A stretch of DNA of 64,000 nucleotides from Sulfuracidifex tepidarius (GTDB lineage: Archaea > Thermoproteota > Thermoprotei_A > Sulfolobales > Sulfolobaceae), in NCBI RefSeq assembly GCF_008326425.1, contig NZ_AP018929.1, forward strand, positions 1,006,875 through 1,070,874, in the 5' to 3' direction. The first letter of the stretch is position 1. Each line of letters starts with the position of its first letter. The notes beneath the pieces were generated by a model that was not told the origin of the DNA, made no database searches, and worked only from the letters and a program-made list of their open reading frames with translations. Below, one piece after another: positions 1 through 64,000 of this stretch. Both the position numbers and the translations under genes were made by a program.

Positions 1-51
1 GATGATGAAGGTTAAAAGCGCGTATCTGTGAAGACAAAATACCGGCTGAAG
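1..51 (+). ncRNA. candidate C/D box sRNA (5' end at window edge)
   Basis: Seen: a box C match ATGATGA at 2-8, a C'-like GTGAAGA at 28-34, a weak D' (CTGT, 26-29) and a box D CTGA at 46-49, all within about 50 nt, which is the usual size of Sulfolobales C/D sRNAs. The antisense elements would be the bases just before D' and before D (about 36-45). D' and C' overlap, which is unusual, and the window begins at box C, so the terminal stem cannot be judged. No ORF covers this stretch. The assignment is tentative. Confidence 0.4.
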
Positions 52-62
52 AGCCCCAATCC

Positions 63-100
63 TTTTAAAGCGAAATACTTAACCTCTAGCTTTTGAGGAG
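63..100 (+). promoter_or_regulatory. cdvA promoter and Shine-Dalgarno
   Basis: A TATA-like TTTTAAAG lies at 63-70, so transcription would start near 92. GAGGAG at 95-100 sits 8 nt before the ATG at 109. The gene therefore seems to have a short leader with a ribosome binding site rather than being leaderless. Confidence 0.5.
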
Positions 101-108
101 TAATACCT

Positions 109-828
109 ATGTCAATCTCTTCCGAAGTGTTAACAAAAGCAATAGGTCACAAGATAAAGGACATATATGGAAGGGACTTTGGTTTCATTATTCATGTTTA
201 CACTGAAATAGACGGTAGCGTAACCGGCATTGAAATATCACAGGGAACCAAGTTCTCGACGATTGAGCCTGGAATGCTCAAGGTAGATGGTGATACTATA
301 GTGATCTTACCAGACTGGAAAGCAGAAGCGTTGAGACTTCTAAACCTTATCGAGAAAATTAGGAAAAGACAGAAGGCATTGGAGGAACTTTTCAATAAGC
401 AGGAAATTCCAAAGAGCTCTTATGACGACATGAAGAGGAAACTCGACTCTGAGCTTCTCAAACTGAGGGAAGACCAATCCAAATTGAGGGCTAAACTCAA
501 GAGCAGGTTGAACGAAATAGAAGATCAACTAGCTCAACTGGACAAAGCTACGATATCCCTAAAGATGAGTTACATAGCGTCTGAGATCCCAGAAGGTTCA
601 TATAAGAGCTCAATCGAGGTGCTGAGGCAAGCTAAAGACAGCTATACAGCTGAAAGGGACGACATTAAAAAGACTTTAGACAGGTTAGACTCTGCAGATA
701 AGGAAAGTATGGACATAAAACCACCTACTTCGATCACGTCTCCACCTTCAACTCAGTCATCCTCTCCTGAGCCTCCGAAGTCGGAAATACCATTGCCAAT
801 ACCAGTAAAGGTAATAAATACTCTTTAA
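109..828 (+). CDS. cdvA: cell division protein CdvA
   Basis: CdvA is the crenarchaeal protein that marks the division site at the membrane and recruits the ESCRT-III homologue CdvB. Residues about 11-68 look like a PRC-barrel beta domain. Residues about 70-200 are a long charged coiled coil. A Pro/Ser-rich linker (about 203-225) leads to a short hydrophobic C-terminal tail ([12 protein letters not shown]), the known kind of segment that docks on the CdvB winged helix. Length 239 aa is normal. It is the first gene of a three-gene cdvABC cluster, 18 nt before cdvB. The start is supported by GAGGAG 8 nt upstream. Confidence 0.95.
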
Positions 829-846
829 CCAACCTAGTGGTTTAGG

Positions 847-1623
847 ATGGTTAACAAGTTATTATCTTCTTTATTTGGCATTTCTCTCTTTCATAGTGAT
901 AAGAAGGAAAAGGAAAGACTTGGAGAACAGCTAACCGCTATATCTTTGAGGTTAAAGGATCAACAAAACCGTCTTGAAGAGACAATCAGGAGATTGAAGG
1001 AGAAGGACAAGGATCTCTTCTCAAAAGTGATCAGGGCGCAAGAGGAGGGAGAAGAAGCTAGAGCTAAAATCTACGCCCAAGAAATCGCTGAAATCAGAAA
1101 GTTCATTAAAATTATATACACTGCGACCTTGGCGTTAGAGAAGGTCAGAATAAAACTTGATACAGTGCAAGAATTACAGGGAGCCTCCATAGTGCTCTTC
1201 CCAGTGGCTAAGCTCTTAGGTGATTTGAAGGATCAGGTCAGGAACGTTGTACCAGACGTTGCTATGGCATTAGATTCCATCGTAAGCAACGTTAATGGAA
1301 TAGCGATACAGACAGGTTCAGTAGATGGAACCTCACTTGTTCCTTCAATAGTAGATGAGCAAGCGCAACAAATACTCAAAGAAGCCCAGTCCTCTGCTGA
1401 AGCTAAGATGAAAGAGATCCTGCCTGATCTCCCTCATCCTCCGATATCTCAGACCCCAGTCAGGAGGAAGGTAACGGTTGACGACGTAATGAGTTACATC
1501 AAGTCCAGGGGAGGATTCTTTGACGTCCAAGACTTCGCGTCACTGTACGGATTGGGTAGACAAGAGGTCATGGAGCTACTGAGGGAAATGAACTCCAGAG
1601 GCTTGATCTCTCTAGAAGCGTGA
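847..1623 (+). CDS. cdvB: ESCRT-III-type cell division protein CdvB
   Basis: CdvB polymerises at mid-cell and is remodelled by CdvC during division of Sulfolobales. The first ~185 residues form the helical, charged ESCRT-III (Snf7-like) core. A Pro-rich stretch at about 191-206 ([13 protein letters not shown]) fits the MIM2 type of motif bound by the MIT domain of CdvC. Residues about 207-258 form a winged helix, which in this family binds the CdvA tail. The winged helix distinguishes it from the shorter paralogue at 22980-23651. It lies between cdvA and cdvC; only 10 nt separate its stop codon from the likely cdvC ATG. Confidence 0.95.
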
Positions 1624-1633
1624 GGTGAGACAT

Positions 1634-2752
1634 ATGAGTACAGCTCAAGTGATGCTTGAAGATAAGGCAAGGACGTACGCAATAAATGCAGTAAACGCTG
1701 ATAGGCAGGGAAAAACACAAGATGCTATAATGTATTATAAGAAAGCAATAGAAGTACTTAATCAACTCATAAATCTCTATCCAGACTCTGTGGTTAGGAC
1801 AGCCTATGAGCAGATGATAAACGAGTATAAGAACAGGATAGCAATGCTCACTAACATGGTTCCTACTGAGGAAGGACCTAAGCAAACATCTACCTCAGCT
1901 GAGGACTTGATAGTCACTGAGAAACCTAAAGTGAAGTTTAGCGATGTAATCGGTCTTAACGATGTGAAGGAGGCCCTCAAGGAGGCTGTAATTTATCCCT
2001 CACAAAGGCCTGACTTGTTCCCTCTGGGTTGGCCAAGGGGAATTCTCCTTTACGGTCCTCCCGGTTGCGGAAAAACCATGATAGCTGCGGCCATAGCTAA
2101 CGAGATAGATTCCACTTTCATGGTAATGGACGCAGCTTCAATAATGTCGAAATGGCTTGGCGAAGCGGAGAAAAACGTAGCTAACGTTTTCAAGTTAGCA
2201 AGAGAGAAGTCCAAAGAGACTGGTAAACCTACGATAATATTTATTGATGAGCTAGACGCTCTCCTTGGGATATACTCCACTGAGGTTGGAGGTGAAGCCA
2301 GAGTAAGGAACCAGTTCCTTAAGGAAATGGACGGGCTCCTGGATAAGTCTGATAACTTCAAAGTCTATGTAATGGGAGCTACTAACAAACCATGGAGATT
2401 AGACGAACCTTTCCTCAGGAGATTCCAGAAGAGGATATACGTAAAGTTGCCAGACCTTGAACAGAGGAAGTTCCTGTTCAAGTACTATACTAGCAAAATA
2501 AAAATGGACAGCTCTGCAAGCATAGATAAGTTAGCTGAAATGAGCGAGGGCTATACTGCAAGCGATATTAGAGATCTAGTTCAATCCGCACACATAAAGG
2601 TAGTAAAGGAGATGTTTAAGAAAGGAGAAAATGAGCCAAGACCTATTACACTAGAGGACTTTAAGGAGGTTATTAACATAAGAAAACCCAGTGTGAACCA
2701 GGAGATGATAAAGGCGTACGAAGCGTGGACTGAAAAGTTCAAGGCTCTATAA
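1634..2752 (+). CDS. cdvC: cell division AAA ATPase CdvC (Vps4 homologue)
   Basis: CdvC is the ATPase that disassembles ESCRT-III polymers. It has an N-terminal MIT domain (about residues 1-75), a linker, and one AAA module with Walker A GPPGCGKT (141-148), Walker B IIFIDEL (201-207) and arginine fingers at about 262-263, followed by the Vps4-type C-terminal helices. I chose ATG 1634 because GAGGTGA at 1622-1628 lies 5 nt upstream; the in-frame GTG at 1625 overlaps that motif and is unlikely. Length from this start is 372 aa, normal for archaeal Vps4. Last gene of the cdv cluster. Confidence 0.95.
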
Positions 2753-2807
2753 TCAGATACCTCGAGGGAAGCTTCACCTTTCAGCTTGCATGTCTTACAT
2801 CATCTTA
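2751..2807 (-). ncRNA. C/D box sRNA candidate at the cdvC 3' end
   Basis: Read on the minus strand: box C ATGATGT (2803-2797), a 12-nt guide (2796-2785), box D' CTGA (2784-2781), 3-nt spacer, C' GTGAAGC (2777-2771), a second guide (2770-2757) and box D CTGA (2756-2753). The order, the 12-nt C-to-D' spacing and the short D'-C' gap are those of archaeal C/D sRNAs, which guide 2'-O-methylation with Nop5, fibrillarin and L7Ae. It lies between the convergent cdvC and rpoK genes, with its 3' end touching the cdvC stop codon. The targets are unknown. Confidence 0.6.
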
Positions 2808-2892
2808 ATCTTTTTCCTTTCATAGATGAAAAAGAAAAAGACGTTCACGTTTTAATCTATAAGCTAAAAACCTCCTTTTCATTAGGTGCACA

Positions 2893-3180
2893 TTAACTTA
2901 CTTTTACATTACGTAAAGATACCACTATTGTTTTCCCGTTAGGTAACTTTCTCCTTATGGTTATAGGCAACACGTCCCTCTTTAGCTCCCTTTCGGCAAT
3001 TGATATAGAGTCGTTTGGCTCATCTGCCGAAAGATCTATCAGAGGCATAGCACCCATGGAGAGCTGGAGCGCCCTTGCACTTATTATCCTTGCTATTTCG
3101 TACTTTGTGAGCCTGCTTTTCCATAGCTCCTCGAATGCCTCATTGAAATCGAAAGTCAAAAGAACCACTTTTAATCCCAT
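2893..3180 (-). CDS. rpoK: DNA-directed RNA polymerase subunit K (Rpb6 homologue)
   Basis: RpoK is the small archaeal RNA polymerase subunit equivalent to eukaryotic Rpb6/bacterial omega; it helps fold and hold the largest subunit. The family signature is plain: [17 protein letters not shown] in the first half and [13 protein letters not shown] near the end. Length 95 aa fits Sulfolobus RpoK. The start overlaps the end of the upstream aminotransferase gene by 10 bp, so the two are probably co-transcribed on the minus strand after serA. Confidence 0.93.
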
Positions 3181-4292
3181 ATAACTTCAGTTTTTAACGC
3201 TTCTGGTAGCTTAGTTTCCTCAGGCGGAGGATAGTAGACATCCTTCTTTAACACGTCTTGGACTGTGAAGACCAACCTACTGAGGGCTCTATCATCTACA
3301 ACGCCCAGAATTCCCACCCTAGTTATCTTATCTTTCATTTCTCCCATACCTCTGCTGATCTCTATCCCTCTTTTCTTTAACTCAGATACCATGTACGAAA
3401 CTGGAACTGGAGGAGTTGAAGCTACTACTGTATTGGAGAAGTTATCGTCCTCGCCTAAGTTCTCCATCCCTATTTTCTTGAAGATGTCCCTTAAGTATCT
3501 AGCAGAAGCGTCATGTCTCTTCCACCTCCTCTCCTTTCCTTCAATCTCCATCAGTTGGGAAGCCCTATAAGAAGCATAGAAAACTCCTACCGCTGGAGTG
3601 AAGGGAGTTTCCCTCTTATCCTGGAACTTGAGATGAGTTGCTACATCAACGTAGTGAGGAATATCTTCTCCCTTGAGCTCACCTATTCCTTCATCCGAGA
3701 GTGCGACGAAGCCTAGACCAGGAACTGAAGCAAGAGCTTTTTGGCTCCCAGTGGCCACGGCGTCTATTTTCCATTCTTTAACGTAAAGCTCATATGCGGC
3801 GAAACCTGAGACCGAATCTACCAAAAGCTTTCTTCCACTTCCCTTCACTAACTTCGCAACTTCACGTAGATTCCTCAGAGCAACACCAGTGCTGGTCTCG
3901 TTATGAACTAAAGCTACGGTTTCCGCGTCCTTGTGTTTATCAAGGAGATCTTCTATTTCTCCCAAGGAAGGGGTAGTCCCAGGGGATTTAGTTACGGACA
4001 CCACGTTAGTTCCCCTCCTTTTCAGCGATTCCTCGAGTCTGTGCCCGAACTCACCGTAGGGTATGGTAATCACTTTCTCTCCTTTCCTTGTCATGGAAAA
4101 CACCATTGACTCTACTGCGAGCGTACCTGAGCCGGAGAGGAGCGCTACCCTTTCAGCGCTGAAGAGTCTCTTTAACGAGGACTCTAAACCTTCAACTACT
4201 CTTCTGAATTCGTCCGATCTGTGGTTCACAACTCTGGAAGCCTCAAAGCTTACGCTCAGAGGAACGTTCACTGGGCCAGGTATAAGCATCAT
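3171..4292 (-). CDS. class V aminotransferase (serine-pyruvate / alanine-glyoxylate type)
   Basis: A fold-type I PLP aminotransferase of the serine-pyruvate/alanine-glyoxylate family. The N-terminal LIPGPVNVP motif, the [11 protein letters not shown] phosphate-binding stretch (about 52-62), the cofactor aspartate in LLVDSVSGF (about 157-164) and the PLP lysine in TGSQKAL (about K185) are all visible. Length 373 aa is normal. It follows serA with a 4-bp overlap, which suggests a role in serine or glyoxylate metabolism, possibly as the transaminase of serine synthesis. The exact amino donor cannot be read from sequence. ATG 4289 is an alternative start. Confidence 0.88.
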
Positions 4293-5260
4293 AGTTGTAC
4301 ACCTAGCTCTTTGATCGCCTCTATGAGGTTCTTTGTTGTAGTTACTGCTACCCTGTACTGAGCCTCCTTAGTTTGAGCACCTATGTGAGGAGTGATCAGA
4401 ACTCTCTCATGTTTAGCCAACTTCACCTCCCAATCCTCCTTCGGAGGCTCGTGCCAAAACACGTCCGTAGCTAGAGTGAGCTTCTTCTCGTCTATATATT
4501 TCAATAAAGCTTTCCCGTCTATAGCTACAGCTCTACTCGTGTTCACAAGTATGGTTCCCTCTTTCATGGACTTGAATTGCTCCTCCGTAACTATCGGTTT
4601 AGCGTCCTTACCTACTGTCACATGGAATGAGATCACATCTGACTGTTTCACCAGTTCATCTATGGTTTTCACTGGAGTGACTCCCATTTTCTCAGACCTC
4701 TCTCTTATGTCAACTACATCATATGCGACTACTTTCATGTCAAGAGCTTGGCACACCCTAGCCACTTTCGTACCTATCCTTCCTAGACCTACTATTCCTA
4801 TCGTCTTTCCTGCCAGTTCTATCCCTGGAAGCTTTTTGAAAGACCCAGACCTCACCATGTTTATTCCTTGGTATATTGGTCTAGCACCGAGTATCATCAG
4901 ACCTATTGTGAGCTCTACTGCAGAGTCGGTAGAAGCACCTGGAGCGTAAACTATCTTTATATTCCTCTTTTCCGCTTCATCTACATCTATATTATCTAAA
5001 CCTATTCCAGCCCTCGCTATTATCTTCAGGTTCTTTCCTCTTTCAATTATCTCCTTGTCTACTTTGGTTCTGCTCCTCACTACGATTACGTCGTACTTGT
5101 CTATTGTATTGACTAAAGTATTTCTCTCTATTTCTGGCTGATAATCTACTTTTATTCCTTTCTCTTGAAGCATCTGCAACATTACCTTATCCATCGGGTC
5201 TGTAATTAAAACCCTTAGATTATCCTTATTTATAGAACCTACTCTCTCCATGCTCTCCAT
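4289..5260 (-). CDS. serA: D-3-phosphoglycerate dehydrogenase
   Basis: It oxidises 3-phosphoglycerate to 3-phosphohydroxypyruvate, the first step of serine synthesis. The NAD-binding motif [13 protein letters not shown] lies near residues 145-160; the family catalytic Arg (in NTSRAV), Glu and His (in ITPHIGAQT) are present. At about 323 aa it is the short form without an ACT regulatory domain. ATG 5260 is favoured over 5269 because GGTGA lies 5 nt upstream of it. It heads a minus-strand operon with the aminotransferase and rpoK. Closely related 2-hydroxyacid dehydrogenases cannot be fully excluded, but the neighbour supports SerA. Confidence 0.9.
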
Positions 5261-5431
5261 CCTTATCACCTAGAAGGAGTTAGTATTTCCTTTATGATGA
5301 ACATGAAAGTGAAGAAACAGACATCGAATCTCCATCTACTAAAATTTGAATCGATTCTTGAACTCTCCTCTCTTCGACTTGCTCCATTTTTATCGTTATA
5401 CCATTACGGATCTAGTTAATATACTTTTATT

Positions 5432-6049
5432 TTACTTTAGTACTGTTTCCGTCTCTTCAAACCATATAAACAGATCTAATATTCCTAAATCTATACCTAA
5501 AGCGTTCGAAATAGAGCGAAGAACCGATTCCATCTGTAAATACCTATACTTAGTCATGGTCTTAAAGTTAAACGACAACCCCTGAGTCTTTAGAAAGGAC
5601 AGGATATGTCTATCTATTATTGCAAGGTCGAAGTAGCCCACATTTCTAAGGAAGTGACTAGCTTCCTTATAGCCGAAACCAATGAAGTTCTTTACTATGT
5701 ATTCTCTAGCCTTTCCTTGATCCTCGTCTGCTATCGGCTTCACCATGTCCCTTATGTGAGGTAATAGATGTCTGTTTTTCGTTATGAACCTAGCCTTCAG
5801 GTTTGGAAACCTATATCCACACCTCTTTAAGGAGAGGGCAACCTCATTTTCTTCCCCTTTCCACAGCGAATCCCAGGAGCACATTAACGAAAGGTAAGCT
5901 GAGACAAAGGATGAATTAGCTGTAAGCTGACATAATAGTAACTCTCTAGCCCAAACGTCATTTCCGGCCTTGTTATTCAACTTAAACTCTTCTGCTCTTT
6001 CTAGTACTCTTGCTCTTAGACTTGCGTTTTGAAGCAGACTTCTTAACAC
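5432..6049 (-). CDS. ogg: N-glycosylase/DNA lyase, Ogg2 type
   Basis: A base-excision repair enzyme that removes 8-oxoguanine and nicks the abasic site. The helix-hairpin-helix-GPD core is visible: IGFGYKEASHFLRN carries the Schiff-base lysine (about K128), and AIIDRHIL carries the catalytic aspartate (about D146). At 205 aa it lacks the N-terminal domain of eukaryotic OGG1 and fits the archaeal Ogg2 group. Its first codons overlap the end of the upstream unknown gene by about 68 bp in another frame, so a later start (for example near 6007) is possible. Confidence 0.85.
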   Translation of the reverse strand: MLRSLLQNASLRARVLERAEEFKLNNKAGNDVWARELLLCQLTANSSFVSAYLSLMCSWDSLWKGEENEVALSLKRCGYRFPNLKARFITKNRHLLPHIRDMVKPIADEDQGKAREYIVKNFIGFGYKEASHFLRNVGYFDLAIIDRHILSFLKTQGLSFNFKTMTKYRYLQMESVLRSISNALGIDLGILDLFIWFEETETVLK

Positions 6050-6485
6050 GTTTAACCCTCTTCACTTCTGTCTTTGAGGGCTGCTCAAGCCTAGTTGACT
6101 TAGGCTCCCTTATCTCCGACATTGTAATTATTTTAGTGCCCTCCGTTGTCTCTAAATAAATAAATGGAAACTCTGCTCCCACCTTTATACCGTAAACTAA
6201 CGTTCCCTCCAGGTTGAAGAACAACATGGAAGCTACAGAGTCCGAAACAGAAGAGGGTACACCTATCTTGTTAACCAGGACAGGTTTAGGTAAGACGTAA
6301 TCTGCATCTATCTTACCTGCATGAACTGATATCTCACCTTCATCCTTAACTAAAATTACCTCATTATCTTGTAATTGCTCAGGGACTTCCTCTACTTCTC
6401 TTTCCCCTTTTTTGATTAGAGTAATTACCACTAAACTGCCAGTGATGGGTTTAGGCTCTACCTTATACTCTTCCACCATTACCAT
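5982..6485 (-). CDS. conserved hypothetical protein with basic C-terminal tail
   Basis: I do not recognise a family. The first ~125 residues look like a beta-rich globular domain. The last ~30 residues are almost entirely Lys/Arg/Ser, which suggests nucleic-acid binding. It is 167 aa and overlaps the DNA glycosylase gene downstream, so the pair is probably translated from one mRNA. A DNA-bound partner of the glycosylase is only a guess from context. Confidence 0.7.
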   Translation of the reverse strand: MVMVEEYKVEPKPITGSLVVITLIKKGEREVEEVPEQLQDNEVILVKDEGEISVHAGKIDADYVLPKPVLVNKIGVPSSVSDSVASMLFFNLEGTLVYGIKVGAEFPFIYLETTEGTKIITMSEIREPKSTRLEQPSKTEVKRVKRVKKSASKRKSKSKSTRKSRRV

Positions 6486-6597
6486 AAATTCGTCTAAATA
6501 CTAACGTTTTTTCTACTTAAAAATCCTCGTTAGTTGAGATCAGGTATAACAGAGGCATAATCATTTAAACTTAACACTTCATATAATTTGATCTTGT

Positions 6598-6816
6598 ATG
6601 AGTCTGAGGAATAAGGGAAGTAACGCTTATGGCCATGTAGGATGGTTAACCGTAAAGTGCATAATATGCAACAGGTCCCTGCTCATAGGTACCGATGTGG
6701 TATACAAGTGCCCTAAATGTGAGAAGAAATATAAGGCTTACTTCTGCGAAGCAGACAAGAGAGGTCTCAAGGGAAAGTGTCCTTATTGTGGAAGTGAGCT
6801 AGTGCCAATGTTATGA
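6598..6816 (+). CDS. small four-cysteine zinc-ribbon protein
   Basis: A 72-aa protein with three Cys pairs: CIIC (about 22-25), CPKC (about 38-41) and CPYC (about 61-64), plus a single Cys in YFCEAD. It resembles the small archaeal zinc-finger proteins (DUF1610/HVO_2753-like), whose function is not settled. A TATA-like TTTAAA near 6564-6569 places the transcript start near the ATG, so the mRNA is probably leaderless. The stop overlaps the next ATG (ATGA), so the two genes are translationally coupled. Confidence 0.75.
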   Translation: MSLRNKGSNAYGHVGWLTVKCIICNRSLLIGTDVVYKCPKCEKKYKAYFCEADKRGLKGKCPYCGSELVPML

Positions 6817-7112
6817 TGAACAAGTTTTTTGTAAATAACCAGTTAGTCATTACTTTCGATAATTCTAGAATTTTTGTAATGGATGTTAGCTTAGTTGTGG
6901 ATAAGATACCTGAAGGAGAGAAAGTAGAGAACCTTGTTTATGTTGAAAAGGAGATAGAATTAAGAGATCTAACAATAAAGAAGTTAGTATATTGTAAAAC
7001 AAAAATAGGATCTTATCTTTGTAATGTAATTGGAGAAATTAAGGAAAATGTGAAAATTGAACCCAATGAAATTTACTTAGAGGTTACAAACGAACTCTCT
7101 AAATTCATATGA
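6813..7112 (+). CDS. hypothetical protein coupled to the zinc-ribbon gene
   Basis: A 99-aa protein with no family I recognise, rich in beta-forming and charged residues and with two cysteines. It starts inside the stop codon of the zinc-ribbon gene (4-bp overlap). In other crenarchaea a small zinc finger of this type is often followed by elongation factor 1-beta, but this sequence does not look like that factor. Its 3' end overlaps the convergent gene at 7073-7390 by 40 bp. Confidence 0.6.
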   Translation: MMNKFFVNNQLVITFDNSRIFVMDVSLVVDKIPEGEKVENLVYVEKEIELRDLTIKKLVYCKTKIGSYLCNVIGEIKENVKIEPNEIYLEVTNELSKFI

Positions 7113-7390
7113 AACCCCATTTTCTTTAACCTCTCGTTTATTTCCGAAATGACTGAAACAGCAAAGGACGCATCCTCGGCGTCTACCCTAAGGACAGTCT
7201 TTACGTCTTTTAGATTAGACACATTCATGTAAACTATTAGCATCGTGTTGCTATTAGGTGCACAGAGATAAGAAGCACCTACCTTTATGGTCTCGCATAT
7301 CCCTTGAAAAAGGGAGTCCACCGAAGACATGAAATCCCTCATTTTCACAATGTCGTATTCTTCCATCACCTGAAACTCCAAAGAGAACAT
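7073..7390 (-). CDS. hypothetical protein, last gene of a three-gene unit
   Basis: A 105-aa protein of unknown family with mixed alpha/beta character. The start at 7390 is preceded by a GAGG motif about 5 nt upstream; ATG 7366 is a less likely alternative. It lies 8 nt after the stop of the 131-aa gene and is probably co-transcribed with it and the flavoprotein. Confidence 0.6.
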   Translation of the reverse strand: MFSLEFQVMEEYDIVKMRDFMSSVDSLFQGICETIKVGASYLCAPNSNTMLIVYMNVSNLKDVKTVLRVDAEDASFAVSVISEINERLKKMGFHMNLESSFVTSK

Positions 7391-7398
7391 TTACCTCA

Positions 7399-7794
7399 TC
7401 ACCTCAAATTTACCTTCTTTACTGGAACCTTAAGATAGTCTAACACCTTCTTCACAGGATCAACGGACTTGGAGTCCCCTTCGACCCTCTTAAGCTTCAA
7501 CTTCCTGTAATTCATAACGAGAACGACCTTGTTGTCTTTTAATTCTACTATTCTTCCTCTAACTTGACCTTTAATGTTCTTCTTTAAGGTTAAGTAAACC
7601 ACAGTGCCCTTAGGAACTTCAACTATCTTCGATTCTCCTACCTTATAGGTAGATGGCAAATTTCTTCCAGAGGAAGTGGAAAGGTCTACAATCAGGTTGT
7701 TTTCCACTTGAAAAAGGAAACTTCTTATTGCGTGTTTACCGCTCTTGCTTTTTGAGTTGTCTAAAATGACCTCCAACAGCTCAGAACTCGCCAC
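7399..7794 (-). CDS. hypothetical protein linked to the GGR-like flavoprotein
   Basis: A 131-aa protein rich in Lys and Val. The central part (about 50-105) alternates hydrophobic and charged residues and looks like a small beta-barrel, perhaps SH3- or OB-like. The start overlaps the end of the flavoprotein gene by 14 bp. I do not recognise a family, and no function can be assigned. Confidence 0.6.
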   Translation of the reverse strand: MASSELLEVILDNSKSKSGKHAIRSFLFQVENNLIVDLSTSSGRNLPSTYKVGESKIVEVPKGTVVYLTLKKNIKGQVRGRIVELKDNKVVLVMNYRKLKLKRVEGDSKSVDPVKKVLDYLKVPVKKVNLR

Positions 7795-8749
7795 TTCGCA
7801 TCAACCTCAACGACTCAGAGATTCCTTGTAAGTCAATTTTATCCTCTAAATAGGCATCTATAAGTACATCGTTTTTCATTAACGTCTTCATCATAACCTT
7901 CCTCATTGAGGGCTTAGCTGACATGTAAGCATTGAGGAGAATACTCTGTATCTTTATTCTACCCTCAATCACCTTCAGTTCGCGATCTAAGGAAGTTGAG
8001 ACGTCTTTCCCGCGGATCAAAGCTTGGAACGCCCTCTCTGCTGAAATGGCAGAAGGCCTAATCCCCTCTCCACTTAAAGGGAAAACTAAACCTCTTGCTT
8101 CGCCTATTCTGTTTCCTTTCTCCTTAGGTCTTTCTACGGAAATCGGAGCGCCTCTTATATCAAGAAGCTTATAACCTTCAAAGTGATCTTTCAAATAATC
8201 CAGAAGGAGCTCTCTCGAATTTTTGTATTCTAAAAATCCAGCTCCTATATTGTACTCTCCTTCCTTGCTGGGGAAAATCCAGTAGAAACCTGTGTACTTA
8301 CTCGAGAACTCGAAAACTGCAGTGTCGTCGAATTTCTCCGTCCTTATTATAGCCCTAGTAGTGTAAACCACTTTCCTGTCCATAGGATAAGGTCCGCGGC
8401 TATCTACCACGACGTCATACCTCTCTGGCTTAGGAGGTTCAATCGTAATTTTATGAGGAATTTTATCTCGCATTGAATTTATCCATTTCCACTTATCAAT
8501 TACTAACCACTTCGGGTTACGATAACTTACGTCGTAAATTTTCTCGCCGTCGACAAGAAACGCGAACCTCTTTATCTCGTAGTCCACGTCCCATCCTTTA
8601 GGTGGATCGTAAACGTTTGGAACTATGTCTCCACAAGGTTTCACATAACTTCCCTTTATGTCGAATATCTCAACTTCGTTCCCCGAATTGTTTAGAAGGT
8701 AAGCTAGTAGAGAACCCGCTACTCCGCCTCCTCTTATAGCAACTTTCAT
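7781..8749 (-). CDS. FAD-dependent oxidoreductase, geranylgeranyl reductase family (short)
   Basis: The N-terminal dinucleotide motif GGGVAGSLLAYLL binds FAD. The stretch YTGFYWIFP followed by NIGAGF matches the YxWxFP...GxG signature of the geranylgeranyl reductase family, which saturates isoprenoid chains of archaeal lipids or quinones. A GEGIRPS motif near residue 225 is the second FAD contact. At 322 aa it is clearly shorter than the ~450 aa lipid reductase, so the substrate may differ. It heads a minus-strand unit with two unknown genes. Confidence 0.75.
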   Translation of the reverse strand: MKVAIRGGGVAGSLLAYLLNNSGNEVEIFDIKGSYVKPCGDIVPNVYDPPKGWDVDYEIKRFAFLVDGEKIYDVSYRNPKWLVIDKWKWINSMRDKIPHKITIEPPKPERYDVVVDSRGPYPMDRKVVYTTRAIIRTEKFDDTAVFEFSSKYTGFYWIFPSKEGEYNIGAGFLEYKNSRELLLDYLKDHFEGYKLLDIRGAPISVERPKEKGNRIGEARGLVFPLSGEGIRPSAISAERAFQALIRGKDVSTSLDRELKVIEGRIKIQSILLNAYMSAKPSMRKVMMKTLMKNDVLIDAYLEDKIDLQGISESLRLMRSGEF

Positions 8750-8820
8750 ATCTACAACTCAACGGAGAGGAATAAATTAAATGCTTAAATATCCTGCAAC
8801 ATGATGGAGATACATCAATT

Positions 8821-8836
8821 GAGGTGACACTTTCTG
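8821..8836 (+). promoter_or_regulatory. Shine-Dalgarno motif and possible CTG start for valS
   Basis: GAGGTGA at 8821-8827 is followed after 6 nt by CTG (8834-8836), which is in frame with valS. No good Shine-Dalgarno lies before the ATG at 8864. The same 5-6 nt spacing is used at cdvC and thsA in this window. Confidence 0.5.
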
Positions 8837-8863
8837 ATAAGTCAAGAAGAAATAATTAAAAAG

Positions 8864-11275
8864 ATGGAGGAATGGCCCAAGCACTACTCACCTAAAGAAA
8901 TTGAAGAGAAATGGCAGAAAATATGGCTTAGTGAGGAAATGTGGAAGGAAGTCTTCAGGTTCAAAGAGGAAGAGAAAGGGAAGGAATCATTCGTGATAGA
9001 TACGCCTCCGCCTTTCACCAGCGGAGAGCTTCACATGGGTCATGCATATTGGGTAAGCATAGCTGATTGCATAGCGAGGTTCAGGAGGATTCAAGGTTAC
9101 AACGTCCTTCTTCCTCAGGGTTGGGACACTCAGGGATTACCCACTGAACTGAAAGTGCAATATAAGTTAAGGATACCGAAGGAGAACAGAGAGCTGTTCC
9201 TAAAGAAGTGCGTTGAATGGACTGAGGAAATGATAACTAAAATGAAGGGCGCCATGATAAGACTAGGGTACAGACCTGAATGGGAAAGGTTTGAATACAA
9301 AACTTACGAGACAACCTACAGGAAGGCAGTCCAAAGGAGCTTGTTAGACATGTTCAAAGCGGGGAAAATTGAAGTTAGAGATGGACCGGTATATTGGTGC
9401 CCGAAATGCGAGACAGCACTAGCCCTAAGCGAGGTGGGTTACATTGAAAGGGAAGGTATAATAGCCCATGTCAATTTCCCCTTGAAGGACGGTGGTTATA
9501 TTACAATAGCGACCACAAGGCCTGAGCTTATAGGAGCTACTCAGGCAGTAGCAGTGAACCCCGAGGACGAAAGATATAAGACCCTGATAGGGAAAACAGC
9601 GATCATCCCATTGTTCAATAAGGAAGTGAAAATAATAGCAGAGGAGAGCGTAGAGAAAGACTTCGGAACTGGAGCAGAGATGATAAGCACCTACGGAGAC
9701 CCTCAAGACATAAAGGTGAAGTTGAAACATAACCTGCCCTCAGTTGAAATGATAGATGAAAGAGGAAGAATGAAGGGAACCGGAATAGTCGACGGGCTGA
9801 AAGTTGAGGAAGCCAGGAAAAAGATAGTTCAACTACTAAAAGAGAAGGGCTTTCTGGTGAAGGTTGAGAACATAAAACATAACGTAATAGCACACACCGA
9901 GAGAAGCGACTGTATGTCTCCTATAGAATTCTTAACTAAGAAACAGATATATATCAAGGTATTAGATGATAAACAAAAATTATTAGAAAAATATAGATCA
10001 ATGAAGTTCATGCCCCAGAGAATGTCTTACTATCTCGAGACATGGATAACGAGTTTGGAATGGGACTGGGACATAAGTAGACAGAGACTTTACGGTACTC
10101 CAATACCTTTCTGGTACTGTAAAAATAACCACTTAGTGCCGGCAAAGGAGGAGGACTTACCGATAGACCCTAACAACTCTCCTCCGCCTACAGATAGATG
10201 TCCAATATGCGGAGAGCAGCTTTACCCAGTGAAGGACGTGGCTGACGTTTGGATAGACTCAAGCATAAGCGCCCTCTACGTTTCAGGTTACTTTACCGAT
10301 AAGGAAAGGTTCTCCAGGTCGTTCCCCGTTTCGATAAGGCTTCAAGGAACTGACATCATAAGAACTTGGCTTTTCTATACGTTTTTCAGAACTCTTTCCC
10401 TAACAGGTAACGTTCCTTTCAGGGAAGTGTTAGTCAACGGCCAAGTCCTCGGACCAGACGGTACCAGAATGAGCAAGAGCAAAGGGAATACAGTATCTCC
10501 CCTCGACAAGATAGACGAAATGGGGGCAGATGCCATAAGGCTGACTTTGTTGGATGCATCAATAGGAGATGATTTCCCATTCAAATGGGAAAAGGTGAAA
10601 GCTAAGAAAACTATGCTACAGAAGTTATGGAACGCAAGCAGGCTTCTCTATCCCTTCCTGAAAGAAAACAAGGTAGATTTAGATAAGGTGAGACCCGAGA
10701 ACTTAATCGACAAGTGGATATTACAGGAACATAAGAAGTTCGTCCTGAGCTCAATAGCAGCTTACGACAGATATGACTTCTACGTCGTAATTCAGCAATT
10801 CTACGACTACTTCTGGGAGATCATAGCTGACGAGTATCTGGAGATGATAAAGCATAGGCTTTTTGAAAACGATCAGGTTGTCCTAGCTATAATAAGTAAG
10901 ATCTTGAAGGACTTGATAGTAATCTTACATCCCATAGCACCTCACATAACTGAGGAGATCTACTCTAGGCTATACGGTGACAAGAAGAGCGTCTTGTTAG
11001 AGTCTCTCCCTGACGTGAGCTTCATCCCTGACGACAACGAAGCGTTGGAGAAGGGCAAGATAATAAAGAGGTTCTCCTCCATGGTGAGGACTTCTAAAGT
11101 TGCTAACAAGCTAGCTATGCCGACTCCCGTAGATGTCAAGTTCTACGGTGATGAAAAGTCAGTGTCAGTGTTAAGAGAAGTTGAGGAGGACTTGAAGAAG
11201 ACACTAAAAATAGAGAAAATAGAGTATTTTAACAATAATGAGGAGAAAGTTGAGATCTCAGTCCATGGGAGTTAA
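8864..11275 (+). CDS. valS: valyl-tRNA synthetase
   Basis: It charges tRNA-Val. This is a class I synthetase with HMGH in the first signature (about residue 56) and RMSKSKGN as the second (about 535). The CP1 editing domain contains TTRPEL. CxxC zinc motifs (CPKC, CPIC) are present. The C-terminal anticodon-binding helices are intact. From the ATG it is 803 aa, but ten further in-frame codons lie upstream, starting at a CTG that has a well-placed Shine-Dalgarno; my memory of Sulfolobus ValS also has a similar N-terminal extension ending in KKMEEW. The gene ends 2 nt before the convergent aminotransferase. Confidence 0.95.
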
Positions 11276-11277
11276 GC

Positions 11278-12474
11278 TCATCCCTCGCTTTGTAATCTCT
11301 CATCAACGAACTCTGCTATTTTCTTAACTCCTTCTTTTATGTCTTGTTCTTTAACTGCGAAACTTAACCTGACGTGGTCTTTCCCTACGTCTTTGGGGAA
11401 AACCTCTCCCGGTATAGTGATGACTCCCTTGGACTTGATCAACTCTACTGAAAAGTCCTTTATTTCCATGCCCATGGCCCTAAGTAGATCTCCCATGTAA
11501 GGGAACATATAGAAAGCACCTTGAGGTTTTATGACCTTGATCTTCTTAACCTTCTGAAGCTCGCTATACATAACGTCACGTCTCTTCCTGAAGAGCTCTA
11601 TCATGTCTTTTACTTCATCAAAAGAGTCAAATGACGCTATGGCTCCCTTTTGGGCGAAGCTGGTGGCACATGTATAAATGTTCCCCGCTAACACTCCCAT
11701 CTTTTTGATTATGTCCTCCCTTGCAGCAACGTAACCTAGCCTCCACCCTGTCATAGAGAAGGTCTTGCTGAAGCCGTTAATGTAAATTACGTAGTCCTTC
11801 CAATCTGGGTCTTCGAGCGCACTCTTCATCTTTCCTTCATACACGAAGTTATCGTAAATCTCGTCCGACATTAGGATTATTTTCCTTTCTTTCGATATTT
11901 CCATAATCCTTTCAATTTCGTGGGGATCGAAAAGCGAACCGGTGGGATTGTGAGGGTTATTGATCACTATCATCTTAGTCCTCGGCGTTATGAGTTCTTC
12001 AAGGGATTTCAGGTCGTGAGAGAAACCGTTCTCTCTCATGTTGAGCCTCAGAAAGACAGGCTTGGCGCCCAGAAGCCTGATGACCTCGGCGTACGAATAG
12101 AAAGAAGGATCGTCCACTATTACCTCGTCACCAGGGTTCACGAAGAGGATGAAACCTAGAAATAAAGCCGTTTTCGCTCCTGGTGTCACAATCACGTTGT
12201 CCTTCTTCACGTCACCGTATCGATTTAAGTATTGGGCTATCTTCTCCCTCAACTCGTCTATCCCAAGGGCCGGAGTGTACCCAGTGAAGCCGTCTTGAAG
12301 GGCTGTTATGGCGCTATCTCTTATCCTCTTGAAGGTAACCAAGTCGGGTTGCCCTATGCCGAAGTTAATAGTCTTAATTCCTTTTTCCTTACTTACTTTC
12401 CTCGCTATTTCCTGATAAACTAGGGTAGACTCACCTGCTAGTTCCTGCACATTGGATGCGAAATTAAAGGACAC
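11278..12474 (-). CDS. aspC: aspartate aminotransferase, class I
   Basis: A PLP enzyme of the class I/II aminotransferase family, most like the Sulfolobus aspartate aminotransferase. The motif [10 protein letters not shown] (cofactor Asn), the [12 protein letters not shown] stretch, and the PLP lysine in [15 protein letters not shown] are all present, as is a C-terminal substrate Arg in HVRLSFAV. At 398 aa the length is normal. It lies 19 nt after trpC on the same strand and may be read through from the trp operon, perhaps acting also on aromatic 2-oxo acids. Confidence 0.9.
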
Positions 12475-12493
12475 AGGAAAGGTTTATTTTACT

Positions 12494-13240
12494 TCATATA
12501 AATTCTTTGATTTTCTCTGGCTCTCTCATCAAGAAAGAACCTATCAGAAAGGCGTCAGCACCAGCTTTCTTAAGCTCGAGAATTTGATCCCTGCTTTGGA
12601 TCCCGCTCTCAGCTACCTTTATCACGTCCTTAGGAGCAGAGGCAATGAGTTCCCTCTGCTTGTCGTGGTCGATCTCGAGCGTGACCAGATTCCTAGAGTT
12701 AAAGCCAATTAACTTAGCTCCGCACCTTAGAGCTATATCAAGGTCGTCTTTGTCGTGAACTTCTACAAGAGCTTCCATTTTGAAACTTCTGACGTATTCT
12801 ATTAAACCTTCCAACTCCCTTTCTGTGAGTACTCTTACTATCAAGAGCACGAAGTCCGCACCAAGGTTGTAACCGCTGTCCACTTGACTCTCAGAGACCA
12901 CGAAGTCCTTCATGAGGATCGGTATGTCTACCACGTCTGCAATAGACCTCAGTAAGTCGTAAGATCCCTTGAAGAACTTCTCCTCTGTAAGGACACTGAT
13001 CCCTACAGCGTAGTTTCTCATGAACTTAGCGTAAGCTACCGGGTCGCCTTCTGCGGAAAACCCTGAAGGAGAATTTCTCTTGAACTCGGCTATTATAGAG
13101 TTTATGTTGTTCCTTTGGAATTCCATTATCCTTTCAATAATATTGTATATTGGTCTCCTCCTTTCTGTTGAAATATACCCCCTTTTCATCGAGTTCTCTA
13201 CGACGTCCTTGAGCCATCCTTGCAGATACCTAGGCATCAC
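12494..13240 (-). CDS. trpC: indole-3-glycerol-phosphate synthase
   Basis: It closes the indole ring from CdRP in tryptophan synthesis. Numbered from the second Met, the residues known as catalytic in the Sulfolobus enzyme are all at the same positions: E51, K53, K110, E159, N180 and S211. The (beta/alpha)8 barrel is complete, 247-248 aa. It is the last gene of the trpBADFEGC operon and overlaps trpG by 4 bp. Confidence 0.97.
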
Positions 13241-13827
13241 ATTACCCTATTAAGAAAATTAAAAAATATTTTGCGCCCCACTTCTGTCCCTACGCTTTCA
13301 GGATGGAACTGAACTCCAAAGATGTTAAATTTAGAGTGATGAACTGCCATTATCTCACCGTCCTCTGAAATGGCGTCTACTATCAAAGGTTCCTTTACGT
13401 CGTCAATTACCAAGCTATGGTATCTGGTACCATTGAAGGTGTTAGGTATGCCAGCAAAGATTGGAACGTCATTCCCTAAGAGCCTTATCTCACTCACCTT
13501 ACCATGGTAGACCTTTCTGGCTTTCCTTATTTTAGCGCCATAAACGTAGCCTATTGTCTGATGACCTAGACAGACACCTAATATCGGGGTTCCTTCCTCC
13601 CCCATGTCTTTAATTACATCTGATACTATACCTATGTCTTCCTTTTTCTCCGGGGTACCAGGGCCGGGGGATATGATGATCTTATCTGGGGATATTCTTC
13701 TCACCCCTGAGAGCGTTATTTCATCGTTCCTAACAACTATCGGAGTGGAGCCTAACTCTCCTACAGCTTGGGCTATGTTGTAGACGAAACTATCGTAGTT
13801 GTCTATGATCAGTACTAGATCACTCAT
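13237..13827 (-). CDS. trpG: anthranilate synthase glutamine amidotransferase subunit
   Basis: It supplies ammonia from glutamine to TrpE. The class I amidotransferase triad is visible: the nucleophile Cys in [10 protein letters not shown] and the His/Glu in VQFHPES. The oxyanion-strand motif SPGPGTP is present. At 196 aa it is a stand-alone subunit. It overlaps both trpE and trpC by 4 bp, consistent with stoichiometric translation with its partner. Confidence 0.97.
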
Positions 13828-15083
13828 TTGAACTCACCTATTATCTTCTTCAAAGCCATCATCTTGTACTCCGTTTCCTTGTACTCAGACTCGGGCTGTG
13901 AGTCGTAAACTATCCCAGCCCCTGCTTGTATCCTTAACAAATCACGGTTGAAGAATGCTGTCCTTATGTTGATTGCGAACTCGGCACTCCCGTCTGCAGA
14001 GAAGAAACCTACTGCACCTGCGTAAGGTCCCCTACGATACTCCTCTAGCGACGAGATCATCTCCATGGCTATCGGCTTAGGAGCTCCGCTCACGGTACCT
14101 GCAGGAAACATAGCCTTCAGCACATCGCTGGCTTGAAACCTCTTGCTAGCAGTTCCCACTACCTTTGACACTATGTGCTGGACATGACTGTATTTCTCTA
14201 CATACATTAGCTCTGGAACCTTCACTGTCCCAGACACTGAGACCTTCCCCACATCGTTCCTGGCTAGGTCTACCAGCATAAGGTGCTCTGCTCTCTCTTT
14301 CTCTGAAGATAGAAGTTCCTTTTCCAAAGCGAAGTCCTTGTCTGGGTCTTCTCCTCTAGGTCTGGTCCCAGCTATAGGATAGGTCTCTATTATCCCGTTC
14401 TGTAGCCTGAAGAGGAGCTCTGGGCTTGAACCTACCAAACCTCTATCGCCGAATTTCAGGTAGAACATATAGGGTGATGGATTGACTTCCCTTAACTTAG
14501 CGTAAAAGTTAAGCAGGCTTCCTTGGAAGGTGTACCTATAGAACCTTGAAAGCACAACCTGGAATGCGTAGCCGTTTCTGATTTGTTCCAGAATTTGCTT
14601 GACCCCAGCCTCGTAATCCTTTTGCTTCAAGGACTCGTCGAGGTCTTTTACCTTGAAATCCTTGGTCATGTTACCAGCAGGAGGTAGGTCTCCCTCCACG
14701 TAAACCTTACCTGATTCATGGTCATAGACAACTAGATTTTCAGGCATGAAGAACTCTGCATAAGGCCACTTTTCGCTCTCAGGCAAAGAGTCTATCCTCG
14801 TTCTCTCCCAGAACTTTACCGCGTCGTAACTCACGTAACCTAGCAAGCCTCCCTTAAAGAGACCTGGAATATTCCTGGTCTTTGCGCTGTTTAAGATAGA
14901 GCGGATTTCCTTAGCTGGATCTCCTTCTATTGAGTATTTCCTCCCTCCCCAAGCAACAACGCTGTACCTAGCTTTATACTGAGGACCGCTAACGCTCTCC
15001 AGTAAGCCTATTAGCTCTTCCTCTTTCTCTAGCTTGGAAAACAGAGATATTGGAGAAGGAAAGTCTGAAATTCTATACTCCAT
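13824..15083 (-). CDS. trpE: anthranilate synthase component I
   Basis: It converts chorismate to anthranilate with ammonia from TrpG. The chorismate-binding fold is clear: [42 protein letters not shown] and the C-terminal [16 protein letters not shown]. At 419 aa it is the compact archaeal form. Feedback inhibition by tryptophan is usual for the family, but the N-terminal effector site was not checked residue by residue. It overlaps trpF by 11 bp. Confidence 0.97.
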
Positions 15084-15657
15084 TTCTCACGGCCTCTTTA
15101 ATTTTCATTACTTTATCATGGTCTTTCTTTCCAGGATAAGACTCTACACCGCTTGATACATCTATCCATCCTGGGTTCAGGCGGACGAAGTCCATCACGT
15201 TGAGGGGCGTTATTCCTCCCGCTACCCCGGCTTCGGGGAAAACATCTAGAATCTCTTTGGCTACCTTAAACGAAGTCTTCTCTCCCTTTCTCGGGGAGTC
15301 AACCAAAATGTTCTTAACGCCTGCTGAAGCCAGATCTTTGAGATATTCCTTACCTTCTTCTGACGCTGGAACGTAGAAAATGAAGTTGGAAATGTTCAAG
15401 GTAGTAAGGGAAGAGATCTCCTCTAAAGAGAGGACTCTGTGAACCTGAAGCATGTCTTCCGCTTGCAGAGAGAGACTCCCTCTTACGGTTACTCCTACCA
15501 CTGGTTTATCCACCTTTGACTTCACTATCCTGTTGAACTCCCTCTTGGCGAAGCGAGGACTCGACGGCTCGTTCACTATTCCTATCATATCTATGCCTAT
15601 TTGGCTGAGGAAGACTGCGTCGTCCAGAGTCGCAACACCGCATATCTTCACTTTCAT
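15073..15657 (-). CDS. trpF: phosphoribosylanthranilate isomerase
   Basis: It catalyses the Amadori rearrangement of PRA to CdRP. The N-terminal VKICGV carries the general base Cys, and the acid Asp sits in [10 protein letters not shown] near the C-terminus, which also binds phosphate. At 194 aa it is a short single-domain barrel. It sits between trpD and trpE, overlapping trpD by 4 bp. Confidence 0.94.
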
Positions 15658-16688
15658 TGTAATCTACCTAACATGTCATTGAGTTTTGAAGGGTTCCCGT
15701 GACTTTGTATGATAACTTTAAGCCTAGAAGGCAACTCCTCCAATAGAGACTGAGCCATTTCGTATCCGTCCTTCATGTCTTTCACCTTGTCAAGCAGAAA
15801 CAGCTCAACTGCTATGTTAGCTTTGAGGAAAGCTGAGACTTCGTTGTCTTTCCCAAAAGACGCTCTCAGTATCTTCATGGCGGACTCCTCAGCTGAAGAT
15901 GCGGTCACATGCTTGAGTTCTATGGGCTTTATACCAAGCTCTTCTGGAGTTATTTCATAGTCGGTCACTTTCCCTTCTTTCAAGACCTTCATGAAAGTTT
16001 TACCTGAGACGCTCACTTCATCTATGCCAGGCTCTCCATGAACGAGAATGAGCCTTTCGTAACCCAGAAGTTTCGCTGCGTCAATAAGAACGTCCATATA
16101 TTCCCTTGAAAACACGCCTATTACTTGCCTTCTGACTGAAGCTGGATTCGTGAAAGGCCCCAACACATTGAACAGAGTCCTGATTCCCAGACTCTTCCTG
16201 ACTACAGCTACGTTCCTCATCGCTGGGTGGTAAACCTGGGCAAATAGGAACACGAAATTTACCTTGCTCACTATTTCGCTCACTTCCCCTGGCTTCACAT
16301 TTATGTCGTAACCGAAAGCCTCAAGTACGTCAGCGCTTCCACTGCTACTACTTACAGCTCTGTTCCCGTGTTTGAAGACAGGGACTAAAGTGCTCATCGC
16401 CACCGCTGACGCTGTGCTCACGTTTACTGTATTCATCCCATCTCCTCCAGTTCCAGCTGTGTCCAAACCCTCTGGTTTTCCTTCTACTTTGACCATAAAT
16501 GACCTCATAGATCTGGCGAATCCAGCTATTTCCTCAGCTTTCTCTCCCTTCATCCTCAAAGCAACTAACAGCCCGGCCATCAACGATTCGGTTAACTCAC
16601 CCTTCATGAACTTGTTACCTAAAGAGAAAGCTTCCTCTTCGCTCAAGTCCTTCCTTTCCACTAACCTCTTGAGTTCAGAACTCATCAA
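15654..16688 (-). CDS. trpD: anthranilate phosphoribosyltransferase
   Basis: It joins anthranilate to PRPP. The glycine-rich PRPP loop [17 protein letters not shown], the KHGNRAVSS motif and the metal-binding Asp/Glu in GIDEVS are present. It is 344-345 aa, like the well-studied Sulfolobus enzyme. ATG 16685 is an equally good start. It overlaps trpA by 14 bp. Confidence 0.96.
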
Positions 16689-17400
16689 GAACCGACCTTA
16701 ATTTTATAACCAGATCTATAGCTTGTTTCACACCTCCGTTATCAATAGCTTGTATGAAAGCAGTGCCTATTGCTGCACCGTCCGCACCGGCCTTCAAAGC
16801 TTTCCTGAGGTCGTTCTCGTCAGAAAGGCCGAACCCCACTACTAACTTGTTGTCCACTAGATTTCTCACTCTAGTTACCAGAGACGACACAGTTATAGGT
16901 AAGGGTATTCCAGTCGTAGGCCTTACACCGTAATAAAGGAAGAGATCTGACTGTCTGGAGACCTGCAATATCATCTTATCAGGCACAGAAGGTGCGGTGA
17001 ATATTACGTTATTTAATCCCTTCTCTCTAACTCTGGTTGAATATGTCTGATAGTCATCAACGAAATCGATCAGCAGGTCTGGAAAGAGAACCCCGTCTAG
17101 ACCAGCTCTCTTCAACTTGCATAGAAAATCGTCTAACTCCTGCACCCAATCTTCCAAGTAAGTGAGGGCTATAGCTTTAGTTCCACCTATCACCTTCCTT
17201 GTCTCAGGAAGGAAACTCCACAAGTCGAATTTACCTGCGACTTTCTCATAACTCTTCCTGATCACGGGTCCGTCATACTTGGCATACTTAGGTGGAATCC
17301 CTATCTCAAGTATATCAGCTCCGTTCTTTACTGCTTCCTCCATGAACTCAAGGTATCTCTCGTTGTCTGGATATCCAAGTGTCATGTATACTACTAACAT
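16675..17400 (-). CDS. trpA: tryptophan synthase alpha subunit
   Basis: It cleaves indole-3-glycerol phosphate to indole. The catalytic Glu lies in [10 protein letters not shown] and the catalytic Asp in DGVLFPDL. The C-terminal [11 protein letters not shown] phosphate-binding strand is present. At 241 aa it is a little short but complete. It begins 1 nt after the trpB stop codon. Confidence 0.94.
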
Positions 17401-17401
17401 C

Positions 17402-18688
17402 TTATCTTTGCTCGTTGCTCGTCACCCTCTTCATCATTGAGTCGTAGTTTGGAAGATCTAGAAGCCCGTGACCGCTCAGGTTAAACACTATCACCTCCTT
17501 CCTATTAGCTCTCTTTGCCTCCAACGCCTCTTCAATTACAGCTCTTATAGCGTGAGATGACTCTGGAGCGGGGACTATACCTTGTGTCCTCATGAACATT
17601 TGTGCAGCCTCAAATATCTGATTCTCGTTATATTCTCTCCAACCCACTATTCCTTCTTTCATTAGCAAGCTAAGAGAAGGCGCTGCTCCGTGGTATCTCA
17701 GTCCTCCTGCATATATAGGCGGAGGGACGTAACTGTTTCCCATGGTAATCATCTTCACTAACGGGAGTAGCCCCGCGCTATCAGGGAAGTCATATTTGTA
17801 TTCTCCAGTACTAAACTTAGGAATTTCAGCCGAAGCTACTGCTATGTATTTCTTACCCCTACCGTTTCCTATGAACGGAAAAGAGAAACCACCGAAGTTG
17901 CTTCCTCCTCCTACGCATCCTATAAGTACATCAGGTTCTTCTCCCAGCTCGTCCAACTGAGCTATGGTCTCCTGTCCTATCACACTCTGGTGTAAAATGA
18001 CCACGTCAAGGACGCTTCCTACTAGGTATTTGAGGTGATGGTCGAGGGCATATTCGATTGCTTCACTCATAGCTATACCTAAAGACCCAGGGTGATTAGG
18101 GTTCTCTTTTCTTACTTTCTTTCCGAACTCTGTCAGATCCGTGGGACTCGGGTATACTTCTCCTCCGTAAAGTTGCATGATGCTCTTCCTCATTGGCTTC
18201 TGTTCGTAGCTGACTTTCACCATGAATACTGTAGACTTCATACCATACATCGTTGCAGACAACGCGGTCGCTGTACCCCACTGGCCAGCTCCAGTCTCAG
18301 TAACAACGTGTTCTATTCCTTCTTCTCTTGCAAAGTAAGCTTGTGGAAGAGCAGTGTTTATCTTGTGTGACCCTGTTGGCGTAGCGCCCTCATACTTGAA
18401 GTATATCTTAGCTGGTGTGCCCAGATATTCCTCGAGCCTCCTTGCCCTAAGTAAAGGAGTAGGCCTTCCTATGGCTAAGTACCTTTCTCTAACCTCCTCG
18501 GGAATCTTTATGTATCTCTCTATCGTCAATTGTTGTCTCAGAACTTCCTTTGGGAGAATTGTTCTTAATAGATCTATCCTAGAGAACTCAGCCCCTAGGG
18601 GATCCCTAGGAGGAGGCAAAGGTTTAGGAAGATCTGGTATTATATTATACCAATACTTTGGAAGAATTTCTTCTGCGTTATTTACCAT
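17402..18688 (-). CDS. trpB: tryptophan synthase beta subunit, TrpB2 type
   Basis: It condenses indole with serine. The PLP lysine is in [11 protein letters not shown], and the phosphate loop is [11 protein letters not shown]. The long N-terminus ([21 protein letters not shown]) and overall length near 428 aa mark the TrpB2 class rather than TrpB1. I chose ATG 18688 rather than 18718: the TATA box at 18731-18741 puts the transcript start near 18710, downstream of the outer ATG, and family members start close to EILPKYW. It is the first gene of trpBADFEGC. Confidence 0.93.
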
Positions 18689-18689
18689 T

Positions 18690-18706
18690 GGTGTATCATA
18701 TACACC
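18690..18706. promoter_or_regulatory. perfect inverted repeat in the trpB leader
   Basis: GGTGTAT-CAT-ATACACC: two 7-bp arms around 3 nt. It fills the predicted ~22-nt leader between the transcript start and the trpB ATG at 18688, ending 1 nt before the start codon. It could be a protein operator or an mRNA hairpin affecting initiation. Confidence 0.6.
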
Positions 18707-18730
18707 TACCACTACCATTAAAAACGTCAG

Positions 18731-18741
18731 CTTTTATAAAG
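18731..18741 (-). promoter_or_regulatory. trp operon TATA box
   Basis: CTTTATAAAAG on the minus strand, directly after the acyP stop codon (18743). A start about 26 nt from its centre gives a transcript beginning near 18710. Confidence 0.65.
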
Positions 18742-18742
18742 T

Positions 18743-19015
18743 TTAATATATCTTGAAATCGTTGAACTCTCCTTTATAGTCACAGAAGGAATGTTCAACC
18801 CTTTCCACAACCGAGGCTGGAGGGCCGTCTCTAAGATATTCAAGAAGCCTCGAAAGTGATTCCTCATGTCCTTCTGCTATCACCTCTACCGTACCGTCGG
18901 GAAGGTTCTTAGCATACCCTTTAAGCCCAAGCCTCATCGCATTGACCTTAACGAAGTTCCTGAAACCTACTTTTTGTACCTTACCATAAACTCTGGCGTT
19001 TAGCCTCTTTAACAC
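18743..19015 (-). CDS. acyP: acylphosphatase
   Basis: It hydrolyses carboxyl-phosphate bonds of small acyl phosphates. The N-terminal [14 protein letters not shown] carries the phosphate-binding loop and catalytic Arg. The catalytic Asn lies in [14 protein letters not shown]. At 90 aa it is normal. It lies upstream of trpB on the same strand, but trpB has its own TATA box, so the two may not be one operon. Confidence 0.93.
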
Positions 19016-19106
19016 GAAATCACCTCAGAGTCGCTCCACTTCTTCACTTATCCGTTCTAAGGTCTCATCACTTAAATATATTTTATACAGCTCACATTAA
19101 AGTGTG

Positions 19107-20183
19107 ATGATAAAGGTAGCTATAGCTGGACTAGGAAATTGCGCTTCAATGCTAATTCAGGGTATAGAATTCTATAAGAAGATGGGAAAAGATTACACTA
19201 AAGGGCTCATAACTCCAGTTATTGGAGGTTATAGAATAACTGATATTCAAGTGGTTGCTGCTTTTGACGTATCTAAGGATAAGATAGGTAAGGATATATC
19301 TGAGGCTATATTTCAAAAGCCTAACATTACTCCTAAGATAACTGACGTTGAGATGAAAGGAGTGAAGGTACTACCTGGACCTGTTGAGGACGGAGTAGCA
19401 CCTCACATGAGGGAAGTCTTCGATCCTTCAACTGACGGTAAATTTGAGGAAGTTGCAGACACGCTGAAGGAAACCAAGGCCGATATATTAGTAAATATGC
19501 TTCCAGTAGGTAGTGAGAAAGCCTCTAGGCTTTACGCTAGAGCATCACTCGAAGCTAATGTGGGTTTCGTGAACGCCATCCCAGTCTTCATAGCCAGTGA
19601 TCCCACTGGGGAATTTCCGAGATTGTTTGCACAGAAGGGGATCCCAATAGCTGGTGACGACGTGAAAAGCCAAGTGGGAGCAACTATATTTCATAGATCT
19701 ATAACATCCCTTTTCATGATGAGGGGAGTGTCAGTAGATGAAACGTATCAGCTCAACGTGGGAGGAAACACAGACTTCTTGAACATGAAGACTGAAGAAA
19801 GGTTACATTCTAAGAGAATAAGCAAAACTAAGGCTGTAACAAGCACGCTAGAAAACGAGGACATAGAAAAGGAAGGCAAGATAAGGATCGGTCCTAGCGA
19901 CTATATACCTTTCCTGGGTAATACGAAGGTTGCGTACATCTACGTGAAAGGACAAGGATTCGCCGGAATGCCGATCAAAGTCGAGGCTTCATTGGAAGTA
20001 GACGATAAATCTAACTGTGCTGCAGTCTTGGTCGACGTTATAAGGGCAGTCAAGCTTGCTAAAGATAGAGGGATAGGAGGCCCTCTAAATGACGTTTCAG
20101 CTTTTTACTTCAAACACCCTCCAGTTCAGGCAAAGAATGATGAAGAAGCACGTGATAAATTCAAAAGATTCATTGAAATGTGA
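19107..20183 (+). CDS. ino1: myo-inositol-1-phosphate synthase
   Basis: It makes inositol-1-phosphate from glucose-6-phosphate with NAD, for archaetidylinositol membrane lipids. The NAD motif [17 protein letters not shown] starts the protein, and [15 protein letters not shown] is the conserved catalytic region. Length about 359 aa is typical of the archaeal form. ATG 19107 lies about 23 nt after a TATA box (TTTATAC near 19082-19088), so the mRNA is probably leaderless; GTG 19104 is an alternative. Divergent from acyP. Confidence 0.92.
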
Positions 20184-20436
20184 AATATGCTGGGAGAACG
20201 ACTCAAAACATTGTTGCAAAATATGCGGAAGGAAAGTCTGCGAAGAGGACTTCAACAAGGAAAGAGGAATCTGCAAGGTATGCGAGATGAGCATATGTCA
20301 GCTATGCCAGAGGAACTTGGCAATAGGTTACTGTGAGTGTTGTGGAAGATTGGTCTGCATAGAATGTACTGCTTATCACGATAAATCTAGAAGAATTTGT
20401 AAAGAATGTTTTCAAAAAATACAAAAACCTACCTAG
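20137..20436 (+). CDS. cysteine-rich zinc-finger protein
   Basis: A ~100-aa protein with repeated treble-clef or B-box-like Cys clusters: CEIC, CKIC, CKVC, CQLC, CECC and CKEC. It probably binds several zinc ions and could bind nucleic acid or protein. The start overlaps the end of ino1 by about 47 bp in another frame (ATG 20137 or 20140), so the pair is co-transcribed. I do not recognise a named family. Confidence 0.75.
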
Positions 20437-20450
20437 TAGCAATCAAACTT

Positions 20451-20472
20451 AAAATCTTAAGATAAAGATTTT
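20451..20472. terminator. inverted repeat between convergent genes
   Basis: AAAATCTT and AAGATTTT arms with a 6-nt spacer, followed on the plus strand by T- and A-rich sequence. It sits in the 56-bp gap between the zinc-finger gene and ppsA and could end transcription in both directions. It also contains the 10-bp palindrome ATCTTAAGAT. Confidence 0.45.
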
Positions 20473-20492
20473 TATTAAAAAGAGAGTTTTGC

Positions 20493-22862
20493 TCAATACC
20501 TCATTTTCCTTTTAGCGCCGCTGGACTCCTCCAAGATGATTTTGTGCTCTACTGAAGCTATGTACCTTCTAGTCCTCACAACGGTGTCTGGGTTGACGCT
20601 GACGCTGTCAATCCCTGCCCTCACTAGCTGTTCTGCAACTTCAGGGTAATTACTTGGAGCCTGACCGCATATGGACACGGTAGCTCCGTTTCTATGTGCG
20701 GTTTTTATCAGCCTGCGTATTGACGCCATCACTGCTGGGTCTCTCTCGTCGTAGTATCCCATGCTAGCAAGCAAGTCCGAGTCCCTGTCTACACCTAATG
20801 TAAGCTGAGTCAAATCATTGCTCCCAACGCTGAAGCCGTCCACCATCTTCGAGAACTCATCCGCAAGTACAACAACTGAGGGTACCTCAGCCATTATCCA
20901 GACTTTGAAGTCCGAACTTCTCCTCAATCCCTCCTCTTCCATGATCGAGATTGCTCTCCTAAGTTCCCATGTCGTCCTCACGAAGGGGAACATCACCCAG
21001 ACGTTCTTTAACCCCATCTCTTCTCTAGCTTTGAGTATAGCCCTAACCTCAAGCCTGAAGGCTGGCTCGTATACTTTGCTTACGTATCTAGACACTCCTC
21101 TCCATCCAATCATCGGGTTCCTCTCCTCGGGCTCAAACTCCTCACCACCTTGAAGTTTTCTGTACTCGTTGGTCTTGAAGTCAGAGAACCTTACTACAAC
21201 TGGTCTCGGATATATGGCTTGAGCAACCTTGGCTACTCCCTCGGATAGTTTATCTATGAATAGATTTGATTGTCCAGTCTTAATCAGATAAAGTGGATGA
21301 TATTTAACCCATTCGCTAACTATGAACTCTATCCTCATCAGACCAATTCCGTCAAATGGAAGGTCTTGGTATTTGTCTATCAGAGTGGGCTCTCCTAAAT
21401 TCATGTATATCTTGGTAGCAGTAACCGGGTACAAGCTCATGAGCAACTCTTTGCTCAAACCAGTAGTGCTAGCTGTTGTAGCAGGTTTCTCTTCTTCTTT
21501 TGGAAGAAGTCTACCGTCGTACACTATTCCGCGTATAGCGTCTACAGTTATCTCCTGTCCGTCCTTGATAACCTTTGTGGCGTCCTTGCTTCCAACTATC
21601 GCTGGAACGCCTAACTCCCTCGAAACTATGGAAGCATGACTTGTCATTCCACCTTCATCGGTCACTATAGCTCCTGCTATCTTCATAATCGGAACCCAAT
21701 CAGGATCAGTCATTCTGGTCACGAGAATCTGACCTTTCTGGAAGTCCTTAGCGTCAGATAGATCGAATATGACTCTGGCTATTCCTGACGCTATACCAGG
21801 GCTTGCTGGGAGACCCTTCACTATGACTTTCCCTGTCTGCAGGTTCTTTTCCTCTGTCTCTGCCTTCTTTTCAACCTTCCTAGATGACCAGTACGTCTCA
21901 GGTCTAGCTTGAACTATGAATACACTTTCAGGGAAAACGAAATCTGAATCTATTGCCCATTCTATGTCCATTGGTCTCTTGTAGTGATCTTCAATCTTCA
22001 GACCTAACTTAGCAAGTTCTATGGCTTCCTCCTCAGAGAAGGAGATCGTCTCAGCCTCGGTTCCCTCTATCTTAATTTCTTTGTTTGTGTTTGTGGATTT
22101 ATCATAAACTATCTTCAATGTCTTGTTAGACACTTTCCTTTCCTTCACCTTGAGGGTTGCCTTATCTATCACATATTCGTCAGGAGTTACCTTCCCTCCT
22201 ACGATTGCCTCTCCTAAACCCCAGCTTCCTTCAATTACTACTACGTCACTCTCGCCAGTTGCAGGGTGAAGCGTGAACATAACTCCAGAAGTTCTCGAAT
22301 TAACCATCTTTTGAACTACTACTGCCATTGATACACTCAAAGTGTCAATTGACTTTGACTTCCTGTATTCTATTGCACGTGCTGTGTATAGGCTAGCCCA
22401 GACTTTCTTTACGTTCTCTAAAAGATGCTCCCTGTCAACGTTAAGGTAGGTGTCCTGCTGGCCTGCAAAGCTAGCCTCAGCTATATCCTCAGCTGTTGCA
22501 GAAGATCTCACAGCTACGAGGATGTCCTTACCGACCTTTCTCCTCAGCTCGTCGAAGGATGACATGATAGACTGCTCTAAGTCCTCGGGTATTTTGGATT
22601 CCATGATGAGAGACTTTATCCTGTCGCTAGCCTCAAAGGAGTCCTTTGATGATGATAGAACATCAGCTATCTTGTTCTTCAAGTTGTTATGCTCAATAAA
22701 ATAATCGAACGATTTAGAGGTTATTACGAACCCTGGAGGAACTCGTATGCCAAAGCTTACAAGCTCCCCTAAATTAGCGCCCTTGCCCCCGACGAGCTCT
22801 ATCATCTCCTTCCTTATATTAATAAGGTCGAGAACAAGAGCCTCTTTAAGAGACTCGACCAA
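20493..22862 (-). CDS. ppsA: phosphoenolpyruvate synthase
   Basis: It makes PEP from pyruvate and ATP, the entry to gluconeogenesis. The N-terminal ATP-grasp domain starts with [10 protein letters not shown]. The swivelling phosphohistidine domain has the catalytic His in [10 protein letters not shown]. The C-terminal barrel contains [16 protein letters not shown] and the Cys in SICGQAPS. At 789 aa the protein is full length. It is a single gene between convergent and divergent neighbours. Confidence 0.96.
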
Positions 22863-22979
22863 TCAATTATCCCCATTATATAATAAAGGAGGACGTTATA
22901 AAAAACTTTTTACAGTTATATACTATCGTAAAAAGGGTAGGGAAGAAATATTATTTATTAGAAAGTTACAGATTTACTT

Positions 22980-23651
22980 TCACTTTTGTTCAGTGCCGTT
23001 GGAGGCTTTCTGTGTAGAAGTTACGAAGCCTGGAAGTTCTGGGAAGTTCTCCTTCATTCTCTGCTCTGCTACTACGGCTGCTTCGTTCAGTATCTTCCTT
23101 GCCTCCGGCGATGCTGTAGTGAAGTCTACTCCTCCTCCGGTGAAGTCTCCAGCCTCGAATACTGCCTCCTGTAGGCCTTCCTCTAACTCTGATAGTTCCA
23201 TGCTTATCTCCGGCATTACCCCTCTCATTGAGTTCCTGAGCTCGTTTACCACACCTATCACGGGAACTAGGTTGGTGAACACGTCTCCCAGCTCCGTTAC
23301 TGTCTCAAGCCTTAACTGAACTTGTTCTAGGGCAATTTGAGTCGTGAGTAGTTGTTTGCTTATCTTCCTTATCTCTGCTATCTCGTTTGCATACATAGCT
23401 GCCCTCATGTTATCCTTGCTCATTTGAGCATCTACTACTTTCTCGAAAAGGACTCTGTCCCTCTCCTGCATTCTGGAAACGTGAACTTCGAGTCTGCTTA
23501 TCATAGTCTTAAGTCTGTAGTTAGCCATCACCAGTCTATACCTCAAAGGCTCCTTAGGCTTGAATGCACCCTTTATCTTCTCAGCTACGCTAGGCTCCTG
23601 CTTCCCTCCACCCCAATTCTTTATGAAATCATTCACCTTTGTGCTTGCCAT
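22980..23651 (-). CDS. cdvB2: ESCRT-III paralogue, probably CdvB2
   Basis: A 223-aa CdvB paralogue: the helical ESCRT-III core aligns with CdvB over residues about 40-200 (compare [20 protein letters not shown] with Cdv[21 protein letters not shown]). It has no C-terminal winged helix, so it should not bind CdvA directly. Family knowledge: the short CdvB1/B2 proteins act with CdvB in constriction and scission. The B2 label rests on gene order (beside ppsA, in the same region as cdvABC), not on a tree. It is monocistronic and divergent from the gene at 23724. Confidence 0.88.
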
Positions 23652-23723
23652 CTTATCTTCATACTTGATTAGGAAAACAGTTAAAGGAAGGAATCTTATA
23701 ATACGATGATCCGAAGTGAGATA

Positions 23724-24005
23724 ATGATGCGTTACTTTTCCGTTGTAAATAATGGCAAAACTCTTTTAATAAAAAACGTATCCGAAAGGGTTTTGACGCT
23801 TTTAGCGGTGACTGTAAAGTATGGAGTTACCGTAGACACAGTTGACGGAATGGGAATAAGGAACATAGGCGATGACCTTAGAATAAATAAAACCTTAGGT
23901 CAGGGAGAAACGGTCGAAGTTCCCTTGAAGCTACCAGATCCAGTTTTGTTAGTCGTTATATTCAAAGATGGCGAAGTGTTCAGGAGGGAAGATATCTCGA
24001 TTTGA
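23724..24005 (+). CDS. hypothetical protein, about 93 aa
   Basis: A small beta-rich protein of unknown family, ending 26 bp inside the convergent ubiD gene. A TATA box (TCTTATAATA, 23694-23703) places the transcript start near 23724, where ATGATG occurs, so I prefer this start over the ATG at 23706. The same AT-rich stretch probably serves the divergent cdvB paralogue. Confidence 0.55.
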
Positions 24006-25422
24006 GTTTAGAAATTATTTCCTCCGCCTTCTTTTGCACGTCAGGATCAGAGGTTACTTCTTCAGGCCACTCTCTTCCTGTCTCCTCCTTGAATTTCCTT
24101 GTAGCATCTATCCCTATCTTGCTGCCGAGAGGAGGAGAGGGCGTACTGAAGTCTAGGGAGTCCGTGAGAACGTTGTTAACTATCATCACGTCTCTCTGTG
24201 GGTCTACTCTAGTTGATAGGGCAAATAGCACCTCGTTCAGGTCATGTACATCTACGTCAGAATCAACCACGATCACGAACTTAAGAAGGCTTAGTTGTCC
24301 CAATCCCCAAATCGCCATCATTGCACGTTTAGCCTGACCAGGATAGTATTTTTTCACAGAGAAAATCCCCACTCCTGTAAATACGCCGTATTCTGGGAGG
24401 TTCATGTCCACTAGCTCAGGAATGACCATCTTTGCAAATGGCAAGAATATCCTCTCTACTCCCTTCCCTATCCAAGCGTCCTCAAGAGGCGGTTTCCCCA
24501 CCGAAGTCACGTGAAAATAAGGGTCTTCCCTAGAGTAGCTCTTAGTCAGATGAAAAACAGGGAACAAGTCCTTTGGAGTGTAGTATCCGAGATGATCACC
24601 GAATGGACCTTCATCCATAAGTTCGTCTGTGTTCACATAGCCCTCAAACACGGTCTCCGCTGATGATGGAACCATGATCCCGTTATCGAGTTCCGTAACC
24701 CCTACTCCTTCTCCTCTCATAATGCCTGCGAACAAATACTTATCCAGACCAGCGGGGACTGGAGAAGCTGCCGTAAATGCTACAGCTGGGTCGACCCCGT
24801 TAACTATAGCTACGGGTACCTTGGTGATTCCCTTCTCTTTATACCTCATGGCAGTCATAGAACCTCTCTTAAATGCTTGCCAATGTATTATTGCTCTCTC
24901 ATCATCTATAATCTGAATTCTATACACACTTACATTATGAACTCCAGTATCTGGATCTTTTGTTATGGTCAAAGAGAAAGTAAAGAACCTTCCAGCGTCT
25001 TTAGGCCACGTCTTTATTGCAGGGACAGAAGTGAGCTTCAGATCCGATTTCGCGAAAGATGGCTTCTTAGCTCTCGGAGTGAACTTCCCCAGCTTTAAAA
25101 CATCACGGAGAGACTTAACCTTGTCCAGCAACGTCACTGGCATGTCTGAGAAGCCTTCAAGGAAACTTTTGGAAATGGACTCCAAATCTCTGGTTTGAAG
25201 CACATCATAGACCCCCTCCAACGAGTAAAATACATTTGACACTACCTTCCATTTAGGAAATTCTTTAACTCTACTAAAGATCAAAGGATATAGATGAGAG
25301 TATGTTGCCTTTCTGCTTATTTCAGCTATCTCTAGATCGGTACTAACTTCGGAATCTACCTCTATGAGTTTGCCGTTTTTCCTCATGTAGTTTAAGTACT
25401 CACGTAAATCGGAGAACGCCAT
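23980..25422 (-). CDS. UbiD-family (prenylated-FMN) decarboxylase
   Basis: A 480-aa member of the UbiD/Fdc family, which reversibly decarboxylates unsaturated or aromatic acids using prenylated FMN. The family motif [14 protein letters not shown] with its catalytic acid, the earlier ELDNGIMVP, and the N-terminal [18 protein letters not shown] are visible. The substrate cannot be deduced; in some archaea a homologue acts in a modified mevalonate route, but Sulfolobales are known to have other mevalonate enzymes. No ubiX-like gene is nearby. Confidence 0.85.
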
Positions 25423-25504
25423 TACGCAATAAAAGTTTTTTATGTTTAAAAAATAGTCTTAAGGACGTTGGTGAATCGCGGTTGGAAACAAACTAGACGG
25501 AGTA

Positions 25505-26698
25505 ATGAAATGTTTAGAATGTGGTTATGAAAAGGAAATAGACCAAAATGCTATATTATGTCCTAAATGTGGGGGACTAATGGAAATTATAGTGGAGCCA
25601 CCCTCCAATTTCTCTTTCTCAGAATTGAGGGGGCGTGGGGTTTGGAGATACAAGAAGCTAATAGCAGGAGAGTACAAGAGGCTTATATCTATAAATGAGG
25701 GAGGGACTCCTCTAATTAGGTCTTGTAATATTAACAAGAACTTGTACATGAAGTACGAGGGGGTGAATCCCACGGGCAGCTTTAAGGACAGAGGAATGAC
25801 TGTAGCCGTCAGTTCTGCCGTCTCAAATGGCTATAAGACTGTCATCGCTGCTTCCACAGGAAACACTGCTGCTGCAGCTGCTGCCTATGCTGCAAGAGCA
25901 GGTATTAAGAGCTTCATAGTTTTACCTAAAGGAAAGGTAGCATTAGGAAAATTAGCTCAGTCAATACTTTACGGAACAACTATTATGGAAGTTGAGGGCA
26001 GCTTTGACGTTGCGATGGGGGCTGTAATGAAGCTCTACAAGGACCTTGGAATAGTCTACCCGTTGAACTCGTTTAACCCTTGGAGGCTTGAAGGACAGAA
26101 GACTATAGCTTTCGAGATCACTGAGGATATTGGAGTTCCAGACGCAGTTATAGTACCTGTCGGAAACGCGGGGAACATCTATGCGATATGGAAGGGTTTC
26201 ACGGAACTAGTGAAAGCCGGAGTAACAGATAAAATCCCCAGGATGATAGGTGTCCAGGCCGAAGGGGCATCTCCAATAGCAAGGGCATTCATAGAAGGGA
26301 GTCAGTCTCCCGTCTTCACTGACAGCCCTGAGACAGTAGCTACTGCAATAAGGATAGGGAAACCGGTAAACTGGAGGAAGGCAATGAAGGCTGTAAGGGA
26401 ATCTAATGGAACGATGTTAGTCGTCTCTGATAACGAGATACTTAAGGCACAACGTGATCTGGCAAGGAAGGAAGGAGTAGGCGCAGAACCTGCTTCCGCA
26501 GCGTCACTGGCGGGATATTACAAGGCTTTAGATAGGAAAATTATATCGCCTGATGAGAAGGTAGCAATCATACTCACGGGCCATTCCCTCAAGGATCCAG
26601 ATTCAATGGGAAAAGCAGAGACCAAGAGAATTCTTATCAATCCCTCGTTTATTGAAAAAATCATTCTAGAGGAGGTGAACGACCATAATAGTAGTTAA
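25505..26698 (+). CDS. thrC: threonine synthase
   Basis: It converts O-phosphohomoserine to threonine. An N-terminal zinc ribbon (CLECGY...CPKCGG) is followed by the fold-type II PLP domain with the cofactor lysine in [11 protein letters not shown] and the phosphate loop PVGNAGN. At 397 aa it is full length. GGAG precedes the ATG by a few nt. It is the first gene of thrC-lysC-asd, and its last codons overlap the probable lysC start. Confidence 0.93.
26671..26690 (+). promoter_or_regulatory. Shine-Dalgarno and probable ATA start of lysC
   Basis: GGAGGTGA at 26671-26678 is an ideal Shine-Dalgarno. Six nt later comes ATA (26685-26687), followed by another ATA. The TGA inside the motif is an in-frame stop for lysC, so no start can lie further upstream. 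The first ATG/GTG/TTG codon in frame is GTG 26787, too far in to keep the kinase motif. Confidence 0.7.
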
Positions 26699-28025
26699 AA
26701 TTGGAGGTTCGATCCAGAAGGACGAGAAGGACTACGATCTAATAGTTAAAAAGATTGAAAGTTATAGTAAGCAAGATAGACTAGTTGTGGTGACCTCAGC
26801 TATTAAGGGCGTCACAAACGACCTAATTCAGATATCTAGCTCCATCGATAAGGCAGTAGAGATAGTAAGCGATATCTACGACAGACACATTAAGTTACTG
26901 GGGAAAGTTACAGACGGCAAGGAGTTCGAGAAGGCCTTCAGAGATATTTCAAAGTTGGCTGATGAGCTCTTTAGGGTTGCGTGGTCTATAAGGGTTCTGG
27001 GAGAGGTGACGCCTAGAACCAGGGATTATATACTTTCCTTTGGTGAAAGGATGGCCGTGATAGCTCTTTCCGCCGTTCTCAGGGCTAACGGAATAGATGC
27101 CTCTGGGATAGTCGATCCTCCCTTCATAACCGACTCAAATTTCGGTGACGCTAACATAATCCCAGACGCTTCAGAGGCTAGAATGAAGAACTTGATATCA
27201 GACGTGAAATCTAATGTCGTGGTCTTTCCAGGCTTCATAGGGACAACTAAGGATGGAAAGACCACCACACTTGGTAGAGGAGGAAGTGATTACTCCGCCA
27301 CTTCCATAGCTAAAGTCCTAGGAATTAACAAGGTTAAATTAGTAACAGAAGTCCCTGGGATAATGACAGGAGACCCGAGGAAGTTCAACAACGCTAAGAG
27401 CATTCCCCGCCTTTCCCTGGAGGAAGCTATAGAACTCGCACAGCTCGGAGCCAAGAGGCTACACCCCAGAACCTTCGACCCCATGTTCCATTCTGACATA
27501 ACAGTTGAGGTGGAATCGCTTTACGAGAGCGGTTCTACAGTTATAAACGGTGAATGCACTAACGAGGACGCGGTTAAGGGGATAGCAATGCTGGATCAAT
27601 TGAAGATGGTCTCTGTAGAGAGTACTAAGATTGTAGGAAAAGTAGGTTCAGCCTCAGCTATAATGACAGAGGCCAGAGATGTAGGTGTGAACATAATTGC
27701 GATCTCCCAACCAGCATCTGAGACCACAATAAACTTGGTTGTAGATGAGAAGTCAGTCCCAAGCCTCATAGACAGATTGTCACAACTGAAGGGAAATCTC
27801 ATAAAGAACGTTAGATTAGAGGACGTTTCAGCCATAAGCGTGGTAGGATGCGGAATGAGGAAAACCGAGATATCATCTAAGTTATTAGGAATAGCGTCCT
27901 CATATGACCCTATAATGATATCGAGAGGGCTCTCAAGGGTAAGCACTACTTTTATAGTCAACAGCGGAAATGCTGAAGTACTAGGTAGAGAACTTCATAA
28001 CGAGGTGTTGAAATGGACAAAATAA
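26685..28025 (+). CDS. lysC: aspartate kinase
   Basis: It phosphorylates aspartate at the entry to the Thr/Met/Lys branch. From ATA 26685 the protein begins with the essential KIGGS ATP-binding motif, then [21 protein letters not shown] and two C-terminal ACT domains (from about [12 protein letters not shown]). About 446 aa, normal for the family. A GTG start at 26787 would give 412 aa and lose KIGGS, so it is not credible. The start is therefore non-standard, or one base differs from the true sequence. It overlaps thrC by 14 bp and asd by 13 bp. Confidence 0.9.
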
Positions 28026-29056
28026 AGGTGTCACTCCTGGGATCTACGGGAATGGTAGGACAGAAAATGGTGAGAATCCTCTCCTCTCACCCTTTCATAG
28101 AGCTCACTAAGGTTAGTGCATCCCCGTCAAAGGTAGGCAAGAAATATGAGGAATCTGTTAGATGGATTGAACAAGGAGATATTCCCGACCAAGTCAAGGA
28201 AATGAGAATGGTCTCCACCAGTCCAGAGGATCACAAAGACGTGGACGTAGTTCTATCTGCCCTTCCGAACGACCTTGCAGAAGATGTAGAATTGAAGCTT
28301 GTGAAGGAAGGAATAACCGTGATATCTAACGCTTCCCCGTTTAGGATGGACCCAGACGTTCCACTCATAAACCCAGAAGTGAACTGGGAACATCTGCAGA
28401 TACTCAAGCACCAAAGGGAGAGGAAAGGCTGGAAAGGAGTTATGGTTAAGAATCCTAACTGCACCGCTTCCATCATGACAATGCCACTTAAACCGATCTT
28501 CTCTTCAGTTTCTTCGAAAAGGACGTTCATCACTACGCTCCAGGCGGTAAGCGGAGCAGGCTATTCAGGTCTGCCTTTCATGGCAATAGAGAATAACGTT
28601 ATACCTTACATTAAGGGAGAGGAGGACAAGATACCCAAGGAGATAAACAAGATGTTGGGGAAAATAGAGGATGGTAAAATAAAGAATGCCAACAACGTGA
28701 TTTACGTCACGTCTACTAGGGTTCCAGTCAAAGTAGGACACATGGGCGTCATAAACGTGGAGCTTCAGGAGAAGGTAGACCCTGAGTCCGTGAAAAGGTC
28801 AATAAGAGAATTCAAGTCCCTTCCTCAACTGAGGGGTTTACCCACTGCGCCGAAGTTTCCAATAGTGCTCAGGGATGAGGAGGACAGACCTCAGCCAGCT
28901 AGAGATTTAAGTGAGGGAATGTCGACAAGCGTCGGTAGAATTAAGGTGGAAGACGATATACTTAGGTTCGTAGTCTTAGGAGACAACCTGGTAAGGGGTG
29001 CAGCAGGGATAACTGTGCTTACCTTAGAAGTCATGAAGGAACTAGGATATATATAA
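28013..29056 (+). CDS. asd: aspartate-semialdehyde dehydrogenase
   Basis: It reduces aspartyl phosphate to the semialdehyde. The NADP loop [13 protein letters not shown] is at the N-terminus. The nucleophile Cys is in KNPNCTAS, and the catalytic His is in VPVKVGHMG. At 347 aa it belongs to the archaeal/fungal type. It overlaps lysC by 13 bp, completing a thrC-lysC-asd operon for threonine and methionine precursors. Confidence 0.94.
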
Positions 29057-29080
29057 AAAACGTGCTGAGAATTAAACTTC

Positions 29081-29710
29081 ATGACCATTTTCATAGATTT
29101 TCATACGCATACTTTCTTCAGTGACGGGAAAGCGTCCCCTAAGGAAATGTTCGAAACTGCTAAGAAGAAAGGAATTTTCATATCAATTACGGATCACGAT
29201 ACCTCCAAGGGTATAAAGGAGGTCAACGAGCTCCCCGTTATTCCCGGACAGGAGGTCACAACCCAGTTTGGACACGTTGTGATCCTATGTAACTTTCCTC
29301 CATCCCCTCCAAGTGACATAAAAGGACTCGTGGACTATGCTAAGGAGAACAGCTGTGTCGTGTTTCCATCACATCCCTTCGATATCTTTAGGGCTGGGAT
29401 AGGAGATCATGTATTTGATTACAAGTTTGATGCAATAGAGACCTTCAACTCAAAGGCCAACAGAGTAGCTAACGGGAAGGCGAAAGAGGCCGCTCTCAAA
29501 CTTGATCTCCCAGGGTTAGCCGATAGCGACTCCCATGTGCCGTCCGCAATAGGTTCAGCTTATAACGCAATAGAACTAAGCGAGTTTAACGTTGACGATA
29601 TACTAGATTCCGTAAGGAAAAAGAAGTCGAAACCAGTGGAGGTGGGTCTATCGGGAAAGGCTAAATTGGACATTGTAGTATGGCATATACAGAGGAAGCT
29701 GAAGAAATGA
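29081..29710 (+). CDS. PHP-domain metal-dependent phosphoesterase
   Basis: A 209-aa PHP (polymerase and histidinol phosphatase) domain protein. Metal ligands are visible in [23 protein letters not shown] and the DSDSH near residue 148. Such stand-alone PHP proteins hydrolyse phosphoesters, including nucleotides; the substrate is unknown. Its stop overlaps the ATG of nreA (ATGA), so a role in DNA or nucleotide metabolism is possible by context. Confidence 0.8.
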
Positions 29711-30936
29711 GGAAGATACCAGCTGAACTATGCGTCAAATGTAAAGGGTCTAAGTACCTTTGCGGACTATCCTATTGTCCAATCATCGAGAGATTTAGGT
29801 CTTTCATAAACGTGGTTCAAGGAATCAACGTCAACGACAAGAGTGTGAACGGTTCCTCTCCTCCCAGCGTAGTAGTAGGGGAGAGAGGTTACCCCAAGGT
29901 CAAAGTCATGTACAACGTACCTCCTAACGTGTACGGAGACGAAGCCAGGAAATACGAGGATCCCCTTGGGTGGTGGGGGAAAGCTACTTTGTCAGACATT
30001 ATAGGATACAGATCTGGGTTGCTCTCAGCTGTGAAGGATCAGCGAATAGAAGACCCGTGGAGTCTATACGAAAAAGAAATTTCAGTTTCCAGCGTTTCCC
30101 AAAAGCCTGTAAGATATGACGTCCTACTTTCATCAACACCAGATGCCAAGCTTAAGTTCGACGGTGTGATAATGCCTAGAGGTCCGTCAGCACCACTGCA
30201 AAACATCAAGGTTAACGATAACGCATCTTTGAGCAGGACTTTAGAGAAGCTAATTTTCGATGACTTGAAGGCATCTGAAGCTGTAGTTCAAGCTTACTCT
30301 CAAGGGGAGGACATCTATAAGTTGATCTCTGCAATGTCCATGGGCTTGTTAGGAGTGAAGAAGAACAGGAAGCTTGTTCCCACGAGATGGGCTATAACAT
30401 CTGTAGACAGTATAATCGGAACTTTTCTACTCGGGAAGGTGAAGGAGAGTACTAGGACTATAGATTCGGTCTCAGTCTACTATTCTTCCTACTTAGGGAA
30501 CTATTTCCATATAATTCTCTATCCGGGAAACTACCGTTCCTCATGGATAGAGATATGGTATCCACTCAGCTTATGGTCTAGCGAGACCACTGTGGTAGAG
30601 TTAAGCGAAAACTTCTGGGGCAAATACGAATACATGGATGGTGGGTATATGGCAGCCAGATTAGCTGTAATGGAGAAGTTACAAAAGGAAGACATACAAG
30701 CAGGTATCGTAATAATTAGGGAAATAACTAGCGAATACTACGCTCCAGTGGGAAATTGGCACATTAGAGAAACGGTGAGGAAAGCCATGGAAAACAAGAT
30801 TTCAACATTTGACAACGTAAGTGAGGCCTTCTCTTTCGTTCAAGATAGACTAAAGGATAAGAAAGTAAACTTGTTCGCCACAAGGTCTGTTTCAGATTTA
30901 GTTAAACAGAAGAAAATAGAGGATTTCTTCAAGTAG
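29707..30936 (+). CDS. nreA: DNA repair protein of the NreA family
   Basis: About 409 aa. The N-terminal [17 protein letters not shown] is the Cys-rich zinc motif of the Nre family, and the [20 protein letters not shown] region is its conserved core. The protein ends in QKKIEDFFK, a PCNA-interacting (PIP-box) motif, as known for NreA proteins that act in DNA-damage tolerance in archaea. ATG 29707 overlaps the stop of the PHP gene by 4 bp; the earlier ATG at 29680 is less likely. The biochemical activity of the family is not settled. Confidence 0.88.
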
Positions 30937-30996
30937 AGAGGACAAAGAAAGCAATAGCCACCGTGAATCACGCTTCCATCCTTCTTTTTTCTTAAC

Positions 30997-31920
30997 TCAC
31001 AAAAATAAACTGAAAACTGCCATGGCAGTGTAAAGCCTATTCTCAGCCTGATCCCATACCGCACTCCTCTTGCCGTCTATGACCTCCGCATCTACTTCCT
31101 CACCTCTAACTGCAGGAAGGCAATGCATGAAAATTGAGTCCTCCGTAGTATATTTCATCAAGTCAGATGTAACCCTATAGTTACCCAACTGTTTCTTCTT
31201 CGTTTCCGCTATGCTCTCTTCCCCCATGCTTATCCATACGTCAGTATAGACTACCGATGTTCCCCTGACTGCCTCATAAGGGTCTTCCATGAAATCCATA
31301 GAGGCACCGGTCTCGTCACATCTCTCCTCTATTCTCTCCATCAAGGAAGGATCGGGTCTCATAGACGACGGGGAGGCAACGTTCAAGTCGTAACCCAAGG
31401 AACAGGAGATTGAAGCCAGACTCATCAGAACGTTGTCCCTTCCATCACCAACGAAAGATATCTTCACTTTCCTATCTCCGAACTTCTCCTTGATCGTCAT
31501 CATATCAGTTAAACCTTGAAGGGGATGTGAAAAGTTGCTGAGCAAGTTTACTACAGGTAGACCAGAACTTCTCGCTAACCTCTCTAAAGTCTCATGCTTG
31601 AGCACCCTTGCACCTATTCCGTTCACCATCCTCCCCATCACCGCCCCTGTATCTTCCACTGTTTCCCCTCTAGAGAGTTGTAATACGTTCTTATCAAACA
31701 CCATCGGGAAACCACCGAGCTTATATACAGCTACCTCAGAGCTTATCCTTGTTCTGGTGCTCGGTTTCTCAAAGATCAATGCAACGCTCTTTCCTTCTAA
31801 GATTTTCTGTACAGAGTTAGTGTATACCCATCTCTTCATCATGAATGAGGTATCCAAAATTAATTCTATGTCTTTCCTCTGAAAGTCTAGCAGACAAAAG
31901 AAGTTCTTACCCTTTAGCAT
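30997..31920 (-). CDS. argF: ornithine carbamoyltransferase
   Basis: It makes citrulline from ornithine and carbamoyl phosphate. The carbamoyl-phosphate motif KPSTRTRIS is at about residue 53, HPLQGLTDM follows at about 131, and the ornithine-site Cys is in MHCLPAVRG. At 307 aa it is normal. Its 5' end overlaps the divergent regulator gene region by 2 bp of open frame, but that gene probably starts at 31952, leaving a short shared promoter region. Confidence 0.93.
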
Positions 31921-31951
31921 GTCTTATAAACTATATTTGATCTTTTTAAAT

Positions 31952-32569
31952 ATGGACGTCCCATCGATAATCACTGAGATCACTTCGACTAGGCAGGGAA
32001 ATGCGCCCAAATACGATGAAGGGCATGTGGCTCTGGCTCTTATCACAATAAAGGAGAACCAACCTATAGGGAGGATCTCCCTCATGAAGAAGGTGGGTCT
32101 CAAGGAAGCAAGCATGAAAACGTTGATCAGAAGAATGAAAGAGCTGGGTCTGGTAGAAACGGATAAGATAGGTGGGACGGTTCTCACAGAGAAAGGGGAG
32201 TCCATTCTCGACCAGATATTGAAGAGGGTAGCCGTGAAACAGGTGACGCTCAAAAGTATAGGTTGGGACTCATACGGGATCCTCTTAAGAGGTGGCGAGT
32301 CTCTCTTACGTCAACATGGCGTCCTCGAGCTGAGAGACGAAGTTATAAAACAGGGAGCTGAGAGAGTGCTGATAGCAGTATTCGAAAACGGAAAGATAGA
32401 AATTCCCCCTAAAACAGACGATATGGCGATGGGAAATCTTCTACAGGAAATATCTGAAGCTTTCAAGGAGGCTAAAGAGGGAGATATGGCGATCTTCATA
32501 ACCCCTCAGGATTTAAGACTAGCGTTAAAAGTATCAGTAAAAATACTGGAGAACGTAAATGTCGCTTAA
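31952..32569 (+). CDS. winged-helix regulator (DUF4443-like)
   Basis: About 205 aa. Residues about 15-75 form a winged helix (GRISLMKKVGLKEASMKTL is the recognition half), followed by an alpha/beta domain that resembles DUF4443. ATG 31952 is chosen over 31919 because it leaves room for a promoter shared with argF. It overlaps the next gene by 11 bp. It may regulate argF or its own operon; there is no direct evidence. Confidence 0.7.
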   Translation: MDVPSIITEITSTRQGNAPKYDEGHVALALITIKENQPIGRISLMKKVGLKEASMKTLIRRMKELGLVETDKIGGTVLTEKGESILDQILKRVAVKQVTLKSIGWDSYGILLRGGESLLRQHGVLELRDEVIKQGAERVLIAVFENGKIEIPPKTDDMAMGNLLQEISEAFKEAKEGDMAIFITPQDLRLALKVSVKILENVNVA

Positions 32570-33650
32570 GGTAGGATTCCTTGTTAATCCTTACGCCGGA
32601 TCGGGGAGCAGAACGGGAGAGAAGGGAAGTGACTCCAAACGGACTATGAACCCAGAGGTACCTGAGAGGATCTCAAGGTTCTTCAGACACGCTCCACGTT
32701 CTCCCTTATATTTTACCCCCCGGTTAAACATGGGGGAAAACTACATTAAGGGATTAGGCTTCAATTTCAACCTTCTAGACGTAGGGCGTGAGGAGACTTC
32801 GGCTGAGGACACTAGGAAAGCTGTGAGGATGATGGTAGAGCTAGGAGTATCTATCATAACCTTCGCCGGAGGAGATGGGACAGCGAGGGATATATGTTCC
32901 GAGTTGAGTGAAATTGGAGTCGACCTACCTATTTTAGGAATTCCGACTGGGGTAAAGATGCATAGCGGAGTTTTCGCTCAGACCCCTGAAGCCTCAGGGA
33001 GACTACTGTCACTTTTCGTTGAAGGGAGAGCTAAGGAAGATATCACTGACGTCTTAGACGTAGATGAAGAGGCCTACAAGGAAGGTATATACAAGGTGAA
33101 GTCTTATTTCAAGGCCCTAACTATTAGGGCAGACACACTTTCAGTCCCTCCAAAAAGCGAAGTCCCGATCGAGGACGTGGAGGGTATAGCTGAATTTGTT
33201 ACAGAGAACATAAGGGAAGACGCTTACTACGTGTTCGGAACCGGGCTAACAGTGAAGAAGATAGAAAAGAGGCTCGGATATAACGACGTAAATTACTTAG
33301 GAGTAGACCTGTTCTTAGGTAAAGAACTCCTAAAGAAAAACGTGTCTTACTTCGATCTGTTAAGCATGGTGAACGACCGTAGGGTTTTCATAATAGTCAC
33401 ACCTATAGGAGGGCAAGGTTTCATCTTCGGTAGGGGAAATCAAGAAATAGGACCTGAAATCGTCAGGAGGGCTGGAAAGGAAGGTATAATCATAGTGTCT
33501 TCACGTGCGAAGCTTGACAATATCCCTTGTTTGAGAGTGGACTCGGGAGATCCTCAAGTGGATGAGCTCTTCACTTCGTTTAGAGTACTAATAGGTTATA
33601 ACGAGTTCTTCAGCATGAAAGTATGTAAAAGTATAACCTCCCTTGAATAG
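32559..33650 (+). CDS. ATP-NAD kinase family protein
   Basis: A 363-aa member of the ATP-NAD/AcoX-type kinase family. The start VGFLVNPYAGSGSR and the GGDGTARDI motif (about residues 106-114) are the diagnostic nucleotide-binding elements. Archaeal members of this branch are longer than typical NAD kinases, and their substrate is not certain; NAD is only one possibility. It overlaps the winged-helix gene and ends before the whiP promoter. Confidence 0.8.
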   Translation: MSLKVGFLVNPYAGSGSRTGEKGSDSKRTMNPEVPERISRFFRHAPRSPLYFTPRLNMGENYIKGLGFNFNLLDVGREETSAEDTRKAVRMMVELGVSIITFAGGDGTARDICSELSEIGVDLPILGIPTGVKMHSGVFAQTPEASGRLLSLFVEGRAKEDITDVLDVDEEAYKEGIYKVKSYFKALTIRADTLSVPPKSEVPIEDVEGIAEFVTENIREDAYYVFGTGLTVKKIEKRLGYNDVNYLGVDLFLGKELLKKNVSYFDLLSMVNDRRVFIIVTPIGGQGFIFGRGNQEIGPEIVRRAGKEGIIIVSSRAKLDNIPCLRVDSGDPQVDELFTSFRVLIGYNEFFSMKVCKSITSLE

Positions 33651-33680
33651 CATGGAAATACTGAGCTTCTCAAGTTCCTA

Positions 33681-33690
33681 TATATTATAA
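33681..33690 (+). promoter_or_regulatory. whiP TATA box
   Basis: TATATTATAA, centred about 27 nt before the ATG at 33714, so whiP is probably transcribed as a leaderless mRNA. Confidence 0.6.
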
Positions 33691-33713
33691 AGAACAAAAA
33701 CGTATGAAAATGG

Positions 33714-34448
33714 ATGGTCGATAGTGATAATGACATTGCGGAGATAGCTAATCAGATTCTGAGCAACGAGAAGGAACTAAAGGGTTCTCCGAGATCGAAA
33801 ATAGTAGAAGCTATCTCAGTTCTTCTTCTAGCCAGACCGTTAAGAGCCTCTGAGATAGCAGTTAATCTAGGATTTGAGACTAAATATGTAAGTAGTTATT
33901 TAAGTTATTGGCGAAGGAAAGGTTTAGTATATCAAGAAGGCGGAAAATGGCATCTTACTACTTCTGGTGAGATGTTTGCAAAAGAAGTTATTACTAATTA
34001 TAATAACTCTAGATTTAAGGAGATGGTAGTCTTCGCAAAACAGATACTCACTAACGAAGAGGTTAACCCGACAATGAACAACAAAAATGCTCAAAAAACA
34101 GACAAAACCGAAAAGGAAGTTTTGTCGTTTATTGAAGACAAAACCAGTATGAAAAACAAAAAACAACAAAACAGGAGTCTAATGGACTGTCTGAACGAAT
34201 TAACGAGTAAGCTCAACGAAGAGGAAAACGAATTAATCAAATTCTTATTAGATAAATATAAACAATGGGGTTCAACTTACCTATACATGGATCAGATACA
34301 GGAGGAGCTCAAAGCTGACAGTGGATGGCTATTCAGAGTGTTGAAAGGCCTCCAGACCAAGAGATTAGTGTACCTATATCAGGATCCTAAGTTGGGTTTA
34401 AGAATAGGGTTCACTCAGTCCTTTAAGAAGAAGATAGAGGAATGCTGA
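33714..34448 (+). CDS. whiP: winged-helix replication initiator WhiP
   Basis: A 244-aa protein with two winged helices, at about residues 30-92 ([20 protein letters not shown]) and about 178-235 ([16 protein letters not shown]), joined by a polar Lys/Asn/Thr-rich linker. In Sulfolobus, WhiP is a Cdt1-like initiator that binds the third origin, oriC3, and is encoded beside it. Size, domain layout and position relative to ppsA, cdvB2 and the thermosome alpha gene all fit. The identification is from family memory and gene order, not from a search. Confidence 0.8.
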
Positions 34449-34665
34449 AAGAATCCCTTCTTTTTGTCACTTGTTCTTGTATGCAGGTATACCTATATCA
34501 TAATAATCTACTACAACTTTTGCTTCACTTTCTTGTCTACAAGTTCTAAGTGATCTTCCAATTTATTATCATTATACAAACTCTTGTTATAATAGTCCAG
34601 TCTTAAAGAAAAGAGAGTAGTAGTAGTAATGTATATAATAGCTCCTTGCCTACTAACAGTTAAAG
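34449..34665. other. probable replication origin region (oriC3)
   Basis: A 217-bp AT-rich non-coding stretch between whiP and the next gene. It contains the palindrome AGGTATACCT (34485-34494), CTTGT-CT-ACAAG (34532-34543), and further TTGT/ACAA motifs near 34470-34480, 34512-34517 and 34574-34588, plus a TAG microsatellite at 34617-34628. In Sulfolobus the oriC3 region lies beside whiP. No clear origin-recognition-box sequence was seen, so this call rests on position. Confidence 0.5.
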
Positions 34666-35001
34666 GTGGATTGTTTGTCTTCTAATAAGCCAGTAAAAAT
34701 GTCAGAAGAAGAAATAAACAACGCACTAGCGAAGGCCGAGAAGGAAGCTGAGAAGAAGGATCATAAAAAACAGTGGGTTGAGAGAATGATAAAGAGTGCA
34801 AAGACATACTACAAGCTCTGTCCTTATTATGACAGGAAGACCTCAGAATGTTTCATAAATTTAGGCACTAAATGTACTAGAGACGGAAGATATGAGGTAT
34901 GCCCAGTTTTCATGGGTTTCTTAGACACTAAGTATCAAGAGATAACATCCAAGAAGAGATTATTACCCATGGACTTCCTAGACCTAGCACAGAACGTATA
35001 A
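34666..35001 (+). CDS. hypothetical four-cysteine protein beside the origin
   Basis: A 111-aa protein with a charged helical N-terminal half and four cysteines in the C-terminal half (in LCPYY, ECFIN, KCTRD and VCPVF), a pattern that could hold zinc or an iron-sulfur cluster. The GTG start is favoured because a TATA box (GTATATAATAG, 34631-34641) lies about 30 nt upstream; ATG 34699 is the alternative. Family unknown to me. Confidence 0.6.
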   Translation: MDCLSSNKPVKMSEEEINNALAKAEKEAEKKDHKKQWVERMIKSAKTYYKLCPYYDRKTSECFINLGTKCTRDGRYEVCPVFMGFLDTKYQEITSKKRLLPMDFLDLAQNV

Positions 35002-35015
35002 GCAAGGTTGAGGTT

Positions 35016-35813
35016 TTGCCTAGGCGAAAGAAAGAAAAACCTGAGAAGGAGGAAACGAAAACACCTGAGAAAGAAGAGAAAAAGAAGAAAAAGCCAAAGA
35101 AGGAAGTTTACACGGATCCGTACGAACTTCTCGATGAATACCTAGATGAAGTGATAACTGCTATAGGAATAGCGTATTTGGGATTTCAGAGGGACGAATT
35201 TAAAGAAATTATAAAAGACGTCTTCGCGGGTGCAGTAGGACAGGTGAAGAGTAAGCCCAAGTCCAAAACCATTATAAATAGGCTCAACTCGGCTAGGGAC
35301 TCAGTGATGGAGGCTATAGCTTATAACATACTGAAAATAAAGGATCTGTCTTCTCTCACAGACGATCAATTAGAGTTCCTAGTCTCCAATGTGAAAAAGG
35401 GAATAACATCTCTTGGACCTCGTCTATACGAGGAATCTAAGAAGAGAAACAGGGGAGATTTGATAGAAATCTTAAGGGTAAATTGGAACATGTATGGGAT
35501 TCTGTCTCCTTTCACATGTCCTAAATGCGGGTTTAACGCTGTGATGCCGGACTTTTCCTGCAGAATTTGCGGGGCCGACGTCTCTATGAAGGAGGTAAAG
35601 AAACAGTTAGACGTGAAAGAGCTTCTTAGGGGCTACTCTTCAATAGACATGCAGGGCTTCAAGGAAATATTGAGCAGTGGTTATTTTTACTATAAAGACG
35701 GAGTTGTATATCCTCCTTCCTCCTCTCTACAAGGCATGTTCTTTGAAATCATCCTTTCTAAAGACGAGAAGTCGTCAATTGCGAACATCTCTGACATGCC
35801 TCACCATCCCTAA
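35016..35813 (+). CDS. hypothetical zinc-ribbon protein with Lys/Glu-rich N-terminus
   Basis: A 265-aa protein starting with TTG. Residues 2-31 are almost only Lys, Glu, Pro and Thr. A helical region (about 35-160) follows, then a zinc ribbon CPKCG...CRICG at about 169-190. It begins 14 nt after the preceding gene on the same strand. It may be a nucleic-acid-binding protein, but I do not recognise the family. Its end overlaps the convergent gene by 56 bp. Confidence 0.65.
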   Translation: MPRRKKEKPEKEETKTPEKEEKKKKKPKKEVYTDPYELLDEYLDEVITAIGIAYLGFQRDEFKEIIKDVFAGAVGQVKSKPKSKTIINRLNSARDSVMEAIAYNILKIKDLSSLTDDQLEFLVSNVKKGITSLGPRLYEESKKRNRGDLIEILRVNWNMYGILSPFTCPKCGFNAVMPDFSCRICGADVSMKEVKKQLDVKELLRGYSSIDMQGFKEILSSGYFYYKDGVVYPPSSSLQGMFFEIILSKDEKSSIANISDMPHHP

Positions 35814-36471
35814 TGTATGCTCCACAGAAACTGCAATGTTTTTCTCCTTGGAGTATCTTACCAGAATTCCAATACGCATGAAACAGTTCATAGTTTTCCC
35901 CCAGATTGCCCTCTTCCCATTTCAGTATTGAATCAAAGAGAGGGTCACCGGTGACCAATTCATGTGTAAAGTATCCAGAGAGTTCCTTTTGGGAAGTGGA
36001 GAAGAAAGGCATAACGAAAGTTACCCCATTGATTTCGTGTTTGTAATTTAAAAGCCAGACATAGTCCTTCTCTTTCGTGGAAACCGCATAAATTATGTAA
36101 GCCATCAAGAAATCTGCAGTAAATGGAAGAACAACTTTCCTGATGTTATGGGATGGATTCATGGATAGCCTCAACACTTTCCATAGCTTTTCAACTATGC
36201 CGTTTTGGTCATTAGTAGTGACTTCCAAGACTTCACCCTCCAATTTGCAAGAATAACAAGCCTTCATGAGCAGAGCCTTCAGTAGATCTCCTTCTGTTTT
36301 TAAGAAATCCGGTATGGTAATGAGGACTCTTTCCTTATAACTGAACGTTTTTTTTGATATCGCGTCTCTTCTTATTCTTTTCAGTATCTCGTTTCTGGCG
36401 CAGACTTCGCATACTTTCCTTCCTCCTACTACAGTGATCGCTTCGCGTTTCTTGCAATGCTCACACTCCAT
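35758..36471 (-). CDS. degenerate TtuA/Ncs6-like protein lacking the PP-loop
   Basis: A 237-aa protein with an N-terminal zinc finger (CEHC...CEVC) followed by KRIRRDAISK, and a C-terminal zinc ribbon (CSFC...CQRC). This layout matches archaeal tRNA 2-thiolation ATPases (TtuA/Ncs6), which have CxxC fingers at both ends. Where those enzymes carry SGGKDS, this protein has ITIPDFLKTEG, and the GHNLDDEA stretch is replaced by LPFTADFLMAY. It therefore looks like a catalytically inactive relative, perhaps a partner protein. The relationship is inferred by eye and could be wrong. Confidence 0.5.
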   Translation of the reverse strand: MECEHCKKREAITVVGGRKVCEVCARNEILKRIRRDAISKKTFSYKERVLITIPDFLKTEGDLLKALLMKACYSCKLEGEVLEVTTNDQNGIVEKLWKVLRLSMNPSHNIRKVVLPFTADFLMAYIIYAVSTKEKDYVWLLNYKHEINGVTFVMPFFSTSQKELSGYFTHELVTGDPLFDSILKWEEGNLGENYELFHAYWNSGKILQGEKHCSFCGAYIRDGEACQRCSQLTTSRL

Positions 36472-36561
36472 AATGTGAAATGTGGTAGAAGATACAAAAA
36501 CCTATTTTAGATCAAGTAGAGTTTGTCCCTTGCGTATCGGAAATGGTGCCAACACTCAGGC

Positions 36562-36652
36562 TGAGCTATTTAGCTCATGGAGACTCTGGAAGAGCATAAA
36601 AGAGCAAAATTAGGGTTCCACGAACCTCAAATGAAGTGATCTATACTTCATT
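36562..36652. repeat. three inverted repeats upstream of the thermosome gene
   Basis: TGAGCT-attt-AGCTCA (36562-36577), GGTTC-cac-GAACC (36614-36626) and AATGAAGT-gatctat-ACTTCATT (36630-36652) lie in the 278-bp gap upstream of the chaperonin gene. All arms are perfect. They could be regulator sites or the 3' structure of a small RNA. No ORF is credible here. Confidence 0.5.
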
Positions 36653-36701
36653 AATAGAGTTTACCTAATAGACCTTATCTACATGCTCTTCAGAAAGCTA
36701 A

Positions 36702-36744
36702 CTTTATATATAACCGATACTAATGAACTCAAGGATTAGGTGAG
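36702..36744 (+). promoter_or_regulatory. thermosome gene TATA box and Shine-Dalgarno
   Basis: CTTTATATATAACC at 36702-36715 is a strong TATA box; transcription should start near 36733. AGGTGAG at 36738-36744 lies 5 nt before the ATG. Confidence 0.65.
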
Positions 36745-36749
36745 TTAAG

Positions 36750-38441
36750 ATGTCCGCAGGAGCACCAGTAGTACTTCTAAAAGAAGGAACAAACAGGCAA
36801 ACAGGAAAAGACGCGCTGAAAAGCAACATTCTTGCAGCTAGAACTTTAGCGGAAATGTTGAAGTCAAGTTTGGGTCCAAGAGGCCTTGATAAGATGCTTA
36901 TTGACAGCTTTGGAGACGTTACTATAACGAATGACGGAGCTACTATTGTAAAAGATATGGAAATACAGCACCCAGCAGCTAAACTTCTCGTTGAAGCAGC
37001 TAAAGCACAGGATTCAGAAGTAGGTGACGGAACAACAAGCGCTGTAGTTGTCTCAGGTCTTTTGCTAGAGAAGGCTGAAAACCTATTAGATCAGAACATA
37101 CATCCAACCATAATTATAGACGGCTACAAGAAGGCCATGAACAAGGCTATTGAAGTAATGTCCCAGTTAGGAGTTAAGGTAGACGTGAAGGACCTTTCAT
37201 CAAAGACCAGTAGAGAAACCCTAAAGAAGATAGTTTACACGACGATGTCAAGTAAGTTCGTATCTGCAAGCTCTGAGGAGATGGAGAAAGTAATGAACAT
37301 GGTAATAGACGCAGTGACCACAGTTGCAGAGCCATTACCTTCAGGAGGATTTAACGTGTCGATTGACCTAATAAAGATAGACAAGAAGAAGGGAGGAGAC
37401 GTAAACGACAGCATGTTAGTTAGAGGGTTAGTGTTAGACAAGGAAGTAGTTCATCCAGGCATGCCGAGGAGAGTGGAGAAGGCAAAGATAGCAGTGTTGG
37501 ACGCCTCGCTGGAGGTAGAGAAACCAGAGATCTCAGCTAAAATAAGCATAACGAGTCCAGACCAAATAAGGTCTTTCCTCGACGAAGAAGCTAAGTACCT
37601 GAAGAACATGGTTGACAAGTTAGCCTCCCTAGGAGCAAACGTGGTCATATGCCAGAAAGGAATAGACGACATAGCACAGCACTTCCTAGCAAAGAAGGGA
37701 ATCCTCGCCGTAAGGAGGGTGAAGAGGAGCGATATAGAGAAGCTTGAGAAAGCATTAGGAGCTAAGATAATAAGCAGTATAAATGACGCGACTCCGGAAG
37801 ACCTAGGGTACGCCGAGCTCGTGGAGGAAAGGAGGATAGGGAACGACAAGATGGTTTTCATAGAGGGAGCTAAGAATCCTAGAGCAGTAAACATAGTGTT
37901 GAGGGGATCTAACGACATGGCACTAGACGAGGCCGAGAGGAGCCTTAACGACGCACTCCACGCGCTCAGAAACATCCTAATGGAGCCAGTGATCTTGCCT
38001 GGAGGAGGAGCTATAGAGTTAGAACTGTCTATGAAACTGAGAGACTTCGCTAGGTCTGTAGGTGGAAAAGAACAACTAGCCATAGAGGCTTTTGCAGACG
38101 CTTTAGAGGAAGTACCAATGATATTGTCAGAAACTGCAGGAATGGAGCCGATAAACACCTTGATGGAGCTCAGGGCCAAGCATGCTAAGGGACTAGTAAA
38201 TGCAGGAATAGACGTAATGAAAGGCAAGATAGCTGATGATATGATAGCAATCAACGTAATAGAACCTCTGAGAGTTACATCTCAAGTAATAAAGAGTGCA
38301 ACAGAGGCTGCTACAGCAGTTCTAAAGATAGATGACTTAATAGCTGCTTCACCAATGAAAGGTGGAAGCGGAGGCAAAGGCGGAGAAGGAGGCATGCCAG
38401 GAGGAATGGGAGGAGGCATGCCCGGCGGTGGAATGGAGTAA
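36750..38441 (+). CDS. thsA: thermosome (group II chaperonin) alpha subunit
   Basis: An ATP-driven protein-folding chamber subunit. Chaperonin motifs [33 protein letters not shown] and the C-terminal [11 protein letters not shown] are present. The protein ends with the flexible Gly-Met repeat typical of the alpha and beta subunits. The N-terminus ([11 protein letters not shown]) is closest to Sulfolobus alpha. Length 563 aa is full. Family knowledge: heat-inducible. A large antisense open frame (37451-38254) is a codon-usage shadow. Confidence 0.95.
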
Positions 38442-38461
38442 AATAATTTTTTAATTATTTT
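38440..38461 (+). terminator. thermosome gene terminator
   Basis: AAAATAATT-TTTT-AATTATTTT, an all-AT perfect inverted repeat starting in the stop codon, followed by about 70 nt of T-rich sequence. T-rich tracts end transcription in archaea. Confidence 0.6.
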
Positions 38462-38552
38462 TCCTTTTATTTGCTTCTATATTTTCTTTCGCTGTTGGTC
38501 TCTTTTTGTTACTTAATTTCTCTATTTTGTTGCGTTTTCCTAGAAAATGTTT

Positions 38553-38906
38553 CTAGAGAAAAGTTCTGCTTCTTACTGTCTTACTTTCCTCTATGTCCGA
38601 ATATCCGTCCAGCTCCTCAATTATTTTGTTTGCTGTTGATTTCATCTCCTCATCCTGATAGCTGTCCCGGATGAGTTGAACCAGCTTCTTAGAAAGATCC
38701 ACGCCGAGTATCATGACCAACTCTATAAACTCAGGACTTTGCAGGTAGTCTATGAGTTTCTTAGGGTTTCCTCCATAGGAGGAGAACTTATACTTGGTCT
38801 CGGCCTCGGCGAGGAGCTTCCTGGCTTCATCTAATCTTTTAGCGTCCAAATTTGTAGGGGAAATAATCTTATTTGCCACATGCCTTAGGAAGTCAGGATA
38901 CTCCAA
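38553..38906 (-). CDS. hypothetical helical protein, 117 aa
   Basis: A mostly helical acidic protein of unknown family, starting with TTG at 38906. A TATA-like TTATATATAG (about 38939-38948 on the minus strand) would place transcription about 12 nt upstream of the start. Its 3' end faces the thermosome terminator region. Confidence 0.6.
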   Translation of the reverse strand: MEYPDFLRHVANKIISPTNLDAKRLDEARKLLAEAETKYKFSSYGGNPKKLIDYLQSPEFIELVMILGVDLSKKLVQLIRDSYQDEEMKSTANKIIEELDGYSDIEESKTVRSRTFL

Positions 38907-39185
38907 ATTAATTTCGCCTATTAAATTAAGACCTAGACGCTATATATAAGGATGTATATGAAGCAAGTGTTTTCTTCGAACGTGGTATCATATGTTGAAT
39001 CTAGACTTAATCTAACTATCTGAGGATTACCTCAAATGGAATTCTTTATTTTTGAAAAACTCTAAGAGGGCTATTTTATTCAATTACAAAAGAAAGCAAT
39101 ATCGTCAATTAAATGTTGCAAAAATTCTAGAATTATTCTTTTCCAAAATGTTTAAAAGCAAGGGAAGAGAATGTTTTAACACATA
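38907..39185. promoter_or_regulatory. intergenic region with divergent promoters and palindromes
   Basis: The TATA-like CTATATATAAGG at 38940-38951 can serve the minus-strand gene. TGAGG-atta-CCTCA lies at 39021-39034 and the perfect 12-bp palindrome AATTCTAGAATT at 39123-39134, 16 nt upstream of a TATA-like TTTAAAA (39151-39157) for the winged-helix gene. No ORF is supported. Confidence 0.45.
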
Positions 39186-39194
39186 GTGGTTCTT

Positions 39195-39494
39195 ATGAGT
39201 GAAGGTAGGAAAAGAGGGAGAAAGGCTCCTCAGAACAACGATGTGGAGGAAAAGCTAAAGGTCGTTTACTCAGATAAGGACGTAGTTGTAATGACCGCAC
39301 CTAACGAAGAAGAGTTAAAACAAATATTGCTGGATCTCCTTAATGAAAAGTCGATGAACTTAAAGGAACTTCACAGCAAGCTCTCGGGGATAGCAAGTGA
39401 AGATAAGATAAGGAGGGCCTTAAACGATTTAGTCGAAAAAGGGAAACTTACTCTGTTAGATGATGGAAAGTACGCTAAAATGGGCACAGAATAA
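39195..39494 (+). CDS. small winged-helix DNA-binding protein
   Basis: About 99 aa. The N-terminus EGRKRGRKAP is an AT-hook-like basic stretch. Residues about 40-95 form a winged helix (MNLKELHSKLSGIASEDKIRRAL). It may be a chromatin protein or local regulator. ATG 39195 is preferred, with GTG 39186 as an alternative. The palindrome at 39123-39134 could be its own operator. Family not recognised. Confidence 0.65.
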   Translation: MSEGRKRGRKAPQNNDVEEKLKVVYSDKDVVVMTAPNEEELKQILLDLLNEKSMNLKELHSKLSGIASEDKIRRALNDLVEKGKLTLLDDGKYAKMGTE

Positions 39495-39581
39495 TTGAGA
39501 GAAAAAGTAAAGTCACATGTATTTAATATGACAAAATATAATGAAAACTTGTGGATAAATAATTTCTTGATTTGAAGGCAA

Positions 39582-39959
39582 TCAGGTTATAACTCTGAAG
39601 GGACATTTGTCCCAATAATTTTTGCATAGCGTGGTCTGAGATTTGGTCAAAGTTCTTCCCATACTCTTGCAGGAAGCTATGAATCCTTCTTCGAGTTTAG
39701 TTAGGACGTACTTGTCGCAAGGGCTATCTACAGCCTCTATCAGCAGGTTAGCTTCCTTGTAAAAAGTTATTTCTTGAGATACTTCTTCAGCTTCATAGTT
39801 CTCTAGCCCTTTCTTCTCTTCACCTTTTACGTAGTATCTACACGACGTATAGTTGCCCAAACACCTGGAAGAGTTCGTCACAGAGTCAGTAGGGGTTTCT
39901 AGCAAAGGTGAATGGCAATACCCAGCGTTGAAGAATTGGCATTTACGTTTCTGCAACAT
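39582..39959 (-). CDS. cysteine-rich hypothetical protein, eight Cys
   Basis: A 125-aa protein with two groups of four Cys: the first within about residues 7-40 (KRKCQFF, GYCHS, SRCLG, TSCRY) and the second in about the last 45 (SPCDK, ASCKS, TLCKN, DKCPF). The spacing suggests two metal sites or iron-sulfur clusters. It overlaps the upstream 66-aa gene by 17 bp. Function unknown. Confidence 0.6.
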   Translation of the reverse strand: MLQKRKCQFFNAGYCHSPLLETPTDSVTNSSRCLGNYTSCRYYVKGEEKKGLENYEAEEVSQEITFYKEANLLIEAVDSPCDKYVLTKLEEGFIASCKSMGRTLTKSQTTLCKNYWDKCPFRVIT

Positions 39960-40143
39960 CTCTCACTACTACATGAAGCCCTAGGAGCCCTTCATTTCCT
40001 TCCCATAAGGGGAGATGAACTCTGTTCACTATAACGTCAGAACCATCTTTTATCTTGTTCACTACGTCCTCTATATCTTTCTGACTCACCTTATTATTTC
40101 CAGAGAAGTCCTCCACTATTAGGAGTTCAACTATCTTCTTCAT
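39943..40143 (-). CDS. hypothetical protein, 66 aa
   Basis: A short protein of unknown family, possibly an alpha/beta fold. Its end overlaps the start of the Cys-rich gene by 17 bp, so the two are likely one operon. It is divergent from argS, with about 53 bp between the starts. Confidence 0.5.
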   Translation of the reverse strand: MKKIVELLIVEDFSGNNKVSQKDIEDVVNKIKDGSDVIVNRVHLPLWEGNEGLLGLHVVVRDVAET

Positions 40144-40196
40144 GATTTAGAATTCCCCTTGGTAAATATTAAAAGGTCAATCCCTATAGTTGCTCT

Positions 40197-42068
40197 GTGA
40201 ATCCAATAGGCGACGCTAAAATAGAGCTAGCTAAGATGGTCAGTCCAGTGTTGGGCGTAGATGAGAGCTCGCTTTTAAAATATATTACCTATCCACCTAG
40301 AAAAGACCAAGGAGACCTCTCTATAGCCCTACCTCAAGTCACGAAGGAATATAAGGACAAGGTAGATCTTCTGAACGGGCTGAAGGGTAACCTCATTAGA
40401 GAGGTCAAAGTAACTGGAATATACCTCAACGCTTTTTTGAGTGAGGAGAACCTTTTCAAGTTTCTGTTTACGATTCCAGACGATTACGGAATAGAGAAGA
40501 CCGAGAAACCTCTTAATTTCGTTGTAGAGCACACGAGTGCAAATCCGATACACCCACTTCACATAGGTCACCTCAGGAATTCAATTCTAGGAGACGTGAT
40601 AGCCAGAATGTTAAGGGCAAGAGGACACAAAGTGAATGTGAGGTTTTACGTGAACGATACAGGGAGACAAGTCGCAATTCTAATTTACGGTTTAAAGAGA
40701 TTGGGTTACCCTGAGCCACCTTCAGGGATGAAGAAGGATTATTGGTTGGGTCAGATTTACGCTATGACAAACGTGATCATGGAGATCCATTCGTTGAAGA
40801 AGGAGATAGAGAATTTGCCCGAAGACTCTAAGGAGAGGAAAGAGAAACAGTCAAAGATGGATGACTTGGTGGGATCCGCTAACGCTTTACGAGAAAGGAT
40901 GCCTGAAGTTTTCGATAAGCTTGCGGACTCAATGATGGGAGGAGATCACGACTCTGAAGTTGCAAAGATAATTGAGCTATACGAAGGAGGGAATGAGGAA
41001 ATGAAGAGGATCGTGAGGAAATACGTTGGATACGCTTTGGAAGGATTCGAGGAAAGCTTGAGCAGGTTACATATATCATTTGACGTCTTCGACTTTGAAA
41101 GTGATCTACTTTGGTCTGGGGAGGTGAAAAAGGTCATAAATTCGCTTCTTTCATCCCCTGCTAGGTTCGAGCATAAAGGTGCAGTTGCGCTTAACTTAGA
41201 GGAATATGTCGATTCTGCGTCGAGGAAAGACTTGTCAATACCTGAAGGGTTGGAGATTCCTCCATTAGTCCTAATGAGGTCTGATGGAACTACTCTTTAC
41301 ACGACGAGAGACATAGCATATACTCTCCGGAAGTTCAGGGAGTTCAACGCAAGCAAGGTAATTAATGTAATAGCTGAACAACAGATGGTCCCTCAGATAC
41401 AGCTCCGTGCATCGCTATATCTAGCTGGGTATAAGAAGGAAGCTGAAAACCTGGTTCATTTCTCTTATGGTATGGTGAACCTTCAGGGGATGAAGATGAG
41501 CGGTAGAATGGGGAAGTACATCTCTTTGGATGATATTTACAACATGATAGAGGAAATAACGAAGTCGAAGGTTAATGAGAAAAGGGGGGTCATTGAAAAT
41601 ATCGGCGAGATAGTCAACTCTGCTATAAGGTATCCCATTCTTTCTGTTGCTCCTAACAAACCGGTCTCTTTTAACGTTAACAACGTGGTTAACTTCGATC
41701 AGAACAGCGGACCTTATTTGCAGTACACTTACGCTAGAGCTTTCAACGTGCTTTCTAAGAGGGAATCGGATCTGGACAGTTCCGTGAGTCATGAGGACAT
41801 AAAAGCTGAGAAAAGGGATATACTACTTTTGATCGCCAAATTCCCTGAGGTTCTCTCTAAGGCTTGTGATGAATTAGCTCCGGAGGACCTTGTGGCGTTC
41901 TTGAGACAAGTCGCAGATACGTTTAACTCTTGGTACGATAAAGAGAGAATACTTCAAGAGCAAGACAAAGCGAAGAGGATGACAAGGCTTTATATTGTGA
42001 AAGGGGTAGAAACTATACTGAGGAACGGTCTTGAAGTTCTTGGGATCGTTCCCCTCAAGAGGATGTAA
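40197..42068 (+). CDS. argS: arginyl-tRNA synthetase
   Basis: It charges tRNA-Arg. Class I features: HPLHIGHLRNSILGD (HIGH motif, about residues 118-132), the MSGRMGKYISLDD region in place of KMSKS, and a C-terminal DALR anticodon-binding domain (about 500-623) ending in ETILRNGLEVLGI. A GTG start at 40197 gives 623 aa. The stop codon is immediately followed, with no gap, by a tRNA-Arg gene. Confidence 0.94.
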   Translation: MNPIGDAKIELAKMVSPVLGVDESSLLKYITYPPRKDQGDLSIALPQVTKEYKDKVDLLNGLKGNLIREVKVTGIYLNAFLSEENLFKFLFTIPDDYGIEKTEKPLNFVVEHTSANPIHPLHIGHLRNSILGDVIARMLRARGHKVNVRFYVNDTGRQVAILIYGLKRLGYPEPPSGMKKDYWLGQIYAMTNVIMEIHSLKKEIENLPEDSKERKEKQSKMDDLVGSANALRERMPEVFDKLADSMMGGDHDSEVAKIIELYEGGNEEMKRIVRKYVGYALEGFEESLSRLHISFDVFDFESDLLWSGEVKKVINSLLSSPARFEHKGAVALNLEEYVDSASRKDLSIPEGLEIPPLVLMRSDGTTLYTTRDIAYTLRKFREFNASKVINVIAEQQMVPQIQLRASLYLAGYKKEAENLVHFSYGMVNLQGMKMSGRMGKYISLDDIYNMIEEITKSKVNEKRGVIENIGEIVNSAIRYPILSVAPNKPVSFNVNNVVNFDQNSGPYLQYTYARAFNVLSKRESDLDSSVSHEDIKAEKRDILLLIAKFPEVLSKACDELAPEDLVAFLRQVADTFNSWYDKERILQEQDKAKRMTRLYIVKGVETILRNGLEVLGIVPLKRM

Positions 42069-42143
42069 GGACCCATAGCTCAGCTTGGATAGAGCGTCGG
42101 CCTGCGGAGCCGAAGGTCAGGGGTTCAAATCCCCTTGGGTCCG
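42069..42143 (+). tRNA. tRNA-Arg (anticodon GCG)
   Basis: A full cloverleaf: acceptor GGACCCA/TGGGTCC with discriminator G, D arm GCTC/GAGC, anticodon stem TCGGC/GCCGA with loop CTGCGGA (anticodon GCG, reading CGC/CGU codons), and T arm AGGGG-TTCAAAT-CCCCT. There is no intron, and CCA is not encoded. It starts at the base after the argS stop codon. Its 3' half is the kind of attachment site used by SSV-type integrases, and an integrase remnant lies just downstream. Confidence 0.95.
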
Positions 42144-42148
42144 CTATA

Positions 42149-42338
42149 TTAGGGGGATACCCCCAAAACCCCACTGCTATTCTCTTTCACTTTCTCGTAT
42201 GTATCATCAACGTCAGTTAAAGGGCCTACGTAGCGCTCCTTTACGTTACCGCCTTCATTCTCTAGCTTGTAAACGTAATACCTACCTTTCCCTCAAGATA
42301 TAATCCCCGAACTTATAATGGCTTTGTTTTTCCGTCAT
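42149..42338 (-). pseudogene. decayed N-terminal fragment of an SSV-type (fusellovirus) integrase, int(N)
   Basis: Minus strand from ATG 42338: the reading matches the start of SSV1 integrase as I remember it: [12 protein letters not shown], then after a frameshift near 42285 [19 protein letters not shown] and DTYEKVKE, ending at TAA 42151-42149. Beyond that the tRNA 3' half, read on the minus strand, gives DPRGFEPLTFGS, like the attP-encoded DPPGFEPGTSG of SSV1. SSV integrases split on integration and leave int(N) beside the tRNA, as here. A TATA box remains at 42367-42374. The C-terminal half was not found in this window. Confidence 0.85.
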
Positions 42339-42736
42339 TTCAGGCGTAATGCGGTTGTTAAAACGTGTTTATAAGCCTTGACAGCATATTAGTTTTACAG
42401 TTTAGATACTATATACTTAGTTTTCCTGTTCCATTTAGTGAAACTAACAGGAAACTTCATACAACAAACCTATTATGTTTTTCCCATTCTTATAGTAAAT
42501 AAATAACCTTACTTTAGTCTTTCTTAAGAAAAACTTTTGCTTCTTTAAATGGAGCATGTTGCATTCCGTCTATAAGTTTGGACGTAATTCTCAGCTTCCC
42601 CGGTAGACAGATTTCTTACCTTTAGCAGGCTCATGCGACGTAATACCTTCTTTCTATTAGCTATAATAACGAAGTAATACCAGGAAAAAGGGGGAAAGGA
42701 GAGATAAGTTTCAGCTCATAACATATATGGACTAAC
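42339..42736. other. AT-rich residue of an integrated element; no intact gene
   Basis: This holds the remnant int promoter (TTATAAAC on the minus strand at 42374-42367). It also has a hairpin with arms AGTTTTCCTGTT (42419-42430) and AACAGGAAACT (42446-42456) that pair except for one bulged T, and the palindrome TTTCTTAAGAAA (42520-42531). About 40 open codons occur on the minus strand near 42550-42680 but match nothing I recognise. The nrdJ promoter must lie at the right end. Most of the captured element seems to have been deleted. Confidence 0.5.
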
Positions 42737-45217
42737 ATGGAAGCTGTGTCTATATTATCGTTGAAGAATCTGAAAGTATCCAAGAGGAATCAAAGAATTG
42801 AAGAGTTTTCTCCAGTGAAAGTCCTTTCAAAACTCCCTTTACCTCAGGACGTTACAGATTCCATAATTCAGGACATTTCTAAGAACGCGAAGGACAACCT
42901 AATAGATACCAAGACAATTTCAGACATAGTAGAAAGGAACCTGATAGAGAACTCTCTAAAGTTTCCTTCATTTTTAGACTACGCCAGGAGATATGTGCTG
43001 GCTAGGATATACAACCATGTTTTCGGGAAAGGAGGATGGAAGGACTTCGACGAGAGAGACCTCCTCCTGTCATATAACGCATTGAAAGTGCTTGAAGCTA
43101 GATACCTGCTCAAGAACCCTGACACGTTGAGGTATGTAGAGACCCCACAGATGATGTTTAGGAGGGTCGCCAATTTCCTAGCTAAGGTAGATCTATCTTA
43201 TGGTAAAACAGAGGAAGAAGTTAGGAAAGTGGCTGATAGGTTCTATGAGGTCATGAGCTCATTGAAGTTCCTTCCAAACACTCCGACCCTAATGAACAGC
43301 GGGACTAGACTAGGAGTTCTATCCGCGTGCTTCGTTCTGCCAGTGAGGGACTCAATGACTACGCCTGAAGGTGAGGGAATATACGATACATTAAGGGCCA
43401 TGGCTTTAGTACATCAGCAGGGTGGAGGAACTGGGTTCGACTTCTCTGAGCTGAGACCAAAGGGAGACACTGTGGCATCTACTGCAGGCGTAGCGTCTGG
43501 TCCTATATCATTTATGAAGATCTTTGACGTATCCACGGACGTGGTAAAGCAGGGAGGGAAAAGGAGAGGTGCCAACATGGGGATAATGCATGTCTGGCAT
43601 CCAGACGTGAGAGATTTCATAAAGTCAAAGACAGGGCAGTTAAAAGACGCTCAACTTCAGAACTTCAACATATCCGTTGGAATGTATGACTATTTCATGA
43701 GAGCCGTGGAGAGGGAGGAAGACGTCCCGCTCATCAATCCTAGGAAAACCAAGGTTCCCGGAAAAGGATGGGACTACTATATAGTGAAGGCCAGAGGCTA
43801 CATGGACGAGGAGTACGTTCAGGAGTTCATACTTAACGAATTGGAGGAGAAAGGAGGGTCAGTGTGGCTAGACGAGAGTGCCTTCGTTACAGTAGATGAA
43901 GCTATGGTGATAGCTGAGAGGGAAGGTGCAGTCACGGGTAGGGTTAACGCTAGGGCTGTATTTGACGAGATAGTGAGGGGAGCGTGGGACAGCGGAGACC
44001 CGGGAATAGTATTCATAGACGAGATAAACAGGAGACACCCAATCTATTACGTGTCTAAAATCCAAGCTACTAATCCTTGCGCGGAGGAACCATTGCTCTC
44101 GTGGGAGTCGTGTAACTTGGGTTCTATCAACCTAGAGAAGTTCGTAATAGAAGGCGACAAACCCACCATAGACTGGGATTCTTTAGCGGAGACAATAACT
44201 TACGCAGTGAGGATGCTTGACAACGTCATAGATGCCAACCGTTATCCTTTAAAGCAAATAGAGGACGCGACCAAGAAGACCAGGAAGGTGGGCCTAGGAG
44301 TGATGGGGTTCTCGCGTCTTCTGGTGAGACTCGGTATCCCTTACGATAGCCCCGATGCACTTTACGTGTCTTATAATTTAGCGAAGTTCGTGTATTATCA
44401 CGCCTTTAAGGCATCCATAGAACTAGCATCAGAGAAGGGTTCCTTCCCAGCTTATAACCCGCAGTTATACCGTGACATTTTCGATACTGCGAAACCTTTT
44501 GCAGACATGTTGGAGATCTTGTCAATAAAGCCTCAAGTTTCACCTTCAGTAAGGAAAATGATGGAGAGGGCAGAGAAACTGGACTTCTCCGAGCTGAAGG
44601 CATTGAGGGTCAAGAACGGTCTAAGGAACTCTACCGTCATGTCAATAGCTCCAACCGGGACTATCTCCATCATAGCAGGCACGTCGTCGGGAATAGAGCC
44701 TCTCTTTGCCCTTGCGTTCATAAGGAATGTTGCAGTAGGGAAGTTCATGGAGGTCGACCCGCTCTTCTTGGAGTATCTTAGGAAATATGAGTTAGACGAT
44801 CCAGAGGTGGTAAGTAAGATAGCTGAAACTGGCAGTGTATCTGAGAACGTTTTCATGCCTAGGACAATAAGGAACATATTTAGGACAGCACATGAGGTAG
44901 GCCCGGAGTATCACCTCCTTCACCAAGCATGTTGGCAGCAGTGGAATGACTCGGGTGTATCCAAGACCATAAACATGAGGTCGGAGGAGACTCCAGAGAC
45001 GGTATCGAAAGTTTACTTGAGTGCATGGAAGTTAGGAATAAAGGGGATCACTGTATACAGAGACAGATCTAAGTCGCAACAAGTCATATACTTCGGTATA
45101 AAGAAGGAGAAGGAGGAATTAGAGAAGAAGAAAGAGATGGGCCTTAGGCTGGATAAGAAATCCATGGTAGAAGCATCGGAGACCTACGCTGGAGGTTGCA
45201 AGACTTGCGAGCTGTAA
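42737..45217 (+). CDS. nrdJ: ribonucleotide reductase, class II (adenosylcobalamin-dependent)
   Basis: It reduces ribonucleotides to deoxyribonucleotides. An N-terminal ATP-cone-like segment is followed by the catalytic barrel. [20 protein letters not shown] and [21 protein letters not shown] (active-site Cys) are present, as is the [17 protein letters not shown] loop. The protein ends in CKTCEL, the redox-active Cys pair. At 826 aa it is full length and not split by an intein. A cobalamin cofactor fits the absence of class I or III partners nearby. Confidence 0.93.
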
Positions 45218-45231
45218 GCTTAACTCTATAA

Positions 45232-45252
45232 AAGTAAAAATCTTTTTTACTT
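45232..45252. terminator. inverted repeat after nrdJ
   Basis: AAGTAAAAA-TCT-TTTTTACTT: perfect 9-bp arms with a 3-nt loop, 14 nt after the nrdJ stop and T-rich on its 3' side. The TATA-like CTATAAAAG just before it (45226-45234) may drive the next gene. Confidence 0.5.
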
Positions 45253-45280
45253 ACCACGTCTTAATTACTATTGACTGTTC

Positions 45281-45652
45281 ATGTCTTTACGTTTACCTTG
45301 TGAGTTTTCGGTAAAAGAAATACTACCAGCTATAAGATCGTTAATGGCAGAGAAGCTGATAAAGGACTACAATGTATCGGAGTATAGAGCTGCAGCCTTG
45401 CTAGGAGTAACTCCTGCTGCTATATCTAACTACATAAAGAGCAAGAGAGGAGGTTCAATGAGGCATATATTGGAATCGGATCCGGAATTTATGAGCCTAA
45501 TTAACGACGTAAGTAGTTCCTTGTCCTCCTCAGGGAAAAGGGATATATCTTCCATGTACTGCATTTTATGTTCGAGTAGCAAGAGGGTCTTAAGTAGAAA
45601 CGGTTATACGCTTAGCTCATGCGCTTATGAAATAGAGAAAGAGGATCAGTGA
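45281..45652 (+). CDS. HTH transcriptional regulator (COG2522-like)
   Basis: A 123-aa protein. The first half has the conserved archaeal pattern LPCEFSVKEILPAIRSLMAEKLI followed by a helix-turn-helix (YRAAALLGVTPAAISNYIKSKRG, about residues 38-60). The second half carries a CILC pair. It is like the predicted regulators of COG2522. Its position after nrdJ suggests a link to nucleotide or cobalamin metabolism, but that is only context. It overlaps the convergent gene by 7 bp. Confidence 0.75.
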   Translation: MSLRLPCEFSVKEILPAIRSLMAEKLIKDYNVSEYRAAALLGVTPAAISNYIKSKRGGSMRHILESDPEFMSLINDVSSSLSSSGKRDISSMYCILCSSSKRVLSRNGYTLSSCAYEIEKEDQ

Positions 45653-46629
45653 ATTATCTTCTTCCTAAGGAGTATCTCAGGTAGAGGTTTGGCCTTGACC
45701 CTAACTGGAGTTATGCCCCACCTTCTTAAAGGTATGTTTAGTCTGTCGTAGTCTACGTTGAGGCTCTCTACGCAATTTCCATTCAAATCTGAGATACACG
45801 CTTCGGTTATTCTTCCAGAGATGAAGAACGTAGACATTACTGGTCTGTTAGAGAAGTTCTCCAATATGATGAAGATAGACTCATCCTCATATTTGATAAG
45901 CAAAGGTATTACGCATGAAGGTTGTATCCTATAAAGGGAGATTGGGTACTTATACCTGCAGTCCAGATTAAGCAAGTTATTCCTCAAGTCCCAAAGCCTC
46001 ATGACTGGCTTTGCCTGTGCCCATTCGTCACTTTCTATTTTAGTTAAGTTGCTTCCCTCTACTTTTATGACACCGTCGTCTAGGTTAAACCTAGCTGGTG
46101 TGGAACTCACTATCGTGATTGATCTAGTGACAGAGAAAGAGGCGAAGTGTGTGACCCCTTCGAATTTTCTACCTTCTATTTCTTGGACGAAGAACGGATT
46201 CAAATAATGGATCACGGGATTAAGCATCCCGCTTTCTATCTGCATGCTGGTTCTATCAGGGATTTCGTATTCAATTCTCTTGTCTCTGAGCTCCCCTGGG
46301 GCCATCCCTCCTCTCTCCCAAGGGGAAGGATTGAACGTAGACTCACCTTCTTCACATCTAACAAGGTACATTACAATTTCTCTCAAAGATTCAACATCTA
46401 TTTTGGGGAGTTCCCATGTGATTACTCTCTTCTTCAAAGGAGTCCTTATCTCAGGCTTGCCTGTTCCTGAGCTTATGGAACTTCCGTCTGGTCCATATAG
46501 TGTGAAGTTTTCCCCTCCTTCAACCTTAATAGATAGAAGGTTGATCAGTTGGGGTAACTGCTCCAGATCTAAACTAGGGTCTTCTATCTTTGGACCTAAA
46601 AAACGTTCTAGCCCGTTGAAAATTTCCAT
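45646..46629 (-). CDS. hypothetical protein, 327 aa, beta-rich
   Basis: I do not recognise a firm family. The central and C-terminal parts are beta-rich. The end (NIPLRRWGITPVRVK) resembles the all-beta C-terminal domain of some glycoside hydrolases, but no catalytic motif was seen. It lies 62 nt after gatE on the same strand and may be co-transcribed with gatDE. Confidence 0.6.
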   Translation of the reverse strand: MEIFNGLERFLGPKIEDPSLDLEQLPQLINLLSIKVEGGENFTLYGPDGSSISSGTGKPEIRTPLKKRVITWELPKIDVESLREIVMYLVRCEEGESTFNPSPWERGGMAPGELRDKRIEYEIPDRTSMQIESGMLNPVIHYLNPFFVQEIEGRKFEGVTHFASFSVTRSITIVSSTPARFNLDDGVIKVEGSNLTKIESDEWAQAKPVMRLWDLRNNLLNLDCRYKYPISLYRIQPSCVIPLLIKYEDESIFIILENFSNRPVMSTFFISGRITEACISDLNGNCVESLNVDYDRLNIPLRRWGITPVRVKAKPLPEILLRKKIIH

Positions 46630-46691
46630 GGAAACCTACCAATCCGACAAATGCCTTCTCTTCATCCCTCTGGACCGGGGGTAATTCTTCA

Positions 46692-48560
46692 TCACTGTAA
46701 CTTCTCAATCTCCTTTCTTATTAATTCTGCTACTACTTTACCGTCAGCCTTTCCCCTTACTTTTGACATGACTGTTGACATCAAGATGGTGAAAGCCTTA
46801 TCCTTCTTTTCGACCAGCTCCTTTCTATTCCTTTCGACTTCTTGTCTAATTAGGGATATCAATTGGTCAGTTGAAATTGAAGTATATTTAGATATTACGT
46901 CCTGTAGGTTCTTATTTGAAGTAGTGAACTCTATCAATATATCTGCTACTGAGTCCTTGCTTATCCTACCTTCCGACACGTGTTTAACTATAGTTTCAAT
47001 TACACCTTCATCTACCAAGTTCATGTCTCCTCCTTTGCTTTTCACGTATTTCAGGGTGTTCTCAAGAAGGGTGGCAACGAAAACTGGATTGGCGTTATAT
47101 TTCTCGGTGAGGTATTCGAAGAGGTCTATTCTAGGGCTCTTCAACATCTGGTTCGCAAGTTCATTGTTCAGCCCTATCTCGATGAAGTGTTTCAGCTTCA
47201 CTTCTGGAGGTTGAGGTACGTAAAGCTTAGCTTGTTCCATTAAGTCCTCTACCTTCATCGGAGGAATGTCAGTCTCAGGGTACATTCTGGCTGACCCAGG
47301 CTGTGGTCTTAAGAACCTTGTCGTTCCGTCTTCCTCAGCTCCCCTGGTTTCCTTTGGCACTCCGATAAGGGCTTGGTTTAACCTGTCCTTTATAGTCTGG
47401 ACTGCAATATTGAGCTTCTCTTTCTCACCGACTAGGATGACGAAACCATCCCCTTCTTTAACGTCTAGGACTCTCTTCACCTCACTTACTTCGTCAAGCG
47501 TGATTCCGTAGTTTGGTAACTCATCTGAATGGAACAGACCTCCGAGCCCAGCTAAGACTCTTACGTAGTCTGCGACTTCGGTTCCGAACCTCCTCCCCGG
47601 CATTACATCTCTCCCCATGATCCCCGACATTCTGGGTAGCCTCATGCCTATGACCTTTCCGCGGGACATGCCGTTCCTGACTATCTTGCTTGAAGTGTTA
47701 AGGAAGACGTTTGTGAGATCAACTTGTTGTATCTCCTTTATCATGTCTTCAGTAACTCCTCTTGATTTGAGCTCCTGCCTAATATCAAGGAGTGTCTTCT
47801 GTCTCCTTACCTCATTTTCTATTATCGTAGAAATCAACTCAAGCCTCTGTACTCCCTTTATTTCGACCTTCGTGCCCCCCATTATGGAAACGTTAAGGTC
47901 TTGCCTGATCGTTCCGAGTCCTCTTTTAACCTTTCCCGTCATTCTGAGCAGTTGTCCTATTTCGAGAGCTACCCTCTCTGCCTGTTCAGGACTTTTTATA
48001 TCTGGAGCTGTAGATATCTCTATTAAAGGAAAGCCAAGTCTATCCAAGTTGTAAACTGTTTCGTTTTTCCCCTCTTCTACCTTCCTTGCAGCGTCCTCTT
48101 CAACCGCAATGGTCTGAATTCCTACTTTGCCTTCTTTATCCTCTATGAAACCACCCAAGGATACAATCGCAGTCCTCTGGAACCCTGATGTGTTAGAACC
48201 ATCTATGACAATTTTCCTCATCACGTATATCTCGTCTACTGGAGTTGCGTGGAGAGATATTGCCATCCCAAGCGCTATTTTTACAGCCTCTGGATCCATT
48301 TCATGAGGTGGTTCTTCATCGCATTCCACCAGACACGAAGACGCGTCTGGAACATGGTAAAGGTACGTCTTCCCCTTTCTCCATTCGAAGAGCGCTGCAA
48401 CGTCAACGTCTCCCATCTCGCTCGTAACTGGTCTGAGCTTTCTCGTTAAAGTTACCTTGTATTCATCGCTCATGATTGAGGGACAACTGCAAAATAACTT
48501 CCTGTGGGTCTCCAGCTGTTGATGAATTTCCAAGCCTATCTTAATACCTAGATCACTCAT
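46692..48560 (-). CDS. gatE: Glu-tRNA(Gln) amidotransferase subunit E
   Basis: With GatD it converts Glu-tRNA(Gln) to Gln-tRNA(Gln), the archaea-specific route. The kinase-like GatB/E core begins at IGLEIHQQLETHRKLFC, and the YqeY-like tail lies at the C-terminus. ATG 48560 is preferred over 48611 because it overlaps the gatD stop (ATGAGTGA, 8 bp) and homologues start just before KIGLEIHQQL. About 622 aa. Together with argS and valS this shows indirect Gln-tRNA formation in this organism. Confidence 0.93.
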   Translation of the reverse strand: MSDLGIKIGLEIHQQLETHRKLFCSCPSIMSDEYKVTLTRKLRPVTSEMGDVDVAALFEWRKGKTYLYHVPDASSCLVECDEEPPHEMDPEAVKIALGMAISLHATPVDEIYVMRKIVIDGSNTSGFQRTAIVSLGGFIEDKEGKVGIQTIAVEEDAARKVEEGKNETVYNLDRLGFPLIEISTAPDIKSPEQAERVALEIGQLLRMTGKVKRGLGTIRQDLNVSIMGGTKVEIKGVQRLELISTIIENEVRRQKTLLDIRQELKSRGVTEDMIKEIQQVDLTNVFLNTSSKIVRNGMSRGKVIGMRLPRMSGIMGRDVMPGRRFGTEVADYVRVLAGLGGLFHSDELPNYGITLDEVSEVKRVLDVKEGDGFVILVGEKEKLNIAVQTIKDRLNQALIGVPKETRGAEEDGTTRFLRPQPGSARMYPETDIPPMKVEDLMEQAKLYVPQPPEVKLKHFIEIGLNNELANQMLKSPRIDLFEYLTEKYNANPVFVATLLENTLKYVKSKGGDMNLVDEGVIETIVKHVSEGRISKDSVADILIEFTTSNKNLQDVISKYTSISTDQLISLIRQEVERNRKELVEKKDKAFTILMSTVMSKVRGKADGKVVAELIRKEIEKLQ

Positions 48561-49869
48561 AATACCACCTTGGGAATAGCTGTTCGTTATGCCTATCATT
48601 GAACTCTCCAACCATGTTAGTTAACATTAACTTCTTCACCCCTTCAACGTCATCAGCGTGGGCTAATGACCACATCAGCTTAACCAATGCAGTCTCAGGG
48701 AGCATGTCTCCCAGTGGTACCACCCCAGCTTCAAGTAGCTTTCTGCCCGTAGTATAAACGTTCATGTTAACCCTGCCAAACAAGCACTGTGATGTCATTC
48801 CCACGAAAATCCCGTCTTTAGTGAACTCCCTAAAGACGGTCTCGAATTCCTCTGATGTGTGCCCTAATCCTGTTCCCGCCAAGACTATTCCCCTTGTCTT
48901 ATCCTTTATCGCTTCCAGTATTAACGGATTCATTCCAGGGTAATAGTAAAGTAAGAAAACCCTGGGGTCAAACTTGCTGTCCATTCTGTTCTCTTTACCT
49001 CTTGGAACGAAGTCCTTCCTCAGCATTTTGACTGTATTTTCGGTCCACATTACTTTAGCTAAAGGAACGTCGTTTATACTTTGGAAAGCGTCCCTTCTGC
49101 TAGTATGCATCTTCCTTACCTTTACTCCTCTATGGGCTATTGTGTATGTATCAGAGCTCTCCCCGTGCATTAAGACTGCAACTTCTGCGAAAGGTGACTC
49201 TTTGGCCAAGATGACTGACGAGTAAAGGTTTATGCTAGAATCACTGCTGGGTCTGTCACTGCTTCTCTGTGATCCTACTAAAACCACTGGTCCCGTCATC
49301 TCAGAGAAAGAGAAAGCGATGGCGCTAGCAGTATAGCTCATTGTATCAGTACCGTGAGCTATTACAACTCCTCTAGCTCCCTTGTCTAATGACTCTTTGA
49401 CTTTCTCTGCTATCTTGGTCCAGTAATCAGGCTTCATGTTCTCGCTTAGTATTGTGAAAAGTATCTCAGCATCTATGTCTGCAATGTCCTTTATCTGCGG
49501 CAAGTATTCTAAGATCTCATCGGTAGACAAAGCAGGCCTAACTGCACCTGTCTCATATTCTACCTTAGAGACTATCGTTCCTCCAGTGCTTATTATTTTG
49601 ACCTCTCCTTTACTCCCAGTGCTCTGAGGTTTTCTGGTATCTTCGGCCTTTCTCTTCGATAGAAGAGACAAATCAGCTCCAGTAGCCTTGAGCCCAACGT
49701 TGTAACCGTTGTCCATCTTTACTACTATGATGTCCTCATCTCTAGAGAAACTCGGGAAGAGGATCCCTTCTACTTCAAGGCTATCCTTCTTTATTCTTAT
49801 CCTATCCCCTATTTCTATCCCTTTAGAGGCTAGGAATGAAGCCAGTTTTCCTCTGTAACCTTCTAACAC
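48553..49869 (-). CDS. gatD: Glu-tRNA(Gln) amidotransferase subunit D
   Basis: The glutaminase subunit, related to L-asparaginase. The catalytic Thr lies in STGGTIVSKVEY, and the Thr/Asp pair in VIAHGTDTMSYTA. The N-terminal ~75 residues form the GatD-specific beta-barrel. 438 aa, starting with GTG 49869. It overlaps gatE by 8 bp, consistent with a fixed-ratio complex. Confidence 0.94.
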   Translation of the reverse strand: MLEGYRGKLASFLASKGIEIGDRIRIKKDSLEVEGILFPSFSRDEDIIVVKMDNGYNVGLKATGADLSLLSKRKAEDTRKPQSTGSKGEVKIISTGGTIVSKVEYETGAVRPALSTDEILEYLPQIKDIADIDAEILFTILSENMKPDYWTKIAEKVKESLDKGARGVVIAHGTDTMSYTASAIAFSFSEMTGPVVLVGSQRSSDRPSSDSSINLYSSVILAKESPFAEVAVLMHGESSDTYTIAHRGVKVRKMHTSRRDAFQSINDVPLAKVMWTENTVKMLRKDFVPRGKENRMDSKFDPRVFLLYYYPGMNPLILEAIKDKTRGIVLAGTGLGHTSEEFETVFREFTKDGIFVGMTSQCLFGRVNMNVYTTGRKLLEAGVVPLGDMLPETALVKLMWSLAHADDVEGVKKLMLTNMVGEFNDRHNEQLFPRWYYE

Positions 49870-49919
49870 GGTGATAAATAAATAAAAAGAGAGTTAAATC
49901 TTTGGTTCAGAAAAGCCAG

Positions 49920-50087
49920 TTACCTCCTTTTCTTGTTTGAGTTAGAGGGCTGTTGCCCATTAGCCCTTTTAGTGAACTCCATTTTGTTTCTCATTCTAGG
50001 AGACTCCTTATGCTTTTCTTTCGCTTCTACTTTAGGAGTTTGGCTCCTTACCTTTCCGGCCTTAGTTAACGAACCATGAGATGGCAT
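49920..50087 (-). CDS. rps30e: 30S ribosomal protein S30e
   Basis: A 55-aa, very basic protein starting [18 protein letters not shown] and ending SNSNKKRR, which fits archaeal/eukaryotic S30e. It is read on the minus strand from ATG 50087 to TAA 49922-49920. It is too short for ordinary ORF cut-offs and is easily missed. It lies about 50 nt upstream of gatD on the same strand and is divergent from nop5, with 67 bp between the starts. Confidence 0.9.
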
Positions 50088-50154
50088 TTAACTTAACACC
50101 ACTTTTATCTAATCAAAAATTTAAACTTAAAAGTTTTCTAGAGCATAGACCTTT

Positions 50155-51471
50155 ATGAAAGTTTACTTAGTAGAACATGCCATAGGCTCGTTTGCCTTTG
50201 ACGAGAATGGACAGCTTAAGGACTTCGTGGTTAATTCCAAGGATATAGGAAAGATCATTTCAATTCTCAATGACAACGAGAAGGGAATTCCCTTCCCCTC
50301 TTCAGTAGAGCTCCTGAAAAAGCTCAACCCTTCCGAGGTAATAGTTGAAAACGAAGCAGAAATTCCTCAACTTCAAGGAATGGGATATAGAACGACGTTT
50401 AAGCCTCATCACCTTGGAGCCAAAGAGTTCAGGGAATCCATGGTAAAATATGCGTTAGAGTCCAAGTTCGCAGAGAAGGAGGAGGAGGTCTACTCTTTCC
50501 TTTATCAGCTTTCAATGGAGTACACCAGGAGCAAACTAAGGGGTGCGTCGCAGAGGAGAGATTTGTTAGCGATTCAAGCGATCAGGGCTATAGACGATAT
50601 TGACAAGACAATTAATCTGTTTTCAGAGAGGCTGAGGGAATGGTACAGCTTACATTTCCCTGAGTTAGATAGGTTAATAGAAGATCATCTTCAATATTCT
50701 AAGATCATCTCCACTTTAGGGTACAGAGACAACATAACCCTAGAAGGGCTAAAGGAAATAGGACTTAATGAATCTAAGGCTTCAAAGGTATACGAAGCAG
50801 CAAAGAAGAGCATAGGAGCTGATATATCTGATGATGATTTGAAGGCAATAAAGATGCTTTCGGACAACATTCTAGAAAAGTACAAGATTAGGGATAACTT
50901 GGCTAACTACCTTGAGGAAGTTATGGGAGAGGTAGCTCCTAACATCAACGCGTTGGTTGGAGCAACGTTAGGAGCAAGGCTTCTGAGCATAGCCGGCAGT
51001 CTTCAGGAGCTAGCTAAGATGCCCGCAAGTACAATCCAAGTTTTAGGCGCAGAAAAAGCCTTATTCAGAGCTTTGCGTAGCGGAAGTAGACCACCTAAAC
51101 ACGGTGTGATATTTCAGTACCAAAGCATTCATATGTCTCCCAGATGGCAGAGAGGAAAGATAGCAAGAGCGTTAGCTGCGAAGCTCGCCATAGCATCGAG
51201 GATAGACGCGTTCAGCGGTAGATACGTTGGAAATCAGCTTGTTGAGTCCCTAAACAAGAGAATAGAGGAAATAAAAACGAAATATGCTCAACCTCCAGCC
51301 AGACCAGCAAAGGAACAGGACGTGGAAAGGGCACAAAGGGGAGAGATGAGAGAGAAGAGAGGAGGAGAGAAAGGAAGATGGAAGAAAGGCAGAAAGGACG
51401 AAAAATACAGAGGAGGAAATAAGGGTAAATGGAAGAGAAATAAAAAGGGCGGAAAGAACAAAGAGAAATAA
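50155..51471 (+). CDS. nop5: C/D box RNP core protein Nop5 (Nop56/58 homologue)
   Basis: It scaffolds the C/D sRNP, linking fibrillarin to L7Ae and guide RNA. The N-terminal domain (about 1-120) binds fibrillarin. A coiled coil follows, and the NOP domain contains [18 protein letters not shown] and the [12 protein letters not shown] motif. The last ~60 residues are a Lys/Arg/Gly/Glu tail. 438 aa. A TATA-like CTTAAAAG near 50126-50133 indicates a leaderless mRNA. The stop codon lies inside a 28-bp tandem duplication. Confidence 0.94.
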
Positions 51472-51490
51472 AAAGGGCGGAAAGAACAAA
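51435..51490 (+). repeat. 28-bp tandem duplication at the 3' end of nop5
   Basis: Two exact adjoining copies (51435-51462 and 51463-51490), each beginning GAGAAATAAAAAGGGCGG. Because 28 is not a multiple of 3, the second copy is read in a new frame and supplies the nop5 stop (GAG AAA TAA). Confidence 0.9.
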
Positions 51491-51521
51491 GTAAAAGTAT
51501 GGAAAAAGATAGGTGGTTACA

Positions 51522-52220
51522 TTGTCAGAAGTGTTTGAAGTGAAAGAAACTAAAATGGAAAATGTTTTCCAGTGTCTGTTTAATGATGGCTCAGAGAGGC
51601 TCTGCACAAAGAATATGGCAGTAGGTTCTAACGTTTACGGGGAGAGGTTGGTCAAGTATCAAGGTGTTGAATACAGGGAATGGAACGCTTTTCGCAGTAA
51701 GCTAGCAGGGGCAATTATGAAAGGTCTGAAGGAGAACCCTGTAAAGAAGGGCATAAAAGTGCTTTATCTAGGGGCAGCATCAGGGACTACCCCTAGTCAT
51801 ATTTCAGATATAATTGAAGAGAAAGGTAAGGTATACAGCGTTGAGTTCTCCCCCAGAGTAGTAAGGGAGTTGATACTCGTTGCCCAGAAGAGACCTAACA
51901 TGTTCCCGATACTTGCTGACGCAAGGTTTCCGCAGAACTACAGAAGTCTCGTAGAGGACGCTGATGTGTTATACGTTGACATAGCCCAACCGAATCAGAC
52001 TGATATAGCGGTATATAATGCCGAGTTCTTCCTGAAGCACAAAGGATATATGCTTCTAGCCATAAAAGCGAGAAGCATTGACGTGACTAAGGATCCCAAG
52101 GAAATATACAAAACAGAATTGGAGAAGATTGAAAAGGCAGGATTTGTTGCAGAGCAGGTAATAAACCTAGATCCTTACGATAAAGATCATTCTATGTTTA
52201 TAGCCAAGTATGAGAGATAG
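51522..52220 (+). CDS. flpA: fibrillarin-like rRNA/tRNA 2'-O-methyltransferase
   Basis: The methyltransferase of the C/D sRNP. The SAM-binding motif [18 protein letters not shown] is at about residues 77-94, followed by YSVEFSPR and [13 protein letters not shown]. Length about 232 aa. TTG 51522 is preferred over GTG 51513 because AGGTGG lies just upstream of TTG and the Sulfolobus protein starts MSEV. It follows nop5, its partner, on the same strand. Confidence 0.94.
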
Positions 52221-52222
52221 CC

Positions 52223-52621
52223 TTGATAGACAAAATTTTTGATCTGGGCTTTAAAGACATCTTCAATTCCCTTCCTAAGGAGTTTGTAACTATAACAGAT
52301 GCAGTAAAGGGGAAGAACACAATTCTATTGGGTAACGGTATACCTCACACTATGAAGGAAAGCGAAGTAACTGCTTTATCGTCTAAAATACCGGTTTACA
52401 TGTGGTCCATGGTAAAAATACCGTTTTTGGTTGTTAAAACTACTAATGTAGGTGAATACTTAGTTTCTGGTTCAGAGTGGCAGAAAAAGGCAATTTCAAT
52501 ATTAGTAGGAAGAGAAACAGATTTTTTGTCAACAGTAGATGTTGAAGAACTTATAAGGGGGTATAAATCTATAATATTTATAAGTTTAACTAACTCATTA
52601 ATCCATTTAGATGAAGAATAG
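52223..52621 (+). CDS. UPF0216 (DUF61) family protein
   Basis: A 132-aa protein, TTG start, 2 nt after the fibrillarin stop codon. The pattern LPKEFVTITDAVKGK...GIPHTMKESEV...IPFLVVKTTNVGEYLVSGSEW follows archaeal UPF0216/DUF61. The function of that family is unknown. The position in a cluster with fibrillarin and Trm1 hints at RNA metabolism. Confidence 0.7.
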   Translation: MIDKIFDLGFKDIFNSLPKEFVTITDAVKGKNTILLGNGIPHTMKESEVTALSSKIPVYMWSMVKIPFLVVKTTNVGEYLVSGSEWQKKAISILVGRETDFLSTVDVEELIRGYKSIIFISLTNSLIHLDEE

Positions 52622-52633
52622 AGGAGATCAGCC

Positions 52634-53527
52634 TTGACGTTTGACCTTCAAGATATATTAGAACTATTAGCTAGCAGAGACTATAAGTTTAGCGTTATAA
52701 CTTACCCAGACACAAACAGAAGGTCGATAGACATAGTAGTGGAAGGTAGAAATAGAAAGTTCTTACTGAGAGTCCCTTCAGAGAGGGCTGGGAAGGATGA
52801 ACTTAAGGATCTGAAGAAGATAGCTTCAGCTACAGACTCCACAGCCATGATCGTAACCGAGGACGCTGAGGACGACATAGTAAATAGAATAGATAGAGTT
52901 TACGGCGTCTCCCCGTATGCCTTAGAGAGGGCATTAGAAGGAGAAAAATTGTATATCTATAAGACTAGAGGAGGAATTTTCATTAAAATTAAACACGACT
53001 TATTGAAGGAAAAAAGGGAGGAAATGGGTATAAGCATAGGAGAGCTAGCTAAGTCTCTAGGAGTGTCGAGACAAGCTATTTACGATTATGAAAAAGGAGA
53101 TTCAGATGTGACAGTTGAAGTGGCTGAGAAAATGCTAGAAATTTTCGGTGATGACATAATAGGGAATGTTTTCGATGAGATTTGCCATCACGAACTGCAA
53201 GATGACGACGTTAGTACTCATGATAATACGAAAGCTAAGATATCAATATCTTTGAGGAAGAAAGGATTTAACGTAATAAACCTGAAACTCGCACCTGCTG
53301 ACGTTATAGCGACAACCGACAAGAAAAGGTTGATCATATCAATAGAACCTAAGGATAGCAACAAAGCATTCAAGAAATTTTATGACGCAAAGAAACTGAC
53401 ACTCCACGTAAATGGGGAGCTAGTAGTACTGACTAAAACTAGCAAGGTTTTAGCTGAAAGCAGGCTAGAAGGATTCAAAACTACCTCCAATGTAGAGCTA
53501 GACGATGTCATTGATGAAGAAGATTGA
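52634..53527 (+). CDS. archaeal HTH-type regulator (COG1395)
   Basis: A 297-aa protein. The N-terminal ~115 residues are a nuclease-fold-like domain. An XRE-type helix-turn-helix at about 125-180 (ISIGELAKSLGVSRQAIYDYEKG) follows. The C-terminal ~100 residues repeat the alpha/beta style. This is the conserved archaeal COG1395 family, whose target genes are not known. It overlaps trm1 by 23 bp. Confidence 0.8.
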   Translation: MTFDLQDILELLASRDYKFSVITYPDTNRRSIDIVVEGRNRKFLLRVPSERAGKDELKDLKKIASATDSTAMIVTEDAEDDIVNRIDRVYGVSPYALERALEGEKLYIYKTRGGIFIKIKHDLLKEKREEMGISIGELAKSLGVSRQAIYDYEKGDSDVTVEVAEKMLEIFGDDIIGNVFDEICHHELQDDDVSTHDNTKAKISISLRKKGFNVINLKLAPADVIATTDKKRLIISIEPKDSNKAFKKFYDAKKLTLHVNGELVVLTKTSKVLAESRLEGFKTTSNVELDDVIDEED

Positions 53528-54620
53528 AATAAAGGAAGGTAAGGCTGTGCTTCACATACCTGATCCGAAAGAGTACACAGTTGACGGTAAGTTCGACCCC
53601 GCATGGTCTCCAGTATTTTATAATCCTAGGATGAAACTGAATCGAGACATAAGCGTCGCTGTAGCTAAGGTATTTTCTCCCAAGACCGTGATTGACGCTT
53701 TCTCAGCTTCAGGTGTGAGGGGAATAAGATATGCTCTCGAGTCAGGCGTAGGACATATCATATTTAATGATGTAGATAAAAACGCAGTCGATCTCATAAA
53801 GGAAAACATTGAGCTGAACTCCATACCTTCGTATGAAATCTACAACATGGAAGCTAATGCTCTCTTAGATGTTAAGAGAGGGGTGTTTATAGATATAGAC
53901 CCTTTTGGTTCTCCATCTCCTTTCATCCAAGCATCCATGAGGTCTACTGGCAGACGTGGCTTGATAGGTTTCACGGCTACGGATCTCTCTCCTCTGGAGG
54001 GTAGTTCTCCCAAGGCATGTATGAGGAAATATGGAGCAACAAACAAAAGGAAGCTGAGCTTCTCCAAGGAGGTTGGAATAAGGATACTTATAGGCAGAAT
54101 AGCTAAGGACGCTGCAGTAGAGGAGAAAGGGATTTTCCCCGTTCTTAGTTTCTATCACGGTCACTTTTTCAGAGTCTTCGTGAGGGTAGAGGAAGGAGCC
54201 ACAAAGGCAGACAATTCTCTTGAGAAGATGGGTTTTGTTGCAGAGTGTGAGAGGTGCGGTTACCATAAATTCTCCTCAGACCCGTGCGATCTAAGGAGGT
54301 GTGACTACTGCGGTTGCGAAATGAACGTGGCTGGTCCACTTTGGTTAGGCCAACTTCAAGATAAAAGCTTGCTCCAGCAACTTCATCTTGAAGGCGAGGC
54401 AGAGAAAATAGTATCTAAGATGAGAGCTGAAGCTACAGCCCCACCTTTCTATTACTCATTAGATAAACTCTCGTCTAGATTGAGGTTGAGTGCCGTTCCA
54501 TCAACTAGCGATATAGTTGAGTGTACGTCTGGATTTTATACACATTTCGACCCTAAAGGTATCAAAACAGACCTGAGCTTTGAAAAAGTAATAGAATGTA
54601 TTAAAAAATTTGTAAGGTAA
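53505..54620 (+). CDS. trm1: tRNA (guanine-26 N2)-dimethyltransferase Trm1
   Basis: It dimethylates G26 of tRNAs. Visible features are the N-terminal NPRMKLNRDISV, the SAM motif DAFSASGVRGIRYA, the catalytic-region DIDPFGSPSPF and the C-terminal zinc ribbon CERCGY...CDYCGC. 371 aa. ATG 53514 is an alternative start. Last gene of the nop5-flpA-DUF61-COG1395-trm1 run. Confidence 0.93.
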   Translation: MSLMKKIEIKEGKAVLHIPDPKEYTVDGKFDPAWSPVFYNPRMKLNRDISVAVAKVFSPKTVIDAFSASGVRGIRYALESGVGHIIFNDVDKNAVDLIKENIELNSIPSYEIYNMEANALLDVKRGVFIDIDPFGSPSPFIQASMRSTGRRGLIGFTATDLSPLEGSSPKACMRKYGATNKRKLSFSKEVGIRILIGRIAKDAAVEEKGIFPVLSFYHGHFFRVFVRVEEGATKADNSLEKMGFVAECERCGYHKFSSDPCDLRRCDYCGCEMNVAGPLWLGQLQDKSLLQQLHLEGEAEKIVSKMRAEATAPPFYYSLDKLSSRLRLSAVPSTSDIVECTSGFYTHFDPKGIKTDLSFEKVIECIKKFVR

Positions 54621-54643
54621 TGAATTAATACCAAATGACTAGC

Positions 54644-55027
54644 TTAAGCTCCCCCTATATTGGTAAGCATCCAACCGGATAACTTACCACATGTAGAAGG
54701 GGAGATATGTGTTCCATCTCCACATTTGGAAAGAAGGCCACATCTCATACAAGGTATCTCGTTTACGGTCTCTAGCTTAACGTATAATTTCACTTCACTG
54801 TTTCTCAAAGGAAATAACTTGATTACGTTTTTCCCATTCTCCTTAATTGCCTTCTTAGCAATCACTTTTCTTTCTATTAACTTTTTAACTATGACTGCTA
54901 CATCCCTAGCTGGTATACCTACAGCTCTGGCAAGTTCCTGCTGAGAAATTCCCTTTTCTCCAGTCTCCTTTATCTTCATCCTTACAAGCTCCTCATAATT
55001 TGAGAAATCTGAGCCCATCTTAATCAC
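54644..55027 (-). CDS. tfeB: transcription factor TFE beta subunit (RPC39-like winged helix, Fe-S)
   Basis: About 124-127 aa. A winged helix occupies residues about 15-80 (GISQQELARAVGIPARDVAVIVKKL). The C-terminal four-Cys motif CMRCGLLSKCGDGTHISPSTC (first Cys pair at about 93-96) fits the cubane Fe-S site of archaeal TFE-beta and human RPC39. TFE-beta joins TFE-alpha to help open promoters. Starting at ATG 55018 or GTG 55027. It lies 76 bp from the tfb2 gene on the same strand, in line with Sulfolobus gene order. Confidence 0.8.
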   Translation of the reverse strand: MIKMGSDFSNYEELVRMKIKETGEKGISQQELARAVGIPARDVAVIVKKLIERKVIAKKAIKENGKNVIKLFPLRNSEVKLYVKLETVNEIPCMRCGLLSKCGDGTHISPSTCGKLSGWMLTNIGGA

Positions 55028-55103
55028 TTATGCCCAAAACTAATATTTGTCAATTCTGGCTTATTTACTTTTGGTTAAATGTGAGAAGTTTTTTATCACC
55101 TTT

Positions 55104-55979
55104 TTATATCTTCACTTCAATGTCAAAGTTCCCTATGATATCTTTATATCTGTTTCTGATTGTAACTTCGGTTATTTTCAATGCATCAGCTATCTCCTTT
55201 TGAGTTCTCTTCTTGTCCATCAATGTACTCATGAGATAAACTGCTGCAGCGCTTAGAGCCAAGTATCCTTTTCCGCTCGTCATTCCTTCATCATACATCT
55301 TTTCAACTAATTGTGACGCCTTAGTTGCAACTGGCTGAGGAAGATTAAGCGAACTATTTATTTTAGGTATGTACTCATTTGGTTTTATTTTAGGTCTAAG
55401 TTCAGGAGACGTCTGTTTGATATTTTGGATCTTCTTGAGAGCCTTCCAGAATTCATTTCTATCCACTGAAAACTTAGCTTTGAACTCTTGAAGATGTTGA
55501 GGAATCTTATTTATTTCACACGAATAATAAAGAGCAGCGATGACGAGTACGTTTTTATCTATTCTATTGGTCGCTTTCTCTTTCACAAGTTTCCTTATTA
55601 TAGTAGCTGCGGTGCTCCTAACGTAATCTGGAAGCCCCATTTTGGCGCTTTGTTGGTTCAATATGGAAAGCAACGTTACGAGTTTCTTGTCACCGTTTGA
55701 AACTCTGGTCTTATCTTGAGTCCTTTTCAACGATAATGACTTTCGTTTGTCTTTATATGAGACACCAATGGTAGTTGTTAGCCCTTGGTCATGTATGTTA
55801 TTTGATAGCGGAGACCCAGTCCTTTCCTTGCTCATTCTGTCCTTCTGATTGTAAGCCCTCCACTCCGGTCCTACGTCCACTATTCTCTCTTCTGGAACGT
55901 AACCGCAGTTTACACAGACTACCTGATTCCTGACTGTATCATATATTACTGAGTCTTCTCCGCATACAGGACACTTCAT
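55104..55979 (-). CDS. tfb2: transcription initiation factor TFB (TFB2-like paralogue)
   Basis: A TFIIB homologue that recruits RNA polymerase to TBP-bound promoters. It has an N-terminal zinc ribbon (CPVCG...CVNCG), a B-reader-like segment ([22 protein letters not shown]), and two cyclin folds with a C-terminal helix-turn-helix for BRE contact ([19 protein letters not shown]). 291 aa. The TFB2 label comes from its neighbours gar1 and tfeB; the sequence shows only that it is a TFB. Confidence 0.88.
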
Positions 55980-56245
55980 CTTCTCCTCCCCCTCAAAGGT
56001 AATTCGATATACAGCCTATCGCCTTGGTTAATCTCATTGACCTGGAGCACTAATGCGTAAGGCTCGCTTACATTTCCTATTACATCTAAAATTTTACCTA
56101 TCCTATCCCCTTTGTCATTTACTAATGCTTTCCCTATAATATTGAGCCTGGTATAATCATAGCTATTCTTTAATTTTACAATAGATTTGTTCCTTTCTAA
56201 CTTATTATACAAACCATTTGTTTCAATAAGCTTTTCACGTGTCAC
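55976..56245 (-). CDS. gar1: H/ACA RNP protein Gar1
   Basis: A beta-barrel component of pseudouridylation sRNPs. The core reads [20 protein letters not shown] and later [10 protein letters not shown], then GDRLYIELP. The frame is open to ATG 56284, but that codon lies inside a TATA box (TATATATATAAACG), so the leaderless-type GTG 56245, about 31 nt downstream of its centre, is more likely; this gives 89 aa. It overlaps tfb2 by 4 bp, the usual archaeal gar1-tfb pairing. Confidence 0.82.
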
Positions 56246-56284
56246 ATTTACTCTTGTGCTGTAAGTACGTTTATATATATACAA

Positions 56285-56499
56285 AATAATACCAACGTTA
56301 TTTAGGTCGGTGTAAGAAATGAGTTTACGTTAGAGTTCCGATAGTTTCATAGAATATGGGAAGAATTATTAGTAAGTGTTCTTTTTAAATGATAGTTGTG
56401 GAATTCCCCTATCAATCAAGAGAACGGTCTAACTAGTTATATAAAAACATCATGTATCACATTTTAGAGAAATAGCTATTTATACAAAGAAGGATAATT
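56285..56499. promoter_or_regulatory. divergent promoter region with two palindromes
   Basis: Between gar1 and the coiled-coil gene. TAACTAGTTA (56430-56439) overlaps an AT-rich TATA-like stretch (TTATATAAAA). AAATAGCTATTT (56470-56481) overlaps the TATA box TATTTATAC (56477-56485) that best fits the coiled-coil gene. Both palindromes are perfect. No ORF is supported. Confidence 0.5.
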
Positions 56500-57438
56500 A
56501 TGCCCTATAACATGTCTTCACTTCCGAAGGCCGAAGAGGACGAAATTTCCCTCAAGAGATCTCAGCTAAGGGATGAGATAACAAAGCTAAAAGAAGAAAG
56601 AGTTAAGTTAGTGAAACAATTTGATTCGTTAAGAGACAGGAGAACCGAACTTATAGAAAAAGTAAAACAACTAAGGACACAGATAGAAACAGTCAGAGGG
56701 GAGTTCAAGGTAAAATTAGATCAACTTAACAAGTTGAAAGAAAAGAAAGATTCTGTTTTTAAAGAAATTCAGGGTATGAGAAAACAGCTGGATGAGGCCA
56801 AGAAATCCTCTACCCAGCAACAGCCTGGTCTCAGACCAGAAGTCCTGAGAAGAAGAATTAAGGAATTAGAGTGGAGAGTTGAGACTTCCTCTCTTCCTTT
56901 AGATGAGGAAAAAAGAATAATTCAGAAGATAGCAGAGCTTGAGAAGAAATTAGCAGAAGTAAAGAAAACGGTTAAAGTTAGAGAGAAAGGTACAGTAAGC
57001 AGGGCAGAATACTTAGCAAAAAAGGTAGAGTTGTCCGCTGTCAAGGAAGACATTTCAAAGGTTGTGGCAGAACTAAACGAGAAAAAGAGAATCCTGTCCT
57101 CTTTGAAAGAGGAGCGTGATAAGATCTCGAAGGAAATTGACGACATAAACAAAAAGATGGACGAAGTATCTAACTCAATAAAACAACTTAATCAGCAAAT
57201 AACTGAAAAATATAACGAACTAGACTCATACAATGCTAAGAGTAGACGCATGGCAGAGCAGTCTAGACAAGAGAACATTACTAGAATGGGAGAAAACGAG
57301 AAGGAGATCTTAGAGAAGAAGAGGAAGGATGTAGAGGAGAAGTTAAAGCAAAAGAAGAGACTTACGTTCGAAGAACTTTATATACTTTACGGGGATGTAG
57401 ATAGGAACAATGGCAAAGATAATAGTAATATACATTGA
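56500..57438 (+). CDS. long coiled-coil protein (COG1340-like)
   Basis: A 312-aa protein, nearly all coiled coil from about residue 12 to 290, interrupted near 95-125. It resembles the archaeal COG1340 coiled-coil proteins of unknown function. The TATA box at 56477-56485 would start transcription near 56506, making ATG 56512 (MSSLPKAEED) the better start. It overlaps the DUF373 gene by 29 bp, a pairing that suggests a shared membrane-linked role. Confidence 0.75.
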   Translation: MPYNMSSLPKAEEDEISLKRSQLRDEITKLKEERVKLVKQFDSLRDRRTELIEKVKQLRTQIETVRGEFKVKLDQLNKLKEKKDSVFKEIQGMRKQLDEAKKSSTQQQPGLRPEVLRRRIKELEWRVETSSLPLDEEKRIIQKIAELEKKLAEVKKTVKVREKGTVSRAEYLAKKVELSAVKEDISKVVAELNEKKRILSSLKEERDKISKEIDDINKKMDEVSNSIKQLNQQITEKYNELDSYNAKSRRMAEQSRQENITRMGENEKEILEKKRKDVEEKLKQKKRLTFEELYILYGDVDRNNGKDNSNIH

Positions 57439-58459
57439 CATAGATGACGATTTAGGAGAGATAGGTATAGAAACTCCTGTAATAGGAGAGAATGCAGTAA
57501 AAAGTGCCATAGAAACTGCCTCGGAGTACATGGTCTACGACTCTGATTTCAATTCCATGGTTGCAGCTTATAACACGTATAAGCGATTGAAGAAACAGGG
57601 GGAAGACGTAGAAATAGTTTTTATAGCGGGTTCTAAGAAGAGCGAGTTAGAGGCACAACTGGCTTTCTCTACCAAAATAGACGATGTTATAGAGAAGATT
57701 CGTCCAACAGAAGCCATAGTAGTGTATGATAGCCCAGAGGACGCCAAAGCCATCCCGATAGTACAGTCGAGGTTAAAGGTCTCAGCTATTCAACAAGTAA
57801 TAGTAGAGCAACACAGAGGGGTAGAAGAGACCTATATGTTGATAGGCAGATACCTGAAAAGAGCTTTTTCTGAAGAAAAATTTTCAAGAATATTCCTCGG
57901 CGTCCCAGGTCTGATTTTCGTATTAGTTGGAATTTTCTCCCTACTTAACCTATCGTATTATATAGGTCCAGTAATTTTGGCTACTATAGGCGTAGCAATG
58001 ATCATAAGAGGCCTCAGGATAGATGAGGAAATAGAGAAATGGTGGGAGAACTCAGTCATCATGGTCATAACTTCGGTCATTTCTATAATATCTGCGATAA
58101 TAGGAGTGGTGAGCTTAGATCTAGAGATACAAAGCGTGAAGATTTCTACATTTAGTCAAGGTTTAGACTTAGTTTTGGGTACTTTGCTACCTTACTTCAC
58201 TTTCGCTATAGTAGTTCTCTTTAGCGGAAAAGCCATATCAAAGGCGATCTCCAGAGACATAAGAGTCTGGCACGACCTCATCAAAGTAGTCTCAACTATA
58301 TTTATGTATTATATTATCTTTGATTTCCTAGACGAAATAGGAAGGAATCAGTTCCTTGGAACCGAGACATTATTTACTCTTGTAGTATCTTCAGCAGTCA
58401 TAATTTCATCTTACATAGCACTTAGTTTCGTAGAAAGATATAAAATCACTAAAACATGA
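57410..58459 (+). CDS. DUF373 family membrane protein
   Basis: A 349-aa protein. The first ~165 residues are a soluble alpha/beta domain (IIVIYIDIDDDLGEIG). It is followed by about five hydrophobic membrane segments (about 168-340), with loops rich in basic residues. DUF373 is a widespread archaeal family of unknown function. It overlaps the coiled-coil gene upstream by 29 bp. Confidence 0.8.
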   Translation: MAKIIVIYIDIDDDLGEIGIETPVIGENAVKSAIETASEYMVYDSDFNSMVAAYNTYKRLKKQGEDVEIVFIAGSKKSELEAQLAFSTKIDDVIEKIRPTEAIVVYDSPEDAKAIPIVQSRLKVSAIQQVIVEQHRGVEETYMLIGRYLKRAFSEEKFSRIFLGVPGLIFVLVGIFSLLNLSYYIGPVILATIGVAMIIRGLRIDEEIEKWWENSVIMVITSVISIISAIIGVVSLDLEIQSVKISTFSQGLDLVLGTLLPYFTFAIVVLFSGKAISKAISRDIRVWHDLIKVVSTIFMYYIIFDFLDEIGRNQFLGTETLFTLVVSSAVIISSYIALSFVERYKITKT

Positions 58460-58479
58460 GAGAAATAAAATTTGAATTT

Positions 58480-58701
58480 CTATTTAAGCAGTTTCTCTTT
58501 CACTTCAAGAGGTAAGTCGTCAACTTTAACTATTGTTGCGTTCCTAGGAGGCTTCTCTTTCCTTGAATTAAGGAGTATGTACTTCTCAGGTGAGTTATAG
58601 TCCTTGGATTTAAACGATCTAGCTTTCACATAAAATTTAGTTTCTTTTTCATTAGTACCTTTTTTTACTTCTATATAGATAATTTTATCGTGCTTGAGCA
58701 T
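58480..58701 (-). CDS. small basic hypothetical protein
   Basis: About 73 aa from ATG 58701, rich in Lys (KHDKIIYIEVKKGTNEKET). The open frame runs on to 58809 but would then cover the start of the divergent kinase gene, so the shorter version is chosen. No family recognised. It ends 20 nt from the convergent DUF373 stop. Confidence 0.5.
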   Translation of the reverse strand: MLKHDKIIYIEVKKGTNEKETKFYVKARSFKSKDYNSPEKYILLNSRKEKPPRNATIVKVDDLPLEVKEKLLK

Positions 58702-58741
58702 AGCAACCAAACTTATGATCGAAGAAGTCTCTTTAATTTTT

Positions 58742-59602
58742 ATGTATTTGCTAATAGACGCAGGCGGAACATCAACAAAGGCTTTTCTACATGATGGAGG
58801 AGGCATCATATCACAGTACAGAGGCCCTCCAGGGAGTGTTGCAACTGTAGGACTGGAGAGATCAGTCGAATCGATAGAGGAAGTTATAAGACATTATGGG
58901 GGCAGAAGGTTCGATGCAATTGCGATAGCCCTAGCTGGTACTGACGTACAGGAAAACCTACGTAAGGCCAGAACGGTTCTAAGAAGCAGGCTGAGAAAGT
59001 ATGCACCCAAAATCAACGTGGAACATGACGCCCACGTGGTACTTCTTTCAAATGCGGACATGGGATGTTCCGCGATCTTAGGTACAGGGAGCATAGTTTA
59101 CTGCTTTGATGGGAAAAGGAGAGTAATAAGAGGCGATAGAGGGTGGTTAGTCGGAGACCCATGCTCAGGTTTCTATTTCGGAAGGGAGTATTTAAGGGCA
59201 ATCCTATATCAGTTTCAGGGAATGAAGAGGAGAAGTTGTATGTTATTGAACTCAGGCTTTAGAAATGAGGACGAACTTGTTAAGTTCCTTTATGAAAACT
59301 CGTGCAATCAGGACAAGATAGCTGCATTCTCAAGTAAATTGTTTTCGTGCATAGATAAAGACGAACAGGCCAAGTATATTCTTTACAAGGGACTAAATCA
59401 AGAATGGGAAGCTATTAAGTCCGCCTTAAAGTCTTCTGGGCAGAATTCTCTATACTATTTCGGAGGACTTCTAGCATCAGCTACCTTTGAGAGTAGTTTC
59501 GTAGATTTTATTACAAAGAAAGCCAGAGAATACAGAATAGATGTAAAAATTAAGAAAAGTAATGAAATAATCGATGGCCTTTTAAGGTTGTTACAATTCT
59601 AA
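58742..59602 (+). CDS. BadF/N-acetylglucosamine kinase-like ATPase
   Basis: About 286 aa in the ASKHA (actin-like) fold. The N-terminal phosphate-1 loop is [14 protein letters not shown], phosphate-2 is [13 protein letters not shown], and the [18 protein letters not shown] region is like that of sugar kinases. ATG 58742 is chosen because IDAGGT should be near the N-terminus; the outer start at 58694 would overlap the divergent gene. The substrate is probably a sugar or amino sugar. Its end overlaps tbp by 12 bp. Confidence 0.78.
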
Positions 59603-60196
59603 CTCTTCTTCCTCTTCTACTGCACTTATGCATTCAAGCTCGTTAAGTTTCTCGAATATCCTTTTCACCGCCTTGTAAACTTCGTCCTCTCTCTTCGCCC
59701 CGGTTATTACCATTTTACCACTGCTGAATATCAAGAGAACGACTTTTGGTTCGTCCATTCTAAATATTAAACCAGGGAACTGTTCAGGCTCGTACATATT
59801 ATTTTCAAGGAGAAATGCAGCCTTATCTAAGTTGACATGCACATGAAGGTTAGCAGACGCTACGATGTTCTGTATCTGTATTTTAGGTTTTCCAATTATC
59901 CTTATGCTATACCTTCTCAGGGTTCTAATTATTCGCTTAACAGCCTTAATCAATTCGTCTGTGCTCTTAGCACCAGTTACCACCATTTTCCCCGACTTGA
60001 AAATTAAGGACGTTACCTTGGGTTGTTCCAGCCTGAATATTAAACCAGGGAACTGATCTGGATCATATTCTATGTTGGGAATGCTCCTCTCCATTGCGTA
60101 TAGATCTAAGTTTTGATCTAAGGTGACAGTGGCAACTATGTTCTCTATGTTAATTACGGCTTTGTACTGGACGTTTGAATCTGCTATTATAACCAC
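59591..60196 (-). CDS. tbp: TATA-box binding protein
   Basis: The general transcription factor that binds the TATA boxes noted across this window. Two direct ~90-residue repeats form the saddle, each with the pattern [20 protein letters not shown] and [20 protein letters not shown]. An acidic tail (EEEEELEL) ends the protein, as usual in archaea. 201 aa with a GTG start at 60196. A TATA box (TTTATAAAG on the minus strand, about 60228-60220) suggests a nearly leaderless mRNA. Confidence 0.96.
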
Positions 60197-60235
60197 CTTT
60201 TTATATATTGAGCATAGACCTTTATAAACCCCTAT

Positions 60236-60988
60236 TTAAATAAGGATCTTCCTTAAAAGCTTCAATTCGGGGAACTCCATTATACCCTCTCCTTCGATTA
60301 TAACGTAAGGCCTCGCATTCTCGAGCGAACCGTGATTCCTTATAAGCGGGCTCATGTAGCCAGAATGAAGTATGGTGACATCGTTTCCGGCTTGGTAAGT
60401 TCCAACTGAAGGTAAAACTATTATGTTCGAAGAGGAGTCTTTTACTGGAACTTTAAGGAAAACTTGGAACCTCTTTACATAGCCTATTTTGTCCCTAACC
60501 GATAACCTTGGGTGTTCGTGGCCTAGGATGTAAGTCATTCCGTCACTCTTCTCAACGTTCTTGTGACCATGAGTGATAACTACGTCGTTGAGTTTCATAT
60601 CCTCTAAAAGTTCCACGTTGTCGAACTTCTCCGTGACTAAAGAGATGAAATTATCGTGATTTCCTTTCACCACTTTGACCTCTATGCCGTCGTCTCTAGT
60701 CCTTTTGAAGATCTCCGAGAGTTCTTCATTCTCCTGTCTCGTAAGTTTTTCGAAGCTATGTTTGAAGTCTCCGTTGATTATGATCTTCTTTACCTTGAAA
60801 GTGTTTATGCTCTTCTCGTATATTGAGAGGAACCTCTTTTTCTGCACTTTCGGTATATATATTCCCTTTCTTGCCATATCTTGTTCGTAACCTATATGAA
60901 CGTCAGACATCACTACTGCGTCGATTTCTTTAAGATACACCACTGGCAGATCACTCTCTATGAACAAGGACTTGGCAATCTCTATCAT
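60236..60988 (-). CDS. metallophosphoesterase (calcineurin-like)
   Basis: A 250-aa enzyme with all the metal motifs: SDVHIGYE, INGDFKH, VKGNHDN, THGHKN and LGHEHP. It belongs to the archaeal phosphoesterase group often linked to DNA or RNA metabolism. The substrate is unknown. It starts at 60988 and is divergent from dphB, with about 40 bp between. Confidence 0.85.
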   Translation of the reverse strand: MIEIAKSLFIESDLPVVYLKEIDAVVMSDVHIGYEQDMARKGIYIPKVQKKRFLSIYEKSINTFKVKKIIINGDFKHSFEKLTRQENEELSEIFKRTRDDGIEVKVVKGNHDNFISLVTEKFDNVELLEDMKLNDVVITHGHKNVEKSDGMTYILGHEHPRLSVRDKIGYVKRFQVFLKVPVKDSSSNIIVLPSVGTYQAGNDVTILHSGYMSPLIRNHGSLENARPYVIIEGEGIMEFPELKLLRKILI

Positions 60989-61027
60989 CTAGGACAACCT
61001 TTAGACGAGGTAGTCGTAACAATAGAT

Positions 61028-61792
61028 ATGGGAGAACTTTACTTTATAGGTATGGGTCTTTCTAGGTCGTTAATGACTAACAAGGCGCTGGACATTATAA
61101 GGAAAGCTGATGTGATAATATACGATACTTACACATCGTTTTCTTGTGATATATCACCCGACTACGTGAGGTCTCTTACGTCAGGTAAGGTAATTGAGGC
61201 GAATAGGGACCTTCTAGAGAACAGAAGCGCAGAAGTCATAAGTCTAGCTAAGGAAAAAGCAGTGGTTGTAGCTACGGTTGGTGACCCAATGATAGCTACG
61301 ACACATGTTTCAATGGCTATTGAAGCCAGAAAAGCGGGAGTAAAGGTGTCTGTAGTTCCGGGTGTCTCAGTTCATTGTTACCTCATCTCAAAGTCAATGT
61401 TATCTTCGTATAAGTTTGGTAAATCAGTGACGATAGTCTATCCCAGCTACGGTATAATGGATACTGCGCCTTACTCTGTAATAAAATCCAATAGATCTCT
61501 AGATATACATACAATTTTATATTTAGATATAAGAGAGGGTAAATTTATGACTCCCAACGAAGCTGTGTCGTTGCTCTTACAAATGGAGGACATGAGAAAA
61601 GAGAACGTGATAAAGGAAGACGATGTGATAGTAGTGGGATCCAGATTAGGATGTGAAGACGAGGCTGTAGTGAGCCTGAGCTTAAGCGAGGCTAAAAAAT
61701 ACGATTTCGGCAAACCCCCACACATACTCATATTTCCTTCTAACTTACATTATATGGAGGCTGATGCTTTGAAATGGATGACAACGAAATAA
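61028..61792 (+). CDS. dphB: diphthine synthase
   Basis: It methylates the modified histidine of elongation factor 2 during diphthamide synthesis. The tetrapyrrole-methylase fold begins LYFIGMGLS, followed by [25 protein letters not shown] and [10 protein letters not shown]. About 254 aa from ATG 61028; the open frame extends further upstream but would cover the divergent gene. It overlaps the FAD-synthase gene by 19 bp. Confidence 0.92.
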
Positions 61793-62478
61793 GGTCCCGC
61801 GCTTTGAAGTATATCAGCGGGATGAAGGAAAGACTATCAAAAATAGGCGACACGGGGTCCTTTAATAAAGTGATCGAGTTAGCTAGGCAGTACACTGAAG
61901 ATGCAGAGTATTATCTAGAAAAGGGAGACTTGGCTACCTCACTTGTAGACGTAGTATATGCTGAAGGTTTATTGGACTCTATAAATTTCTTGACAGGAAA
62001 GGATGAATCCGAGGTCTCTAAGAAAGTTTTCGTAGGTGGAACCTTCGACATATTACACCCGGGTCACGTAGAGTTCCTTAAGGAAGCTTCGAAATACGGT
62101 CGTGTTTTTGTGTCGGTTGCCAGGGACGATAATTCAGAGAAGGTGAAAGGAAGAAAGCCAATTAATGATGAGAACACACGTCTGGCCGTCATAAAAGGTA
62201 TACGTTACGTCCATGATGCTTTCCTCGGTGACAGCAAGGATTTCCTTAAGAGCGTTGAGAGGGTAAACCCTGATATAATCTTCCTGGGTCCAGACCAAAG
62301 AGTGAACGAGGAGGAGCTAAAGAAGTCTCTTAAGGAGAGAGGAATAAATGTGGAGGTGATCAGGCTAAAAGAGAGAGTCAACAAATGGACTCACTCGAGT
62401 TCTAGCCAGATAATCAAGGAAATAGTTTCTAGATATTGTGACGATCCAAATAAAACTGAGGGAAAAGGAGGAAGTTAA
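61774..62478 (+). CDS. ribL: FAD synthase with N-terminal DUF357 domain
   Basis: A two-domain protein of 234 aa. Residues about 1-80 form the helical DUF357 domain. Residues about 85-220 are a cytidylyltransferase-fold domain with [17 protein letters not shown] (HxGH motif) and the HSSSSQI end motif, as in archaeal FAD synthase RibL. It would convert FMN to FAD. The convergent neighbour is riboflavin kinase, the preceding step. Other nucleotidyltransferase substrates are possible. Confidence 0.82.
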
Positions 62479-62554
62479 TATTCACGGATAGTTTTTACAA
62501 AAGAAAAGAAGAAAAGATCTAAGTGATTCGGTGAAGGTAAAGCTTCGCATCTTG

Positions 62555-63223
62555 TCATGTCATTACTATCACTTCTACGTCGTCTCCGTCCTTTAAATTA
62601 AGCTTCTCTCTTAAAGAGAACGGAGAAATCAGCTCGATGACGCTCTTAGGGTGCACTGTCCTAAGCGGTATTACTATTGCCGCAGGACCTATACCATTTA
62701 CAGTAGCAGGGAACATCTTGACTGCCCCGAGAACTCTGTCCTCGAATTTGTGCTCAGGTATCAATATGCCGCTGTTTGCATCTAGTATTATCCTATTTTC
62801 CACGGAGCTCTTATCATAAAGATTAAGGTTTAATGTTCCAGGGTACGGCACGAAGCCCATTCTCCTTGAGATTTCCTCCTCATAATACTTTATTGACAAG
62901 AAAATCTTTCCTTCTCCGAGCCCAGATACTACTTTACCCTTAAACCTGAGTTCCCTCTTAGTCTCTATTGCTTCTTTGATCATCTCTAAACACCGTAGAA
63001 GTAACGTTTCCCCCTCATTGGTGAGGCTTATGATCGCACCGTTCTTAGTCTCTGATTTGTTGATCAACCTCATTTCTTCTAATTCGTTAAGCTTTCTCGA
63101 TACCGATTGTTGTGATATGTCGAGTAACTTAGATAACTCTAGCTGCGTTATACATTCCTTATCCTTTGAGAAAGAAATAATCTTAGCTAGCGTACAAGCT
63201 ATATCAATTTCTTTAGAGTTCAT
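62555..63223 (-). CDS. ribK: CTP-dependent riboflavin kinase with N-terminal HTH
   Basis: A 222-aa protein. Residues about 1-85 form a MarR/Lrp-like winged helix ([21 protein letters not shown]). Residues about 95-222 form the archaeal riboflavin kinase beta-barrel ([25 protein letters not shown]). It phosphorylates riboflavin to FMN with CTP, and the HTH suggests it may also regulate flavin genes. It overlaps the upstream taw1 gene by 4 bp. Confidence 0.88.
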
Positions 63224-64000
63224 TCCTCAGTACAACCTTTTTCAGCTTCTTTATATTCTCCGTTGATATCATCTTCTGTGTCCTTTGTAGACCAGTCCCA
63301 TTTTTGGTTCCATGCATTGCCTATCTGAATTGGTCTATCTAACTGACTTAGAAGTACTATTCTGCTAGGTGCGTGTTCTGAAAGTATGTGATATCCAGTA
63401 GCTTTCTCAAGTTTTTTGGAGAACTCCCTTATCTCTTGGTGTCTGGGCATCGCATCGCGGGAAAGCCTATACGTAGAAGGACCTACATGCATGTAAGCTT
63501 TTGCCTCTATGTAAGTAGGCCTAGAGATATCGATCAACTTGGAAAACTGCTCTATGTCTTTATCTGACATATTCATACCCTTGATTAAAGTTAACCTCAG
63601 AACCGTTGGGCTGCTGAAACTGGGTAACATCTGTAAGGTTCTCATAACTAGATTCCATGAGTTAGGAACTACGGCTCTGTTTATGATCTTGTGTTTCATT
63701 TCGTTTGGGGCTTGAAGAGATACGAAAAGTTGAGTTGGCTCCTCTTCAAGGGATGCGAGCACGTCTGGCCTCACTCCACTAGTTACTAGAAACGTAGTCA
63801 TGCCCCTCCTGTGATATTCCTTTATCAAGTCTCCAAGTTTTTCATACAAGGTAGGTTCGCCGGTTAGGCTTATTGCAACATGTTTAGGACTAGATGCATC
63901 CTTCACTCTTTCTGGTCTAACTCCTTCTCTTCCGTAATATCCTGACACAGCTCTTCTATGCTCTTCTATGCTCCTCTCAGCGATGAACTCTGGATCGTCG
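63220..64000 (-). CDS. taw1: tRNA 4-demethylwyosine synthase, 5' part missing
   Basis: A radical-SAM enzyme that builds the wyosine ring on G37 of tRNA-Phe. The visible ~260 residues match the C-terminal two thirds: [53 protein letters not shown] and a Trp-rich end. The frame is open to the right edge of the window, so the N-terminus with the radical-SAM Cys cluster lies outside. It overlaps ribK by 4 bp. Confidence 0.88.

Follow-up and report, generated by a model that had tools for sequence, protein, structure and literature searches.

A decayed SSV-type int(N) remnant at tRNA-Arg(GCG) of Sulfuracidifex tepidarius and a proposed renewal of integrase scars beside tRNA genes

An element with a suicidal integrase is considered trapped after its integration. 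These class I integrases have been reviewed (PMC8371274), and in a model put forward by Redder, Badel and others, recombination between related integrated elements swaps their int(N) and int(C) parts (PMC8371274). In S. islandicus, intN fragments have been reported at tRNA Glu-TTC, Ala-GGC and Pro-GGG (PMC3718332). A feature of this kind lies beside tRNA-Arg(GCG) in a 64,000-nucleotide stretch of Sulfuracidifex tepidarius DNA (the window). As in S. islandicus, it is an N-terminal remnant that overlaps the tRNA gene, and the rest of the element is absent; the difference is that approximately 20 such fragments are present per genome here and that replacement at conserved sites is absent from the papers found. 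With the integrases of SSV1 (ORF D-335) and pSSVi it shares the PF07935 domain, an att site read through as protein and the promoter layout, but in the window the gene is split and interrupted by frameshift and stop, and the catalytic part is missing. The suicidal-integrase model likewise relies on homologous recombination between related elements: there, the products are chimeric integrases, whereas in the process proposed here the element would be deleted and its stub renewed. Although int(N) fragments beside tRNA genes were already known, their renewal appears to be new in the open literature searched, as no description of it at conserved scars was found among the open papers. A search on short-homology recombination in Sulfolobus found no useful literature.

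The features of the window site are listed below in window coordinates. Here and throughout, G000 is the window's own genome, G025 a congener and G026 the nearest sister.

42069-42144, plus strand: tRNA-Arg(GCG), found with ARAGORN; the 3' half of this gene serves as attachment site (attL).
42106-42141, minus strand: tRNA 3' half read antisense as the att peptide DPRGFEPLTFGS, in the third frame; similar peptides occur in viral integrases.
42149-42151, minus strand: premature TAA of the int(N) frame (frame translation).
42152-42164, unstranded: small hairpin GGGGG ATA CCCCC directly 3' of the tRNA; other int(N)s have longer versions of it.
42152-42292, minus strand: main int(N) piece (47 aa, ending in VSP), with PF07935 (frames, tblastn, Pfam).
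42285-42338, minus strand: first int(N) piece (18 aa) with the start codon, one frame away from the main piece (frames; comparison with other int(N)s).
42353-42384, minus strand: integrase promoter, with the TATA-like CTTATAAAC at 42367-42375 between inverted-repeat arms (alignment with SSV1, ASV1, pSSVi and SSV21).
42397-42571, unstranded: DNA between the viral similarity and conserved host sequence, not alignable with G026.
42572-42736, unstranded: region upstream of a class II ribonucleotide reductase gene (42737-45217), conserved in G026.

Positions 42145-42338 (minus strand) encode the N-terminal part of an SSV-type integrase, as a preliminary description made from the sequence alone had proposed. 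The unbroken 47-aa piece by itself matches PF07935, the family of the SSV1 integrase N-terminus, with an E value of 3.8e-18 and 66 bits (cut-off 22), and it also matches PHROG families of the SSV1 integrase protein. The translated search suggested earlier gave the expected answer: tblastn against 50,697 phage records returned 38 matches, all of them fuselloviruses, the best with 65% identity (E 1e-9). Chance is excluded as the source of this similarity. The remnant had been called SSV1-like; its nearest relatives are five other int(N)s in its own genome, and pSSVi-like integrases are closer to it than that of SSV1. Similarity to viral DNA extends to about 42396, slightly further than was claimed. 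The TATA box upstream of the dead reading frame is indeed preserved: this region can be aligned with the promoters of the SSV1, ASV1, SSV21 and pSSVi integrase genes and has their layout, a TATA-like element flanked by imperfect inverted-repeat arms. An inverted repeat, GTTGCCAA..TTGGCAAC, surrounds the promoter TATA at L036, L037, L038 and L039 as well as in the window, and is a possible operator. A G/C-rich hairpin of the GTGGGGGATACCCCCAC type right after the tRNA 3' end is kept across most int(N)s, including that of the window.

The frame is lost at the end of the first int(N) piece by a short deletion near 42285-42292, and the main piece ends at the TAA, which is the stop previously placed at 42149. 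A single frameshift near 42285 had been reported; the frameshift exists, but there are two frame changes in total, as the att peptide (correctly read from the tRNA 3' half) lies in a third frame and needs a second change to join int(N). With these frame changes and the stop, there is no open reading frame for a functional integrase or int(N) protein, and the stub is a pseudogene. The ORF listing contains no minus-strand ORF of at least 40 aa over the remnant, which had been described as invisible to the ORF track. Homology to PF07935, an antisense position beside the tRNA with the att peptide, and a promoter upstream identify it as the int(N) of a class I partitioned integrase; no intact orthologous ORF with an unrelated function was seen in the sister genomes. 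Near the window tRNA, we found neither the int(C) with catalytic domain (PF16795) nor the attR (second copy of the tRNA 3' half) of a provirus, in agreement with the view that only int(N) remains at the site. The genome-wide search for int(C), also proposed earlier, found a single one, which belongs to an element at tRNA-Ala(CGC). These results support an SSV-type integration at tRNA-Arg(GCG) of which an ordinary, decayed int(N) is left. The word fossil suits the remnant, but not simply in the sense of a single fossil of one old infection, because this stub is one of approximately 20 of a kind whose int(N) is replaced over time at conserved sites.

The order argS - tRNA-Arg - ribonucleotide reductase is shared by G025, where the site is empty and 154 bp separate the tRNA from the gene; this spacing is 592 bp in the window and 514 bp in G026, which has its own int(N). 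On this comparison of sequences, the integration at the window site postdates the split from G025. The window int(N) groups with five other G000 int(N)s (98/94), and that of G026 groups with pSSVi (100/93). Common descent of the two is rejected by an AU test of a smaller tree in which they form one clade (p 0.002, from about 180 columns). The two int(N)s are 73% identical, with no significant difference from the combined flanks, and a mosaic history is possible because the 37 bp after the tRNA are nearly common to both. Probably one of the two genomes, G000 or G026, had its int(N) replaced after their split, a history that is moderately supported by these short data.

The 332 bp of the remnant region have relatives at many further positions in the genome. 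Protein and profile searches identify approximately 20 int(N) loci in G000, roughly half (10) intact and about 10 broken, and their neighbours are Arg, Val (three), His, Ser, Thr, Gly, Phe, Ala (several), Gln (two), Asn and Met tRNAs; the genome has 45 tRNA-model matches, 44 of them over the cut-off. Two int(N)s of G000 (L103 10181-10420 and L105 10901-11120) adjoin isolated tRNA 3' halves where the complete tRNA gene is missing; one of these halves resembles tRNA-His, and both read as displaced att sites. PF07935 is almost confined to Sulfolobaceae, and a search of 31 genomes of this family gave 197 int(N) matches versus about 32 int(C) loci (E below 1e-9; both totals summed across genomes). 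Two of the genomes have no int(N). The int(N)s cluster by genome, with 49 changes versus 67 when shuffled (0/200 shuffles). Four int(N)s of G028 (L138, L141, L142) share a TAA at codon 4, as if they came from a common donor or had been converted by one another.

The one int(C) of G000 lies in a complete 5.4-kb SSV-type element at tRNA-Ala(CGC) (L101 6386-11921; G000:C1:801385-806920). Its att repeats are perfect and its int(C) is divergent (PF16795, E 1e-24); behind attR lies an older int(N). Similar elements of about 6 kb are present in G028 and G030. We mapped 15 complete elements, and in five of them attR is immediately followed by an older int(N): G000 Ala-CGC, G030 Ala-TGC, G023 Gln-TTG, G027 Val-GAC and G020 Gln-CTG. 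Two of these sites are found in both states: the Val-GAC site is tandem in G027 but carries a stub, with the same right flank, in G028 and G030, and at Ala-CGC the tandem form of G000 corresponds to a stub in G026. A host segment encoding S-adenosylhomocysteine hydrolase and an FKBP-type isomerase (L096 8326-10509 in G000; L226 4513-6599 in G025) follows tRNA-Val(GAC) in G000 and in two Sulfolobaceae of another genus, and tRNA-Val(TAC) in G025; it has moved between the two tRNA-Val genes, perhaps by means of an integrase.

Replacement is visible at six orthologous scars when different species are compared: the flanks are 91-99.8% identical, but int(N) is only 66-89% identical (p 3e-6 to 5e-58). 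The pairs are close species that align through both flanks, taken as fetched and not at random, and the p values treat sites as independent.

Val-GAC (G030/G028): int(N) 66%, flanks 99.6% (99.4-99.8%), p 5e-58.
Gly-CCC: int(N) 74%, flanks 98.7%, p 2e-34.
Gln-CTG: int(N) 71%, flanks 96%, p 3e-23.
Arg-TCG: int(N) 74%, flanks 95.5%, p 6e-19.
Pro-TGG: int(N) 78.5%, flanks 92%, p 7e-7.
Ala-GGC: int(N) 88.6%, flanks 97%, p 3e-6.

The Val-GAC island begins at the end of the tRNA and stops within the inverted repeat of the int promoter, and the linker directly 3' of the tRNA has been exchanged as well. Beyond the right edge, old viral and host DNA are nearly identical. As flank identity resumes inside the old int promoter, the scar is common to both genomes and only int(N) has changed. 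AU tests reject same-site clades for Val-GAC and Gly-CCC; the Arg-TCG clade is not rejected (p 0.20). At Tyr-GTA the difference between int(N) and flanks is marginal (p 0.046), the Ser-GGA pair G013/G015 shows no replacement, and the Ser-GGA int(N) of G014 looks mosaic when compared with that of G015.

The best explanation, to which we assign a probability of about 0.8, is that the remnant in the window is a decayed int(N) from a partitioned integrase of SSV/pSSVi type and that such scars are renewed by insertion and recombinational deletion. On this account, a circular element integrated into the 3' half of tRNA-Arg(GCG) via its own integrase, splitting the integrase gene; int(N) remained next to the tRNA, and later deletion removed the body, int(C) and attR. 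A later element of the same specificity would then enter on the tRNA side of the old int(N), and the resulting order would be tRNA - int(N)new - body - int(C)new - attR - int(N)old. The two int(N)/promoter regions would form direct repeats, and homologous recombination between them would remove the body, int(C) and attR, so that a single stub would remain, with its int(N) from the newcomer and its right flank from the old scar. Stubs, tandem forms and replaced stubs are all observed; this last deletion we infer, none having been caught in action in the genome comparison. The renewal model predicts the excess of int(N), the many intact stubs, the absence of attR and the positions of the islands. 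A mini-element with its own attR was considered for the minimal scars and rejected, as no attR was found. Whether stubs are self-renewing scars in the fuller sense, such that an existing stub lets the cell delete any later SSV-type element at the same tRNA through ordinary recombination of direct repeats and every round exchanges the stub for the int(N) of the newcomer, we judge to be an evenly balanced question.

Exchange with incoming viral DNA is the main rival, because two crossovers give the same product. Here, incoming viral or plasmid DNA with its tRNA 3' half, int(N) and promoter, or else another int(N) from the same genome, would overwrite the stub by allelic exchange or gene conversion, with no integration. 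Identical islands would result, and the clustering of int(N)s by genome, the common codon-4 stop in G028 and the mosaic appearance of Ser-GGA in G014/G015 all favour such exchange; the tandem intermediates in 5 of 15 elements do not, and the swapped linker at Val-GAC makes a donor from another tRNA site unlikely there and speaks against ectopic gene conversion as the sole cause. We regard exchange, such as that with a virus of matching specificity, as a tentative alternative. The stubs could also be plain neutral scars, left by separate insertions in each species and random deletion of the body, with no renewal, as might be expected from the decay of about half of G000's own copies and from the decayed Arg, Asn, Gln-TTG and Ala-GGC sites, which are occupied in G026 too and empty in G025. 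Random deletion would not spare int(N) so often (197 versus about 32), and the shared, near-identical right flank at Val-GAC holds the old int promoter and upstream viral DNA, so that this scar existed beforehand. Neutral scarring is contradicted at Val-GAC and Gly-CCC and may still hold for some sites, including that of the window; as a general account it is unlikely.

Two further proposals give the stub a function. Selection might keep int(N) as a small host gene, for example as a putative dominant-negative blocker of incoming integrases: many copies are intact, int(N) mediates integrase multimers (PMC8371274), and in pXQ1 and XQ2 of S. solfataricus only int(N) is transcribed (PMC8371274). 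About 10 of G000's 20 copies are broken, however, copies are replaced rather than conserved, two genomes lack int(N) altogether, and the low dN/dS of int(N) may stem from its viral phase (a dN/dS test of domestication is itself unusable because same-site pairs are replaced, not orthologous). We find retention as a host gene quite improbable. Alternatively, the old stub might aid the newcomer, with int(N)old - att - int(C)new forming a hybrid integrase gene that makes integration reversible. The old int(N) and new int(C) do meet head to tail at the attR of five elements, but the parts are out of frame in all five, which therefore form no hybrid integrase, and stops are present in most old stubs; this idea is very hard to sustain.

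Renewal by insertion and deletion bears on how these loci are read. The first integration at a conserved site cannot be dated from the int(N) now found there, and replacement of int(N) would explain the large excess of front over back halves in these archaea. Several complete genomes of possibly culturable Sulfolobaceae contain stubs. If the model is true, the scar count per tRNA would be a record of repeated infection, and host recombination would remove elements cleanly, providing the host with an integrase-free way out.
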